Made by a program: the position numbers and the translations under genes. This document shows positions 1-64,000 of a stretch of DNA of 64,000 nt, piece by piece (positions within the stretch are counted from its first letter, which is position 1; every line of letters starts with the position of its first letter). The notes under the pieces are model-generated. The model ran no database searches and had not been told where the DNA came from. It saw only the letters and a program-made list of their open reading frames with translations. Location: NCBI GenBank assembly GCA_003228195.2, contig QGNO01000005.1, positions 1 to 64,000 of the forward strand, in the 5' to 3' direction. Source of the DNA: Chloroflexota bacterium. Lineage in GTDB: Bacteria; Chloroflexota; Dehalococcoidia; Lucifugimonadales; QGNO01.

Positions 1-74
1 CATATTCAACGAAGGCTGGGAGCGCTTTGGGTGAATTTGGAACGCTAGGTAACGTCTTGTCAGCCGAATGAGCG

Positions 75-152
75 CATGCCGTAAACTAAACGGAAATGTA
101 TTCTGGCCTTTGCATGCAGGGGTCAATGACTCGAGTCCATTATCGCCCACCA
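75..152 (+). ncRNA. Possible 3' end of tmRNA (or degenerate tRNA-like element)
   Basis: T-arm/acceptor-like arrangement AATGA-CTCGAGT-CCATT-ATCGCCC-A-CCA ending at 152, preceded by a GCATGC...GCATGC pairing and a CCGT/ACGG hairpin; distance from a CTAAAC motif to the CCA resembles the tmRNA 3' end. The 5' partner would lie outside the window. T-arm is imperfect (A-C closing pair, C at T54). Confidence 0.4.
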
Positions 153-234
153 CCCTTTATAAGCACGAAAAAACCCCATAATAGATAATCGGGGATCTGT
201 ATCTTTAGGCGTTTAAAACAACACATGCTTCTAG

Positions 235-276
235 AAAAAACAGGGAGCACACTATCAAGTGTGCTCCCTGTTTTTT
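235..276. terminator. Bidirectional intrinsic terminator
   Basis: Perfect 12-bp stem CAGGGAGCACAC-TATCAA-GTGTGCTCCCTG flanked by A6 and T6. Confidence 0.9.
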
Positions 277-298
277 CTTGTCCTAAGTATTTGTTAGT

Positions 299-913
299 TT
301 ACTTATTTGCTACGATCAACGGCGCAGAAGTCTTAGTGTTAGATACAGTGCCTAGTACATCTACAGAGTAGACTCCAGCCTTGACCTTTCCACCAGCGGA
401 CCAGGTTGAATTAAAAGCACCTGCTAAGTCAACGAAATTATCCAGCGCTTTGCTCTTACTAGTAACTGGTACATATGACCCGGTATTCGAGAAGAGCTGT
501 ACTTCAATAACGTCACCAGGCTGGAAACCAGACCCGTATACGTCGAACGTCAATATGACGTCAGGGCTAATAACTACCGGTTGCACACTCGCTGAATTCC
601 CTTCGCCCACCAAAATCACATTCAAGGGTAGAGTGTCACCAGTCGGACCTTGGTCACCTTGAGACCCTTGAGATCCCTGAGGACCTTGAGGCCCACTAGA
701 TCCCAAAGAACCTTTAGCTCCCTTCGAGCCTACTGCCCCAGGAGGCCCTTGAAAACCTTGAGAGCCTGCTACTCCATCTGCGCCATCCGATCCTGCGAGA
801 CCCGCAGTGCCAGGCGTCGCACAACCTGCAGCGACAATCAAAATCAGACTAGATATAACTATCAGAGTTAGAAAGGTGCCTTTGTTAACAAGACGCACTT
901 GCGACCTCCTCAT
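299..913 (-). CDS. Collagen-like (Gly-X-Y repeat) lipoprotein
   Basis: Signal peptide with lipobox-like LIVAAGC, followed by about 20 Gly-X-Y triplets, then a C-terminal beta-rich-looking domain. Confidence 0.85.
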   Translation of the reverse strand: MRRSQVRLVNKGTFLTLIVISSLILIVAAGCATPGTAGLAGSDGADGVAGSQGFQGPPGAVGSKGAKGSLGSSGPQGPQGSQGSQGDQGPTGDTLPLNVILVGEGNSASVQPVVISPDVILTFDVYGSGFQPGDVIEVQLFSNTGSYVPVTSKSKALDNFVDLAGAFNSTWSAGGKVKAGVYSVDVLGTVSNTKTSAPLIVANK

Positions 914-1052
914 ACGGCTTGCCTATTAGCGGCATACACATGAGTGATTAAATTTCGGCTACTGTTACCGCACAGAGAGGCAATAATCAGCTTTGGCAGC
1001 CTGCTCAATCATAGGCATACGCACTGAGTATGTCAAGACCTAGAATACCAAC

Positions 1053-1081
1053 TTGTACTCGGAGCTTTCCATTGTTATATT
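1053..1081 (+). promoter_or_regulatory. Sigma70-type promoter of tRNA-Arg
   Basis: TTGTAC-17 nt-TATATT ending 9 nt before the tRNA 5' end. Confidence 0.55.
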
Positions 1082-1090
1082 GAAGTCCTT

Positions 1091-1165
1091 GCCCCTGTAG
1101 CTCAGCGGATAGAGCACTGGCCTCCGAAGCCAGTTGCGGCGGTTCGAGTCCGCCCAGGGGTACCA
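1091..1165 (+). tRNA. tRNA-Arg(CCG), CCA encoded
   Basis: Cloverleaf: acceptor GCCCCTG/CAGGGGT, anticodon arm CTGGC-CTCCGAA-GCCAG, T-loop TTCGAGT, terminal ACCA. Confidence 0.95.
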
Positions 1166-1169
1166 CCCA

Positions 1170-2390
1170 TTAAATGGTGCCTTGTTTCCTTAGGGTTACA
1201 ACCTCATCAGAAGAGTATCCCAATTCTCCATAAACCTCGTGGTTGTGCTGACCATGTGTAGGCGCAACGCCACGCACAGACCAAGGGGCTTTGGGAAGTC
1301 TAAATACTTCACCGGGAATTTTCGTTGAACCTATAACAGGGTGTTCTACCTCAGTGAAATATGCTCTCTCATCCAGCTGTGGACAATTCACTAGATCTTC
1401 TGAGGTTTGCACTATGGCGGCGACCCATCCGTCACCCATAGCCTTATTGAAATATTCGAATTTAGGCATTTCTTCCAATATGGGCATCAAAATGGTGTCG
1501 AGTTCCTCTAGGTGTTGCTGCCGATCGGCTTCTGAAGCAAACCTCGGATCATCAATTTCCGGCCGATCGAGTAAAGTGACATAATCTTTATAGTTACCCC
1601 GTTGGCGACCCCATTGAAACGTTGGACCCATGTAGCCATCTTTCGCCGGAACTATACCCTCAAACTTCACCCCTTTGGTAGATCCGCTTTCGTTCTTAGG
1701 CGCTCTACGCTCAATAAAGCCATTGTAAATATATCTGACAGGAGAGGTGTAATGGTGTGCGGCAGCTGATTCAGCGGTGGACAGATCAATATACTGACCC
1801 TGGCCACTTCGCTGAGCAGTGAATAACCCTGCCGAAGCCGCATAAGCTGCAATTATTCCCGCCATCCATAGGGTTTGTGGATGTCCATGTTTTAGTGGTT
1901 CTCTATGATATGCACCACTTGAGTACATAATGCCACTCATGGCCTGGTACAACAGATCGTTTCCTTGAAAATCTCTATATGGGCCATTCTCACCAAACGG
2001 CGATATCTTGGTCACAACAATTTTAGGATTAATCTGCTCAATTTCGCCATAGCTCAAACCTAGGCTGTCTAAATAACCGGGACCGAAACTCTCTATTAGA
2101 CCATCGGAGGACTTTATCAAATCTTTGAATATTTGCCGGCCTTCGGCAGTTTCCAAGTTCAACGTGATGCCTTTCTTGTTACTATTGAGATAGAAATAGG
2201 TCAGACTCTTTTCGGGATGAGGATCGTCATGATGAAAAGGCCCAAGCCTCCGTGCAGGGTCTCCAAGTTGAGGGGATTCTATTTTTATGACTTCCGATCC
2301 ATAGTCACCGAACATTCTTGCCGCAAACGGGCCAGATATGCCAGTACTGATATCCAAAATTTTGAATTGCCCTAATCCGGTCTTAGTCAT
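1170..2390 (-). CDS. CaiB/BaiF (family III) CoA-transferase
   Basis: N-terminal LDISTGISGPFAARMFGDYGSEVIKIE and GLIESFGPGYLDSLGLSY motifs. Confidence 0.9.
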   Translation of the reverse strand: MTKTGLGQFKILDISTGISGPFAARMFGDYGSEVIKIESPQLGDPARRLGPFHHDDPHPEKSLTYFYLNSNKKGITLNLETAEGRQIFKDLIKSSDGLIESFGPGYLDSLGLSYGEIEQINPKIVVTKISPFGENGPYRDFQGNDLLYQAMSGIMYSSGAYHREPLKHGHPQTLWMAGIIAAYAASAGLFTAQRSGQGQYIDLSTAESAAAHHYTSPVRYIYNGFIERRAPKNESGSTKGVKFEGIVPAKDGYMGPTFQWGRQRGNYKDYVTLLDRPEIDDPRFASEADRQQHLEELDTILMPILEEMPKFEYFNKAMGDGWVAAIVQTSEDLVNCPQLDERAYFTEVEHPVIGSTKIPGEVFRLPKAPWSVRGVAPTHGQHNHEVYGELGYSSDEVVTLRKQGTI

Positions 2391-3718
2391 ATCCCCAACT
2401 TCTGTCGATAATCAGGGTCAATGGTAGACCCAACGCCCTGTTCGATCTGCCTAGTAAGATTCGTGGGCTTAGCGCTTCCTGGATTTATCGGGTCCTTGCC
2501 AATGACATTCGTTTCGTACATCTTAGCGATTTCCCCTTGATCAATCCCAAGAAGGTCTCCAAAAACGTATTCGTTATGTTCTCCCAACATAGGAGCGGGG
2601 CGTCGTATATACGCCGGGGTTTTTGACATCTTCCAAGGTCGACCAAAGTATAGCCGAGTGCCTATATCTGTCTCGGGCTGATGAGTAACCCTTTCAAAGA
2701 ACTCACGCTCCTTAATATGAGGGTCGAGAGCGAAATCTCTTCCGTCCATCACTGCCATTGCTGGAACCCCGGCCTTTTGTAGCTGGTAAGCCAAATCTGC
2801 TTGGTCTTTATCCTTTGTCCAATCACCAATTAATTGATCGAGTTCATCCTGGTTATGCCAGCGAAGAATAGGGTCGGCAAATTTCTCCTCCTGAGCCCAG
2901 CCTGGGGATCCCATTTGATCCACCAGAGCCTCCCACTGATCATCATTTTCAGTAGTGATAGCTATCCACCTGTCATCGCCCTTGCACTGGTAAACACCAT
3001 GGGGTGACAAATATTTATGCCTGTTTCCCATCGAACTTCCGCTACGTCCATTGGAGATGTAGTCCATTACTGCATCGCCCAAAGTGGAAACACCTATCTG
3101 ATACATAGCAAAATCGACCCATTGGCCTTCACCAGTCGTGTCCCTGTGATGAAGAGCGGCCAAAACAGCAAATACCGCCATCCAACCAACATGTTGATCA
3201 AAAAACGAAATGCCAACTCTACGTGGACCCTCACCCTCATACCCTGCAAATTGACTTAGCCCACAGGTTAATTCAAACATCCTTCCTATGCCCGCATATG
3301 ACCGCCAAGGACCTGTGTAACCGAATCCGGTATTGGAAAGATATATGAGGTCCGGCTTTACTGCACGAAGAGCGTCATATCCGAGGCCTAAACGATCCAT
3401 GGTCCCTGATCTATTGTTTTCTATAATAACGTCTGAAACCCTGACTATATCCTTGAATGCATTTACTGCATCGTCTTCTTTAAGATTTAGAGTTACGCCT
3501 ACTTTTCCCCTTTGCAGGGTATTAAAACTACCATCCCGATCCCAATGCCTCTCGCCTGGGTCATTCTCCGGGAAAACCCCACCCTCGCCCCTGAACAGTG
3601 TGTGGCTATCAACTTTAATTACTTCTGCCCCCATATCAGCCATAATATGAAGGGCTGTTGGCATAGCTACCATCGTGGTCGAATCTATTACCCTTATTCC
3701 CTCGAGTGCACCACTCAT
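2387..3718 (-). CDS. CaiB/BaiF (family III) CoA-transferase
   Basis: RVIDSTTMVAMPTALHIMADMGAEVIKVD and NNRSGTMDRLGLGYDALRAVKPDLIYLSNTGFG motifs; stop overlaps the start of the neighbouring CoA-transferase. Confidence 0.9.
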   Translation of the reverse strand: MSGALEGIRVIDSTTMVAMPTALHIMADMGAEVIKVDSHTLFRGEGGVFPENDPGERHWDRDGSFNTLQRGKVGVTLNLKEDDAVNAFKDIVRVSDVIIENNRSGTMDRLGLGYDALRAVKPDLIYLSNTGFGYTGPWRSYAGIGRMFELTCGLSQFAGYEGEGPRRVGISFFDQHVGWMAVFAVLAALHHRDTTGEGQWVDFAMYQIGVSTLGDAVMDYISNGRSGSSMGNRHKYLSPHGVYQCKGDDRWIAITTENDDQWEALVDQMGSPGWAQEEKFADPILRWHNQDELDQLIGDWTKDKDQADLAYQLQKAGVPAMAVMDGRDFALDPHIKEREFFERVTHQPETDIGTRLYFGRPWKMSKTPAYIRRPAPMLGEHNEYVFGDLLGIDQGEIAKMYETNVIGKDPINPGSAKPTNLTRQIEQGVGSTIDPDYRQKLGI

Positions 3719-3811
3719 GTCTCACCCCTTTTTAAGGACACTGAAAGCCTTATTTACTTATTGCGGCACAATAGCTAACAAAACTCGTTCTTAAACGACG
3801 CTAAGCGCCTT

Positions 3812-5170
3812 CTAATACCAGTCTCTGTAGAAAGTCTCGTATGGTACGAAATTCGTTTTTGAAGGATGTGGAATCGGAAGCTCGACAGGCCCAGCTTCCT
3901 TTGAAGGTAGATAAACAGTCCCGGTACCTATGACCTGTGCTTCGCCAACTTGGTTAACGCCCTGATATTTTATACCTACAGCATAGTACTCTCTGTCACC
4001 TGGGCTACCACCATTGCTAGAGTCACCTTTTTGAATCTCTTTAAACTTCTTCGTAACCTCACCGGTATAGATAGTGACGTCGCCATAATAAACCGGCTTG
4101 CGAAGAGCTATCTGGAGCCTTCTTATAAATCCGTTATCACCCATCCAATTAGTGAACAACTGCTCACACATCTGGGTTCTCTGAACACCAAAATCAAACG
4201 GCCCAGGCTGGCCGCGGTAAATTGCGAGTAGGGCATCTTCATGTTCCGCTCCCGCGCCTTTCCATCTTGTTATCGGATTTTCCCACGCGCTGTTATTTAA
4301 CCTTTGCCGTCTATAAGCAGGCTCAAATGCTAATTCGTCGCCTGGTGCCAATTGATCAGATACGGTAGCGTAAGAGACTGAGTGATAGGAAACCTGATCC
4401 AACAGTGTCCAAGGGGGTAGAACCACAGGCCCAAGCTTTTCGCCTACTTCAACGTCTTCCCAATACCGGGCATCGGCCCCACGCCTCTCAAGTCCCTGAA
4501 TCTGATCGAGTATGTCTCCGATTTGCTCAGAATTGTAGCTTGATGTCTTTCTCTCATAAAGCATATTCTGACCCAGCTTTGATGAGTCCATAGCCCTGGA
4601 GTTGCCCATTTCTCTCATAGGGACGTATATCTGGGTCCCATAACACTTGCCCACAAGATCTCCGTGATAGTCCCAATACTGGTTCTCGGATATCATAAAA
4701 GCCAGATTGCCTCGAGACCCAGGTTTTTCAAATATCTCTTTAGTGACTTTGGAAGCACGGAATTTCGAGCCCACCTTAACTCCGTCATAAAATTCCCAGG
4801 CCGCTCCTGATATAAAGTTAGCCAAAGGATACCCGCCAGGTCTTACGGCACCATGAGGAGAAGGATACTTTACCAACGCCAATATTGGCCCAGGTGCCAC
4901 TTGGCTCCTGTAGATAGTGCCCTTGCCATGATCAGGATCGGTGAATAAAGGATTGTCGTCGCCGATGGTCAAAGCATACTTCGCCACCAGATCAGGTGTG
5001 AATCTCTGCGAATATTCGTAAGGAGGACCAGCCTGATCAAACGGGGAGGGCGACCATGGTGGCCGATTCTCTCCCGACTCCTTCTCAAGCTCTTCCCTCG
5101 ACTTTTCGAGAAATTCAGCTACAGCGTCTTCAAAGCTCTGTTCTTGCGTTGTCATACCCAAGCCCCCCAA
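3812..5170 (-). CDS. MaoC-like double-hotdog (de)hydratase family protein
   Basis: Acyl dehydratase-like segments (ALTIGDDNPLFTDPDH; RTQMCEQLFTNWMGDNGFIRRL); paralogue of 5213-6361. Confidence 0.75.
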   Translation of the reverse strand: MGGLGMTTQEQSFEDAVAEFLEKSREELEKESGENRPPWSPSPFDQAGPPYEYSQRFTPDLVAKYALTIGDDNPLFTDPDHGKGTIYRSQVAPGPILALVKYPSPHGAVRPGGYPLANFISGAAWEFYDGVKVGSKFRASKVTKEIFEKPGSRGNLAFMISENQYWDYHGDLVGKCYGTQIYVPMREMGNSRAMDSSKLGQNMLYERKTSSYNSEQIGDILDQIQGLERRGADARYWEDVEVGEKLGPVVLPPWTLLDQVSYHSVSYATVSDQLAPGDELAFEPAYRRQRLNNSAWENPITRWKGAGAEHEDALLAIYRGQPGPFDFGVQRTQMCEQLFTNWMGDNGFIRRLQIALRKPVYYGDVTIYTGEVTKKFKEIQKGDSSNGGSPGDREYYAVGIKYQGVNQVGEAQVIGTGTVYLPSKEAGPVELPIPHPSKTNFVPYETFYRDWY

Positions 5171-5212
5171 CCTTCGAAGTTATGTTATAAGGCTAATCGC
5201 ATACGTAAACGA

Positions 5213-6361
5213 CTAGTGTGGGATTGGCAAGGCGACAGTGTGACCAGGGTTCGGCAAATAGGCGGTCGCTGTACCCTCAGCTATCGTCGTTCCTAGCTGA
5301 TTAATACCCGTAATGGCAATATCCACTGCAAAGTACGACTCTGAGTCAACCTCTTCGATACGCTTGCCAGTCACCTTGCCATTAAGCCACATCGTGTCAC
5401 CATATACCCAATGCTCAGGGACGCATATGTCTAAAGACCGCAAGAACGCGTCATCACCCATCCAATGCGTGACGACCTGCCCGGCTAAACAAACCCTCTG
5501 GATACCCCGGCTTGGTGGAGACTTGAATCCCATCTCTTCACAAGCAAGTATGTCCTCAAAGCTCTGGTCAGCATCCCAGTAAGGCCAGTTAGTAGTCGGG
5601 TTAGTAACCACTCTACCCGGGTATTTATCTTTTAGGTCATTGTAAACCAATGCTCCTAGGGAAAGTGATTTGGCTTCGGCTACTACCCACGCCATCATGT
5701 CTGATAGCGTCAGAGGACCCTTAACTAATTGCGGGAGGTCTTCTCCGACTTCCACATCGTCATAATATCGTAGCAACTTGCCTCGGGGTTCTGGTTCAGC
5801 CTCTATGTCATTTTCAATCTTATGAATCTCTTCGTCTGAGTAGCGATAGATATCTCTGGACTCGATCATATCCTTGCCGCGCTCGTAGGCGAGCATTGAG
5901 TTTACGCCCTTGCCAGTTCCGATGAGTCCGCCATAAGAGTTTCGATATTCAACAGAAGATTCCACATCTGCAGATTCGTAACCCCATCTTTTGCCCGCTT
6001 CTTTAACGTCGGTTACCTTGATTGTGCTTTCGAGCCTGTCACCAACTCGAATTATGTCCGTCCATTCAAAAGAACCACGTGTCAGAAAGGGAGACACGCC
6101 GTACTGTTTATTGACGTACGGACCTCCTGAATTCGGCGTCCTGACAGCAGCAACAAACGTGGGAGGAGCAATCATGCTGTTGTATTTTGTCGCAACTCCT
6201 CCGCCTGGATCTTTGTACAGAGTATTAGGATCACCTAGAGCAGCACAGAACCTTCGAATTGTAAGCCAATCAGCAAGATCCGTACCTGCAGGAACGTCAT
6301 CCACTTCTTTGCCAACAAGTGCCTTGGCGTCTTTAACAAAACCATTCAAATCACTAGCCAT
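5213..6361 (-). CDS. MaoC-like double-hotdog (de)hydratase family protein
   Basis: FCAALGDPNTLYKDPG and QRVCLAGQVVTHWMGDDAFLRSL motifs; same architecture as 3812-5170. Confidence 0.75.
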   Translation of the reverse strand: MASDLNGFVKDAKALVGKEVDDVPAGTDLADWLTIRRFCAALGDPNTLYKDPGGGVATKYNSMIAPPTFVAAVRTPNSGGPYVNKQYGVSPFLTRGSFEWTDIIRVGDRLESTIKVTDVKEAGKRWGYESADVESSVEYRNSYGGLIGTGKGVNSMLAYERGKDMIESRDIYRYSDEEIHKIENDIEAEPEPRGKLLRYYDDVEVGEDLPQLVKGPLTLSDMMAWVVAEAKSLSLGALVYNDLKDKYPGRVVTNPTTNWPYWDADQSFEDILACEEMGFKSPPSRGIQRVCLAGQVVTHWMGDDAFLRSLDICVPEHWVYGDTMWLNGKVTGKRIEEVDSESYFAVDIAITGINQLGTTIAEGTATAYLPNPGHTVALPIPH

Positions 6362-6531
6362 ACTGCCTCCTTAAAGCTGAGCTATTACTCAGTTCCAATA
6401 GACTATCGAGTAATTAACCTAAAGCGTAGACTAGGGTATATCTCAGAAACGGTATTTCGTCAATACTATTTCGACTTTACTTAAGCAAATCGCCAAAATG
6501 AAAGTACGGACCGAATCATTACCCTAGTCGC

Positions 6532-7623
6532 TCAGGATAAACTGTATTGGATACCCAATTCCCCAGAGATATTTCTCAACCAATCTATGACTTCCTGGTG
6601 GAGAGGTATACCTTTCACTTTTCGGACCTCTTCTACTTCAAACTCAGGCAAACCTGGATATAGAACCCTTTCGTGGCCTGGAGCAGGAGGGGTGTTCCTG
6701 AGTGTTCGCAAAAATTCGTCCATCATGTCTTTAAATTGTTCGACCGGTGCAAACGCATCCACTTTGTATGCCGCTACCATATGCGAGTAGTTACGCACTC
6801 CACCTGCAGCGGCTATCATTCCTGAGTTATTCCCAGACAGTAAACCACAAAGTATATCTACCATGGCTCCAAGGCCATATCCCTTATGGGAGCCCAGTTC
6901 TCTGGTCCCACCCAATGGAAGGCCATGATAAGTTTCAGGAAGCGGGGCAGGGGACATTATTGGAGTACCGTCTTTATCGGCAATCCATCCTGCTTCAACA
7001 TCTATTCCCAGTCTCTTAGCCAGATCAAACTTGTTTGAGGCAACAGCACTAGTAGCCATGTCCAAAACGAACGGTGGCTCATGTCTCGCCGGAGCAGCAA
7101 AAGCTATTGGATTGGTCCCTAATCTAGGTTCACTGCCAAACGTTGGCAGCACAGTAGCTCTGGTACTAGACATGCAGACCCCAATCATATCGTGATCTAA
7201 GGCCATCATTGAATGATAAGAAGCCATTCCTAAGTGTTTTCCATTGTGGATAGTAACCATTCCTAACCCAGTTTTGTTTGCCTTATCAATGGCAATTTCC
7301 ATAGCCTTTGGCGTTGTAATCAATCCCAAGCCTGCATCAGAATCAACGTTAGCAGTGGCTGGAGTTTCACGTATAATTCTAAAGTTGGGCTTTGGATTAA
7401 TACCTCCTTGGTTATACTCATCGACATAAACTCGCAACTGATTAGACACCCCATGGCTATCTATTCCTCGCAAATCAGCTGACACTAGTACATCGGCTCC
7501 TATCTTCGCTTGATCAAAGGGAACCTGTAATTTCTGGAATATCTCAGTTACTAGCTCCCTCAAATCTTCATGTTGGACAACAACCATGTCCTCTTCCGGA
7601 ATGGTAAAACTTTTAAGCATCAC
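6532..7623 (-). CDS. Ldh family (malate/L-lactate/ureidoglycolate-type) NAD(P)-dependent dehydrogenase
   Basis: DLRGIDSHGVSNQLRVYVDEYNQGGINPKP, GTNPIAFAAPA and GSHKGYGLGAMVDILCGLLSG motifs. Confidence 0.9.
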   Translation of the reverse strand: MMLKSFTIPEEDMVVVQHEDLRELVTEIFQKLQVPFDQAKIGADVLVSADLRGIDSHGVSNQLRVYVDEYNQGGINPKPNFRIIRETPATANVDSDAGLGLITTPKAMEIAIDKANKTGLGMVTIHNGKHLGMASYHSMMALDHDMIGVCMSSTRATVLPTFGSEPRLGTNPIAFAAPARHEPPFVLDMATSAVASNKFDLAKRLGIDVEAGWIADKDGTPIMSPAPLPETYHGLPLGGTRELGSHKGYGLGAMVDILCGLLSGNNSGMIAAAGGVRNYSHMVAAYKVDAFAPVEQFKDMMDEFLRTLRNTPPAPGHERVLYPGLPEFEVEEVRKVKGIPLHQEVIDWLRNISGELGIQYSLS

Positions 7624-7736
7624 GCCCTCCTACATATAACTCCTTAATAATAATCCTATTCAGCGTATCTTCAAAGTGTTGCAGGAGAATGGCTTAGGAA
7701 ATAGACTATGAAAGCTCAGACAATTAGGAGGCAGAA

Positions 7737-9161
7737 ATGGCCAATGAACGAGACCTCGCCTTTACATCCGCATGGAAGTTACGCGAGCTGATTCAGAAGA
7801 AAGAAGTCTCTTCTGTCGAACTTACCAAGCTATACCTAAAAAGAATCGAAAATTTGGACTCTCAATTGAATGCTTACCTGACGGTCACAGCCGACCAGGC
7901 ACTAAAGGATGCTGAAGCCGCGGACGCAGCCATACATGGCGGAACAGCAACAGGAACGCTAACAGGCATACCTATCTCAATAAAAGATTTGAACCTCACT
8001 AAGGGAGTTCGCACTACAAGAGGGTCACTGCTGTACAAGGATTTCATACCTCATGCAGATGAGCCAGTAGTTAGGAAGATAAAAGAGTCCGGAGCAATAA
8101 TATTAGGAAAAACCAACACTCCGGAGTTCGGCGCTTACGCAACTACCGAAAATCGACTTGGCGATCCCTGTGTTAATCCTTGGAACACAACTTGTACGGC
8201 CGGGGGGTCTAGCGGTGGCGCAGCGGCTGGGCTTGCAGCAGGGCTACATCCATTAGCTCAAGGCAGTGACGGGGGCGGCTCCATTCGCATTCCAGCAAGT
8301 ATATGTGGGGTATTTGGCATTAAACCAACTCAAGGAAGAGTATCCCGGCCGTATAAGGGGCCTGGAGGATGGGGGCAATTCTCACAAAATGGCCCGATGT
8401 CTCGAACTGTCAGAGACACAGCAATATTGCTACAGGTTATGGCGGGGCCAGACCCGGAAGACGCAATAGCTCTTCAGGAGCAACCACCAGACTTCTCAGC
8501 CCAACTTGGGGAAGGAGTTAAAGGGATGCGCATTGGTTGGAGCCCAAACATGGGTTCGACACCAGTAGATCCCGAAGTCCGGGACATCACAGAGAAAGCC
8601 GTCCGTGTGTTCGAAGAACTTGGGGCCACGGTTGAAGAAGCTCCTGTTTCAATTAATCACGAAGTTATTACAAATATTTTTATGACAATTTGGCTATCTG
8701 ACTACTGCACGACACATGGCGAAACTATGAAAACGAAGGGCGATCAGTTCACTGACACTGTCAGAGGGATGCTTGAAGAAGCACTAACCTGGCCGGCGTC
8801 GAAACTCGCCTCCGCCTTACATGGGTTGGAATGGCACAGATATGACATGGACCAAATCATAAAACAATACGACCTATTGATTACACCAACTTTAGCAACT
8901 TCGGCATTTAAAACGGGGGAGAGGCCAACTCTGATAGATGGTCAAAAAGTTGATCCGTTCTGGGGATTCACTCCTTTTACGTATCCTATTAACATGAGCG
9001 GGCACACCGCATCCAGTGTGCCTTGTGGATTTAACAGCGAAGGCTTGCCGGTTGGGCTACACTTGATAGGCAATAAAGGGAAAGAGGCAACTGTGTTGCA
9101 AGCGTCATATGCGTTTGAAGAAGCACGGCCTTGGGCCCATCTTTTACCTCCTGTATCATGA
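7737..9161 (+). CDS. Amidase (amidase signature family)
   Basis: GIPISIKDLN and CTAGGSSGGAAAGLAAGLHPLAQGSDGGGSIRIPAS amidase-signature Ser-Ser-Lys motif. Confidence 0.93.
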   Translation: MANERDLAFTSAWKLRELIQKKEVSSVELTKLYLKRIENLDSQLNAYLTVTADQALKDAEAADAAIHGGTATGTLTGIPISIKDLNLTKGVRTTRGSLLYKDFIPHADEPVVRKIKESGAIILGKTNTPEFGAYATTENRLGDPCVNPWNTTCTAGGSSGGAAAGLAAGLHPLAQGSDGGGSIRIPASICGVFGIKPTQGRVSRPYKGPGGWGQFSQNGPMSRTVRDTAILLQVMAGPDPEDAIALQEQPPDFSAQLGEGVKGMRIGWSPNMGSTPVDPEVRDITEKAVRVFEELGATVEEAPVSINHEVITNIFMTIWLSDYCTTHGETMKTKGDQFTDTVRGMLEEALTWPASKLASALHGLEWHRYDMDQIIKQYDLLITPTLATSAFKTGERPTLIDGQKVDPFWGFTPFTYPINMSGHTASSVPCGFNSEGLPVGLHLIGNKGKEATVLQASYAFEEARPWAHLLPPVS

Positions 9162-9169
9162 GGTGTTAA

Positions 9170-9394
9170 TTGGAAGATATGATCTCCATGTCCGACATGG
9201 GCTTAATCTTTGACATCACTGATGTGCACGGCATAGATCGAGAACATATCCGTGTTGATTTATCAAAAGAGGACCCTGGTTTGATAACTAGAAATGAATC
9301 TGGTCTATTCGAAATTGTTGTTCCTTTGACAACTTCCTTGGAGGATTGGCTACCCACCCTGGACAGTGCCCTAGCAAAAATAATCGGGGAATGA
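9170..9394 (+). CDS. Small hypothetical protein (74 aa), TTG start
   Basis: ORF begins 8 nt after the amidase stop; no recognised family. Confidence 0.4.
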   Translation: MEDMISMSDMGLIFDITDVHGIDREHIRVDLSKEDPGLITRNESGLFEIVVPLTTSLEDWLPTLDSALAKIIGE

Positions 9395-9437
9395 CCCAAT
9401 ATCGGCACAGCCATGTGTCGCGAACTGCCCAAGGTTA

Positions 9438-10538
9438 TCACTCAGTTATTCGAATAGTTTGTCCAGAACTTGAAGAATCTCGCACTGCATCAAGAATCTG
9501 TTGACACTTATAACCGTCATAGAAATTCGGCGCTGGTGAAGTGCCATCCGAAATACCCTGCAGAAATTGCCGAACTAAGAGTCTGAACGGCATAAGCCTG
9601 TCGTCTCTATCGTCAACAAAAGGGCTAAGACGTTCTGGCACGTCAATTGTATTTAAGGTTTCATCCCCGGGTTTTGCCCCTAGGAGACCACCTTGAGGAG
9701 GAGGATTAAATCCAATCCCTGCGTGAGGTGTTACCAATGTGCCATCTCTGCCGTAGATTTCCACCTTTGCACCTTGACCAAATGGAGCAGCATTTGTGCC
9801 TAGCATGGTGGCCCAACCGCCATTCATAAATTGAAGATTAAATTGAAACGTATCCTCCGCAGTGGCATGAATTATATTGTCCTGATCCTCTTTTATCCTT
9901 TCAGGAAAATGTGTAAATGTTTGCCCAGAAACAGTTGTCACCTCCCCGAACCAATGCCGAAGACAGTCAATGTAATGAGATCCTAAGGCGCCCAGGAAAC
10001 CACTGCCTTGCTCTAATTCATCACGATAAGAACTGGTCCTTGCCTGAAATCCACCTCGTGGCCCATTAGCTAAATTCATAACTACCGTATGTAACTGGCC
10101 TATGTAACCCTCATCTATTAACTCTTTGACCTGCATGCGCGATGCTGCGAAACGAAATTCATGACAGATCATTGTTGTGAGTCCTGAGGCATCACTCGCC
10201 TGCCACATTTCACGAGCCTGCAATCTGTTTAAGGCGAAAGGTTTCTCGCATAAGACATGTTTGCCAGCATTTAAAGCGGCTAACGTCATCTCATAATGTA
10301 GAGCAGGTGGAGTAACGATACTAACAGCATCCAAATCAGACATTTCAAGCATACGTCTATAATCTGAAAAAATATGCGGGATCTTAAATGTTTTTGCAGC
10401 AGCCTGGGCTCGGTCTTCATTACGAGCACAAACAGCGACAACCTCCAAACCCTCAGATTGAAACGCTGGTATGTGAACAACGCTTCCGAAGCCGACTCCT
10501 ATGACACCTATCCGAACACTCATTCTCTTCCCTCCCAT
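9438..10538 (-). CDS. Gfo/Idh/MocA family oxidoreductase
   Basis: GVIGVGFGSVVHIPAFQ Rossmann motif and GKHVLCEKPFALN motif. Confidence 0.93.
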   Translation of the reverse strand: MGGKRMSVRIGVIGVGFGSVVHIPAFQSEGLEVVAVCARNEDRAQAAAKTFKIPHIFSDYRRMLEMSDLDAVSIVTPPALHYEMTLAALNAGKHVLCEKPFALNRLQAREMWQASDASGLTTMICHEFRFAASRMQVKELIDEGYIGQLHTVVMNLANGPRGGFQARTSSYRDELEQGSGFLGALGSHYIDCLRHWFGEVTTVSGQTFTHFPERIKEDQDNIIHATAEDTFQFNLQFMNGGWATMLGTNAAPFGQGAKVEIYGRDGTLVTPHAGIGFNPPPQGGLLGAKPGDETLNTIDVPERLSPFVDDRDDRLMPFRLLVRQFLQGISDGTSPAPNFYDGYKCQQILDAVRDSSSSGQTIRITE

Positions 10539-10596
10539 CCTTCCTCTTCTTACGCTGTCTCCTGATAGCTTAATATCCTGATAATAATTACGGATA

Positions 10597-11376
10597 TCAG
10601 CCTTGAGCTCGGGCTTCTTTAAGGGTATTTAAAGCCGTAGACGCTCCATTAGTCACCATCACAATATCACTGCCTATTTGACTTAATTTAAAGCCTTGTT
10701 TAAATAGCTTCGCCGCCTCCAATGGACCCACGCCATGATGACACGGCACTAATCCAGTCGCATTGGCAACATCTAGTACGCGCTGACAGGCGGCAATATG
10801 TTTAGAGTCATTAAACGCATCGGGTCCAGGAACTAAATCCAAGGAGAGCGCAAGATCGGACGGCCCAATATAAAACCCATCAATACCTGGCGCCTTTGCT
10901 ATTTCTTCAAGATTTTCAATAGCTTGAGTGGTTTCAATCATAACCAAAACGACAATCTCTTCGTTGGCGTGTTGCAAATAATCAGCGCCAGCGTAAAATT
11001 TGGCCCTGTTCGCACCAAAACTCCTATCTCCCAAAGGATGATAACGTGCTGCTCGCCCTGCTGCTACCGCATCTTCATACGTATTTACCATAGGGACTAT
11101 AACTCCATAAGCACCTGCATCCAAAACGAACTGAATTACTTGGGGATCATTCCATGGCAACCGAACTATGGGTACCGTATCTGTGGTAGAAATGGCTTGC
11201 AGACATGCAACTGCTTTATCCGTAGTTACACTCATACCATGCTGCATATCTATAATGACTGCATCGTATCCAGCATGAGCCATAGCTTCTGCTAAATAGG
11301 TGTTTCCAGTTGAAATCCACCCTGCTGCTGCGGGTTTACCTTCTCGCCACATCGCTTTGATTTTATTCGGCCTCAT
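10597..11376 (-). CDS. HpcH/HpaI aldolase family protein
   Basis: GYDAVIIDMQHGM, YHPLGDRSFGANRA and FYIGPSDLALSL motifs. Confidence 0.93.
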   Translation of the reverse strand: MRPNKIKAMWREGKPAAAGWISTGNTYLAEAMAHAGYDAVIIDMQHGMSVTTDKAVACLQAISTTDTVPIVRLPWNDPQVIQFVLDAGAYGVIVPMVNTYEDAVAAGRAARYHPLGDRSFGANRAKFYAGADYLQHANEEIVVLVMIETTQAIENLEEIAKAPGIDGFYIGPSDLALSLDLVPGPDAFNDSKHIAACQRVLDVANATGLVPCHHGVGPLEAAKLFKQGFKLSQIGSDIVMVTNGASTALNTLKEARAQG

Positions 11377-11388
11377 TGGTGAAACTCC

Positions 11389-13746
11389 TTACGAATTATT
11401 TTCAGGAAGCAACTCCTGGCGAGATTCAGCCTGCCCTTCAATCTCTGGCCAATTGTACACCATGGGTATGTAATCTACGTTGCTCCAAATTTCAGATTGA
11501 TCTGCATAGTGTACGCTTCCAGGATGACCAGAAGAACCCAAAGGAACTATCCATCTAGAATTAGCCCACTCGCTTAGATCAAATATGTACCTGGCAACTG
11601 ACATGCCCATAACGGTAAATGGCTCCGCCATAGCGTAAGAAGCAGCATGTGGAGTGTCTGCGTCGCCACCCATAGGCACAGAAGGGGGGTTCAATTGTTC
11701 TGAAATATCCGGAAATACAGCGGACAATGGATGGACAGGGCGGGTCCGGTGGACATTAGACCACTCCCAATTAGCAGTATCAGGGCCTAGTCTTTTTCTC
11801 AGACTCCCTACGGTATCTGAAAAGGCGATGTTCATTTGAGAAGTCCAATCGGAACCTTCCGGCAAAAGCCTGCGGTCATCCGCTTCAATCATAGTGTGAA
11901 ATCTACTCTTTAGTCTTCCAATATGGGCTGGACCGCCCCTACCCAGAGACCCAAAGGCCTCATCAGACAAGCTTCCCAGGTAAGGGGTCAAAACGAGTTT
12001 TACTAAATTATCTCTAAAAGAATTGTAAATCGTTGCAGCAACACTTTCTTTAGAAACAAGTCCGTCCCAATTCATCAAAATACTCTTTGCCTTCTCGGCT
12101 AATTTATCTGAGGTGGTTATGTTAGATGCCAGCTGCGCGAAGCTTGATCCAGGAATTGAAACTCTTTCGTTATGAATAGCAGCCATATCTGAAACAGTCG
12201 CCTTTTCAATCGCCATCAACCTTTCTTGTATGCGATTTGCCCTAAAGCCAGGTGCAAATTCCAAAGCTACGTAATGAGGGTATGAATCATCAATGACTTT
12301 ATTATTGGCAGTTACTATATAACCTTGCTTCGGCTCATGTAGGTTTGGCATTTCTTCAAATGGAACCACTCCTAACCACTCATGTTCACCTGTCCAACCC
12401 GGTACTGGCAGCCAAGCGTTGGATTTCGATCTCACAGGCAACTTACCCCTAGTGCGATATCCGAATGCACCTTTAACATCTGCAAAAAGGAAATTGTTAC
12501 AAGGGTCCACCCACTCGCGTATAGCCTCCTCCATTTCCTTGGTGTTACGTGAGCGTAACATCTCCAATAAAACACCTGCAGCCTTGTTCGGTTCCGAAGT
12601 CGCACTATACATAAGGGTAATCCCTTCACCTTTTCTAGGATTCCCACTAACGACTGGTCCATGCCTGGTAGAAATCACATCAATATGTAGCGACTTGGCT
12701 CCTTTGACGGCGATCTGTTCATGTTCGACAAGGGCTTCTAGCCATTCTCCTTTAAATTCATATAGGAGTTCTTTGTCTCCACAAAATTTCTCAACAAAGA
12801 GATCTTGATAGTCGGCGCCAGTATGAGTAACACACCAAGCTACATGCTCATTGTGACCAAAATGTGGAAATCCGGGCACTCCAGGGAATGAAAGACCTAT
12901 AGCGTCAAAATTCCCAGAAGAGACATGATTTTGATAGTACACATTCGGGGTATCCAGGCCTCTGTGAGGATCTCCTGCCAATAGTGGCTTACCAGACGCC
13001 GTCCTATCTCCACCCAGTACCCAGCTGTTGCTCCCAGAATCACTTTCTTTCAACCAATATGCATTATCCGCAGCCTTAGAAAGCTCTTCCAGAGCTCCGT
13101 TTCCATTGCCTGAATAAATCCCGCCAGGTGGAATCATCAGAAGTTGGCCGTCTTCATACCCAGGTAGAAGTGCAGAAGCTTTTTCCGGGCCCAATAATTG
13201 TAGAAGCTTAGCCCGCCACACCTTAGATTCAAACGTTCCCATAAAAATATGGCGTACTTTCAGGATCGCCAAAGAATCCCACGGCTCCCATCTTTCTGGA
13301 TAGGCTTCTACTATGGAGTACTCGATAGGCAGGGTTTGGGTAGTTTCTATAAAAGCATTCACTCCGGCAGAGTAGGCATTTAGCATGTCCAACGTAGGCT
13401 GATTCAAAATCTCATAATCTGAATAGGCACTTTGCCTAAGTCTGAACCGTCGCATCATCACGTCTTGCTCTATGCCTGACTCACCAACAAACTCTGCCCA
13501 CCTGCCGTATGCTCTACGCCGGTCCAAATCCATGTGCCACATGCGATCCTGAGCAGCAGCGAAGCCTTGGCCGAAAAACGAGTCCCAATTACTTAATGCC
13601 TTTATATGTGGAATACCGAATTTATCCCGGATTATCTCGATTTTAGAGTTTAACCCTTTCAAAATCAGTCGAGTTGAAGTATCGGGAAGCGCTTGGATTA
13701 AGTCCGATCTCTTGAGCGATTTCATCTTGTCACTGTTCCTCCTCAA
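11389..13746 (-). CDS. Penicillin acylase family protein (Ntn-hydrolase)
   Basis: GSNSWVLGGDRTASGKPLLAGDPHRGLDTPNVYYQNHV autocleavage/Ser nucleophile region; FGQGFAAAQDRMWHMDLDRR N-terminal motif. Confidence 0.92.
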   Translation of the reverse strand: MRRNSDKMKSLKRSDLIQALPDTSTRLILKGLNSKIEIIRDKFGIPHIKALSNWDSFFGQGFAAAQDRMWHMDLDRRRAYGRWAEFVGESGIEQDVMMRRFRLRQSAYSDYEILNQPTLDMLNAYSAGVNAFIETTQTLPIEYSIVEAYPERWEPWDSLAILKVRHIFMGTFESKVWRAKLLQLLGPEKASALLPGYEDGQLLMIPPGGIYSGNGNGALEELSKAADNAYWLKESDSGSNSWVLGGDRTASGKPLLAGDPHRGLDTPNVYYQNHVSSGNFDAIGLSFPGVPGFPHFGHNEHVAWCVTHTGADYQDLFVEKFCGDKELLYEFKGEWLEALVEHEQIAVKGAKSLHIDVISTRHGPVVSGNPRKGEGITLMYSATSEPNKAAGVLLEMLRSRNTKEMEEAIREWVDPCNNFLFADVKGAFGYRTRGKLPVRSKSNAWLPVPGWTGEHEWLGVVPFEEMPNLHEPKQGYIVTANNKVIDDSYPHYVALEFAPGFRANRIQERLMAIEKATVSDMAAIHNERVSIPGSSFAQLASNITTSDKLAEKAKSILMNWDGLVSKESVAATIYNSFRDNLVKLVLTPYLGSLSDEAFGSLGRGGPAHIGRLKSRFHTMIEADDRRLLPEGSDWTSQMNIAFSDTVGSLRKRLGPDTANWEWSNVHRTRPVHPLSAVFPDISEQLNPPSVPMGGDADTPHAASYAMAEPFTVMGMSVARYIFDLSEWANSRWIVPLGSSGHPGSVHYADQSEIWSNVDYIPMVYNWPEIEGQAESRQELLPENNS

Positions 13747-13784
13747 GTCCGATTATTTTATCAGGCACTTAATGTGCCCACTCA

Positions 13785-13813
13785 TTGACCAAATGACGAG
13801 GAAACCCTAGGAT
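13785..13813 (+). promoter_or_regulatory. Sigma70-type promoter of tRNA-Pro
   Basis: TTGACC-17 nt-TAGGAT, 9 nt upstream of the tRNA. Confidence 0.55.
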
Positions 13814-13822
13814 ATTCACTAG

Positions 13823-13899
13823 CGGGGTGTAGCTCAGCTTGGCAGAGCGCTGCGTTTGGGACGCAGAGGCCCCCGGTTCGAGTCCGGGCACCCCGACCA
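13823..13899 (+). tRNA. tRNA-Pro(TGG), CCA encoded
   Basis: Cloverleaf: CGGGGTG/CACCCCG acceptor, anticodon arm CTGCG-TTTGGGA-CGCAG, T-loop TTCGAGT, ACCA. Confidence 0.95.
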
Positions 13900-13916
13900 C
13901 AAATCGCATTGCAAAC

Positions 13917-14528
13917 TTACCTGTCTACCTTAGCCTCAGCCCGTCGCTTGCGGTGCCCTCTAAAACCATGAGCGAACACTAATAAAGCTAGCACGACTAC
14001 TCCCAAAGGGAGGATGCTCGAAAATCCCATGAACGGAGCTCTTACCAAAATAAATCCGTAAGCGGCTATACCGCCCCAAATGGAGGCATGACGACCTGCC
14101 TTACTGGCTATAGCCGCCACAGTGAAACCAGTAAACGTTGCTATAAGTCCATAAATTGGCAGAATCACTATAGTCATGCCGACTAACGGGGAAAGACCAT
14201 CACCACCTCGAAACTTGGTAAATATCGATCTCCAATGCCCTAGCACAGTAGCAAATGCAGGAATAAGTATGAATCCGTCACTGACTCCAATGCGATAGGC
14301 GACAGTTATAGATAGACCGCCTTTCAACACATCCCCCCAAAAAACTATGCCACCCTCCATATAGCCAACGTTACGCAAAACGTTGGCAGCACCAGGGAGA
14401 CCCGTACCACTCGCGAATATATCGACTCCTCGCAGCCTGCTAACTACGGCTGCAAGAGGTAGAGCTCCTATCAGGTACGAGACACTAAACGCAATCAGTA
14501 TAGAAATTATTGTAGCCTCAGGGAACAT
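13917..14528 (-). CDS. plsY: Glycerol-3-phosphate acyltransferase PlsY
   Basis: SYLIGALPLA, GTGLPGAANVLRNVG and FRGGDGLSPLVG motifs. Confidence 0.8.
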   Translation of the reverse strand: MFPEATIISILIAFSVSYLIGALPLAAVVSRLRGVDIFASGTGLPGAANVLRNVGYMEGGIVFWGDVLKGGLSITVAYRIGVSDGFILIPAFATVLGHWRSIFTKFRGGDGLSPLVGMTIVILPIYGLIATFTGFTVAAIASKAGRHASIWGGIAAYGFILVRAPFMGFSSILPLGVVVLALLVFAHGFRGHRKRRAEAKVDR

Positions 14529-14607
14529 AATAGATTAAGAAATATAAACTTCCCTGACCCTAAGTATATTATACTTTGCCACAGAAATTCTCGAAATCTA
14601 AGCCAAT

Positions 14608-17322
14608 TTAACTACTTTTTAGCATCTGCCTGAGAACGTACTGCAATACGCCCCCGTGCTCCAAGTATTCAACCTCGATCGGTGTGTCAATCCTGACTTT
14701 GGTCTGAAAGTGAGTTTCTCCACCGTCTTGATTAGTAGCGATTACGTCAACAATCTTCCCCGGAGCTAGGCCATCAGCTATACCGGAAATCTGGTACGTT
14801 TCAAATCCGTCCAGACTTATTGATTCGCGGTTTTCGCCCTCAAGGAATTGAAGAGGAAGTACGCCCATACCTATCAAGTTGCTACGATGTATCCGTTCAT
14901 AACTTTCAGCGATTACCGCCTTCACACCCATCAAGAATGGTCCTTTTGCAGCCCAATCCCTCGAGCTACCCGATCCATACTCCTTGCCAGCGAAGATGAC
15001 TAGTGGAACCCCTTCGTCAATATATCTGGCCGAAGCATCAAAGATACTCATCTGCTCCATATCAGGCAAATGAACTGTCAAACCACCTTCGGTGTCCGGC
15101 ACCATCAAATTGCGTAGCCTCACGTTTGCGAAGGTACCTCTCATCAATACTTCATGATTTCCTCTACGAGCTCCATAAGTATTAAAGTCTCTCTGAGTTA
15201 CGTTCTTATCAGTCAGAAATCGCCCCGCGGGGCTCTGTAGTGCAATTGACCCTGCTGGAGATATGTGATCTGTGGTGATCGAATCCCCCAAAACCGCGAG
15301 TACCTTGGCGTTCGTTATATCCTTCAACGGTTCCGGATCAGCAGGCAATTCATGGAATATTGGAAGTTCCTTAATATAACTAGACTCCTTATCCCACTGA
15401 TACAATTCCCCCTCGGGTACTGGCAGATTGACCCACTGCTCTTCTCCCTTCATTGCCTTACTGTATTGTTCCCTGTACATTTCAGGATTTAAACAATCGT
15501 TAATTGTTCTCCTGATCTCATCTTGTGAAGGCCATATATCTTTAAGATAAACATTCTCTCCGCTAGGAGCCTGCCCGATGGGCTCTGTACTGAGATCTAT
15601 ATCAACCGTACCTGCAATTGCGTAGGCCACTACCAACAAGGGTGATGCCAAAAAACTGGCTTTAACCTGCGGGTGGACCCTAGCCTCAAAGTTTCTATTG
15701 CCACTGAGAACGGCTGCTGAAACTATATCGTGCTCTTCGATAGCATCAGCCACCGGTTCAGGTAATGGTCCGCTATTACCAATGCACGTAGTACATCCGT
15801 ATCCAACCGTATAGAATCCTAGCTTTTCCAAATGCTCGGTCAATCCCGCACTATCAAGATATTCGGTAACCACCTTTGAGCCAGGAGCCATACTTGTTTT
15901 GACCCAAGGTTGACTATTTAATCCCAGTTCAGTCGCCTTTTTAGCCAATAACCCAGCTCCAACCATGACCGAAGGATTAGAGGTGTTCGTACAGCTAGTT
16001 ATTGCAGAAATTACAACAACTCCATGCCCAAGGTTTACTTGTTCACCATTGTCTAACTCAACTCCGTATCCTGTAATACCATTATTGCCATTAGCCACAG
16101 TTTCAGTTTTCGGATTGGCCTTATCGTAAATGTCCTCTAGATTTACTCGGAATGACTTCTTCATATCCCTTAAAGCCACTCTGTCTTGAGGTCTTCTTGG
16201 GCCCGCCAAACTAGACTCCACTTCCGCTAAATCAAGACCGATAAAGTCTGTGAATTCGGGGGAAGGCGTATCATCAGTCCTAAACATTCCCTGTGCTTCA
16301 TAATAACTTTTAACCAGTTCCACTTTATCGGGATCACGCCCCGTTCCAACAAGATACGCAATTGTCTCACTGTCCACTGGAAATATAGCAGCCGTTGCGC
16401 CGTATTCAGGCGCCATATTGGAAATAGTCGCCCTATCTGGAAGGGCAAGGCTTGACAATCCCTTCCCGTAAAATTCCACAATCTTAGCCACCACACCTTT
16501 CTTTCTGAGCATCTCAGTGACGGTAAGTACTAGATCCGTGGCGGTAACACCCTCGCTTAGCTCACCAGTCAATTCAAACCCGACAACCTCAGGAAGAAGC
16601 ATATAGTATGGTTGGCCAACCATAACAGCCTCTGCCTCGATTCCGCCTACTCCCCAACCGAGTACTCCTAAAGCATTTACCATAGTGGTATGTGAATCAG
16701 TCCCAACCAGCGTGTCCGGAAACGCAACAACGCCATCAGGTAGCTCCTTAGTAGAAACAACGTCTGCCAAGTACTCCAAGTTTACCTGGTGAACAATTCC
16801 CATTCCAGGAGGCAAAACTCGAGTGTTTTCAAATGCCTGTTGTGCCCACCTTAGTAGAGCATATCTTTCCTGGTTTCTCTCAAATTCCCGTTGAAGATTC
16901 AAGGCCATCGCCTGGGCGTTACCGAAGAAATCAACTTGAACCGAATGATCTATAACCAGGTCCACAGGCACCAAAGGATTTATCCGGCTGGGGTCGCCCC
17001 CCATCCGCTTGACAGCCGATCGCATGCTTGCCAAGTCTACAAATACTGGTACTCCTGTGAAGTCTTGCAAAAGCACACGGGCCGGCATAAAAGGGATCTC
17101 TTTGTCGGGAATGTAGTCAGGTCTCCATTTTGAGACCGTTTCGACGTCCTCTTGGGTTATAATTTTGCCATCCACATTTCGCAATATATTTTCAAGAATA
17201 ATTCGAATGGATATAGGCATCTTTTCCAGAGCAAGGTCATATTTTTCCCGCAAAGGCTCCAAGCTATAATATGACAAATCACCCAACTGGGTACTTAACA
17301 TAGTGAGATAATTGTTCACCAT
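14608..17322 (-). CDS. acnA: Aconitate hydratase A
   Basis: Full-length 904 aa; VGTDSHTTMVNALGVLGWGVGGIEAEAVMVGQPYYMLLPEVVG and ISAITSCTNTSNPSVM motifs; GYGCTTCIGNSGPL. Confidence 0.97.
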   Translation of the reverse strand: MVNNYLTMLSTQLGDLSYYSLEPLREKYDLALEKMPISIRIILENILRNVDGKIITQEDVETVSKWRPDYIPDKEIPFMPARVLLQDFTGVPVFVDLASMRSAVKRMGGDPSRINPLVPVDLVIDHSVQVDFFGNAQAMALNLQREFERNQERYALLRWAQQAFENTRVLPPGMGIVHQVNLEYLADVVSTKELPDGVVAFPDTLVGTDSHTTMVNALGVLGWGVGGIEAEAVMVGQPYYMLLPEVVGFELTGELSEGVTATDLVLTVTEMLRKKGVVAKIVEFYGKGLSSLALPDRATISNMAPEYGATAAIFPVDSETIAYLVGTGRDPDKVELVKSYYEAQGMFRTDDTPSPEFTDFIGLDLAEVESSLAGPRRPQDRVALRDMKKSFRVNLEDIYDKANPKTETVANGNNGITGYGVELDNGEQVNLGHGVVVISAITSCTNTSNPSVMVGAGLLAKKATELGLNSQPWVKTSMAPGSKVVTEYLDSAGLTEHLEKLGFYTVGYGCTTCIGNSGPLPEPVADAIEEHDIVSAAVLSGNRNFEARVHPQVKASFLASPLLVVAYAIAGTVDIDLSTEPIGQAPSGENVYLKDIWPSQDEIRRTINDCLNPEMYREQYSKAMKGEEQWVNLPVPEGELYQWDKESSYIKELPIFHELPADPEPLKDITNAKVLAVLGDSITTDHISPAGSIALQSPAGRFLTDKNVTQRDFNTYGARRGNHEVLMRGTFANVRLRNLMVPDTEGGLTVHLPDMEQMSIFDASARYIDEGVPLVIFAGKEYGSGSSRDWAAKGPFLMGVKAVIAESYERIHRSNLIGMGVLPLQFLEGENRESISLDGFETYQISGIADGLAPGKIVDVIATNQDGGETHFQTKVRIDTPIEVEYLEHGGVLQYVLRQMLKSS

Positions 17323-17396
17323 AATACTCCCTCCAGAAGAAACCTGGCCTTATCGTAAAGCTTGTGTAACCCACCTGCAACCCGTACTGTAATACG

Positions 17397-18686
17397 GTGG
17401 CGCAAAACAGTATCTTAGATACAACCGATTCAAACCGAACCGAAAAGAACAACGAGTCTAAGTATGGATGGGCTATTGTTGCCGTAATATTCGCATCGAT
17501 GGGTGTCGCGATCGGAACCGGCCAATATGCATTTGGCGTTTTCGTAGAGCCCTTAGAGGCACACTACGGTTGGTCTCGGATTCAAATTAACACATCCCTG
17601 TCATTTTTCGCTATAGGCAGCCTTAGTGCACCATTGGTAGGCAGACTAATGGATAAAATAGGCACCAAGCCTGTAATGGGCGCATCCCTCATACTTTTCT
17701 CCATTAGTTATCTATTGAGACCATTTATGACGAATATCTTTCACTGGTATTTGGTAAGTATTGTCCAATTTGTAGGCATGCCCGGCTCCGCGATGCTCCC
17801 TGCAGGCAAGTTAATCGGTGCCTGGTTTCCCAAGCGGACCGGGAGAATGCTTGGAATTTCTATGATGGGAGCAAATTTTGGTGGCGTGATTATGCCAATT
17901 TTCGCAAGCTTGTTAGTATCTAGCTATGGATGGCAATATACGTATACAACGTTCGGATTCCTATGCCTCGCTACAGCTTTGGGAGCGTTATTCTTTATAA
18001 AAGATGACCCACTTTCAACTACTTCTGGTATAAAGAAGTCCAATAAAACGGTCCAAAATGGGGCAACCGTTCGGCAAGCTTTACATAGCCGTTCCTTTTA
18101 TGCAGTCGTCTTAGGCGTCATGGCAGCCAGCTTTACTTATCAGTCTGTCTTAACTCAAATCATTCCACATCTCCAAAATGAAGGCATGACGATAAAAAGT
18201 GCAAGCGCTTTTCTTGGGGTAGTGGCTGCCTTTGGCATGTTGGGGAAAATTGCCTTCGGGATTCTAACGGAACGCTTAGCATCCCGTTATGTCTTAATGA
18301 TCGCTCTTCTCTTCCAAATCCTAGGATTGGTTATTCTTGTCTCCGTTCCTACGTCGAATCTAGTATGGATTGCAACGCCTATTTATGGAATGGCTCTGGG
18401 AGGAACCGGGGTCATCATGGCAATACTAGCCCAGCAAACCTTCGGGCTGAAACATTTTGGAACCATTTTTGGTCTAATCAATATGGCCACTGCTGCATCA
18501 GCCTTGCTAGGGCCAATCATGGTAGGAGCTACTTTTGACACCACCGGAAGTTACCGTTTTGCCTTTGTAATAGTTGCGTTCATATTCGGGCTAGGGATAT
18601 TGTTTCTTCGGAAGGCAACTCCTATAGTCCAAATAGGGCAAGACCTGGCTGAAAACACTGTGAGTCCTATAACAAAAATTGGCTGA
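17397..18686 (+). CDS. MFS transporter, GTG start
   Basis: 12-TM-like hydrophobic pattern; GRLMDKIGTKPVMG loop 2-3 motif. Confidence 0.88.
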   Translation: MAQNSILDTTDSNRTEKNNESKYGWAIVAVIFASMGVAIGTGQYAFGVFVEPLEAHYGWSRIQINTSLSFFAIGSLSAPLVGRLMDKIGTKPVMGASLILFSISYLLRPFMTNIFHWYLVSIVQFVGMPGSAMLPAGKLIGAWFPKRTGRMLGISMMGANFGGVIMPIFASLLVSSYGWQYTYTTFGFLCLATALGALFFIKDDPLSTTSGIKKSNKTVQNGATVRQALHSRSFYAVVLGVMAASFTYQSVLTQIIPHLQNEGMTIKSASAFLGVVAAFGMLGKIAFGILTERLASRYVLMIALLFQILGLVILVSVPTSNLVWIATPIYGMALGGTGVIMAILAQQTFGLKHFGTIFGLINMATAASALLGPIMVGATFDTTGSYRFAFVIVAFIFGLGILFLRKATPIVQIGQDLAENTVSPITKIG

Positions 18687-18716
18687 TCGCTAGTAAAAAT
18701 TATCAAGGGAATCGGT

Positions 18717-19586
18717 ATGGTGCTTCACACATTCAATTGGGGAAGCAAAACCTACATAATGGGCATAATCAACATGTCGCCAGAGTCATTCTCAGGTGAC
18801 GGCTTTGATGACGTTAATAAGGCGATAACCCACGCCAAGAATCTTGTAAATGACGGCGCAGACATTCTAGACATCGGCGGCAAATCAACTCGACCCCACA
18901 CCTCAACATTCATTGAAAACCAAATACAGGACAGCAAATCAAAAAATGATCTCAGAAAAGTCGATAGAGACGAAGAATTGCGACGCGTTATACCCTTAAT
19001 CGCAAAACTAAAGTCGGAAGTTTCAGTACCTATTAGCATCGATACTTACGATGCAAAAGTTGCGCAGCAAGCCCTGATAGCCGGCGCCACAGTTATCAAT
19101 GATATCTGGGGGCTTAAAGCTGACCCTAAACTCGCAAGAGTTGCTGCTGAGTTTGATGCCCAACTAGTGATTATGCATAACCAAGAAGACACCCTGTACA
19201 CAAATCTTGTCTCTGAAATTAAAGCGAGCCTTATCAATAGCGTGGAAATCGCTAGAAAAGCTGGAGTTGCCAAGGAAAATATTATTCTAGATCCTGGGTT
19301 CGGCTTTGGTAAGTTGCCCAATCAAAATCTGCAAGTATTACGACGTTTAAATGAATTAAAGGCTCTTGGCTTCCCCATTTTAATAGGGACTTCCAATAAA
19401 TCTACCATCGGGTCTGTCCTTGATTTACGTATAGATAAAAGAACTGAAGGAACCTCCGCAACCGTGGCTATCTCGATAGCAAATGGTGCAGATATCGTAA
19501 GGGCACATGACGTCAAAACTATGAGCCTTGTCTCAAAAATGACAGATGCAGTAATTCGACACGAACCCTCTGAAGGCGATGGCTGA
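18717..19586 (+). CDS. folP: Dihydropteroate synthase
   Basis: IMGIINMSPESFSGDG, GADILDIGGKSTRP, ILDPGFGFGK motifs. Confidence 0.95.
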   Translation: MVLHTFNWGSKTYIMGIINMSPESFSGDGFDDVNKAITHAKNLVNDGADILDIGGKSTRPHTSTFIENQIQDSKSKNDLRKVDRDEELRRVIPLIAKLKSEVSVPISIDTYDAKVAQQALIAGATVINDIWGLKADPKLARVAAEFDAQLVIMHNQEDTLYTNLVSEIKASLINSVEIARKAGVAKENIILDPGFGFGKLPNQNLQVLRRLNELKALGFPILIGTSNKSTIGSVLDLRIDKRTEGTSATVAISIANGADIVRAHDVKTMSLVSKMTDAVIRHEPSEGDG

Positions 19587-20073
19587 ACATTTTGAAACAT
19601 ACTTAGGTATAGGAAGTAACCTGGGTGATCGGGAATCAAAGATCAGATTCGCGCTATGCCAACTTGGGGAAATTCTTAAAATCGAGAAATTATCAAAGAT
19701 TTACGAAACCGCTCCCTGGGGCTATCGAAATCAACCAACATTCCTAAATCTAGTGGTCAAGTGCACAACTAATCTCTCCCCAAAAGACCTATTGAACTCT
19801 TGCAAGACCATTGAAAAGGAGGCTGGGAGAGAGGTCAGTTTCAAATACGGACCTAGAGCACTGGACATAGACATACTGATCTATGAAAATCTCGTAATAA
19901 AAGATGCATCTCTTGAAATCCCTCACGGCATGCTACATATGCGAGCTTTTGTTCTGATACCTTTGAAAGAAATTGCTCCTTACTGGATCCATCCAGTGCT
20001 TCAGGTGTCTGTATCCGAAATGATAGAGAAACTGGAAACCATGGAAGATGTGACCTACTGGGCTACTAAATGA
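19579..20073 (+). CDS. folK: 2-amino-4-hydroxy-6-hydroxymethyldihydropteridine diphosphokinase
   Basis: YLGIGSNLGDRESKI, KYGPRALDIDIL motifs; overlaps folP. Confidence 0.95.
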   Translation: MAEHFETYLGIGSNLGDRESKIRFALCQLGEILKIEKLSKIYETAPWGYRNQPTFLNLVVKCTTNLSPKDLLNSCKTIEKEAGREVSFKYGPRALDIDILIYENLVIKDASLEIPHGMLHMRAFVLIPLKEIAPYWIHPVLQVSVSEMIEKLETMEDVTYWATK

Positions 20074-20095
20074 ACATTCAATAGCGATGCTAGAT

Positions 20096-20278
20096 CTAAG
20101 CTCTTGAGCTGGGCGGCAATAGATTGGGTATCGAATTTTCTATAGGATAGGCTTCTTTGCAATACCCGCACCGAAGAATTCCAGATATGGCTTCTTCTGC
20201 AGTGTCCTCAGTAACGTCCAACTCCAACGAGTTTTTACAAACGGGGCAAGCCAAGATATTTAGAAGACTTTTCTTCAT
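20096..20278 (-). CDS. Trm112-family zinc-ribbon protein
   Basis: LLNILACPVCKNSLEL...LRCGYCKEAYPIENSIPNLLP. Confidence 0.85.
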   Translation of the reverse strand: MKKSLLNILACPVCKNSLELDVTEDTAEEAISGILRCGYCKEAYPIENSIPNLLPPSSRA

Positions 20279-20370
20279 AATTTCTCCTCATAGCATTAGC
20301 ATATTAATTAACACCGGTATATTTCTATAAAAAGCGATTGCCAACAACGATTTAGCTAACCATATTTGTC

Positions 20371-20862
20371 TCACCCATTAATACTCTGCTCAAATAAATG
20401 GTCCAGTAACTCCGATAGAAGCAAGACTAAAATCCCGAATGCCATAATCAAATTACTTGCGTTTAACATTGATGTCACTTTAGAAACAAGCCCATTCTTT
20501 CCAATTGGAGTCTCTGCAGTTGTTCGATTTCCTGATCTATTACGGAACCAAACCAAATAAAACATCCAAATTGCAAAAGAAAGTTTGAGCAGAAATACGA
20601 TTCCATACGTTGAAGTTGAGTGGCCAGAGGTTAACCTGTCAATCGACAATATAGTTCCAGTGACTAGTAAAACCCAAATAGCGACATCCACTAGATGACG
20701 AAACTCATTTCCAGCCAGGCGATTCAGCAATGATTCTTCAGAAGAACCTCTCAAGGCCGGACGCAGTACCGCGAAAAAAAATATGCAACCACCTATCCAG
20801 GCCGCAGTCGCCAATAGATGCAACCACCTCATGATGATCAGAAATACTTGCGAGGCTTCCAT
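20371..20862 (-). CDS. CopD-like/integral membrane protein
   Basis: Four hydrophobic helices, MRWLHLLATAAWIGGCIFF motif. Confidence 0.6.
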   Translation of the reverse strand: MEASQVFLIIMRWLHLLATAAWIGGCIFFFAVLRPALRGSSEESLLNRLAGNEFRHLVDVAIWVLLVTGTILSIDRLTSGHSTSTYGIVFLLKLSFAIWMFYLVWFRNRSGNRTTAETPIGKNGLVSKVTSMLNASNLIMAFGILVLLLSELLDHLFEQSING

Positions 20863-20894
20863 TATATTCCGTCTCTCGACTTATTTAACTTCAT

Positions 20895-21428
20895 TCAAGA
20901 CGCCATTAGTTCCTTGACAATAGCCCTAAGTTCATCGTCCGAAATCTGGCCAATCCACTTTCGGAAAATCGATCCGTCACTGCTTAGAAAGAAAGTAGTA
21001 GGCATAGCAGTTACTTCATAGTCAACAGTGACCCGCCCTTCATTATCTGGACCAGTAGGAAAAGTAATTTTTTCATCTCTAAGAAATCGTTCAGCATTAT
21101 CTTGAGTGTCATTCACATTCACGCCGAACACGACCAATCCTTGGGGCTTATACTCTTCTGAAACTCCCTGTATTAAACCAAATTCAGCCCTACAAGGGGC
21201 ACACCAAGAACCCCAGAAATTGATCAATACTGGCGAGCCCATATGTTCCGAAAGAGTAAAATTAGAGGAGCCTCCACCATATAACGGAATACTGAAATTA
21301 GGCGCAATGTCACGATTGGAATCGACTAATTGAAATCCGTTCTGAACAAACAATAGGGCCGCGGCAATAGTTGCTCCAACTATAGCAGACGAAACGAAAA
21401 TTACCCCGACCTTATACCCTGACAGCAT
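20895..21428 (-). CDS. TlpA/ResA-like thiol-disulfide oxidoreductase, membrane anchored
   Basis: LINFWGSWCAPCRAE thioredoxin-like active site, N-terminal TM. Confidence 0.9.
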   Translation of the reverse strand: MLSGYKVGVIFVSSAIVGATIAAALLFVQNGFQLVDSNRDIAPNFSIPLYGGGSSNFTLSEHMGSPVLINFWGSWCAPCRAEFGLIQGVSEEYKPQGLVVFGVNVNDTQDNAERFLRDEKITFPTGPDNEGRVTVDYEVTAMPTTFFLSSDGSIFRKWIGQISDDELRAIVKELMAS

Positions 21429-21565
21429 TCGCGCACACCTACCTCAAATATTTCTTAGTGTGAAATAAACGTGGGTTACAGCTTCTCTCAGTATCACAAC
21501 AGAGGTCATAAACCGCAACCGACGCCTATCCAATCACTCAAAATCTTATGTAAATCAAACTCTCG

Positions 21566-22807
21566 TCACTCGGAATCTTCTAATTCTTCATTTATCAAAT
21601 TGTCGGCTTCGGCGAGTAATATATCGGTCCGACTCTTACTGAAATTACGGGCGCTCAAATAGAATTTTAGCGCATCTCTTGTAGACAATCCTTTACTCAC
21701 TTCAGGTGCCAGCCTAGTACGTTGTGGTCTAATAACCTCCCTAGTAACACCAGCAATGTAATGAGCTTCCTTTAAGGCATCACGCAGTACCGACTCTTTA
21801 AGCCCAGCTTCAAGCTCTTCAGGCACCTTTATACGAAGGCGGACTGTAGACCCAGCTATATATTTGTTCGATATGGCAGCTAAAACAGGGGCGTTGGGGT
21901 CCTCATCTGTCGCCCTAACCTCAACGTCTATTGTAAGGAATGGTCTGGCATCGACCGGATGAAACTCAAAATTGATCATCCGACTTCCATCTTCTCGTTG
22001 TAAGCTTAAATCAACGACACAAAATCCTTTAGTCTCAGTTTCTTCAGAGAAATCAACACGCTGCATGCTGCCGGAATAAACAACCATTGGGTCATGGCCA
22101 ATAATTTGATGCTTATGTATATGACCCAGGGCAACATAATCCAGATTTGGGTGTCTCAGGGCAGATGGAAGTAAAGTATGATCTCTGCCCAGCATCATCG
22201 AACGTTCCGTGCCTACTTTGGCACCCATTATAGTGACGTGTCCGACTAAAACTGCGGGCAAGGCAGGGTCCAATTTTTCCAGTTCTGAATTAACTACACT
22301 CGTCAGCCTCTCAGTTATTAGCTCCGAAATCTCATCCAGATTAAGTTCCCTAGTCTCTTCTTTTGATAGAAAGTTGCTCCTCCTTACCCAAGGCAATGAA
22401 ACCACTTGCAGAGGGCCGTCACCAGTATGAATAGTATTCGTTTCAATATGATCAGAAACAACGACGTTTTCAACTACAAGCGTAGGGAATATCTCTAGGG
22501 CAGATGCCCTGCCAATAGTGGACGGCAAATCATGGTTGCCAGTAACCAGTAAAACAGGGATTCCCTCCGACGATAGTCGTGCTACTCGACTCGCAAACTC
22601 TCTCTGATGGGTTTGAGAAGGATCTCTACTCTTATAGGCGTCACCCGCGAACAGGACAGCATCAACTCTATTAGTTATAGCGTACTCAACCATCTGATCA
22701 TACGCATTGAGGAAATCTAATAGCCTAGTAGACATCCCAGTTTCGGGATCAATCCGCCCGTAATTCTCAACTCCTATATGTAGGTCAGAGAAGTGTATTA
22801 ACTTCAT
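21566..22807 (-). CDS. sbcD: SbcD-type metallophosphatase DNA exonuclease
   Basis: MKLIHFSDLHIGVENYG, VLFAGDAYKSRDPS, LVTGNHDLP, VALGHIHKHQ motifs. Confidence 0.88.
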   Translation of the reverse strand: MKLIHFSDLHIGVENYGRIDPETGMSTRLLDFLNAYDQMVEYAITNRVDAVLFAGDAYKSRDPSQTHQREFASRVARLSSEGIPVLLVTGNHDLPSTIGRASALEIFPTLVVENVVVSDHIETNTIHTGDGPLQVVSLPWVRRSNFLSKEETRELNLDEISELITERLTSVVNSELEKLDPALPAVLVGHVTIMGAKVGTERSMMLGRDHTLLPSALRHPNLDYVALGHIHKHQIIGHDPMVVYSGSMQRVDFSEETETKGFCVVDLSLQREDGSRMINFEFHPVDARPFLTIDVEVRATDEDPNAPVLAAISNKYIAGSTVRLRIKVPEELEAGLKESVLRDALKEAHYIAGVTREVIRPQRTRLAPEVSKGLSTRDALKFYLSARNFSKSRTDILLAEADNLINEELEDSE

Positions 22808-22845
22808 TTCACGGTATAGTAATCTCAGGCAATAGTTTCAATGAC

Positions 22846-23190
22846 CTATGAATCAAGTAAAAGTACTAATACGGCAGCAGTCATTATCAATGCCCCTAGA
22901 TGACCGATTGCCGAAGCCAATTTCTTAGAAACAGGGATTTTCAAATCTGGAACCAAGGCACCGATACGATGCATACAATGCATAGTGATAGTGGAAAACA
23001 CCACTACGAAACCGATCTTGGATATTAATCCATCTAGGGCACTGTCGATTCTAACAAAAGAAGTCGCCTCGGAAGCGATCCCCATCGGCCCCAATATACC
23101 AACTACCAAAATCATCGCGGGGAGCAGGAATGCTGCTATGGTCCCACCTACACTAAATAAACCCCACCACATAGGTTCTAACTTGTGCAT
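22846..23190 (-). CDS. frdD: Fumarate reductase membrane subunit D
   Basis: WWGLFSVGGTIAAFLLPAMILVVGILGPMG, HRIGALVPDLKI; resembles E. coli FrdD; last gene in ABCD order. Confidence 0.85.
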   Translation of the reverse strand: MHKLEPMWWGLFSVGGTIAAFLLPAMILVVGILGPMGIASEATSFVRIDSALDGLISKIGFVVVFSTITMHCMHRIGALVPDLKIPVSKKLASAIGHLGALIMTAAVLVLLLDS

Positions 23191-23203
23191 TGAATCAAGT
23201 CCC

Positions 23204-23623
23204 CTATAAACGAATACATATGGTCACGATAATTCCCGATACTGCAATCCACGTCGCGAACCCCCCAAACAAGACTGGGGCTGGAGGAACCCTAATGCCG
23301 ACTATAAACTCTGGGAGCCCCTTTGGCATTAGCAGTATCCAAGTTACGGAATGTAATATACTTGCTACAAGTATAAAGGCATTAATTAAGATCCATGCCG
23401 GTGAGCTCATGGCACTCAAAAGTGACTCGTAGGAGCTTTGACCAGCACTTAACTTTATTAGCTGGTAAAGGCAAAGTAGGACAAACCCCAATAGCGGAAT
23501 TGCCGTCAATTCACGAAGCATATAAATCGTATACCTCTTGTTCAGCAACCACCAGGACCGAGGTTTTGGACGCTTGGAAATAAGTCTCCGAGTCTGCCCT
23601 TCGGGCGTCATTTCTGACTCCAC
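23204..23623 (-). CDS. frdC: Fumarate reductase membrane subunit C
   Basis: SWWLLNKRYTIYMLRELTAIPLLGF, LHSVTWILLMPKGLP; resembles E. coli FrdC. Confidence 0.85.
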   Translation of the reverse strand: MESEMTPEGQTRRLISKRPKPRSWWLLNKRYTIYMLRELTAIPLLGFVLLCLYQLIKLSAGQSSYESLLSAMSSPAWILINAFILVASILHSVTWILLMPKGLPEFIVGIRVPPAPVLFGGFATWIAVSGIIVTICIRL

Positions 23624-24354
23624 GGCATTATTATAGACTTAGCCCACCGCTGAGCGGCCTCAACTTTCGCTCTTTGGATAGCCTCGGCGGGGTTCACTCC
23701 CTTAGGACAAGCAACGGAACACTCACCTACAAAAGTACAATCCCAAAGAGCGTCAGGACCAGACAACACAGAGTATCTTGCCCCGCTACCCTGATCCCTA
23801 GAATCCAAGTTATACCTTTGAGCCAAGGCCATTGCCGCTGGGCCGACAAAATTAGGCTCCATGTCATAAACAGGGCATGCAGAGTAACAAAGCATGCAAT
23901 TAATACAAGCAGAGTTGTCAGCATATTTAGCCATTTCAGCTGGACTTTGTAAATATTCCCCTTCGTCCAAAGGCGCCTCCTCCTTCCTAATTAGCCAAGG
24001 AGATACCGAAGGCAGTTTTTTTTGCATGAAGTCATCAATATCCACAACGAGGTCTCTAATAACTGGAAAGTTGTTTAAAGGGGCAACTGAAATTTCATCC
24101 GAGTATTCATTAAGATTGTCCTGACATGTGAGTCGAGGTTGCTCATCCACTGTCATACCACAGCTCCCGCATATACCCATACGACAAGACCACCGGAAAG
24201 CCAACGTGGAATCTATCTCGTCTCTTATATAGTTCAGAGCATCTAAAACCATCATGCCATCCATAACCGGAACCTCATAGGACTGGGTGTAAATCCCTTC
24301 CTGAAGTTCGAAGTTTTGTCGCTCCACATTGACCTTGATTCGCCGCTCAAGCAT
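23608..24354 (-). CDS. frdB: Succinate dehydrogenase/fumarate reductase iron-sulfur subunit
   Basis: CRMGICGSCGMTVDEQPRLTCQ and CINCMLCYSACPVY / CTFVGECSVACPKGVNP Fe-S motifs. Confidence 0.95.
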   Translation of the reverse strand: MLERRIKVNVERQNFELQEGIYTQSYEVPVMDGMMVLDALNYIRDEIDSTLAFRWSCRMGICGSCGMTVDEQPRLTCQDNLNEYSDEISVAPLNNFPVIRDLVVDIDDFMQKKLPSVSPWLIRKEEAPLDEGEYLQSPAEMAKYADNSACINCMLCYSACPVYDMEPNFVGPAAMALAQRYNLDSRDQGSGARYSVLSGPDALWDCTFVGECSVACPKGVNPAEAIQRAKVEAAQRWAKSIIMPWSQK

Positions 24355-24372
24355 CGCTAACTCCTGTGTTTT

Positions 24373-26091
24373 CTAGTACTTACGTTCCTCTGGCTGCCAT
24401 TTCGTTATAGTTACTGGGCTCTTTTTTATTTTTAGGCCTTTCGGCGTCATGTTAGCCTGCTGATGAATTAGCCATTTTTCATCATCTCGCTCTGGAAAAT
24501 CTCTTCTAACATGAGCTCCCCTGGACTCCTGTCTATTGTGCGCTGATTGAACTATGGTATCCGCAACGTCCAGCATGAAATCTAATTCAAGTGCCCCCAC
24601 CAATTCAAGATTATACGTCCTCGTAGAATCTTTTATCTGAAGCCTCTGGGCTCTTTCGCGTAGTTCAGCCAACTTCTCGATGCTGCCATTTAATCCTTTC
24701 GCAGTACGAAAGACCCCAGCCCCTTCTTCCATAGTTGCCTGTAGTTCTTTCCGTATTACAGATACCTTTTCGCCCCGATTTCGTTCAGTAAGGAACCGGG
24801 TTCTTATTTTTGTTTCATCTCTTTCAGCAAATGTGGACAAATCTTTATCACTGCCTGCCGTTTCAAAAATGTACCCAGCTGCAGCACTGCCAGCTCTTGC
24901 ACCAAAAACCAGACATTCAGTGAGAGAGTTCGATCCCAGTCGATTTGCCCCATTTATTGTCACGCAAGCGTTTTCACCAGCGGAATACAAGCCTTTCAAT
25001 GGCGTACGACCATCATTATCAGTATGAACACCACCCATCATATAGTGTAAGACAGGCCGTACTGGAATGGGCTCAATAACAGGGTCTATACCCATATAAG
25101 TTCTCGTGAGTTCTAGAATGAAAGGCAATCTGCTTTTGAGATGTTTCTCCCCCAAATGCCGTAAGTCGAGATGTACGAATCCATCCTTACTTTCCCCATA
25201 ACCTAATCCCTGCTCCAATTCAGTTATTATGGCCCTTGAAATAATGTCACGGGGACCCATCTCCATCTTATTTGGAATGTATTTCTCCAAAAATCTTTCC
25301 CCTTTAGCATTAATCAAATAACCACCTTCGCCTCGGGCAGCCTCTGTAATAAGAATCCCTGTGTTTGGTAGGCCCGTAGGATGAAACTGGACGAACTCCA
25401 TATCTTTAAGTGGCGCCCCTGCACGGTACGCCAGAGCCATCCCATCCCCAGTACATATCGAGCCATTTGTGGTAAACGCGAAAACTCTCCCACCACCACC
25501 AGCTGCAAGCATTACAGCTTTGGCCTTTATCGCATGAAATGAACCAGTGCTGATATCCAAGCCTACAATTCCATGCACTTCTTTATCATCAGCAATGATC
25601 GACGTCACAAACCATTCATCGTAACGAGTAATTGTCGTGTATTTAAGTGACGTCTGAAACAGTGTATGAAGCATGTGAAAACCTGTTTTATCTGAGGCAA
25701 ACACGGTTCTCTTAACACTCATGCCTCCAAATGCACGGACAGACACATGCCCGTCTTCATCTCTGTTCCAAGGGCAACCCCAATGCTCCATCTGGATAAT
25801 CTCAGAGGGAGCGCTATTAACCAGAATTTCCACCGCATCTTGATCAGCAAGAAAATCAGCACCTCTTATAGTATCCATCGCATGCAAATCAAACGTATCA
25901 TAATCCCTCAAAACAGCAGCCGCACCACCTTCGGCGGAAACACTGTGGCTTCGAACAGGGTAAACTTTTGAAACTATGGCAATGTCGAGGCTTTTGCCAG
26001 CCTTTTCTGCAGTTCTCGCAGCTTCTATAGCTGCTCTCAATCCAGCCAATCCACCACCAATAATTACCAAGTCATGCTGTAAAGTGGTCAT
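24373..26091 (-). CDS. frdA: Fumarate reductase/succinate dehydrogenase flavoprotein subunit
   Basis: RSHSVSAEGGAAAV, WGCPWNRDEDGHVSVRAFGGMSVKRTVFASDKTGFHMLHTLFQTSLKY closely resembles E. coli FrdA. Confidence 0.95.
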   Translation of the reverse strand: MTTLQHDLVIIGGGLAGLRAAIEAARTAEKAGKSLDIAIVSKVYPVRSHSVSAEGGAAAVLRDYDTFDLHAMDTIRGADFLADQDAVEILVNSAPSEIIQMEHWGCPWNRDEDGHVSVRAFGGMSVKRTVFASDKTGFHMLHTLFQTSLKYTTITRYDEWFVTSIIADDKEVHGIVGLDISTGSFHAIKAKAVMLAAGGGGRVFAFTTNGSICTGDGMALAYRAGAPLKDMEFVQFHPTGLPNTGILITEAARGEGGYLINAKGERFLEKYIPNKMEMGPRDIISRAIITELEQGLGYGESKDGFVHLDLRHLGEKHLKSRLPFILELTRTYMGIDPVIEPIPVRPVLHYMMGGVHTDNDGRTPLKGLYSAGENACVTINGANRLGSNSLTECLVFGARAGSAAAGYIFETAGSDKDLSTFAERDETKIRTRFLTERNRGEKVSVIRKELQATMEEGAGVFRTAKGLNGSIEKLAELRERAQRLQIKDSTRTYNLELVGALELDFMLDVADTIVQSAHNRQESRGAHVRRDFPERDDEKWLIHQQANMTPKGLKIKKSPVTITKWQPEERKY

Positions 26092-26227
26092 ATAATTAGA
26101 TCCAAATCGTTATCGGGATTGATATACATAAAGGTAACTCTAAACGTCATCGTGCGCGCAATTCTACACGATAACTGCAGTAATTACAGCATGCCTGTTA
26201 CAAACGCCAGAGGCACCATCGAAGCCA

Positions 26228-27715
26228 CTAGTAAGGCAGTCTGTTAGAAATTTCACTAATCAAATTACTCACGGGAACTCTAACCTGATCCATACTGTCT
26301 CTATTTCTTATTGTTACAGCGTCATCTTCCTCAACTGTCTGAAAGTCGATTGTCACACACAATGGGGTGCCAATTTCATCTTGACGTCTGTATCTCCTAC
26401 CTATGCTTTGGGCATCGTCATATTGGACTACAAACCGTTTTTGTAACATCCCCAACAGTTCCATTGATTTTGGTGCAAGCTTTTCATTTCTAGACAGTGG
26501 CAATACTGCCACTTTAACGGGTGCTATTGATGGATCCAGCTTAAGGACAACTCTTTTATCCTTCTTGCCATCTGCCGAAATACTCTCTTCCTCTCGATAA
26601 GCATCAAACAAAATTGCTAACAAGGTTCTGTCAATGCCTGATGAAGGCTCAATAACAAACGGGGTTATTTGTTTTTTGGTCTCTTCATCAAAATACGTTA
26701 AGTCATTTCCACTAGCCCACGAATGCGCCTTTAGGTCATAATCAGTCCTATTAGATATGCCTTGGATTTCCCCCCAACCCCATGGAAACTTGTATTCTAT
26801 GTCGTAGGTTGCCTTCGCATAATGAGCTAATTCGCTCTTATCGTGCTGGCGAATATGCAGATTGTCTTTACTAATCCCAAGACTTAGGAACCAATTCAAA
26901 CAGTCTTGGGTCCATCGCTCTTGCCACTCCTCATCTGATCCCGGCTTAACAAAATACTCTATCTCCATTTGTTCGAACTCTCTTGTTCGAAATATAAAAT
27001 TGCCTACTGTGATTTCATTTCTGAACGCCTTGCCAATTTGAGCAATGCCAAAAGGCAATTTTCGACGAGTTGAATTCAACACGTTTTGGAAATTCACAAA
27101 GATTCCCTGGGCGGTCTCTGGCCTTAAGTATGTTTGTGAGGCTTCATCCTCGACGGGGCCGAGAAAAGTCTTGAGCATCAGGTTGAACATCCGAGGCTTT
27201 GTAAGAGTTGCGGTAGCATCGCAGGCAGGGCAGGAAATTTTTGTTTCATCATCAATATCACTAATAATCACCGGACCAGAATCCATTTCGAGTCCTTTGC
27301 TGTTGTTCTTGGCGGTTACATGAAACGAATTCAATGCTTCCTCAGCGGATGTCGCAATTAACCCAATTCCTCTCTTTTTACCTTCCGCCGTGCGAACAAA
27401 AACACACCAAAGATGATCCGCTCTAAAACGCTGCCTACATGATCTGCAATCAACCAGAAGATCAGCAAATCCTGCCGAAGTGTGACCTGATGCATCCCAG
27501 ACCTGTGGTGACATAAGAATTGCACTATCCAGGCCAACAATATCTTGGCGCCCATGAACAAATGCTTTCCACCAGGAATCTTTGATGTTCCTGCGCATTT
27601 CGACTCCTAGGGGCCCATAATCATAGGTCGATGCAAGGCCACCATAAATTTCGCTCGATTGAAAAATAAAGCCTCTGCGCTTTGCTAGAGAAACTATGGT
27701 GCTTAACTCATTCAT
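26228..27715 (-). CDS. glyS: Glycyl-tRNA synthetase (dimeric class II type)
   Basis: KRRGFIFQSSEIYGGLASTYDYGPLGVEMRRNIKDSWW, RPETAQGIFVNF, IGKAFRNEI motifs. Confidence 0.96.
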   Translation of the reverse strand: MNELSTIVSLAKRRGFIFQSSEIYGGLASTYDYGPLGVEMRRNIKDSWWKAFVHGRQDIVGLDSAILMSPQVWDASGHTSAGFADLLVDCRSCRQRFRADHLWCVFVRTAEGKKRGIGLIATSAEEALNSFHVTAKNNSKGLEMDSGPVIISDIDDETKISCPACDATATLTKPRMFNLMLKTFLGPVEDEASQTYLRPETAQGIFVNFQNVLNSTRRKLPFGIAQIGKAFRNEITVGNFIFRTREFEQMEIEYFVKPGSDEEWQERWTQDCLNWFLSLGISKDNLHIRQHDKSELAHYAKATYDIEYKFPWGWGEIQGISNRTDYDLKAHSWASGNDLTYFDEETKKQITPFVIEPSSGIDRTLLAILFDAYREEESISADGKKDKRVVLKLDPSIAPVKVAVLPLSRNEKLAPKSMELLGMLQKRFVVQYDDAQSIGRRYRRQDEIGTPLCVTIDFQTVEEDDAVTIRNRDSMDQVRVPVSNLISEISNRLPY

Positions 27716-27976
27716 CCGTTACAAAACTCCAAACACTAAAAAGATTTAGGCGATATTCAGTACTCTAACCGTTAATAGGCTACTGGGTATTTAGAAATAC
27801 GTAAAGGGCGTTGGGCATGCATAGGTCCAACTGCTAAAGTAGTCACTGAAACACACCTCTCCCGTAATCGAAATAACTCTGCAAACGGCAGATTAGCTCA
27901 GCAATTCAATCACTTTAATTGACAGCAAACAGAGCAATTAATAGGATGGATTGCACTCTGCTTTTAGGAGACCCAT

Positions 27977-28834
27977 GTGACTTCCAGACCCTACATACGA
28001 CCTGAATTACTTGTGGAATCAGAATGGCTTATTGAACACCTGACTGACGAAGACTTACTAATTGTAGATTGTGATCTTCCGGATGCCTATAACAGAGCTC
28101 ATATTCCTGGCTCTGTTAACTTGGGGGGTAACCACCATCTGAAAGAAGAGGAGAACGTGCATGTGATGAGTAAGAACACAGCGGAGTCTCTTTTCAGCAC
28201 TATGGGGCTAGGGAAAGACACAAAAGTAGTCGCATACAGCGGCAGATTTTCTGTCTATGCTGCGCGACTGTGGTGGGTGTTGTCATATTTTGGACACCAC
28301 AACGCCTCTATCTTAAATGGGGGTTGGACAGCATGGCTAAATGATAGAAGACCGATCACAGACACACCAACTACTAAAAGCAAATCCCTTCTTCAAGCAA
28401 CATCAAATAACACTTCTTTCGAGCCTTTCGAACCGGTCATTAACCACGATTTAATAGCCTCATCGGATCAGTTGTTAGAAGCACAATTGAAACCGGGAAC
28501 ACTGATTTGGGATGTCCGATCGTCGGAGGAATTCAACGGGGGCAACAGTAGAGGCAACAAAAATGAAGGACATGTCCCTGGGGCATTTAACCTAGAATGG
28601 AGCGGTCTAATGGACATAGAGTCAGGAAAGTTCAAGACTAGTGACGCCATCTACGACCTGCTCCTAAAGAATGAGATAAATCGAGGCAGGCCAATCATCA
28701 CTTACTGCCAGGCAGGTGTTCGTGCAGCACACGCCATGTTCACGTTAACTCTCATGGGATACGGTTCAGTGAAGAACTATGACGCATCTTTTGCCGAGTG
28801 GGGCAATGTAGATGGCTTTCCAATTGAAAAGTGA
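27977..28834 (+). CDS. Two-domain rhodanese-type sulfurtransferase
   Basis: Tandem rhodanese domains; active-site loop CQAGVRAAH in the second domain. Confidence 0.93.
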   Translation: MTSRPYIRPELLVESEWLIEHLTDEDLLIVDCDLPDAYNRAHIPGSVNLGGNHHLKEEENVHVMSKNTAESLFSTMGLGKDTKVVAYSGRFSVYAARLWWVLSYFGHHNASILNGGWTAWLNDRRPITDTPTTKSKSLLQATSNNTSFEPFEPVINHDLIASSDQLLEAQLKPGTLIWDVRSSEEFNGGNSRGNKNEGHVPGAFNLEWSGLMDIESGKFKTSDAIYDLLLKNEINRGRPIITYCQAGVRAAHAMFTLTLMGYGSVKNYDASFAEWGNVDGFPIEK

Positions 28835-28835
28835 T

Positions 28836-29474
28836 ATGACCTCCTTCAACACTTCATTGATATTGAGTACGATGGTAGTAGGGCCACTGGCAACAAACAC
28901 TTACATTGTGGGTTCACAATCCTCAGGGCAGTGTCTGCTAATCGACCCGGGTGCAGAGGCAAACACAATTATTGCCAAAGTAAACGAACTCAACCTGAAT
29001 GTAACCTACATCATAAATACCCACGGCCATGGTGATCACAATGGTGCGGTAAGAACTATCAAAAACCTTACAGGAGCCGAGTACGGAATCAACGATAAAG
29101 ATATACAAGTGCTAGGAACTAGTGCATTATGGGCGCCTAGCATCTTTCCTGAATACGAGCGGCCACCCAACCCGGATTTCTACATTAGGGACGCAGTCCC
29201 TATAGAATTCACCGGTGTTAGGCTAGAGGTTTTAGAAACACCAGGGCACACGCCTGGATCCGTATGTTTCTACGCACAAGGGCTCCTGTTCACAGGTGAC
29301 ACGTTGTTCAAAAATTCTATAGGTCGATACGATATTGATGGAGGTAATAGAGAACAGCTCATTGACAGCATCCGTTCCAAGCTTTTTACACTGCCGCCAG
29401 AAACTGTAATTATGCCCGGCCACGGGCCCCAATCGACAATAGAAACGGAAATAAACCACAACCCATTCTTGTAA
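28836..29474 (+). CDS. MBL-fold hydrolase (glyoxalase II-like)
   Basis: INTHGHGDHNGA, ETPGHTPGSVCFY, LFTGDTLFKNSIGR motifs; internal ATG at 28836 preferred over 28812, which overlaps the rhodanese gene. Confidence 0.93.
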   Translation: MTSFNTSLILSTMVVGPLATNTYIVGSQSSGQCLLIDPGAEANTIIAKVNELNLNVTYIINTHGHGDHNGAVRTIKNLTGAEYGINDKDIQVLGTSALWAPSIFPEYERPPNPDFYIRDAVPIEFTGVRLEVLETPGHTPGSVCFYAQGLLFTGDTLFKNSIGRYDIDGGNREQLIDSIRSKLFTLPPETVIMPGHGPQSTIETEINHNPFL

Positions 29475-29543
29475 CCGAGTTGAAGTATCAATGAATTACT
29501 GTGCAAACAAACTTCAAACAAACGTTTAGAGCTGGAGGTAAAG

Positions 29544-29900
29544 ATGCCTATAAACACAAAGTTCCTACTTTTAACAAGGATGGATGTCGCGCTCGATAAA
29601 GAAGTGATCTTCAATCAGGTATACGATGAGGAACACGTTCCGGAACTGCTAAAAGTCCCTGGAGTCCTATCCGCAGTTCGATTCAAAAGACAACCAAAAG
29701 TCGAAATTGCCATTAATGGTGAATTGCAGATGTACGAATATGCAGACGAGCCGGCCTATGCAGCTATTTATGAAATAGATAATCCAAATGTTCTGATGAG
29801 CGAAGAGTGGGCTAATGCAGTAGAAATCGGGCGTTGGCCCAAGGAAGTCAGACCATTCACTAAGAATAGACGACAAGTGTTATACGGACCTATCCAGTAG
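29544..29900 (+). CDS. Dimeric alpha/beta-barrel (EthD-like) small protein
   Basis: YDEEHVPELLKVPGVLSAVRFK and YAAIYEIDNPNVLMSEEWANAVEIGRWP pattern. Confidence 0.6.
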   Translation: MPINTKFLLLTRMDVALDKEVIFNQVYDEEHVPELLKVPGVLSAVRFKRQPKVEIAINGELQMYEYADEPAYAAIYEIDNPNVLMSEEWANAVEIGRWPKEVRPFTKNRRQVLYGPIQ

Positions 29901-29905
29901 GGGAG

Positions 29906-31342
29906 GTGTCAATGTCAGATCTCTTTATTTCTGGGGGATATGTCGTAACTATGGATTCACAACGCCGAGTGATTGAAGACGGCGCTGTGGCTGTGAAAGG
30001 GAAATTTATCGAGGAAGTTGGTCCACGCACGGAAATCGAGGCTAGGCATAAGGATAAGCAATTAATAAATGCGAAAGGCAAAGTGGTTCTTCCAGGCCTT
30101 ATAGATGGCCATGGCCATGCTGGCCACAGCCTAGTCAAAACCTTAGGGGCTGGTCGCACTGGTGCATGGGCTGAAACAGTAGACAAGATATACGCCGAAA
30201 GTACAGATGCGCAATTTTGGTATGCCGATGCACTTCTTACATCATTGGAACGCATAAAATTCGGGGTGACGACCGGCGTATCTTTCTTCGGTGGCGGGAC
30301 CATGGTAGTTAGGTCAGATGAACCCTTGTACGGAGATAGTCATTGTCGGGCTATAAAAGAAATGGGAATCAGGGAGTTTCTGGCAGTCGGCCCAAGTAAT
30401 CCTCCTTATCCCAGGAAGTACGTAAGCTGGGAAAATGACGCTTCCACGGAAAAACTTGTCGAATTCGACGATTATGTAAAAACATCGGAGAGCTTGATAA
30501 ATAAATGGCATGGTCAATCGGATGGGAAAATAAATCTTATGGTCATGTTGCCGGTGCACAATCCAGAAAATAGCATGCAAGATTTGGATGCATTGAAATA
30601 TCAGGCAAGCACAATGAGAGGGCTTTCTAAAAAGCACAATATTATATTCGCCCAAGATGGCCACTCCAGGGGAACTGTCAAATTTGCACACGAAGAATTG
30701 GAACTACTAGGCCCAGACGTACTACTTTCACACTCTACCGGCCTTACTGATGAAGAGATATTAATTTGCAAAGAAACCGATACAAAAATAGTGCACAATC
30801 CAAGCGCCGTAGCGGCAATAATGGCAAGATGCCCAGTTCCAGAGTTAATCGACGCCGGCGTAACCGTAATATTAGGATCCGATGGAAATGCACCTGATCG
30901 TAGCTTCGATATGTTCAGACATATGGCCCAGTGCATGCATTATCAAAGGACGCACTTCCATGACCCAAGCTACATGCCTAATGGCAAAATCTTAGAAATG
31001 GTTACAATCGATTCTGCAAAGGCGTTGGGAATTCAGGAAAAAATAGGATCCCTAGAGATAAACAAAAGTGCGGATATCATATTGATTGATATGGAAAAGC
31101 CGCATTTATATCCACCCAACATGCCACTATTTCGCATTACCAACTTTGCGAGTGGACATGATGTGCATACAGTTATAGTAGACGGAGCCATTATTATGGA
31201 GGACCGAGTAACAAAGCTAGTAAACGAAAAAGATGTTCTGTGTTTAGCTCGTAACGCTACCGACACAATGCTAGATCGAGCAAATGTAAGGGATCTCTTA
31301 ACCATACCGGAAGGATTCTGGGGCAAGAGCAAGTTTCCCTAG
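29906..31342 (+). CDS. Amidohydrolase family protein (TrzN/AtzA/guanine deaminase-like)
   Basis: VVLPGLIDGHGHAGHSL metal-binding motif, HSTGLTDEEI, LGSDGNAPDRSFDMF. Confidence 0.9.
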   Translation: MSMSDLFISGGYVVTMDSQRRVIEDGAVAVKGKFIEEVGPRTEIEARHKDKQLINAKGKVVLPGLIDGHGHAGHSLVKTLGAGRTGAWAETVDKIYAESTDAQFWYADALLTSLERIKFGVTTGVSFFGGGTMVVRSDEPLYGDSHCRAIKEMGIREFLAVGPSNPPYPRKYVSWENDASTEKLVEFDDYVKTSESLINKWHGQSDGKINLMVMLPVHNPENSMQDLDALKYQASTMRGLSKKHNIIFAQDGHSRGTVKFAHEELELLGPDVLLSHSTGLTDEEILICKETDTKIVHNPSAVAAIMARCPVPELIDAGVTVILGSDGNAPDRSFDMFRHMAQCMHYQRTHFHDPSYMPNGKILEMVTIDSAKALGIQEKIGSLEINKSADIILIDMEKPHLYPPNMPLFRITNFASGHDVHTVIVDGAIIMEDRVTKLVNEKDVLCLARNATDTMLDRANVRDLLTIPEGFWGKSKFP

Positions 31343-31363
31343 GCAAAAAATCAGGTTTTTATA

Positions 31364-31440
31364 AGCTAATGCTCTATCTAGACAATCGCTTACTTATTAA
31401 AACAACCAAATCTTACTTCAGCAGGTAGAGCACATTAGCT
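31364..31440. repeat. Long-spaced imperfect inverted repeat in convergent intergenic region
   Basis: AGCTAATGCTCTATCT (31364-31379) pairs with AGGTAGAGCACATTAGCT (31423-31440): 16 bp including one G-U and a 2-nt bulge, 43-nt loop. Confidence 0.6.
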
Positions 31441-31450
31441 CACACATCTC

Positions 31451-33505
31451 TTAAATGAATAGCGGTCCAAAAACAAGCGACACTATAGCCATAAGCTTGA
31501 TCAAAATGTTTAAAGCAGGCCCGCTGGTATCCTTGAACGGATCGCCCACAGTATCACCTACAACGGCGGCGTGATGGGCGTCTGAGCCTTTGCCTCCATG
31601 ATTACCTAACTCGATGTATTTCTTGGCATTATCCCACGCACCGCCGGCATTAGCCATCGTAACGGCCAACAGAAAACCCGTAGCTATGGATCCAATTAAT
31701 AGACCACCGAGCGCCTCAGCACCCATAATAGATCCAACAGCAACAGGCGCAATTATCGCTATTAGCCCAGGGGCAATCATTTCCCGAATCGCGCCTTGAG
31801 TACTGATATCAACCGCCTTAGCGTAATCGGGTCTTGCAGTCCCTTCCAGAATACCTGGAATCTCTCTAAATTGGCGTCGGACTTCTTCAATCATTTCATT
31901 AGCCGCACGACCTACAGCCTGCATAGTTAAAGACGAAAATATGAATGGCAGCAGAGATCCAATTAGTAAACCAATAAGAACTTTTGGCTGAATCAAGTCA
32001 AGCGCGCTGATATTAGTTATCTGGGAATACGCCACCATCAAAGCTAGTGCAGTTAGAACTGCCGAACCTATTGCAAATCCTTTGCCCGTAGCTGCCGTAG
32101 TGTTCCCCAATGCATCAAGCGCATCAGTACGTTCTCTAACCTCTGAAGGTAACCCGGCTTGCTCTGCAATACCCCCGGCATTATCGGCCACCGGACCATA
32201 TGCATCTGTAGCCAAAGTTATCCCAAGGGTGGATAACATTCCAACAGCAGCAAGCGAAATTCCGTAGATACCCGCTAGTGAATCGGCAATCCATATTCCA
32301 ACTATGACTGCTATCAGAGGTATCAAAGTACTAAACATACCGAGGCCTATGCCACCCATAATAATCGTAGCTGGGCCGGTGAGTGCCTGTTCAGATAATT
32401 TCTTGGTAGGGCCGTATTCGTATGCAGTATAGTATTCGGTCGCGGACCCTATGACCTGACCAACCACTAGCCCAACTAACACCACCCAAAACAATCGAAT
32501 GTCTAAGTCGAGCAAAATGACTGTTACCAATGTGCCAATTAATACAAGTGCTCCTGCAAAGTAAACTCCTGTCCTTAGCGCCCACAACAACCTACCCATG
32601 CTGGCATTTTCAGAAGTCCTCACAACAAACGTTCCCAATATGGCAGCGATTATCCCGATGGATGCCACTATGAATGGCAGTACGAATCTAGCACTGTCAA
32701 ACGAAGCATCACTAGATACCCCAAACACCGTCGCGGTAGCCCCCAAAGCTATAGCGGCAATGATCGACCCCACGTAAGATTCGAATAAATCAGCTCCCAT
32801 GCCAGCGACATCACCGACATTGTCACCCACATTATCAGCGATGGTGGCAGGGTTACGTGGGTCATCTTCTGGTATGTTCTGTTCAACTTTACCAACTAGA
32901 TCGGCTCCAACATCAGCTGCCTTTGTGAAAATACCTCCGCCGACACGGGCAAACAAAGCAATAGAGGACGCTCCAAACCCAAAGCCCGCGATTATGCTTG
33001 CATCTCTAAATACCCAATAAAGAACTGCAACACCTAAGATTCCCATCCCAACAACAGTCATACCCATCACCGCTCCACTATTAAAAGCAACGCGTAATCC
33101 TTGATTCAAACCTTCCGCGGCAGCGACCGTGGTTCTAGTGTTCGCTCTAACAGCAATGTTCATTCCAATAAAACCACACAAGCCTGATCCAAAGGCTCCA
33201 ATTAGGTACGATATAGCCGTTGACGGCACTGATCTACTAGAACCTATTTTGCCCAAAATGTCGTAATCAATGAAAACAGTTATAATCAGCGAAATAATTA
33301 CTACGAAAATAGTAATTACTCTGTATTCACGCTTCAAAAAAGCCGTTGCTCCTTCTTGTATAGCTAAACCAATACTAGCTACAACTTCGTCACCTGCATT
33401 CTGTCGCATAATCTTAGTTATAAGGTATGCAGCAAATAGCAAAGCGATAAGTCCCACCAAAACAGACCCAAGTATGAACTCAGAATAATTAGTCAAAATG
33501 ACCAC
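31451..33505 (-). CDS. hppA: Membrane-bound ion-translocating pyrophosphatase
   Basis: [88 protein letters not shown]. Confidence 0.97.
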
Positions 33506-33724
33506 TCCTCATCAATTACATTACCTCCAAGTATACCTGCTTTTTCAATACCAGTTGCGGACTCTACCACCGTGCATAACTGCCTTCAATAAATTCCAGT
33601 TTAAGTCGAGTTATTATATCTTGTATCTCAAGCATAAACCTCACATACCTAAACAAGCCATCATCACAATTCAAGGCTCTATCGCTCTGTTATACTGACC
33701 CCCTATAAACAAAAGTATGGAAAC

Positions 33725-34429
33725 ATGAAAAATCCGAACCGAAATAGCTTATTTGGGCGTCTTTTCAACTCGATAGGGTCGAGCCTAATAGGGCAAACTG
33801 AGCGTGGCATAACGCGGCATATTAAATTGGCTCTAGTTGCCGGCTCACTACTGCTGATACCGTTAGGACTGACTTATTTGCTTGTTAAATGGCTGTTCAA
33901 TTCGATTGACAGTATCCTGCAGCCATTTATGCAATGGCTATTCATACGTTACCAAATAGATATCGAATTTCCAGGATTAGGAGTCATAGTGACAGTTCTC
34001 CTCGTGTATCTTGCAGGGTTGTTTGCCACGTTCGGATTAGGGAGGTTGATCACAGGCTGGGGACAACGAGTTACTGCAAAGATTCCCCTGATCGGTCACA
34101 TATACTCCGCTTCAAGGCAACTGGTCGAATCGTTCTCCGGATCAGAGATCAAGGAAACTGGTTTCAAACGAGTGGTTTTGATCGAGTATCCAAAAGCAGG
34201 AGCATGGAGTATCGGGTTCCTGACTAACTTCACCCGCTTGGATGACGGGACAAGGCTAGCAATAGTCTACATACCTACCGCTCCGCTACCAAACTCGGGG
34301 TGGGTGGCTTTGGTACCTGTGAATCAGGTTCTAGACACTGATTTATCTGTGCGTCAAGCAATGCAGACCGTTTTTTCAGCAGGGGTAGTATCACCAACTT
34401 CATTGCAAACCCGACCGCTCAACAACTAG
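33725..34429 (+). CDS. DUF502 family membrane protein
   Basis: IPLGLTYLLVKWLFNSIDSIL, GLGRLITGWGQRVTAKIPLIGHIYSASRQLVESFSG, VYIPTAPLPNSGWVALVP. Confidence 0.85.
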   Translation: MKNPNRNSLFGRLFNSIGSSLIGQTERGITRHIKLALVAGSLLLIPLGLTYLLVKWLFNSIDSILQPFMQWLFIRYQIDIEFPGLGVIVTVLLVYLAGLFATFGLGRLITGWGQRVTAKIPLIGHIYSASRQLVESFSGSEIKETGFKRVVLIEYPKAGAWSIGFLTNFTRLDDGTRLAIVYIPTAPLPNSGWVALVPVNQVLDTDLSVRQAMQTVFSAGVVSPTSLQTRPLNN

Positions 34430-34462
34430 TTCGCACATATCCTACCTGCCGGCGGTTTCTAC

Positions 34463-35416
34463 TCAAATTGCCGCGTAAGCCGCAATCTTATCTACCAGTT
34501 TTCTCGCACTTCTCTCAGGATCTTCCGCGAGAGTGACTGCACTCATAACACATATGCCGTCAGCCCCAACTTCCAACACTGAGTCGATATTTTCAAGATT
34601 TATACCACCATTCGCAAGAAGTGGAATCTGAAGGTTTAAATCGTTAGCTTTACGTAAGGTTTCAAGCCCAGCCAAGCCAGCATGTATCGTCAAATTGCTA
34701 TCAAATATAGCGCCGACCACTACATAGTCCGCATTGTCCGATATGGCCTGTCCGACCTCTTCAACAGTAACGTTAGATTTTCCAATAAATTGACTGGAAT
34801 AAAGTATACGTCGAGCTTCATAAATAGGAAGGTCTCCTTGTCCTAAATGAAGACCGTGTGAACCGGATGCGGTAGCAAGTCCAGCACTGTCGTTAACAAT
34901 CAAAGCAGCCCCGAATTCTTCACAAATGTCCCTCAATTCGTGCCCAATTCTGAATTGATTGCCTATGTTGCTTACCTTATCCCGGTACTGAATAACAGAC
35001 GCTCCTCCGTTCAAGGCTAACCTAGCAATATCCGACACACTTCTTCCGTCTGTTTTTTCCGAATCAACAATGACATACAAACCTCGAACCGAATTCGCTC
35101 CCGATCTCCTAATCGGGCCAGCAAGTGCATTTTCGGTTTCCTGCAAAATACTCCTAAGTTCTGCCGCCACCCTCATATCATGCTGCTTTCGGCCAAAGTG
35201 ACGCAAGGAGCCGATAAATCGGTTTAATCCTGAAGCCAATGAGGCCATTTCAGGAATCCCTGGTGAGACACTAATAAACGGGTTCCCTTCTACTTGTACA
35301 GCCAGAGTACGTAACCGAGCCGCCAGCTCAGGATCCTCCAGATGCTCATCTACGGATTGAGCCAATCTATATATAGTGGATGAAGTAAAAGCTATTTCTT
35401 GAGGTGGAAATGTCAT
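34463..35416 (-). CDS. thiE: Thiamine-phosphate synthase with N-terminal helical extension
   Basis: C-terminal ThiE motifs GGASVIQYRDK, LIVNDSAGLA, GLHLGQGDLP, NVTVEEVGQA, LLANGGINLENI; about 105 aa N-terminal extension. Confidence 0.88.
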   Translation of the reverse strand: MTFPPQEIAFTSSTIYRLAQSVDEHLEDPELAARLRTLAVQVEGNPFISVSPGIPEMASLASGLNRFIGSLRHFGRKQHDMRVAAELRSILQETENALAGPIRRSGANSVRGLYVIVDSEKTDGRSVSDIARLALNGGASVIQYRDKVSNIGNQFRIGHELRDICEEFGAALIVNDSAGLATASGSHGLHLGQGDLPIYEARRILYSSQFIGKSNVTVEEVGQAISDNADYVVVGAIFDSNLTIHAGLAGLETLRKANDLNLQIPLLANGGINLENIDSVLEVGADGICVMSAVTLAEDPERSARKLVDKIAAYAAI

Positions 35417-35477
35417 GTTAATACACTAATGTTACTTAAGTTCTCGTAGTTGCGCTACAGCAGCCATGATATTATTT

Positions 35478-35801
35478 TCATTCACCGGCAGTCGTATGCC
35501 CACCTTCTTCGATAAACTCGTCAAAATCATGCCCCCAATCATCTCCCATGTCACGGCGCATACCTTTCACAAAGTTTTTCATGCTCTCTGGATCATTTTC
35601 GTCGAAATCCGACATAGTTTCCTGTGAAGGAATACTGATTCCAGAATCCCACGACTGACGGACAGAGAACCTTGAAAGCAACCTAGTCATCCTTCCACTG
35701 TCACAACTTGCGCATCTGGGTAAGTTCACATCAGAGAAGGACCTGAAAAAATGTGACGTCCTTTTCCCGCAATCTTCGCATTTGTAATCGTGGATAGGCA
35801 T
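35478..35801 (-). CDS. FmdB-family zinc-ribbon protein
   Basis: MPIHDYKCEDCGKRTSHFF...LPRCASCDSGRMTRLLSRF. Confidence 0.88.
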   Translation of the reverse strand: MPIHDYKCEDCGKRTSHFFRSFSDVNLPRCASCDSGRMTRLLSRFSVRQSWDSGISIPSQETMSDFDENDPESMKNFVKGMRRDMGDDWGHDFDEFIEEGGHTTAGE

Positions 35802-35806
35802 GGCGT

Positions 35807-36457
35807 CTAACAGGATTTTACCATAAAGTTAACATTAGCCTCTAAATAAAAGTTTCTGACAGGTGCGAACGACAGGCGATGTATTGGAGAAGGCCCGAAT
35901 TTGTTGAGATTGCTGACATGTTCTCGTGACGGGTAACCTTTGTGCTTGGAAAATCCATACATTGGGTAAATGTCATGCCAAACCCCCATTTCGTAATCTC
36001 TGGCAACTTTCGCGACTATGGAAGCGGCCGCTATGGACTTACATAAAGTGTCACCCTTAAAAAGAGAGGTACTTGGCACTCCGAGTTCAGGCAGTGTAAC
36101 CGCATCAACAAGGACATGGTCAGGTTTGACGCCGAGACCAAGTATGGCATCGAGCATGGTAGCTTTCGTAGCACCGACAATTCCCATCTTATCTACCGCT
36201 TCAGAATCCAATGAAGCAATACTAAAAGAGGTAGCATGATCTTTAATTAAGGTTGCCAGCTTTTCCCTCTTACCAGCAGACAGAGCTTTACTATCATTGA
36301 TGTCTCGGTACCACTTATGATCAGCTCCGGCATCAAGAATGACAGCAGCCGAAACTACCGGCCCTGCTATTGGGCCGCGGCCCACTTCATCTACCCCAGC
36401 TACAAACAAGTAACCCTGATCATTAAGAAAGTTTTCGTAATTCCAAGTGGGTTTCAT
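35807..36457 (-). CDS. rnhB: Ribonuclease HII
   Basis: VAGVDEVGRGPIAGPVVSAAV, NDSKALSAGKRE, SIAAASIVAKVARD motifs. Confidence 0.96.
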   Translation of the reverse strand: MKPTWNYENFLNDQGYLFVAGVDEVGRGPIAGPVVSAAVILDAGADHKWYRDINDSKALSAGKREKLATLIKDHATSFSIASLDSEAVDKMGIVGATKATMLDAILGLGVKPDHVLVDAVTLPELGVPSTSLFKGDTLCKSIAAASIVAKVARDYEMGVWHDIYPMYGFSKHKGYPSREHVSNLNKFGPSPIHRLSFAPVRNFYLEANVNFMVKSC

Positions 36458-36521
36458 GAAAATATCAACTTAATTTATTGGCCGAAACACCTAGTCAGAT
36501 TTACCCATTAATTGAATAAGC

Positions 36522-37682
36522 CTAATCCACTGACTTTGTGCTGATTTCATCCAATGCCATTTCGTTAGAATCTGAGTCAATTTGACCTACATCACCAAAA
36601 TACTGCCCCTCTATGATCCCACCACCGATTAGCTCATCTTCTTTGTAGAAAGCAACGGCCTGCCCAGGGGTTACAGCCCTCTGAGGCCTCTCGAATTTGA
36701 GCACTGCCGATCCTCCTTGAACAAATAGGGAGGCTGGCTCCTCTAAGGCCTTATATCTAATTTTCGCCGTAACTTTTGTAGGAACGGACGGAGTGTTAAC
36801 TACGAAATTTACTCTCGAAGCCCACAGAGTATCGCTAAGTAGTTGTTCCTTTCCACCAACAATAACTTGACTGTTATTAGCATTCACGCCGATGACAAAT
36901 AAAGGTTTTCCTGTGGCTAAGCCAAGCCCTTTTCTCTGTCCAACAGTAAAGTTCTGGATTCCTTGATGAGCACCAATGACTTTACCTTCGATATCAACAA
37001 TGTCTCCACTTATGGTTTTGACTCTGTCGTTGATGAACGAGCGATAATCTCCATCTGGAATAAAACAGATTTCTTGGCTGTCTGCTTTATCCGCCACTGG
37101 CAAACCTGCTTTCAATGCAAAATCTCTAATTTCATGCTTAGGGTACCATCCAACAGGCAAGAGCGTTCGTTCGAGTAATTGTTGATCCAAATTAAACAGC
37201 ACATATGACTGATCCTTTGATGGGTCAATTCCTTTAAGAAGGTGATATACACCATCAGTTTTTCTAATCCTAGCGTAGTGCCCCGTAGCAATATAGTCAG
37301 CTTTTAAAGCCATCGCCCTCTGAAAAAGAAAAGAGAATTTTATCTTATCGTTGCATGCAAGGCAGGGATGAGGAGTGCGCCCTAACGTGTACTCTTCACA
37401 AAAATAGTCGATCACAAATTCTTTGAATTCACGTTCGAAGTTCATCAGGTAATGAGGGATACCTACTATCTGGCAAACTCGTCTGGCATCATCGACATCT
37501 TGCGGTGTGCAACATCCCTTGTTGTAGGTCGTAACTGCACTGGCTTCATCATAAGGGAACAATCTCATAGTGACGCCTACAACATCGTATCCCTGCTCCT
37601 TCAAAAGCAGAGCTGCGACTGAAGAATCAACTCCGCCACTCATCGCAACAACCACTCTAGCTTTAATATCCAAGGGCACCAT
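36522..37682 (-). CDS. mnmA: tRNA-specific 2-thiouridylase MnmA
   Basis: VVVAMSGGVDSSVAA, CNDKIKF, ATGHYARI, DKADSQEICFIPDGDY; ATG at 37682 preferred to the track start at 37733. Confidence 0.94.
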   Translation of the reverse strand: MVPLDIKARVVVAMSGGVDSSVAALLLKEQGYDVVGVTMRLFPYDEASAVTTYNKGCCTPQDVDDARRVCQIVGIPHYLMNFEREFKEFVIDYFCEEYTLGRTPHPCLACNDKIKFSFLFQRAMALKADYIATGHYARIRKTDGVYHLLKGIDPSKDQSYVLFNLDQQLLERTLLPVGWYPKHEIRDFALKAGLPVADKADSQEICFIPDGDYRSFINDRVKTISGDIVDIEGKVIGAHQGIQNFTVGQRKGLGLATGKPLFVIGVNANNSQVIVGGKEQLLSDTLWASRVNFVVNTPSVPTKVTAKIRYKALEEPASLFVQGGSAVLKFERPQRAVTPGQAVAFYKEDELIGGGIIEGQYFGDVGQIDSDSNEMALDEISTKSVD

Positions 37683-37813
37683 AGTAAGTTCGAAACAGTA
37701 TAACAGTGTACATTTGATAAAATAAGAGAGCAACGAAATTGCGAAATCAATCTACAAAAGGATCATATTAATTTTTAGATATCCTGTAAGAGATGTTATT
37801 ATTCACCTAAGGG

Positions 37814-38200
37814 TTGAAAATGGTGGATCGCCATGCATCCCAATTGGAGGTCGAGCTGAATCCGTTTGAAATCGCAAAACGAGTGGTAGAAATTGCCGAG
37901 GAGAAGCAGGCTTCAGACATACTCATCCTAGATCTCCGTGAAATCAGTAACATTGCTGACTTTTTCGTGATTATGACTGCAGAAAGCCAGCGACAAATGG
38001 AAGCGCTTGCTGAGGACATCGTACGCTCTATCAAAAAGTCCAAGAAAGATTTGTACCATAAGGAAGGCAATACCGATTCCGGATGGTTACTATTAGACTA
38101 CGGAGACGTGATAGTACATGTGTTTGCGCCCAAAGAAAGGCACTACTATAGATTAGAGGAATTTTGGTCAGACAGCAAAGAAGTCGTCAGGATTCAATAA
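37814..38200 (+). CDS. rsfS: Ribosomal silencing factor RsfS
   Basis: KQASDILILDLREISNIADFFVIMTAESQRQM, GNTDSGWLLLDYGDVIVHVFAPKERHYYRLEEFW. Confidence 0.94.
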   Translation: MKMVDRHASQLEVELNPFEIAKRVVEIAEEKQASDILILDLREISNIADFFVIMTAESQRQMEALAEDIVRSIKKSKKDLYHKEGNTDSGWLLLDYGDVIVHVFAPKERHYYRLEEFWSDSKEVVRIQ

Positions 38201-38675
38201 TCCACCCATCCAAATCCCTGTCATAATCCAACAAGTCGCCGTCACTAAAGAACCTAGATATCTCCTCGCGGGCCGATTCAGGAGAATCTGAGCCATGAAT
38301 TATATTGCGCCCCATGTCTTGGGCAAAGTCACCTCGGATCGATCCCAAGTCAGCCTGCGAAGGGTCCGTGGCGCCCATTGTTCGCCGAACTAAGCCTACA
38401 GCGCCCTTGCCCTCAAGCACTAGAGCAACTACTGGAGAGGAGGTAATAAAGCTCACCAAACCTTTGAAAAATGGTTTGTCAGTATGAGCCGCATAGTGTT
38501 CCTCGGCCAACTCTTCGGAGATCCTAATAATTTTCAACGCGACTATTTTTAGACCACGGTATTCTAATCGCGTTATAACTTGACCTATTAAACCCCTTTG
38601 CACTGCATCAGGCTTTATTAATACTAGCGTCCGTTCCATATCTGCCTTCCTTGAAATTACTAAGTTCGTACCCAC
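38187..38675 (-). CDS. ndk: Nucleoside-diphosphate kinase
   Basis: MERTLVLIKPDAVQRGLIGQVI, MGATDPSQADLGSIRGDFAQDMGRNIIHGSDSPESA; ATG at the MERTLVLIKPD position is the likely start. Confidence 0.95.
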   Translation of the reverse strand: MGTNLVISRKADMERTLVLIKPDAVQRGLIGQVITRLEYRGLKIVALKIIRISEELAEEHYAAHTDKPFFKGLVSFITSSPVVALVLEGKGAVGLVRRTMGATDPSQADLGSIRGDFAQDMGRNIIHGSDSPESAREEISRFFSDGDLLDYDRDLDGWIIES

Positions 38676-38794
38676 TGAGAACGTTTGATACGTCCAAGTG
38701 TACGGCCTAATTTACCAATAACCCTAACAAACAAATCCTCAACTAAACAACCTGTGCAAATTAAAGGAATCGCTTATTTGCTTGGGTAACTTGC

Positions 38795-39484
38795 CTAAAT
38801 TGCACCTTGCTTAGGCAAGGTAATGGTAGGTTGCCTCAAATAGTGTGCTTGCATTGATTCTGGACTCTCGAAAATGCCTTCCTTAAATCTACCCATTGAA
38901 ATCTGCGCAAGTGATATAGCCCGTTTTGGTGGCGAGTTTGGTAACGCCAATCTTAAGTAGCCAGGCTTGTGTGTCGTAAATAAATCCATGTGAGCTTCCA
39001 ACCCCTCACCGCAAATTATTGAATCCTCCTCAAGCGAATCGAAGAGTTCGATTGGCTCGACAATGCGTTCTGATTCTTTCTGGTAAATACGACCGTCATC
39101 ATAACTAAACGAGGCGCAACTAACTTCCCCTCTGCCAGCATCTATAACGGCGCAAACGATCGGCCCCAGTCTCAAATAAGGCCAAGCTTCGACCTCTAGC
39201 GTAGTCGCCGTAACCAAAGGCAAATCCAGTGACCAAGCGAGACCCTTCGCTATGCTAATCCCAACTCGTAAGGAACTAAAATTGCCTGGTCCTTTAGCAA
39301 TTGCCACAGCTTTGAGACAGTTCTTGCTGATTCCCTGAATATCGAGTAACTGTTCTATAGCCGGCGCCGTTTCTATGCTATGGTTTCGCTCAGAGCGCCA
39401 ATGAACCGATCTTAGAATTTGCAATTCATCATTGATCAGAGCCAGTCCTGCATTTCTAGTTGACGTATCTATTGCGAGCAACAT
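38795..39484 (-). CDS. tsaB: tRNA threonylcarbamoyladenosine biosynthesis protein TsaB
   Basis: MLLAIDTSTRNAGLAL, AIAKGPGNFSSLRVGISIAKGLAWSLDLPL. Confidence 0.93.
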   Translation of the reverse strand: MLLAIDTSTRNAGLALINDELQILRSVHWRSERNHSIETAPAIEQLLDIQGISKNCLKAVAIAKGPGNFSSLRVGISIAKGLAWSLDLPLVTATTLEVEAWPYLRLGPIVCAVIDAGRGEVSCASFSYDDGRIYQKESERIVEPIELFDSLEEDSIICGEGLEAHMDLFTTHKPGYLRLALPNSPPKRAISLAQISMGRFKEGIFESPESMQAHYLRQPTITLPKQGAI

Positions 39485-39595
39485 GGTAATCTTTTGTCTC
39501 CAGCATTAATCTATCTATCACTCTTTCACAATTTCAAGCACCCACATCACCTTAGCGAAAGCGGGCCATCTTTTTAGATAATTGTTATGTTTTTC

Positions 39596-40045
39596 CTAAC
39601 CAACCAAATGCACTAAATTCTTGTATCTATCTCCAATTCCTTCAAGCACAATTCGCCTTTTTGATTCGCCGCAATCCTCTAACATAATTGACAGATGGTT
39701 GAATGAAAAAAGAAATGGCGCCCTCTCAGCCCACTCTACTACTGTAATTCCATCTCCTTGAAAATACTCATCCAGCCCCAACGCCTCAATCTCAACGTCG
39801 CTACTAAGCCGATAAAGATCGATATGATAAAGGGTGTGCCTACCGTAATGCTCGTTTACCAAGATAAAGGTTGGGCTTCTAACCGGCCCATCAATCCCTA
39901 AACCCTCGGCCATCCCTTGGACTAAACAAGTTTTGCCTGCACCTAGAGTTCCCTGCAACAGTATGATGTCACCAGGCTCACAAATACGAGCTATGGTTTT
40001 TCCCAATTGCTGTGTTTCCTGAGGAGATGTTGTCTCTAATATCAT
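39596..40045 (-). CDS. tsaE: tRNA threonylcarbamoyladenosine biosynthesis ATPase TsaE
   Basis: LLQGTLGAGKTCLVQGMAEGLGI, VRSPTFILVNEH, HIDLYRL, VVEWAER. Confidence 0.95.
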   Translation of the reverse strand: MILETTSPQETQQLGKTIARICEPGDIILLQGTLGAGKTCLVQGMAEGLGIDGPVRSPTFILVNEHYGRHTLYHIDLYRLSSDVEIEALGLDEYFQGDGITVVEWAERAPFLFSFNHLSIMLEDCGESKRRIVLEGIGDRYKNLVHLVG

Positions 40046-41049
40046 TGTCTAAAATGCTCCCAGCCAAACCGACCGTCATGAATCGTTTCACCTTGGTCAT
40101 GTTTGACCGTTACTATTCCCGGCAAACCAGCCACAACCTCTCCTACTATATTTACATGTGGCAACACTGTTTTAATTTGTTCGATTGTTTTATACGGGGC
40201 GGCAAAAAGAAGCTCGTAATCTTCCCCTCCATTCAAAGCAAGGTCTATAGCAGAAGTTCCATATATCGCATTTAACGCCGGGTCTATTTTGACATTCTTC
40301 GCAATGATATTAGCGGCAAGATTACTAGCCAACATCATCTTCTTCAGGTCGCCGACCAAGCCATCACTAACATCAAGAGCTGCCCTTACCCCTCCTTGAA
40401 CAAGCATCCGTCCTTCGGGCAACCTCGGCTTCGGATGCCTATGTGCTTCGACGAGTCGCTGGGCATATTCATCCCGCCCAGTGTCTCCCCGGCTTAGCAC
40501 TTCCAATCCACCTCTAGACAAACCCAACGGACCTGTAACTGCTACCAGATCTCCCACGTTAGCAGAACTTCTTAGGAGCATCTCTCCAGATTGCAGCCCA
40601 CTCATAGTGATACTAATGAAGAACGTAGGAGAAGTTACTAAGTCGCCACCTGCGATCGTAACTTCATACGCCCTGCAGGCATCCACCAGACCTTTATAAA
40701 CATCTTCAACGTCCTCCACCAGGGTGGAGCCAGGCAATCCTAAGGTCACTAATGCCAGCGAGGGGACCCCCCCCATAGCCGCTATATCGCTCAAATTCGC
40801 CACCATAGACCGCCATCCCACATCTCGCCAGGACATATTAGCGTTACTAAAGTGAATGTTGTCTACCATGGTGTCTGTAGTCAGGGTTTCGGACACGTTA
40901 CTCCCATGTACCGACCATGCTGCTGCGTCATCACCGATACCGACAACTAGCGTAGCTTCCGCAGTTAGGGCTGAAGCTACTTCCCTATCAGCTAGAATAG
41001 ATTCAATCCTCCTAAGTAGACCTGTCTCTCCTAACTCATATAAACGCAT
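40042..41049 (-). CDS. thiL: Thiamine-monophosphate kinase
   Basis: GIGDDAAAW, TTDTMVDNIHF, VANLSDIAAMGGVP, DVSDGLVGDL, GGEDYELLFA. Confidence 0.95.
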   Translation of the reverse strand: MRLYELGETGLLRRIESILADREVASALTAEATLVVGIGDDAAAWSVHGSNVSETLTTDTMVDNIHFSNANMSWRDVGWRSMVANLSDIAAMGGVPSLALVTLGLPGSTLVEDVEDVYKGLVDACRAYEVTIAGGDLVTSPTFFISITMSGLQSGEMLLRSSANVGDLVAVTGPLGLSRGGLEVLSRGDTGRDEYAQRLVEAHRHPKPRLPEGRMLVQGGVRAALDVSDGLVGDLKKMMLASNLAANIIAKNVKIDPALNAIYGTSAIDLALNGGEDYELLFAAPYKTIEQIKTVLPHVNIVGEVVAGLPGIVTVKHDQGETIHDGRFGWEHFRQ

Positions 41050-41165
41050 GTCCCGATTATAACAGTGGTTTCGCGCAAAAAGATCTTCGCCTCAGGCCTT
41101 CTAAACGTATTGAAACAGATCGCATAGCGTGGCAAAATGCGCACAAATAAAATTGGAGGCAAGAC

Positions 41166-41351
41166 ATGCCCATAATTAAGATGGAATTGTGGCCGGGGCG
41201 CACAACGGAACAGAAGGCCAAGCTTGCTGAGGCGTTTACAAAATCCGTAGAGGAGATAATAGGCACAGCACCAGAAAATACTATTGTTCTGTTTCAGGAC
41301 ATATCGAAGGATGACTGGGCCAAGGGTGGGAAACTAGCTTCAGAGTCATGA
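41166..41351 (+). CDS. 4-oxalocrotonate tautomerase family protein
   Basis: Pro-1 after Met (MPIIKMELWPGRTTEQKAKLAEAFTKSVEEIIG), 61 aa. Confidence 0.9.
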   Translation: MPIIKMELWPGRTTEQKAKLAEAFTKSVEEIIGTAPENTIVLFQDISKDDWAKGGKLASES

Positions 41352-41398
41352 GCCTTTGCAAAAACCTGAAGTTAGGCACGTAGCTTGAAATACGAGTG

Positions 41399-41427
41399 TT
41401 GACAGCGATATCTCATGATGTTACATT
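41399..41427 (+). promoter_or_regulatory. Sigma70-type promoter of the tRNA-Lys/tRNA-Leu unit
   Basis: TTGACA-17 nt-TACATT upstream of tRNA-Lys. Confidence 0.55.
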
Positions 41428-41457
41428 TCGCGCACTCACGGGGTTAAAGCCTAGTGG

Positions 41458-41530
<73 letters not shown>

Positions 41531-41570
41531 CAGTCTGACCAATTTTGGTTTAGTGAGACAACTGGAACGA

Positions 41571-41652
41571 GGGGAAGTGTCGGAATTGGTAGACGAGCAT
41601 GATTTAGGATCATGTGCCGCAAGGCGTAGGAGTTCGAGTCTCCTCTTCCCCA
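41571..41652 (+). tRNA. tRNA-Leu(TAG)
   Basis: Long-variable-arm (class II) cloverleaf; acceptor GGGGAAG/CTTCCCC; anticodon arm CATGA-TTTAGGA-TCATG. Confidence 0.93.
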
Positions 41653-41710
41653 CGTAGTACAAACGAATTATACTAAACATCAACTATCACAGGTATAAGA
41701 AGGAGGAGTA

Positions 41711-42715
41711 ATGGCACCGCTCCTTGAAGTCAAGAACTTACACACACAATTTTTCACAATGGAAGGCGTTGTTAAAGCTGTAGATGGAGTCTCGTACAAC
41801 GTCCAGGCGGGTGAGACCTTGGGCTTGGTTGGTGAAAGCGGATGCGGCAAAAGTGTCAGTGCGCTCTCACTAATGGGACTTATACCGTGGCCTCCTGGAA
41901 AGGTAACGGAAGGAGAAGTCATATTCGAAGGTGAGGACCTGCTCCAGGTTCCAAAAGAGCAGATGCGGGCGATAAGAGGCAAAGAGATCGCGATGGTCTT
42001 TCAGGAGCCTATGACTTCTTTGAACCCAGTGCTCACAATAGGGCGGCAACTGACCGAAACCATGGAACTCCATCTAAACATCTCCAAGGACGGCGCGGAG
42101 AAACGTGCAGCGGAACTTTTACACATGGTAGGCATACCAGATTCAGTCAGACGTCTGTCTCAGTATCCACACCAATTCAGTGGAGGAATGCGACAACGAG
42201 TCATGATAGCTATGGCACTTAGTTGTAATCCGAAACTTCTGATAGCTGACGAGCCTACAACCGCTCTAGACGTAACAATTCAAGCACAAATCCTCGAACT
42301 TATGAAAAGTCTCTGTAGGGAATTTGGTGCAGCGTTGATCGTTATCACACATAACCTTGGCGTTGTAGCGCGTTACGCTGATCGAGTAAACGTTATGTAC
42401 GCAGGAAAAATTATAGAGAAGGGCACCGCTGAAGAGATATATCACCAACCGAAGCACCCTTACACCCTTGGGTTGCTTGCATCCGTCCCAAGGCTTGACG
42501 AGGCAAAGCGCGTTAAACTGGTACCAATCGAAGGACAGCCTCCTGACTTGATTAACCTGCCCCCGGGTTGCAGTTTTAGAGCACGATGCCGCTATGCAGT
42601 TGCTCAATGTGAAACTGACATACCAGGCTTGGACACATTTAATGACAAGGGACATGAAGCGGCTTGTTGGGAAACTCTCAATATTGAGAAGAGCAAATCC
42701 ACAGCTAGGATCTAG
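41711..42715 (+). CDS. Dipeptide/oligopeptide ABC transporter ATP-binding protein (OppD/DppD-like)
   Basis: Walker A GESGCGKS, signature [34 protein letters not shown]-terminal oligo_[14 protein letters not shown]. Confidence 0.95.
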
Positions 42716-42724
42716 GAGGGCATC

Positions 42725-43744
42725 TTGGTATCACAGAAAGAAAAGAAGTCGTCTGAATCTAAAGAACAATCAGATACATTGGTGGAAGTAACTGACCTCA
42801 AAATGTACTTTCCTGTACGTTCGGGAGTCATATTCCAAAAGAAGGTTGCTGACATCAAGGCAGTTGATGGAGTTTCATTCTCTATCAAAAGAGGTGAAAC
42901 TCTCGGGCTGGTGGGTGAAAGCGGCTGTGGCAAGACAACTACCGGGCGCTGCATATTACAGCTTTACAGGCCAAGTGAAGGGCAAGTCTTATTTGAAGGC
43001 GAGGACCTAACTCAATTAAAGGGATCTAATTTGCGACGATTCCGGCGTAGAATGCAAATGATATTCCAAGATCCATACAGTTCGTTGGACCCAAGGCAAA
43101 ATGCTGGCAGCATCGTCGGAGAGCCACTGATAGTACACAAGATGACTAACAGTAAAGGTGAGTATAGGGATCAAGTAGCGGAGCTACTCTCAACCGTGGG
43201 ACTTAATCCTAGCATGTCTAATCGCTTCCCTCACGAATTTAGCGGAGGGCAGCGGCAAAGAATAGGCGTAGCAAGAGCTTTGGCCGTACGTCCAGACTTG
43301 ATTGTTTGCGACGAACCGGTGTCGGCCTTGGACGTATCAATTCAGGCTCAGGTTATAAACCTTCTGGAGGATCTACAAGAGCAATTTAATCTGACCTATC
43401 TATTTATCGCACACGACCTCTCAGTGGTTCGCCATATAAGTGATCGTATAGCAGTAATGTATCTTGGGAAAATAATGGAGCTTGCGGAGAGGAATGAACT
43501 TTATGAGAATCCGCTGCATCCATACACCAAAGCGCTTCTTTCAGCCGTGCCAATTCCAGACCCAGTGATTGAGTCTTCTAGAGAACGCATCATTTTAACG
43601 GGTGACGTACCGAGCCCATTGTCACCTCCTCCGGGTTGCGTGTTTCATACTAGGTGCCCGATTGTGGCGGATGAATGCTCGGCAGTAATACCTGAGTTAC
43701 GTAATGTTGGCAACGAACATTACGTGTCATGCATACGCGTATAG
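42725..43744 (+). CDS. Dipeptide/oligopeptide ABC transporter ATP-binding protein (OppF/DppF-like)
   Basis: [54 protein letters not shown]. Confidence 0.95.
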
Positions 43745-43776
43745 ATAGCTAACTCCCAGATAATAGAATCAAGTTT

Positions 43777-43820
43777 GCTAAACAAAAAGCCCTCGGTTGA
43801 CCGAGGGCTTTTTGTTTAGC
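43777..43820. terminator. Bidirectional intrinsic terminator, 20-bp perfect stem
   Basis: GCTAAACAAAAAGCCCTCGG-TTGA-CCGAGGGCTTTTTGTTTAGC. Confidence 0.92.
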
Positions 43821-43859
43821 AGTTGTGGGCACATTCAGCACATGCTAGCATTATTCTAA

Positions 43860-45686
43860 ATGAGTACTAGTCATATACGTAATTTTTGCATCATAGCACA
43901 CGTTGATCACGGAAAATCGACTCTTGCGGATCGATTACTCGAATCAACCAGCACTATTCCCAGACGTGAAATGATGGATCAAGTTCTTGATCAAATGGAT
44001 TTGGAACGAGAGCGGGGTATCACTATCAAAGCCCAGGCAGTTCGAATTGCGTATTCGGCTGACAACGGGAACAACTATCAACTGAATTTAATAGACACTC
44101 CAGGACACGTCGATTTCAGCTATGAGGTTTCCCGCAGCCTTAGGGCATGTGAGGGAGCACTGCTCGTAGTAGACGCTAGCCAAGGGGTGCAAGCGCAAAC
44201 CATAGCAAACGTCTATATTGCTCTGGAGCATGATTTGACTCTGATACCCATAATAAACAAGATCGACCTACCGGCGGCAGAGCCAGATATCGTAGCTGAA
44301 GAAATGGAATATACTTTTGGATTTAAAAGAGAGGAAATTCTCTTTATATCAGCTAAGAGCGGGTCAGGTATAAAATCGGTGCTTAACGCAATAGTCGATA
44401 AGATTCCTAACCCTAATGACTCACCAACGGAGGAACCTCTAAGGGCATTGGTGTTTGATTCATCGTACGATCAGTATAAGGGGGTAATAGCCTACATACG
44501 CGTGGTCAATGGAAACTTACAACACGGCGAAAAGATTAAGCTCTTAGGATCCGGGCATACTTCGGAGGCGATGGAGGTTGGCACTTTTCGCCCTGCAATG
44601 ACTAAGTTAGGCAGTCTAAAAACAGGGGAAGTGGGATACGTGGCAACAGGGCTAAAAAATCTCACAGAAATTCCAGTAGGTGACACCATAACTGTTATAT
44701 CCAATCCTGCCTCAGAATCATTAACCGGATATCAACCACTTAAACCCATGGTTTTTGCAGGATTATTTCCAACCGATGGTGAAAGCTATCGGCAATTGGG
44801 TGAGGCACTAGAAAAACTCCAACTCAACGATGCCGCCTTAAGTTTCCAACCCGAAAGCAGCGTCGCACTGGGCTTTGGATTCCGATGTGGGTTTCTTGGA
44901 ATGCTACACATGGATATTGTTCAAGAGCGTCTTGAACGAGAGTACGGCATGGCCTTACTAACAACCGCGCCGAGCGTAGCGTACAAGGTGATACAAACAG
45001 ATGGTTCCAAGTTAAACATTGAAAATCCATCCCAAATGCCACAGGCACAAAATATTTCTGAAATACTAGAACCATGGTTGGATCTCAGCATCATAACCCC
45101 TAGCCAATTCATCGGGCCCATGATGGACTTGGTTACGACTCGCCGTGGCGAGTTCCTTAGGATGGAATATCTGCAGGGGAATAACAAAGAGGGTAGTCCG
45201 AGTTCCAGAGTTCAGCTTGAATTTAGCGCACCGTTAAGTGAAATATTGATGGATTTTTTTGACCAATTGAAATCCAGATCACAAGGGTATGCTTCGATGG
45301 ATTATGTAACCTCGGATTATAGACAAGCTCAATTAGTAAAGTTGGACATATTGGTAAACTCGCAGCCGGTTGATGCGCTTTCACTGATCATACACAGAGA
45401 AAGGGCCTACCAACATGGGCGATCTCTAGTTATAAAACTGAAAACCTTAATTCCTCGTCAAATGTTTGAAGTGCCAATCCAAGCAAGTGTAGGCAGCAAA
45501 GTTGTGGCGAGGGAAACCATACGAGCTCTCAGGAAAAATGTAATAGCAAAATGCTATGGAGGGGACATTACACGGAAGCGTAAGCTCCTAGAAAAACAAG
45601 CTGAGGGCAAGAAACGAATGAAGAAGATTGGACAGGTAGAAATACCTCAAGAGGCTTTTTTAGCAATACTCGACCTAGACAAGTAA
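43860..45686 (+). CDS. lepA: Elongation factor 4 (LepA)
   Basis: [56 protein letters not shown]; LepA C-terminal [28 protein letters not shown]. Confidence 0.98.
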
Positions 45687-45687
45687 T

Positions 45688-46524
45688 CTACTTGCTCTGG
45701 CTAGAAAGCTCTATTGATGCCCTCAACAACCCATGGGGAGTGCCACAATCATGCCTGACACCCTCAATCAAGTAAGCGTATGTAGCCACGTTCTCTATAC
45801 AGGCATTGATCGCATCCGTCAATTGGATCTCTTTCACAGCACCTGGTTCCGTAACCTTAATGGCATCAAATATGTTTGGCATGAGCACATACCTACCTAT
45901 CACGCCTAAATTCGAAGGTGCGGCACCAATGACTGGCTTCTCTACCATGCCTTTTATCGCTTTGAATCTGGATTCATTATGTTGTTTTGTCGCAATTTCA
46001 ACAACACCATAATTTGGAGCATCCTCTGAACTTATCTGCTCTACAGCTACATAGTTTCCCTGATGCTGGCGCCAAGCATTTATCATTCGAATGAGTTCAG
46101 GCTGAGGATTGATTAGAAGGTCATCTGGTAGAATAACTGCGAATGGTTCGTCTACAAGTAATTGTTCGCACGAAAGTACAGCGTGTCCTAGCCCTAACTG
46201 CGCTTCCTGAGTTACATATACGAAGTTTAACTTTTCTCGGAAGGATTTAAACTCTTCGGCAATTATGCCAAGCCCTTTATCTCGCATATTTTTTTCAGTT
46301 TGAGGATCTGAGTCAAAATATTGTTTAATGGATTCCTGCCCTTCCGAAATAACAATTATTATATTTTCAATCTTTGCAGCTAATGCCTCTAGTACAGCGA
46401 AGTGAATAAGAGGCCTGTCATAAGCCAATGCTAGAACTTTAGGTACCACCTTAGTGAAAGGCAAGAATCTGGTACCAAAGCCAGCACTAGGCAAAACGGC
46501 AAACCTTATTTCTTTCTTATCCAT
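45688..46524 (-). CDS. galU: UTP-glucose-1-phosphate uridylyltransferase
   Basis: VLPSAGFGTRFLPFTKVVPKVLALAYDRPLIHFAV; VILPDDLL. Confidence 0.92.
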   Translation of the reverse strand: MDKKEIRFAVLPSAGFGTRFLPFTKVVPKVLALAYDRPLIHFAVLEALAAKIENIIIVISEGQESIKQYFDSDPQTEKNMRDKGLGIIAEEFKSFREKLNFVYVTQEAQLGLGHAVLSCEQLLVDEPFAVILPDDLLINPQPELIRMINAWRQHQGNYVAVEQISSEDAPNYGVVEIATKQHNESRFKAIKGMVEKPVIGAAPSNLGVIGRYVLMPNIFDAIKVTEPGAVKEIQLTDAINACIENVATYAYLIEGVRHDCGTPHGLLRASIELSSQSK

Positions 46525-46554
46525 ATTATCCTTATTCTACACGACCTATCTTCG

Positions 46555-46584
46555 TTGACAGGCGATTTACGCAAAGATTAATAT
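46555..46584 (+). promoter_or_regulatory. Sigma70-type promoter of SRP RNA
   Basis: TTGACA followed at 17-18 nt by TTAATA/TAATAT, just upstream of the SRP RNA 5' end. Confidence 0.5.
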
Positions 46585-46587
46585 TAA

Positions 46588-46857
46588 GATGGTCGTGCTA
46601 GACGGGGAACTAGCGGTGCCTTGTACCCGCAATCCGCTATAGCGGGGTTGAATTCCTCCCCAAGGTCCAGCCTTAGGCCTCTTTTCCTGTGAAAAACGTT
46701 GAGAGCCAGGCCCTGCGCGGCGAAATCCTGTGAACTCCGTCAGATCCGGAAGGAAGCAGCGGTAAGCAGCAAGTTTCGAGCGCCGCAGGATATCCTGGTT
46801 CGAGTTCGAACTTGAATATGTCTCGTGGTCATGATCGACGGGTGGTGCACGGCCATC
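46588..46857 (+). ncRNA. ffs: Signal recognition particle RNA (large bacterial type with Alu domain)
   Basis: Conserved GTGCTAGACGGGGAACTAGCGGTGCCTTGTACCCGCAATCCGCTATAGCGGGGTTGAATTCC; SRP domain GTCAGATCCGGAAGGAAGCAGCGGTAAG; terminal helix GATGGTCGTGC / GCACGGCCATC defines the ends. Confidence 0.92.
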
Positions 46858-46889
46858 CAAATTCAAGACCCCAAAGGGGTAGATGCAAA

Positions 46890-47735
46890 TTGGTCACACA
46901 ACATTCTAATACGAAATCTCCCAAGGCCATATTGAATGAGATGGGTATCAATCCTAGAAAGTCGCTTGGCCAACACTTTCTAGTGGCCAATGGGGTGATC
47001 AACATCATCACAAGAGCAGCGCAAATTCAATCAACCGATACGATCCTAGAAGTCGGCCCCGGACTAGGGATACTAACAAGAGAACTTGTTAAGCAAACTC
47101 CCAACGTTATTGCAATTGAATTAGACGAACAATTGGCCAATGCGCTTTCGGATAGAATCCAGTCGAAAGGACTAAAGGTAATTGCTGAGGATGCTCGCAA
47201 GGTTGATATCAAGGCAGTAACTAGAGGCTTACCTTATAAGCTTATTTCAAACCTGCCCTACTACGCAGCTGGACCTATATTGCGGCACTTCCTAGAATCT
47301 GACCATCCACCAGAAACTGCCGTGATAATGCTTCAAAGGGAAGTTGCTAAACAAATGGTGGCTAAGCCTGGGCACATGTCCTTAGTATCTATTGGGACTC
47401 AAATATACGGTGCCATACGAATTGTAAGCTTCATCCCATCTTCGGCCTTTTATCCAAAGCCTAACGTAACTTCGGCAATAGTGAAAATAGAGACCTATAA
47501 GAATCCTCTAGTTGAATATGCCAATAGAGAATCGTTCTTCTCTGTTGTAAAAGCAGGATTTAGTGCACCTCGGAAACAACTACGAAATGCACTAGCTCAA
47601 GGACTAAAAGTATCTACCGCTATAGCAGGCGATCATCTCACGTCGGCTGGAATAGAGCCAGAGGCTCGGCCATCTACACTGTCTTTAGAAAATTGGATAG
47701 CCTTGCATCTAATAATTCATGGAAGGGCAACATAG
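46890..47735 (+). CDS. rsmA: 16S rRNA dimethyladenosine transferase
   Basis: NPRKSLGQHFLVANGVINIITRAAQI, ILEVGPGLGILTREL, LISNLPYYAAGPILRHFLE. Track start at 46812 is inside the SRP RNA; TTG near 46890 is a plausible start. Confidence 0.9.
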   Translation: MVTQHSNTKSPKAILNEMGINPRKSLGQHFLVANGVINIITRAAQIQSTDTILEVGPGLGILTRELVKQTPNVIAIELDEQLANALSDRIQSKGLKVIAEDARKVDIKAVTRGLPYKLISNLPYYAAGPILRHFLESDHPPETAVIMLQREVAKQMVAKPGHMSLVSIGTQIYGAIRIVSFIPSSAFYPKPNVTSAIVKIETYKNPLVEYANRESFFSVVKAGFSAPRKQLRNALAQGLKVSTAIAGDHLTSAGIEPEARPSTLSLENWIALHLIIHGRAT

Positions 47736-47754
47736 TCCCAGCCTCCCTTACCCA

Positions 47755-48609
47755 ATGATTAAAACAAAAGCCTACGCGAAAATTAATCTGAGCCTTGAAG
47801 TTACCGGTCGTCGCATTGACGGATATCATGAAATATGTACTCTGATTCATTCGATCGACCTATCGGATTCAATCACATTTTCACTAGGTGAAAACATATT
47901 AGTGACCTCAAACGAACCAACTTTGAATGAGGAAAACAATCTGGTTTTCCGCTCGGCAAACCTATTGAAGAATTTCAGCCAATACCCTGGCGGCACCTCG
48001 ATCAAGCTAAACAAGAACATACCAATCGCGGCTGGACTAGGCGGCGGCAGTAGTGACGCCGCCGTAACGCTGATTGAGCTAAACGAGCTTTGGAACCTTC
48101 GAATATCTGCCCAAAATCTCAGTAGTCTAGCTACCCAGTTGGGGACTGATGTTCCCTTCTTTTTAACTGGGGGTTGTGCTTTAGCAGTTGGACGAGGTGA
48201 CACTCTAAACCCAACGGTCGCAATCGAGGGCATCTGGGCAATCATACTAAGTCCGCCTCACAAGTTTTCTGCGAAAACCTCCGAAATATACTCCTTGTTG
48301 AATAAGCGAGATTTCACCGATGGATCCCATACTAGGGAATTAGCTACTGAAATCACAAATGGGAATGCGACAATATACAACTTGAGTAAGGGTCAAAACG
48401 TGTTCGAAAAAGTGGCGATGGAAGCCTTTTCAGGATTAGATCATCACTTCAGGACCTTCCTAAAATGCGGAGCCCCATTTGTCAAATTGAGCGGAACCGG
48501 CCCTTCATTATTTACGCTTGTAGACGATTGGGATTTAGCGTCACACCTATATAAAACAGTTAAACAAGAAGATGCAAATGTCCATCTTGCAGAGCTCATA
48601 CATGGCTAG
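47755..48609 (+). CDS. ispE: 4-diphosphocytidyl-2-C-methyl-D-erythritol kinase
   Basis: KAYAKINLSLEVTGRRIDGYHEI, IPIAAGLGGGSSDAAVTL, VKLSGTGPSLF; ATG at 47755 preferred over 47719. Confidence 0.95.
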   Translation: MIKTKAYAKINLSLEVTGRRIDGYHEICTLIHSIDLSDSITFSLGENILVTSNEPTLNEENNLVFRSANLLKNFSQYPGGTSIKLNKNIPIAAGLGGGSSDAAVTLIELNELWNLRISAQNLSSLATQLGTDVPFFLTGGCALAVGRGDTLNPTVAIEGIWAIILSPPHKFSAKTSEIYSLLNKRDFTDGSHTRELATEITNGNATIYNLSKGQNVFEKVAMEAFSGLDHHFRTFLKCGAPFVKLSGTGPSLFTLVDDWDLASHLYKTVKQEDANVHLAELIHG

Positions 48610-48702
48610 AAAATCTCGACATAACCTGTATTATCTGAAATTTCAAAAAATGTCAGCTAACTGTGCCATTAACACAACACTAGTATTCTTTGAGCTTCTA
48701 AA

Positions 48703-49407
48703 ATGATTTTCGACCTTCACGTACATTCGAAACATGGTAGTAATGATAGCAATATGACCATTACCCAACTTGCCTCCGAGGCTAAACTGATTGGGCTAGA
48801 TGGATTGGCATTAGTTGAGCACGACAAACCGTGGGATCTCAATGAGCTTGAAAGACTTTCTCAAAAACACGGCGTAGTTTTTATCCCCGCAAGAGAGGTC
48901 CAAACAGAGGTAGGACACATAACGGCGTTCGGCTTGGGGAACGACAGCTGGAACATCTCCAAAATTGAACATCTCCGGGATGAAGTCAACAAATGTGGTG
49001 GTTATTTAGTATCTGCTCATCCATTTCGATATCTCAATGACACTTCGAAAATTCGACGTAGCTTCCTCTTAGAAGATCCCACAAATAGACCTGCTTCGGC
49101 TGAGGAAGCTTCTGCCTACAATGTGTTCAAGTTTGTAGATGCGATAGAAGTATTCAATGCCCAAAACGACTCCAATGAAAACATAATGGGGTGGGAAACA
49201 GCCAAAATCCTTAACAAACCTATGATCGGAGGAAGCGATGTTCACAGAAAGGGCCAATTGGGCAACGGAACCACCTTTTTTTATGAAAAGATTGATGGAT
49301 TAAAAACCTTCATGGCGGCCTTAAAAAGAGGAAGATTTTATCCATCAACCGGCCTTAAAACCGGCAAATTGAGGAGATACCCCGAAAGTGAGAGAGTGAA
49401 TGCCTAA
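48703..49407 (+). CDS. PHP-domain metal-dependent phosphoesterase
   Basis: MIFDLHVHSKHGSNDSNMTI, LVEHD, GGSDVHRKGQLG motifs. Confidence 0.9.
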   Translation: MIFDLHVHSKHGSNDSNMTITQLASEAKLIGLDGLALVEHDKPWDLNELERLSQKHGVVFIPAREVQTEVGHITAFGLGNDSWNISKIEHLRDEVNKCGGYLVSAHPFRYLNDTSKIRRSFLLEDPTNRPASAEEASAYNVFKFVDAIEVFNAQNDSNENIMGWETAKILNKPMIGGSDVHRKGQLGNGTTFFYEKIDGLKTFMAALKRGRFYPSTGLKTGKLRRYPESERVNA

Positions 49408-52180
49408 ACCAGTCGATATAACTCAAGAGACATTTGTATCTCTTGACCTCGAAGCAACGGGACTGAACACCGATAGTGATCTTATTATCCAAGTGGGAGC
49501 GGTGAAATTTCGAGGTGACTCAATAATAGAAACCTTCGATCAGACAGTGAACCCCAGTAGATTGTTGCCCACCTTCATAACGCAATTGACCGGCATTACT
49601 CAATCTGATGTAGATAAGGCGACCCCATGGCCAGAAGTAGCGGCGCCTCTTAAGGATTTCATCGGCAAGCATCCTATTATAGGGCACAACGTTGCTTTTG
49701 ATCTCAAAATGCTGGCCAAATCAGGCCTGAACCTGAATAATTCAAGGTTTGATACCTACGACCTCGCAACAATTTTCGTGCCAAACGCCCAAGAGTATAC
49801 ACTAGGAGGGTTAGCACAATCCTTCGGCATACCTTTCCGCAAAGCACACACAGCAATCGTAGATGCCGGAATGTGCCATCAACTGTTTCTGCAATTGATA
49901 GACTTGGCCATTCGTTCTGATAAACGGGTGCTAGCCGCATTATCCATGCTTGCGAAAAGGTCCAATTGGCCACTACATCCGCTGTTTAAACAATTAGCTA
50001 ACGACTTCACAGGCAATGCTACAAATGATGGAAGTAACCTCCTATTCAGCCATAAATCCCTAATCCAACAATTTTCTTCTCCTAAGCCCATTGCGTTCAA
50101 CAATCGGCCTGAGCCAATTTTCATAGAAGAACTAAACAGCATGTTTGACACTCAAGGGGCAATGTCTACAACAATACCTAACTATGAACCACGACAGGAA
50201 CAAGCTCAAATGGCGGGGGCAATCGGTAAGGCGTTCAACGAGAATCGAAATCTAATAGTTGAAGCTGGAACTGGAGTGGGCAAATCGATGGGCTATTTGT
50301 TACCGGCCATGCTTTTTGGGCAGAAAAATAATGCCAGAATAATAGTATCTACAAATACGCTCAATCTCCAATCTCAATTGATCAACAAAGACCTCCCGTT
50401 TGTTCAGAAAGCACTAAGTAGCACACAAAACGACTCTGACAATTCAAGTGAATTCTCCGTCCTTAAAGGAAAAGCCAACTATGTCTGCCTTCGTCGCTTG
50501 GCTCACCTAGCAGAAACCGAAAGCCTCACTTCAGAGGATGCCAGAATGTTAAGTAAAACGCTAGTTTGGCTTGAAGATACGTTGACTGGTGACAAGTCAG
50601 AGATAAACATCCCGAGAAGAGACAATCATTTATGGGACAAAATTTCAGCGGCTGGCACTAAAGACTGTGAGACTTTGCAAGGAATTTGCCCACTTAGAGC
50701 AGCGAGGGCTCGGGCTGATGGTTCCACCATTGTAGTTGTGAATCACTCGCTGTTGATTGCTGACGCTGCGATTGGAGGCGGAATACTACCACAATATGAT
50801 TATCTTATCGTAGATGAAGCCCACCATTTGGTAGAAGAAGCAACGAAACAATTCGGTTACAGCGTATCAAGTGAACAACTTGCAGATCTTTTCAAGGAAA
50901 TAGGCCGTGAAATTGGGAATTTCAAATCACTAGTTACTTACAGAGTTCGCAATAGTAATCAAAAACTTCAACTGACCAAGGAAGCTGAAGAAACAAGCGA
51001 GGTGCTTAAGCATCTAACAAATTCATGGGACAGCCTAACAGCCATGACATCTAGATTTGTTCAAAACCAACAAGAACAGGGGAATCAACTTAGAGTTACT
51101 CGAAGTACCAGAAAGCAACCAGATTGGGCAAACATAGAAATCGGGTGGGAAAATTTGAATCAAACCTTGGATAAGATGGGGGGATACTTACTTAGATTAC
51201 ACGGCGCCATTGATTCAATTCAATCTGTACATATAACCGAAACAGCAAGTGAATTAACGAATTTGAACGAACGAATCGATGAGACCAAACTGCAAATTGC
51301 AGATTTCATCGTCCAGCATGATGACGAAAAAGTTTACTGGATAAATCTGACTGGTACGGAGTATTTACCCACTTTCAACTCTGTACCACTCGAAGTCAAC
51401 AACAAACTGCATGATGCTATCTTTTCACAAAAAAAATCTACGATATTGACTAGTGCAACGCTTAGCATTGATGGATCACTCGACTACCTGGCAAACGAAA
51501 CAGGACTAGAAGACGCGGATCATCTTATTGTAGGCTCACCGTTTGATTACAAAACATCTGCACTAGTTCTAACTGCTCCTGACATTCCTGAGCCGTCTGA
51601 AAGTGGCTATCAACAAAAGCTCGAAGATATCCTAATCCAAGCCGCCGAAGCTTCTAATGGCGGTATGTTGGTTTTATTTACATCCCACTCGGCTTTGCAG
51701 AATACTAGGAAGCGAATAAAGCCAATTTTGGAGACACAAGGAATTACAGTTCTAGCCCAAGGTGTTGATGGTTCTCCTGATCATTTGATGAAATCTATGG
51801 CTACGAACAGAAATACTGTTCTCCTTGGCACTAGCAGTCTTTGGGAGGGCATAGACCTTCCAGGTGATGTATTACGAGTAGTGGTTTTGGCTAGGCTTCC
51901 TTTCGCTGTGCCTACAGACCCAATAGTATCTGCACGATCTGAAAAATATGAGGATCCTTTTAGTAAATTAACTATTCCTCAAGCAATCCTACGTTTTCGG
52001 CAAGGATTCGGACGTCTCATTCGAACAAGTAACGATCGGGGGGTTGTATTAATATTAGATAGTAGAATAGTAAATAGGCCTTATGGAAAAATATTCTTAA
52101 GATCCCTGCCAAATGCAACCTTTCATGAAACAGCGTCACGGAACATTGGGCACGAAATCAGAAATTGGTTAAAAACGTAA
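49400..52180 (+). CDS. DnaQ-like exonuclease / DinG-type helicase fusion
   Basis: N-terminal DEDDh exonuclease (FVSLDLEATGLN, IIGHNVAFDLKML); C-terminal helicase (VEAGTGVGKSMGYLLPA, DEAHH, GTSSLWEGIDLPG, RFRQGFGRLIR). Confidence 0.93.
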   Translation: MPKPVDITQETFVSLDLEATGLNTDSDLIIQVGAVKFRGDSIIETFDQTVNPSRLLPTFITQLTGITQSDVDKATPWPEVAAPLKDFIGKHPIIGHNVAFDLKMLAKSGLNLNNSRFDTYDLATIFVPNAQEYTLGGLAQSFGIPFRKAHTAIVDAGMCHQLFLQLIDLAIRSDKRVLAALSMLAKRSNWPLHPLFKQLANDFTGNATNDGSNLLFSHKSLIQQFSSPKPIAFNNRPEPIFIEELNSMFDTQGAMSTTIPNYEPRQEQAQMAGAIGKAFNENRNLIVEAGTGVGKSMGYLLPAMLFGQKNNARIIVSTNTLNLQSQLINKDLPFVQKALSSTQNDSDNSSEFSVLKGKANYVCLRRLAHLAETESLTSEDARMLSKTLVWLEDTLTGDKSEINIPRRDNHLWDKISAAGTKDCETLQGICPLRAARARADGSTIVVVNHSLLIADAAIGGGILPQYDYLIVDEAHHLVEEATKQFGYSVSSEQLADLFKEIGREIGNFKSLVTYRVRNSNQKLQLTKEAEETSEVLKHLTNSWDSLTAMTSRFVQNQQEQGNQLRVTRSTRKQPDWANIEIGWENLNQTLDKMGGYLLRLHGAIDSIQSVHITETASELTNLNERIDETKLQIADFIVQHDDEKVYWINLTGTEYLPTFNSVPLEVNNKLHDAIFSQKKSTILTSATLSIDGSLDYLANETGLEDADHLIVGSPFDYKTSALVLTAPDIPEPSESGYQQKLEDILIQAAEASNGGMLVLFTSHSALQNTRKRIKPILETQGITVLAQGVDGSPDHLMKSMATNRNTVLLGTSSLWEGIDLPGDVLRVVVLARLPFAVPTDPIVSARSEKYEDPFSKLTIPQAILRFRQGFGRLIRTSNDRGVVLILDSRIVNRPYGKIFLRSLPNATFHETASRNIGHEIRNWLKT

Positions 52181-53025
52181 CAACAACCACTACGGTCGAT
52201 ATTGACCAACCCATCAACCTAGAGACCACAATGGAAAGTGGGCAAGTCTTCCGTTGGGAAGAGGTTCAAGGCTGGTATATCGGGGTTATAGGAAGAGACG
52301 GTTATGCCATCAAACAAACTTCTTCTGGATTACTTATTAGAACATCAAATCCTGATAAACAAGCTACTATAAAATCAATTCGTAATTTTTTCCGCTTAGA
52401 CGACGATTTGGAGAAATTTTACGCTGAACTACAACATGACCAATCACTTCGAGAAGCCTTTCAGCATTGGCGAGGATTGCGACTAATCAAACAGGATCCA
52501 TGGGAATGCCTGATAAGCTTTGTCTGCTCATCCGTGTCTAACATACCAAGAATCAAAAAGAACCTAAACTCCTTAGCGAAGGCTTACGGCCGTCCTATAT
52601 ACTTGGCCAACAATACAGTTTACGAATTCCCGTCCCCTAGACAGCTTTCAAAAATCTCAGTAGATGACCTATTGCAACTTGGCTTGGGATTCAGGGCCGA
52701 ATATATTGTCAAAATTGTCAATCATAAACTAGCAGGTAAGTTAAACCTTCAAAAACTTTTGATAGACAATTATGCAAATGCAAAGGCGGAACTTACAAAG
52801 TTGCCCGGGGTAGGGAACAAGATTGCTGATTGCGTTCTGCTTTTTTCCCTTGAAAAACTCGAGGGATTCCCAATAGACAGATGGGTAATGAGAGCCTTAG
52901 TTGATTGGTACGGTCACTCGGAAAATGCGAGGTACTCCGACTTGCTGAACTGGGCACACGAAATGTGGGGCACTAAAGCAGGATACGTGCAGCAATATAT
53001 GTATCAGCAAAGAAGACTATCCTAG
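52165..53025 (+). CDS. OGG1-like 8-oxoguanine DNA glycosylase/AP lyase, TTG start
   Basis: OGG_N-like GQVFRWEEV; SFVCSSVSNIPRI; HhH-GPD LPGVGNKIADCVLLFSLEKLEGFPIDRWV with conserved Lys and Asp. Confidence 0.9.
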   Translation: MVKNVTTTTTVDIDQPINLETTMESGQVFRWEEVQGWYIGVIGRDGYAIKQTSSGLLIRTSNPDKQATIKSIRNFFRLDDDLEKFYAELQHDQSLREAFQHWRGLRLIKQDPWECLISFVCSSVSNIPRIKKNLNSLAKAYGRPIYLANNTVYEFPSPRQLSKISVDDLLQLGLGFRAEYIVKIVNHKLAGKLNLQKLLIDNYANAKAELTKLPGVGNKIADCVLLFSLEKLEGFPIDRWVMRALVDWYGHSENARYSDLLNWAHEMWGTKAGYVQQYMYQQRRLS

Positions 53026-53056
53026 TAGAACCGAAGTGTCGGTCTAGACTGAGCTT

Positions 53057-54295
53057 CTACCCTAAAAGACCCATTATGAAACTGATTTGTTCTTGCTTGG
53101 TAGTGATTACACCATCCACAACAGCATCAGTAAGTTGCCTATGAGCTTTCCCCAACAGCGGGCCTTCCTGAAACCCCATAACAATCAAATCAGAAGCGCT
53201 TAATTCTGGCTTGATGTGTTGAGAATAAAACAGGTAGTAATTTAAAAGAGCATATCCCTGTTCGTTAATTGTGGTTTTTTCGACCAATTCCACAGCGCGC
53301 ACCATAAACCCTCGCATAGAATTGTAGACTTCTGAAGGCAGCGTCTGGGAATTCCAAGAGGAACTGAGATTCTGAATCCTTACTGCCTGTCTTGCCAATT
53401 CAGATTCAGAGTTAGGTATATTAAATCTCGACGCGAAGTCGGACACCTCATCATCATTCATGTCATATGCCAGCAATGCGTAGTAAAAACTATGGTCTCG
53501 ATCCCAACTTAGATCTTCCAAACTTGAGAATCTGCTTTCCAAAGAAGAAAAAGATGATATCCCCTTATAGCAGCTTTGAAGCAACCCCAACTTACTTGCT
53601 CTCAACAATATTTCTGTGGCCTTCTCCTCTTCAAAAATTAGCTCAACCTCGTTCCTTAAACGATCGCCACTCACCGTATTAAGATAATCGTAACTAGAAG
53701 TTAGCAAGCCCTCGGTGCTCACATCCAAAGTGAAGTTCAATCTTTGCTCATATCTGACGGCTCTCAACATTCTCGTAGCGTCATCCTGAAAACTGGCTTC
53801 ATGAAGGACTCTAATAAGTTTCCCATCGATATCTGTGATGCCCCCAATTGGATCGAACAAGATTATGGGGTCAGGAGTTAGGCGAATTGCTATGGCATTG
53901 ATAGTAAAATCACGCCTTTGGAGATCTTCCAATATCGTTCCCGGTGAAACCGACGGCAGTGCACCAGGTTTTTCATACGTTTCACGCCTAGCGCTCACTA
54001 TATCCAAAAATAATCCGTCGATCTCCAATTTGAAGGTGCCGAATGGAGAACTATCAATTACTTTCGCATCCAGCCTAGAAACCAATTCGGCCACGACAGA
54101 TGCACCGTTGTATTCCACAGAGATATCCAAATCTTTTATACCTCTAGACATGAGGACGTCACGAACCGCACCTCCAACCACGTAGATTGATAGGTCCAGT
54201 TCTTCACCAATCTGGAGCAGACTATCTATTATTATGCCTAGGGGCTTTCCTAGAGCTTGGAACAATCTAGACTTGGGATCTAAAGATTCTGTCAT
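53057..54295 (-). CDS. CCA tRNA nucleotidyltransferase / poly(A) polymerase family
   Basis: IYVVGGAVRDVLMSRGIKDLDISVE, RRDFTINAIAIRL, RMLRAVRYEQRLNFTLD; internal ATG at 54295 avoids overlap with rnc. Confidence 0.9.
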   Translation of the reverse strand: MTESLDPKSRLFQALGKPLGIIIDSLLQIGEELDLSIYVVGGAVRDVLMSRGIKDLDISVEYNGASVVAELVSRLDAKVIDSSPFGTFKLEIDGLFLDIVSARRETYEKPGALPSVSPGTILEDLQRRDFTINAIAIRLTPDPIILFDPIGGITDIDGKLIRVLHEASFQDDATRMLRAVRYEQRLNFTLDVSTEGLLTSSYDYLNTVSGDRLRNEVELIFEEEKATEILLRASKLGLLQSCYKGISSFSSLESRFSSLEDLSWDRDHSFYYALLAYDMNDDEVSDFASRFNIPNSESELARQAVRIQNLSSSWNSQTLPSEVYNSMRGFMVRAVELVEKTTINEQGYALLNYYLFYSQHIKPELSASDLIVMGFQEGPLLGKAHRQLTDAVVDGVITTKQEQISFIMGLLG

Positions 54296-54359
54296 AGTCA
54301 CATTATAGAGACGAATTATTATGAAGCAGGTACAATACTCTAGCAGAACTAATCGATCT

Positions 54360-55049
54360 ATGGACAACGACCTAAAAAAACTTGAGGCCTACCTGGAATA
54401 CAGTTTTTCGAATATTGGACTCCTAAATCAAGCCCTTAGACATCCTTCTTACACTAACGAAAATCCTGAATCGGGTGACTCAAATCAACGAATGGAATTC
54501 ATCGGAGATGCTTTACTGGGATCGTTTATAGCCTTGGAACTTTACAAAACCCATCCAGGTCATAGTGAAGGCCATCTAACAGGAATGCGTTCTAGAATTG
54601 TCAGCGGCAAAGCACTAGCTAATGTAGCGAGAGATCTGAAATTGGACCAACAACTGTTACTCGGCCAAGGGGCGAAAGCTGGCGCCGCCAACAAAACTGA
54701 TTCCACCCTAGCAGCAGTACTCGAAGCTGTAATAGGGGCCGTTTTCTTAGACAACGGATATGAAGTAGCAAGACGAGTCACACTAAATATCTTTAAAACA
54801 GAGCTTCTATCCCTAGCCAATCGATCAAATATTAAGGATCTGAAATCTGAACTACAAGAATTGCTGCACGCTCTGGGAAAAGATGGCCCAAAGTATCAAT
54901 TGATTAACACCAAAGGCCCGGATCACCAAAGGACATTTACTATCGCAGTCATTGTGAACGGGGCAATTCTCGGTGAAGGCCATGGAGGCAGGAAGTTAGA
55001 AGCTGAGGAACAGGCAGCTCAACAAGCGATAGCAAACTTAACAAAATGA
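54360..55049 (+). CDS. rnc: Ribonuclease III
   Basis: NQRMEFIGDALLGSFIALELY, TLAAVLEAVIGAVFLDNGY, C-terminal dsRBD DLKSELQELLHALGKDGPKYQL; internal ATG at 54360. Confidence 0.95.
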   Translation: MDNDLKKLEAYLEYSFSNIGLLNQALRHPSYTNENPESGDSNQRMEFIGDALLGSFIALELYKTHPGHSEGHLTGMRSRIVSGKALANVARDLKLDQQLLLGQGAKAGAANKTDSTLAAVLEAVIGAVFLDNGYEVARRVTLNIFKTELLSLANRSNIKDLKSELQELLHALGKDGPKYQLINTKGPDHQRTFTIAVIVNGAILGEGHGGRKLEAEEQAAQQAIANLTK

Positions 55050-55206
55050 GGCGTTTGGCCACACGAACAAGTATTTGAGTAGATATCTGAATCTTCCAGT
55101 CACATATACAAAAACCAATCGGACGATTGACCAATCACACATGAATACACAGGTAATCAATAAAAACTCCGTGTTATTATTCCCACATGGAAACTTGTGA
55201 GGCGTT

Positions 55207-56148
55207 TTGTTGAAGTTTTTCCACAGAAACGAACGGACCAAACAAACCACTGAAAAGGCTTTACGTCGGACCAAAGATGCGTGGTTCAAGCCATTAACCC
55301 GCATATTCCTCAATAATCGATTTGATGATGCGGCGTGGAACACACTGGAGGAGGCCTTAATATCCTCGGATATAGGTGTAACCACAGCAATGGATATTAT
55401 TGAACGACTAAAAACACAGTTTAAAAGCAGTCACGATAATTCCCCCTTCCTTTCTGTAAAGAACGAACTAAATAGATTACTCGAAAATCCGAATGGACCA
55501 ATTGAAACGGTCCTCGGAGACAACCTGAGCGGGCCTAAGCCTCTGGTAATTCTGATGGTTGGTGTCAATGGAGGTGGTAAGACCACAAGTGTAGCTAAGC
55601 TAGCCAACATGTATAAACAATTGGGAAAGAAAGTGCTACTTGGCGGAGCAGACACTTTTCGTGCTGCCGCTGCAGAACAATTACAAGTATGGGCCGATAG
55701 GCTTGATGTAGATTTAGTATCAAATGAAACAGGAGGAGATCCAGGGGCGATCGCATTTGATTCTATCCGTGCAGGAATAAGTCGTAAGGCAGACGTTGTC
55801 ATAATAGACACAGCCGGACGGCTACACACTAAAAATAACCTGATGGATGAACTGAGTAAGATAAACAAAATTCTTGACAGGGACGAGTTCAGTTGTCCAA
55901 GAGCGACAATACTTGTACTTGATGCAACCACAGGGCAAAACGGGCTCAGTCAAGCCGAATACTTCTCAACCTCTATACATTGTGACGGTATTTTCTTAGC
56001 AAAACTTGATGGTTCAGCAAAAGGAGGCTTTGTCTTCGGAATCAAGGAGAAGCTGAATTTGCCAATAATGTTTGTTGGCACTGGCGAAAATGTTGAAGAT
56101 ATGTCAGTTTTTGAACCTAAGACATTTGTAGAAGCATTATTGAGCTAG
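55207..56148 (+). CDS. ftsY: Signal recognition particle receptor FtsY
   Basis: VNGGGKTTSVAKLA, LLGGADTFRAAAAEQLQVWADR, IIDTAGRLHTKNNLMDEL, LAKLDGSAKGG. Confidence 0.95.
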   Translation: MLKFFHRNERTKQTTEKALRRTKDAWFKPLTRIFLNNRFDDAAWNTLEEALISSDIGVTTAMDIIERLKTQFKSSHDNSPFLSVKNELNRLLENPNGPIETVLGDNLSGPKPLVILMVGVNGGGKTTSVAKLANMYKQLGKKVLLGGADTFRAAAAEQLQVWADRLDVDLVSNETGGDPGAIAFDSIRAGISRKADVVIIDTAGRLHTKNNLMDELSKINKILDRDEFSCPRATILVLDATTGQNGLSQAEYFSTSIHCDGIFLAKLDGSAKGGFVFGIKEKLNLPIMFVGTGENVEDMSVFEPKTFVEALLS

Positions 56149-56206
56149 ACTAGAGCAGCAAAATAAATGTAGATACATAGTATATCGCTGACTCTAATTT
56201 ACAATC

Positions 56207-58612
56207 GTGACTGAACTAATAATCTGGTTTACATTACTCTACCTAATAAGCATATTAGCGATGCCAATCGTCTTTTACGTAGTTAGAACTCTACCGGACA
56301 GGGGCTACAGTATAGCCAGACCGATAGCGCTACTTTTGCTATTTTACCCGCTCTGGCTCATTTCATCCACAGGAATAGAAAGCCCCGCTTTGCCCATATT
56401 TTCTAACAACCTCCTAACGATTTGGCTGATTATATTAATTGTATTAATAGGTTCTTTCTTTCTCTTCATACGCCAGAAAAACGAAATCATACTATTTGTC
56501 AGGAAAGAATTTACCACCCTAATCGCGATAGAGGGAGTTTTCCTAGCAGTTTTTATCTTTTGGATGTTCATAAGGCTCAATGACCCCAGCATTAGCCATA
56601 CCGAACAACCCATGGACTTCGCGTTCTTGAATGCTTCTGCAATCAGTAATCATTTTCCACCAAACGATCCATGGCTCTCTGGGGAAACCATCAACTACTA
56701 CTACTTTGGCTACCTTATATTTGGATGTTTTAGTAAAATCGCTGGGGTAAGCCTAGAAATAGGATATAACCTAGCTCTAATAACGGTTGCCGCTATGGCA
56801 GCAGCAGCGATATTCGGAATCTCTTCCAACTTGGTCCGAGTCTACGGAGGTACGCTGCGAAGTAGCTTATTAACAGGACTACTGTCAGTGATTCTATTGC
56901 TGGGAATAGGAAACTTGGTAAGTGGCCTTGAATTGATCCGGGCAGGTGGAGGAGGGACGGAAAGCTTCTGGGATTGGATCGATGTTAAAGACCTCGATGA
57001 TGCTAAGCTATCCTCAACTTGGCATCCATCCGAATCAGGCTGGTGGTGGTGGCGCGCAACCCGGGTAATAGATACCACAGAAGATGGGCAAAGCCTTGAC
57101 TATACAATCACCGAGTTCCCTTTTTTCAGCTTCACGCTAGGTGATCTGCACCCACACGTAATGAGCTTGCCATTCTTCCTGGTAGCAGCCACATTAATCT
57201 TCAACTTCATGCTATCGCCTAACAAAGTAGGAAAGGTTTGGGGATTTCCTAAAGGATCATCATTACTTGCCTTAACCGCATTATCTTTGTCCATGGGAGC
57301 CTTGGGATTTATAAATTTCATTGACCTTGTAACACTTTGGTTCATTTTCACAGCTGTGACGTTTGTGAAAACTTACGGCGGAACCGTTGGGTTCGGATCA
57401 AGCCTATTAAGTTCATTGAAGTTGGCGGGTCCGATAATATTACTTTCAGTGGTCGCATACTTGCCTTTTTATTTCTCATTTCCAAGCCAAGCGCATGGTA
57501 TTTCTACAGTAGACAATTATGTAACTAGACCTTTCCATTTCTTCCTGATATGGGGGCTTTTCATTTTCATGATGACCCCTTACTTGTTAGTGGAAAGCAA
57601 ATTAATAATACCGCTCTGGCGTAAGTTCAAACAAAGGATGAATTTGGCTTTGTCAGTTGCAGTCACCCTTGTGCCGTTCGCAGTTTGGTCAGGGTTTCAA
57701 CTAATCCTTTTCTGGAACCAAGAAAACCTTGCCAGCACAATATCAGCGCGGGCCCTTCATATTCTGCCACTCGCCTCCGTTTTGCTTCTTGCAACCTACT
57801 TAGCCCTCACAAACTGGCAACTGGTATCAATGCAGAAAAACGCAATCCCTAATAAAGCACCTGTCGCATTCACTATGATCCTAATGGCAACCGGATTCCT
57901 GCTACTTATGGGAATCGAATTATTTCAAATATCCGATCATTTTAATAATCGCATGAACACAGTGTTCAAATTTTCTTATCAAACCTGGTGTCTGTTTTCC
58001 ATCGCTGCCGCTTTTAGCGTATACAGATTAATAAGCCGGTACAATAATTTAACCGGCCTTATTAATCTTCCGGCATACTTCTGGTTGGGAACGGTCACTC
58101 TCCTACTCATAACTTCGATGTACTATCCCTTATCGGTAACGTATATGAAATTAGCGGAATCTATTAAGCCTGTTTCTTTGGACGGACTTCAACATGTGGC
58201 ATCATCTAATCCTGACGAACATGCCACAATCCAATGGCTGAAAAACAATGCCACCTGGAATGACACAATTTTGGAAGCGGTAGGAGATGACTATTCAGAA
58301 TTCTCAAGAATTTCATCTAGCTCCGGAATACCTACAGTGCTCGGGTGGGTATTCCATGAAACCCAGTGGCGCAATACATCAAGCATGCTTGATACTAGAA
58401 AAAATGATGTTCGGTCCATGTATGAAACGAAAGACACGATGGAAGCAAAGGAACTACTTGATAAGTATCAAGTGACATACATAATTGTAGGCCCGAGAGA
58501 ATTGTCCAAATACGGCCATGACGGACCCTCGAAATTCGACTCTATAAGCGAGCAAGTGTACCCAGAATCGGAAGGGAATGGGAGCTATTCAATATACCGT
58601 GTTAATAGATAA
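56207..58612 (+). CDS. DUF2298 polytopic membrane protein (putative GT-C-like glycosyltransferase), GTG start
   Basis: Multi-TM; QPMDFAFLNASAISNHFPPNDPWLSGETINYYYFGYLIFG and FSLGDLHPHVMSLPFFL-type motifs. Confidence 0.85.
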   Translation: MTELIIWFTLLYLISILAMPIVFYVVRTLPDRGYSIARPIALLLLFYPLWLISSTGIESPALPIFSNNLLTIWLIILIVLIGSFFLFIRQKNEIILFVRKEFTTLIAIEGVFLAVFIFWMFIRLNDPSISHTEQPMDFAFLNASAISNHFPPNDPWLSGETINYYYFGYLIFGCFSKIAGVSLEIGYNLALITVAAMAAAAIFGISSNLVRVYGGTLRSSLLTGLLSVILLLGIGNLVSGLELIRAGGGGTESFWDWIDVKDLDDAKLSSTWHPSESGWWWWRATRVIDTTEDGQSLDYTITEFPFFSFTLGDLHPHVMSLPFFLVAATLIFNFMLSPNKVGKVWGFPKGSSLLALTALSLSMGALGFINFIDLVTLWFIFTAVTFVKTYGGTVGFGSSLLSSLKLAGPIILLSVVAYLPFYFSFPSQAHGISTVDNYVTRPFHFFLIWGLFIFMMTPYLLVESKLIIPLWRKFKQRMNLALSVAVTLVPFAVWSGFQLILFWNQENLASTISARALHILPLASVLLLATYLALTNWQLVSMQKNAIPNKAPVAFTMILMATGFLLLMGIELFQISDHFNNRMNTVFKFSYQTWCLFSIAAAFSVYRLISRYNNLTGLINLPAYFWLGTVTLLLITSMYYPLSVTYMKLAESIKPVSLDGLQHVASSNPDEHATIQWLKNNATWNDTILEAVGDDYSEFSRISSSSGIPTVLGWVFHETQWRNTSSMLDTRKNDVRSMYETKDTMEAKELLDKYQVTYIIVGPRELSKYGHDGPSKFDSISEQVYPESEGNGSYSIYRVNR
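58027..58066. repeat. Intragenic inverted repeat
   Basis: ATTAATAAGCCGGT (58027-58040) / ACCGGCCTTATTAAT (58052-58066): 14 bp with one bulge, 11-nt loop. Confidence 0.65.
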
Positions 58613-58619
58613 CGGCAAA

Positions 58620-60986
58620 ATGGAATTAGAAACAGTCCAAAAAAATGATGGGACAACACCATTGCAACCTACCGTAAGTAAAAATGTAGCTAGTTGGAGC
58701 CGTTCGGAAATCAGCTTATACATTTTACTCTTGGCTACAGCCCTAGTATTGCGTTTATGGGACCTAGGATACCAAGCGCTGCATCACGATGAGAGTCTAC
58801 ACGCGATGTACTCTTGGTATCTCTATTCTGGGAATGGCTACACCCACGATCCAATGATGCATGGACCTTTCCAATTCCTAGGAACCGCTGCAATATTTTT
58901 GGCACTATGGGATTCAGATTTTACGGTAAGACTACTCCCAGTGCTGTTCGGCACCTTTCTTGTTGCAACTCCGATATTACTTAGATGTTTCCTTGGCCGG
59001 AGCGGTGCTTTATTCACTGCGCTCCTGTTATGCATATCTCCGACAACTCTCTATTTCAGTCGATTTGCTCGAAACGATGTCTACATGGCTGTATGGACTA
59101 TGCTATTAGTAGCATTCATATGGCGTTATATTGAGAGTGGGAAAAACAGATACTTAGTATTGCTAGCAGCAACTCTATCTCTCGCATTCTCCACCAAAGA
59201 GAGCACCTTCATAATTGTTTTCGTGTTCAGCAGTTATCTCCTAGTATCCGCATATAAAGACATAGGACCTTGGCTAATTGGACGCAAGCACTTAAAAACT
59301 TTTTCTCGTCATGGTTCGCTTCTTGTTCTGTTGACATGCCTCAGTCTCCCATTTGCTGGTGCTGGCATAGCCATTGTTCAGGGTAGTATCGGACTTACTC
59401 TAGCGAACTCAGATTACAACTTGGGACCACATGGCATACCACTCGGTAGTAGCTTATTCGTAGCCTTCTTTACTGTCGCTGTTTTCACGTTAATATCTTT
59501 ATTTATTGGCTTTAAATGGAAACCGAATGGTGTTAGAGCTTGGGTTCAGATCTCAATAGTATTGATCACTACTCTAGCCCTAGCTTCAGCATTAATTGAT
59601 CTGATATTCGAAGTCAACCTAATTAAGTACTCAATACCTACAGGACTTCTAGGGACAGCAATAGCCGCCATTATTGTAGGTGTGAGGCAACGGGGTTGGT
59701 GGTTGCTCAGCTTAGGCGTATTCCTTTCCATCTGGACATTGACTCACACAACCTTTTTAACAAACCCTGAAGGTGTAGCCACGGGTTTCTGGCAATCATT
59801 AGGTTATTGGGTAGTTCAACAGGGAGTAGCTAGAGGTGATCAACCTTGGTATTACTATTTGATTATCGGATTAAATTATGAATTTATAGCGGCAATTTTT
59901 GGAGGCATAGGAATCTACTCGTTCCTAACCAAAGGAGATAAGTTCAGTATTTTCCTTGTTTACTGGGCATGCACTAACCTCTTAATTTACACCTATGCTA
60001 GCGAAAAGATGCCGTGGTTGTTGCTTAATATTACCCTACCTTTCCTTTTGATCTCTGGAAAACTTATGGGTGATCTCTGGAACAAACTACCATGGTGCAA
60101 AAATGAAGTGGAAAATCAAGTAGCTTTGCGGCAGGAACGGAATACACTATTCACTAACGTCATTAGAGTGGCCCATTGGAATTCCATTCTTTTCACGATT
60201 TGTCTAATAGCAACATTGCTGTCATTCGGATGGATTATCCAAAACCACATGTTTGCTAACGTAGAACTTAATATTAGAAATGTAGGTATCTGGGCATCCG
60301 CACTAGGACTTCTACTAATCTCAAGTTATTTATTAGTAAATGCTCCCACAGATAAGCGTCGGCCATTGTTCCTGCTTTCTCTTGCTGCAACGCTTTGCAT
60401 ATTGACTGTAATTAGTTCATTTAGATTGACCTACAAACACTCTGATATTCCCGTAGAAATGCTAATCTACACACAAACTTCTCCTGACATACCCAAAATC
60501 ATGCATGCAATCGAACGGCTGGGAACGACTACAGGTGAAGGGAGCAACTTAGTGGTAACAGTGGACAGCTCTGATGGGTATACTTGGCCGTGGGCCTGGT
60601 ATTTGAGAAACTACCCCAACGCATCTTATCCTTGTCTCGGCGCCGATGACGGCTGCGGGGCTGATAAGTTACCTACCAATTCAGATGTTTTGCTTCTTTC
60701 CGCTAGCAATCAATATACAGTAAATACTGGTACAATCGATTTCGCAGAACCTAAGCCATACAAACACCGGTGGTGGTTCCCCGAATACGATACTTACAGA
60801 GAACTTACAATCCCTAAGATAGCAGACGGAATAGATAGCAAACAATCGTGGTGCCGTGTTTTCGGATATTTTTGGAACCGCCACCTACCCCATAGCCTAG
60901 GCACATCCAACGCTTACGCCTATTTCCCATCTTCTTTTGATGTGGGAGAAATAAATTCTAATACAATACCTTCCCAAATATGTTAA
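58620..60986 (+). CDS. TIGR03663/Agl23-like polytopic GT-C family protein
   Basis: LRLWDLGYQALHHDESLHAMYSWYLYSGNGYTHDPMMHGPFQFLGTA motif, multi-TM; ATG at 58620 avoids overlap with the upstream stop. Confidence 0.85.
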   Translation: MELETVQKNDGTTPLQPTVSKNVASWSRSEISLYILLLATALVLRLWDLGYQALHHDESLHAMYSWYLYSGNGYTHDPMMHGPFQFLGTAAIFLALWDSDFTVRLLPVLFGTFLVATPILLRCFLGRSGALFTALLLCISPTTLYFSRFARNDVYMAVWTMLLVAFIWRYIESGKNRYLVLLAATLSLAFSTKESTFIIVFVFSSYLLVSAYKDIGPWLIGRKHLKTFSRHGSLLVLLTCLSLPFAGAGIAIVQGSIGLTLANSDYNLGPHGIPLGSSLFVAFFTVAVFTLISLFIGFKWKPNGVRAWVQISIVLITTLALASALIDLIFEVNLIKYSIPTGLLGTAIAAIIVGVRQRGWWLLSLGVFLSIWTLTHTTFLTNPEGVATGFWQSLGYWVVQQGVARGDQPWYYYLIIGLNYEFIAAIFGGIGIYSFLTKGDKFSIFLVYWACTNLLIYTYASEKMPWLLLNITLPFLLISGKLMGDLWNKLPWCKNEVENQVALRQERNTLFTNVIRVAHWNSILFTICLIATLLSFGWIIQNHMFANVELNIRNVGIWASALGLLLISSYLLVNAPTDKRRPLFLLSLAATLCILTVISSFRLTYKHSDIPVEMLIYTQTSPDIPKIMHAIERLGTTTGEGSNLVVTVDSSDGYTWPWAWYLRNYPNASYPCLGADDGCGADKLPTNSDVLLLSASNQYTVNTGTIDFAEPKPYKHRWWFPEYDTYRELTIPKIADGIDSKQSWCRVFGYFWNRHLPHSLGTSNAYAYFPSSFDVGEINSNTIPSQIC

Positions 60987-61034
60987 ACCTCCAAGATTGG
61001 CTGACTATGCTTCAGTAGTGGGCAGCATTTATAC

Positions 61035-62123
61035 TTGACCTTAATGAAAAATCATCGTGTCTGGATTGGCCTTGTTATTAGCTTGGTATTTTTGGGGCTA
61101 CTATTCTGGCAAATAGACCTTGCCCAAGTACTTAAGCATCTAAAAGAAGCGGAATATATCTACATTGTCCCAGGAGTCATGGTGTATTTCTGCATCTGCG
61201 TGTTGTTCCGCACACTAAGGTGGCGGCTACTACTAACTCCAATAAAGCCCATAAGTGCTCGACGATTACTACCGGTAGTTTTGGTCGGGTACATGGCCAA
61301 CAACGTTCTACCCATGAGAATAGGGGAGATAGTACGCAGTTATTATCTCGGAAAACGTGAGAACGTAAGTACAGTTGCAACCCTGGCAACTATAGCAATT
61401 GAAAAGGTTTTGGACGGAGTCGTGTTGATTGGGTTACTCATATTAGTTTCAATATTTACTCCAGTGACAGGACTAGTAAGCAATGTCGCCACTGAAACCA
61501 ACATTCATTGGTCTATCCTAGTTTTAGGTACCACGGTGCCTTTTGTAGGAATCATGGCTTTAATGTGGATAATTGCAAATCATCCTAAAACAATTGCTTG
61601 GATTCCAAGATTAATGCTTAACTGTTTACCAGAGAAATTCCGGGCTGTAATCAAAGAATTGATAAATAAGTCTTTGGTGGGGCTTGAAGCGTTGAATGAC
61701 TCGAAGCGGCTATCAGCAATAATTCTAATGTCTTTCCCAGTGTGGGCAGGAGAGATCGGCCTATACTACTTGGTGGGGCTTTCATTCGATTTACAGTCAA
61801 TACTGGGTGGACCTATGTTTATGATAGTTGCGATGATAGTAGTAGCCTGCATTTCAAATCTTGCTACTGCCATACCAGCCTCTCAAGGATCTATCGGACC
61901 ATTTGAACTATTCGCCGTAGCGTCATTGGTAGTGCTAGGAGTTGATCCAGAAATTGCCACAGCATATTCACTAGTCTTACACTTGACCCTACTAGTGCCT
62001 ATCAGCATAGCTGGATTAATATCATTATGGCTTGGAAATGACTCTGTAAAAAATGTCATTAACTACAAATCCCCTGCGAGTAATATGAAAAAGCATCCTG
62101 GTAAAAGAGAGGGTTCAAGTTGA
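61035..62123 (+). CDS. Flippase-like (UPF0104 / LPG synthase TM domain) protein
   Basis: FRTLRWRLLLTPIKP, VGYMANNVLPMRIGEIVRSYYLGKRENVSTVATLATIAIEKVLDG motifs. Confidence 0.9.
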   Translation: MTLMKNHRVWIGLVISLVFLGLLFWQIDLAQVLKHLKEAEYIYIVPGVMVYFCICVLFRTLRWRLLLTPIKPISARRLLPVVLVGYMANNVLPMRIGEIVRSYYLGKRENVSTVATLATIAIEKVLDGVVLIGLLILVSIFTPVTGLVSNVATETNIHWSILVLGTTVPFVGIMALMWIIANHPKTIAWIPRLMLNCLPEKFRAVIKELINKSLVGLEALNDSKRLSAIILMSFPVWAGEIGLYYLVGLSFDLQSILGGPMFMIVAMIVVACISNLATAIPASQGSIGPFELFAVASLVVLGVDPEIATAYSLVLHLTLLVPISIAGLISLWLGNDSVKNVINYKSPASNMKKHPGKREGSS

Positions 62124-63442
62124 AAGTAGGCATAATAGGTGGAGGTATAGGAGGATTAGGGGCTGGATACGAACTTGCAAAGACTGGCCACCATGTAACT
62201 ATCTATGAAAGGGCGCCATTCCTAGGCGGGCTGGCGTCGACCTTCGAAGTTGGTGGCGGGCGGCTTGAACGCTTCTATCACCATCTATTCAAGTCTGATA
62301 CGACCATCATTGCCTTGCTAAACGAGCTGGGGCTCAATGAACATCTCGTCTGGGAGCAGCCAAAAACCGGATGGTTTCACGGTGGTACGATATACCCATT
62401 TTCAGGCCCATTGGACCTTCTTAAATTTAAACCTCTTGGGCTAATCGACAGAATAAGAATGGGGCTGGCTACCTTGTACTTACAACGGGTGAAAAATTGG
62501 GAGAAATTCGAACAGGTTACGGCCGCTGAGTACATCAGAAAACTGGCAGGCCAACGTAACTATGAGGTCTTATGGGAACCTATGCTTAAAGGCAAATTCT
62601 CTCACTATTACGATCGAATAGGCATGCCTTGGCTTTGGAGTAAATTTGCGACACGTACCAAATCCAGAGGTAAGGATTTCAAGGAAAGCCTGGGCTACAT
62701 AAAGGGGAGCTGGGGAATCTTAATAGATGAAATGGAAAGCCGTATTAAACATTGGGGTGGAGAGATCTACACTGGTACTTCAGTGTCAAAAATTTTAACT
62801 GAGAAAGGTCGTGCTAAAGGACTCACTATCGTTAGTGCATCCGGGGAAGAGACCGAGCAAGAATTCGATTTGATAATAGCCACTGTGCCAAGCTTCATCT
62901 TACCGAATCTAGTGGAAATGCAAGAAGAATACGTGTCGAAGCTACGTGGTGTCGAATACGAAGGAGCCATAGCAGTAATATGGGTGCTAAAGAAAAGTCT
63001 TTCCCCCATTTACTGGCTAAACATAGGTGACCGCGACATGCCTTTTCTGCTTGTACTGGAACAAACAAACTTGGTGCCTCCGAAGGAATACGGAGATAAG
63101 CATATCGTATATACAGCAGATTACGTGGCAAAGGATGACCGAAGATGGAACATGAGCACAGATGAAATAGTTAAAGAATATCTTGAAGGTTTGAAGCGAA
63201 TAAACCCGGATTTTGAAGAATCATGGATAGAGGCGCATTATCTCCACAAGGAACCAGCTGCCCAACCGATTATAGAGATTAACTACAAGGATAAAATGCC
63301 GGAAACAAAAACACCTGTTGAGCGTCTTTGGTTAGCTTCAATGAGCCAAGTATACCCAGAGGATCGCGGAACCAATTACAGCTTGCGTTTGGGCATAAGA
63401 GTGGCTAGGGACGCAATTGCCGATATAAATGCCGAAAAATGA
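62120..63442 (+). CDS. NAD(P)/FAD-dependent oxidoreductase (protoporphyrinogen oxidase/UDP-galactopyranose mutase-like), TTG start
   Basis: KVGIIGGGIGGLGAGYELAKTGHHVTIYERAPFLGGLASTFEVGG dinucleotide-binding motif. Confidence 0.9.
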   Translation: MKVGIIGGGIGGLGAGYELAKTGHHVTIYERAPFLGGLASTFEVGGGRLERFYHHLFKSDTTIIALLNELGLNEHLVWEQPKTGWFHGGTIYPFSGPLDLLKFKPLGLIDRIRMGLATLYLQRVKNWEKFEQVTAAEYIRKLAGQRNYEVLWEPMLKGKFSHYYDRIGMPWLWSKFATRTKSRGKDFKESLGYIKGSWGILIDEMESRIKHWGGEIYTGTSVSKILTEKGRAKGLTIVSASGEETEQEFDLIIATVPSFILPNLVEMQEEYVSKLRGVEYEGAIAVIWVLKKSLSPIYWLNIGDRDMPFLLVLEQTNLVPPKEYGDKHIVYTADYVAKDDRRWNMSTDEIVKEYLEGLKRINPDFEESWIEAHYLHKEPAAQPIIEINYKDKMPETKTPVERLWLASMSQVYPEDRGTNYSLRLGIRVARDAIADINAEK

Positions 63443-63448
63443 CCTCAA

Positions 63449-64000
63449 ATGAAATTCATCCTTGTAGTTAATCCTCAAAGCGGCACAAAACAAAGTTCAA
63501 AAATCCTAGATCTTATTCAACCCATTTTTCATACCAAAGGTGCTGAACTGTCAATAATCCCAACGGAGTTCAGTGGGCATGCAGAAAAAATTGCTGAAAC
63601 CGTAAGTTTAACTGGATATGATGGCTTCCTAGCTTTGGGAGGGGACGGAACTTTTAACGAAGTTGTGAACGGGATGATCAAACGTACTACTGGAAAAAGG
63701 ATACCAATAGGCATTATTCCAGGAGGATCTGGGAACTCATTCCTCCGAAACCTGGAGATTGGCGACCCTATCAAAGCATCTGAAGTAATAACTTCGGGGA
63801 ATATACGATTAGTCGACACAGCTAGAATCGAAATGAATAGCCTTATTCGGCATTCAATCAATTTGATCGGGTGGGGCTTGGTCACAGATGTAGGCAAAAG
63901 AGCTGAACAACTCCGCTGGTTAGGATTCAGCCGCTATACGATCTCTAGCATCATTGAAATACTTTTGAAAAAGGAACGCAAAGCACTTCTGGTTGTAGAT
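63449..64000 (+). CDS. Diacylglycerol kinase-family lipid kinase (partial, runs off window)
   Basis: Not in ORF track because no stop in window; my translation: MKFILVVNPQSGTKQSSKILDLIQ...GYDGFLALGGDGTFNEVVNGM...IPIGIIPGGSGNSFLRNL. Confidence 0.9.
   Translation, partial: MKFILVVNPQSGTKQSSKILDLIQPIFHTKGAELSIIPTEFSGHAEKIAETVSLTGYDGFLALGGDGTFNEVVNGMIKRTTGKRIPIGIIPGGSGNSFLRNLEIGDPIKASEVITSGNIRLVDTARIEMNSLIRHSINLIGWGLVTDVGKRAEQLRWLGFSRYTISSIIEILLKKERKALLVVD

Follow-up and report, generated by a model that had tools for sequence, protein, structure and literature searches.

A conserved MaoC and CoA-transferase gene module in a SAR202-related Chloroflexota bacterium, possibly acting on substituted C4 dicarboxylates

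The 3-hydroxypropionate bicycle of Chloroflexus contains a succinyl-CoA:malate CoA-transferase, SmtAB, and MaoC-type hydratases that act on malate-type C5 acids. A CoA-transferase followed by a MaoC-family hydratase also acts on C5 dicarboxylate in the itaconate/methylsuccinate cluster (Ict, Ich and Ccl; PMC12290011) and in the haloarchaeal Mct-Mch system (PMC5592240). The benzylsuccinate CoA-transferase BbsEF feeds a beta-oxidation-type benzylsuccinate route (PMC10818641). In the steroid enoyl-CoA hydratase of Mycobacterium a catalytic MaoC protein, ChsH1, is joined to a degenerate partner, ChsH2, in which the histidine is replaced by tyrosine (PMC11321319). CaiB/BaiF paralogs, which belong to the same protein family and bacterial group as the transferases described below, were noted in SAR202 by Landry et al. 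in 2017 (PMC5395668).

The locus studied here lies in a window of 64,000 nucleotides, the whole stretch of DNA that was analysed. The source organism is an uncultured member of the Chloroflexota and a relative of the oceanic SAR202 group. The original prediction described five same-strand genes with short gaps, and all five ORFs were confirmed on the minus strand, transcribed in the order Ldh_2, MaoS, MaoL, CTa, CTb. Their families were upheld by Pfam, with two CoA_transf_3 domains (278 and 341 bits), two FAS1_DH_region domains (27 and 40 bits, both above the cut-off of 22 bits) and one Ldh_2 domain (362 bits). The features are:

7624 to 7736, no strand: intergenic stretch with the module on one side and a divergent amidase gene on the other, the presumed promoter region from the gene layout.
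6532 to 7623, minus strand: Ldh_2, predicted malate/lactate/sulfolactate-type NAD(P)-dependent 2-hydroxyacid dehydrogenase (PF02615, 362 bits).
5213 to 6361, minus strand: MaoS, the shorter of two double-hotdog MaoC-like proteins, probably the degenerate partner (PF13452, AF2, Foldseek, residue alignment).
3812 to 5155, minus strand: MaoL, the longer double-hotdog MaoC-like protein, probably the catalytic subunit of a hydratase (PF13452, AF2, Foldseek, residue alignment).
2387 to 3718, minus strand: CTa, predicted BbsF-like catalytic subunit, 443 aa (PF02515, 341 bits; Asp174 retained).
1170 to 2390, minus strand: CTb, predicted BbsE-like non-catalytic subunit of a heteromeric family III CoA-transferase, 406 aa (PF02515, 278 bits).

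The gaps are 170 nt between Ldh_2 and MaoS, about 57 between MaoS and MaoL and 93 nt between MaoL and CTa, and CTa overlaps CTb by 4 nt. MaoL could start at a TTG at 5170, although the ATG at 5155 is more likely. A promoter-like match on the minus strand (7674-7647) was weak and not above the shuffled expectation. Across the pattern scans promoter-like sites were no commoner than in shuffled sequence (9 against 11.3), and terminator-like sites were slightly commoner (10 against 5.9, sd 3.0); being so close to the shuffles, neither scan is used as an argument here.

The two family III CoA-transferases of the original prediction are indeed both PF02515 proteins, but they are better read as subunits of one BbsEF-type enzyme. 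In searches of the PDB the best match of CTa was 9fn0_B, with 215 bits against only 88 for 9fn0_A, and that of CTb was 9fn0_A, a benzylsuccinate CoA-transferase subunit, with 192 bits against 102 for 9fn0_B. Each of the two proteins has its own counterpart among the two chains of the solved BbsEF structure. Aligning the pairs revealed an Asp at the catalytic position in 32 of 32 CTa sequences and in none of the 32 CTb sequences, the CTb of the window having Leu at the position of CTa Asp174. All CTa proteins group with BbsF in the tree (clade support 0.58) and all CTb proteins with BbsE (1.0), a single old duplication separates the two sides, and the branching is mirrored in both halves. The mirror-tree correlation was strong over the 32 pairs (Mantel r 0.95, 0 of 5000 permutations) and among the seven pairs that this genome carries (r 0.91), and weak within its five closest pairs (r 0.29). 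At the level of sequence, the subunit identities and the Asp rule are clear, and CTa and CTb are very probably the catalytic and non-catalytic subunits of one split enzyme. They would probably form a complex and transfer CoA from succinyl-CoA.

The pair is like BbsEF in having two unlike family III subunits encoded side by side, in carrying a single Asp per pair and in going back to the same old duplication. Unlike that system, it is one of many paralogous pairs per genome, it is accompanied by a MaoC pair where the bbs genes include a dehydrogenase and a crotonase, and neither benzylsuccinate synthase nor the bbs genes for beta-oxidation turned up among the proteins scanned in the window. SmtAB is likewise a Chloroflexota family III pair clustered with MaoC-type hydratases. 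However, both Smt subunits keep the Asp that CTb has lost, and Smt forms its own separate pair branching outside in the tree, so we rejected membership. The haloarchaeal Mct differs in being a single-subunit transferase. NCBIfam equivalogs for formyl-CoA, mesaconate and glutarate transferases were also rejected, the best of them scoring 221 bits where the cut-off is 700.

The genome encodes seven pairs of the CTa-CTb type, and related genes occur in most genomes of the order, with up to ~114 candidates. Orthologs of CTa and CTb are also present in OY282371. The module is part of a large paralogous expansion, the one that Landry et al. noted as CaiB/BaiF paralogs, and is not unique. One of the seven pairs is fused into an 898-aa protein, with the CTa half (Asp) first and then the CTb half (Trp). 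DddD is also a two-domain form. Landry et al. proposed that some SAR202 CaiB/BaiF proteins are DddD-like CoA-transferase/lyases, and the parts of their paper used here report a subset with DddD as the top Swiss-Prot match (PMC5395668). It is highly improbable that the present pairs are enzymes of this kind, as the unfused pairs match BbsE and BbsF best among solved structures, carry one Asp per pair and adjoin hydratases. A BbsEF-type heteromer is the reading we retain. Those same parts of the paper count CoA-transferase paralogs, and describe neither catalytic/non-catalytic pairs nor MaoS-MaoL partners.

MaoS and MaoL had been called two different MaoC-like proteins. Both are double hotdogs, a fold upheld by the AF2 models (pLDDT 91.0 for MaoS and 84.6 for MaoL) and Foldseek, but they probably make up one catalytic and degenerate pair. 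Counting residues without the initiator Met, His304 of MaoL aligns with the catalytic His of HadB (position 41) and of ChsH1 (position 34), and His304 and Asp320 are kept in 13 of 13 MaoL proteins. In MaoS the equivalent of Asp320 is lost in all ten sequences and the catalytic-type His is absent in nine, the window protein having Phe there. The exception is the MaoS on contig C7 of this genome, which has His at this position and belongs to a paralogous MaoS-MaoL locus with an L-2-hydroxyglutarate oxidase. MaoS lies directly upstream of MaoL at ten of ten MaoS loci. The residue asymmetry and gene order point to a likely split hydratase, in which MaoL would be the working half and MaoS the degenerate half.

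Hydratase activity is not assured, since MaoL lacks the canonical Asp expected five residues ahead of the His, with Gly there in the window protein and other residues in its orthologs; it is possible that Asp320 substitutes for this Asp. The missing member of the His/Asp dyad, the N-terminal hotdog domains without a catalytic His and the acyl-CoA thioesterases among the lower-ranking Foldseek matches of the MaoS model could instead mean that the two proteins are CoA-ester binding, thioesterase or isomerase helpers of the CoA-transferase. We consider this improbable, given that the best fold matches of both models are MaoC dehydratases and mesaconyl-/itaconyl-CoA hydratases, that His304 and Asp320 are conserved, and that a crotonase stands in the same place of a sister cassette. 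On contig C19, and likewise in two relatives, the place of the MaoC pair beside CTa-CTb is taken by a crotonase, and this swap supports reading MaoS and MaoL as a hydratase.

The pair may be a heteromeric hydratase of the ChsH1-ChsH2 kind: residue asymmetry and gene adjacency would agree with this, although the contig C7 MaoS keeps a His, and the Tyr of ChsH2 recalls the N-terminal Phe/Tyr motif here. In contrast to that enzyme, MaoS and MaoL each carry two hotdogs in a chain of about 400 aa, the canonical Asp is absent, and no DUF35 domain or aldolase is present in the operon. Similarity to the hydratases of the itaconate cluster and haloarchaea is very low. Chloroflexus Meh was dismissed as a MaoL relative at only 15 bits, and Chloroflexus Mch gave no match. 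The itaconate cluster also has an (S)-citramalyl-CoA lyase beside its hydratase, whereas no CitE-type lyase lies directly beside the present module, the nearest PF03328 gene being HpaI-like (10597-11376). Distant MaoC-CT-CT clusters, found in the cultured Agrobacterium salinitolerans and Rhizobium sp. CF080, additionally have a CitE/RipC-like lyase, which counts in favour of the route proposed below.

Synteny in relatives had been set beforehand as the refuting test for the predicted CoA-dependent module. Using a MaoL alignment as query across 116 sampled relatives, we found synteny of MaoS-MaoL-CTa-CTb in each of the six that encode MaoL, which indicates that the gene set is more than chance; a scan of genome contigs with MaoS alone found no relatives. 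The four genes are a conserved module. Five relatives have an OCD/mu-crystallin gene at the module, which the route proposed below does not explain. Ldh_2 is beside the module in none of the six and occurs there only in this genome, making it a lineage-specific neighbour rather than a conserved member.

The best PDB matches of Ldh_2 were malate and sulfolactate dehydrogenases. The sulfolactate dehydrogenase equivalog scored 229 bits against a cut-off of 500, and the substrate is not fixed by it. Ldh_2 occurs in 112 of the 117 genomes of the order, its close orthologs adjoin an L-2-hydroxyglutarate oxidase in four relatives, with 5-oxoprolinase genes also nearby in two, and no gap in the operon is as wide as that between Ldh_2 and MaoS. 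These observations, with its absence from the six syntenic loci, would suit a true module of MaoS-MaoL-CTa-CTb, plus the OCD/mu-crystallin enzyme in most relatives, beside which Ldh_2 was placed by rearrangement while serving a separate L-2-hydroxyglutarate/malate oxidation. We think this somewhat unlikely, because FMN-type and L-2-hydroxyglutarate oxidases recur upstream of MaoS at other loci, which is unexpected for a random neighbour. Upstream of MaoS, at a distance of one or two genes, we observed 2-hydroxyacid oxidoreductases of three unrelated families, namely Ldh_2 here, FMN_dh in the relative L075 and upstream in L108, and, on contig C7, L-2-hydroxyglutarate oxidase (553 bits, cut-off 299). 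No recognised 2-hydroxyacid oxidoreductase was found among the genes upstream of the module in L074, L197 and L198, and the association is inflated since neighbours were chosen after the fact. In SAR202-VII-2 the only L-2-hydroxyglutarate oxidase match lies one divergent gene from a distant cluster of two hotdog and two CoA-transferase genes. A D-2-hydroxyacid dehydrogenase homolog beside the contig C20 pair proved to be an NAD formate dehydrogenase (685 bits, cut-off 329) and was dropped from this argument.

L-2-hydroxyglutarate itself was rejected as a direct MaoC product, its hydroxyl not being beta to either possible thioester, and the oxidase association therefore gives a chemical class and not a substrate. 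CoA transfer, hydration and 2-hydroxyacid oxidation would be the best reading of the general chemistry. In the route we propose, CTa-CTb would move CoA from succinyl-CoA, probably to a substituted C4 dicarboxylate such as an alkyl- or aryl-succinate or -fumarate, with Asp174 of CTa as the site of covalent acyl/CoA chemistry and CTb as non-catalytic partner. MaoS-MaoL would then act as a heteromeric double-hotdog enoyl-CoA hydratase that uses His304, and perhaps Asp320, in an active site within MaoL's C-terminal hotdog. Its product would be a malyl-type CoA ester, with the hydroxyl group placed beta to the thioester and alpha to the carboxylate that stays free. The CoA-transferase would hand CoA back to succinate, and the released 2-hydroxydicarboxylate would be converted by Ldh_2 to its 2-oxo acid, a task that may fall to a flavin 2-hydroxyacid oxidase in relatives. 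From the genes we infer the assembly, all activities, the direction and the substrate class, and we give the whole route with a dicarboxylate substrate a probability of roughly 40%.

The gene set might instead supply a conventional beta-oxidation pathway for branched or cyclic acids, in which the acyl-CoA dehydrogenase and thiolase are encoded elsewhere. BbsEF itself serves such a pathway, and proteins that look like acyl-CoA dehydrogenases, judged by their N-termini, lie near some of the CTa-CTb pairs of the order (L202, L204). As originally predicted, however, the scan of about 30 of the larger ORFs in the window turned up neither a thiolase nor an acyl-CoA dehydrogenase, and none was recognised in the syntenic neighbourhoods when classified against a limited seed set, making this alternative quite improbable.

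A role in oxidising refractory marine organic matter is ascribed to SAR202-type bacteria. The dicarboxylate route may, tentatively, represent an undescribed aerobic pathway by which SAR202-type Chloroflexota handle substituted C4 dicarboxylates. It would consist of two enzymes, each divided into a working and a degenerate subunit, with the transferase multiplied into a large set of substrate-specific pairs in each genome. If many CaiB/BaiF paralogs are halves of BbsEF-type heteromers, expression of single genes would be inactive or misleading, and the conserved four-gene set offers a concrete pair of complexes to express. Substituted dicarboxylic acids would then become a testable substrate class for SAR202.

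All five same-strand genes of the original prediction were found on the minus strand, listed here in transcription order and followed by the flanking genes.

7623-6532, minus strand, Ldh_2, malate/lactate/sulfolactate-type 2-hydroxyacid dehydrogenase, first
6361-5213, minus strand, MaoS, short double-hotdog MaoC-like protein, second
5155-3812, minus strand, MaoL, long double-hotdog MaoC-like protein, third
3718-2387, minus strand, CTa, BbsF-like family III CoA-transferase subunit, fourth
2390-1170, minus strand, CTb, BbsE-like family III CoA-transferase subunit, fifth
7737-9161, amidase gene, divergent from Ldh_2
299-913, minus strand, predicted lipoprotein containing collagen-like GxY repeats, immediately downstream of CTb

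The source genome (G000) is a 1.52-Mb draft of 28 contigs, ~90% complete, from a Dehalococcoidia order that takes in at least part of SAR202. MaoL proper (E<=1e-60) occurs in 7 of the 117 sampled genomes of this order, namely G000, five of another family (G014, G049, G066, G080, G092) and G086. The original prediction had proposed synteny as a check, and the order MaoS-MaoL-CTa-CTb is kept in all six MaoL-bearing relatives, including JAPULR010000229.1 (Chloroflexi KW1-S21_197), OY282371.1 and OX638324.1 (both uncultured Dehalococcoidia). In five of these loci (L074, L075, L106, L108, L197) MaoL and CTa are separated by an OCD/mu-crystallin gene, assigned by family search for L075 and by length and sequence similarity for the others; L198 has none at this position. 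Distant clusters of two hotdogs and two transferases also exist, with ~30% MaoC identity (e.g. L120, L145). The module is real and conserved, a variant of known enzyme kinds with a proposed substrate class.

The two CoA-transferases both belong to family III, as predicted, but rather than two enzymes they appear from their sequences to be two halves of one. The benzylsuccinate CoA-transferase BbsEF is the best match of both among solved structures, CTa preferring its chain B and CTb its chain A, each by a clear margin over the opposite chain. The family III catalytic aspartate is present in CTa (Asp174) and replaced by leucine in CTb; across adjacent pairs from G000 and relatives it occurs in 32/32 CTa and 0/32 CTb. 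In a tree whose root position is uncertain because the outgroup, Chloroflexus Mct, is divergent, every CTa clusters with BbsF (support 0.58) and every CTb with BbsE (support 1.0), and the branching pattern of one half mirrors that of the other. The CTa and CTb distance matrices correlate at r 0.95 over 32 pairs and 0.91 over the seven G000 pairs, falling to only 0.29 for the five closest. One pair in G000 is fused (contig C16, 898 aa), and the 4-nt overlap between CTa and CTb suggests coupled translation. A few distant CTb relatives (L144, L145, L158) still carry the aspartate, so its loss postdates the subunit duplication, with possibly more than one such event. Unlike CTa/CTb, the Chloroflexus succinyl-CoA:malate CoA-transferase SmtAB has the aspartate in both subunits, and SmtA and SmtB form a pair of their own in the tree. 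The comparison genome was assigned to Chloroflexus partly through its Mct gene cluster.

Family III accounts for 17 genes or gene halves in G000, as seven pairs and three singles. CTa or CTb profiles (E<=1e-40) match in 111-112 of the 117 genomes, with up to 111-114 first-look candidates in one genome, counts that take in all family III relatives and not pairs alone. A SAR202 CaiB/BaiF expansion was reported earlier by Landry et al. (PMC5395668), whose CaiB/BaiF section does not mention CoA-transferase pairs. The tandem array at L196:7669-17000 (G060:C49) holds five CTa with two CTb, and that at L199 three CTa with a single CTb, numbers which suggest that one partner subunit may serve several catalytic subunits. 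An NAD-dependent formate dehydrogenase gene (685 bits against a cut-off of 329) comes 88 nt after the CTa-CTb pair at L040:6661-10614 (G000:C20).

MaoS and MaoL look like a second split enzyme beside CTa/CTb, and MaoS adjoins MaoL at all MaoS loci seen. Their predicted models are double hotdogs (pLDDT 84.6 for MaoL, 91.0 for MaoS) with mycobacterial MaoC dehydratases as best fold matches, followed by a Chloroflexus MaoC protein, the mesaconyl-CoA hydratase MeaC and itaconyl-CoA hydratase, all at modest TM-scores (0.4-0.6 on query). His304, in the C-terminal hotdog of MaoL, aligns with the histidines at HadB position 41 and ChsH1 position 34, which we take to be catalytic. The ChsH1 histidine is part of a catalytic dyad (PMC11321319). 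His304 and Asp320 are kept in 13/13 MaoL; in MaoS, Phe, Tyr or Ala replaces the histidine in 9/10 and the aspartate is absent in 10/10. The N-terminal hotdogs of both proteins read D-x-N-x-L-F/Y at the site of the hydratase D-x-N-P-x-H, the same histidine loss as in ChsH2 of the mycobacterial steroid hydratase (PMC11321319). Hydratase activity of MaoL is likely but not assured, since the usual catalytic aspartate five residues ahead of the histidine is missing.

G000 has ~ten or more MaoL copies, against one or two in relatives. Six of its contig ends lie inside MaoL genes (C4, C7, C11, C19, C20, C24; L029, L033, L044, L038, L039, L042) and those of C7 and C24 share identical sequence, so recent duplication or gene conversion probably broke the assembly. 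One copy, L030:6135-7487 (G000:C4:28140-29483), is interrupted by a TGA stop and is likely a pseudogene or assembly error. MaoL at 54-69% identity also occurs on contigs labelled Gemmatimonadales UBA2989 and Alphaproteobacteria 277c_15 (L109, L110, L112); their neighbours resemble those at G000 MaoL loci, so these contigs may be misbinned.

Ldh_2, originally counted as a module member, adjoins the module in none of the six syntenic relatives. Its family occurs in 112/117 genomes of the order, and close orthologs (55-64% identity) directly adjoin an L-2-hydroxyglutarate oxidase in G045, G009, G049 and G014, with 5-oxoprolinase genes nearby in the last two. The sole L-2-hydroxyglutarate oxidase match of G000 (553 bits, cut-off 299; contig C7) sits two genes upstream of a further MaoS-MaoL locus, from which an MFS transporter gene separates it, and in SAR202-VII-2 one divergent amidase gene stands between this oxidase and a distant MaoC-MaoC-CTb-CTa cluster. 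L075 and L108 have an FMN 2-hydroxyacid oxidase upstream of MaoS. Thus unrelated enzymes for 2-hydroxyacid oxidation recur next to MaoS-MaoL, not at every locus, an association picked out after the fact.

A MaoC hydratase places the hydroxyl beta to the thioester, and Ldh_2 and its replacements act on a hydroxyl alpha to a carboxylate. Only a malate-type C4 dicarboxylate would fit both; the chemistry is established and we infer its application here. BbsEF uses succinyl-CoA as its donor in activating a substituted succinate (PMC10818641). Together these make a four-step dicarboxylate route the most economical reading: a substituted succinate or fumarate would be activated with CoA, hydrated to a malyl-type CoA ester, relieved of its CoA by return to succinate, and oxidised to a 2-oxo acid. 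The hydratase step is supported by sister cassettes in which a crotonase stands in for MaoC (contig C19, L194, L195). Some loci (L106, L205, L206, L209, L210, window 10597-11376) have RraA-like or HpaI-like aldolase genes nearby, whose enzymes could handle such products. The HpaI-like gene is divergent from CTb-CTa in several relatives (L205, L206, L209, L210), three of these loci also carrying an FMN 2-hydroxyacid oxidase another 2-4 kb away.

Distant clusters in Rhizobium and Agrobacterium include a CitE/RipC-like lyase, under the equivalog cut-off (151 bits vs 375). In Rhizobium sp. CF080 and Agrobacterium salinitolerans (L171, L173) an ABC transporter precedes a MaoC gene, a transferase without the aspartate, one with it, an unassigned protein and the lyase. 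The clusters of these two species provide a cultivable test system.
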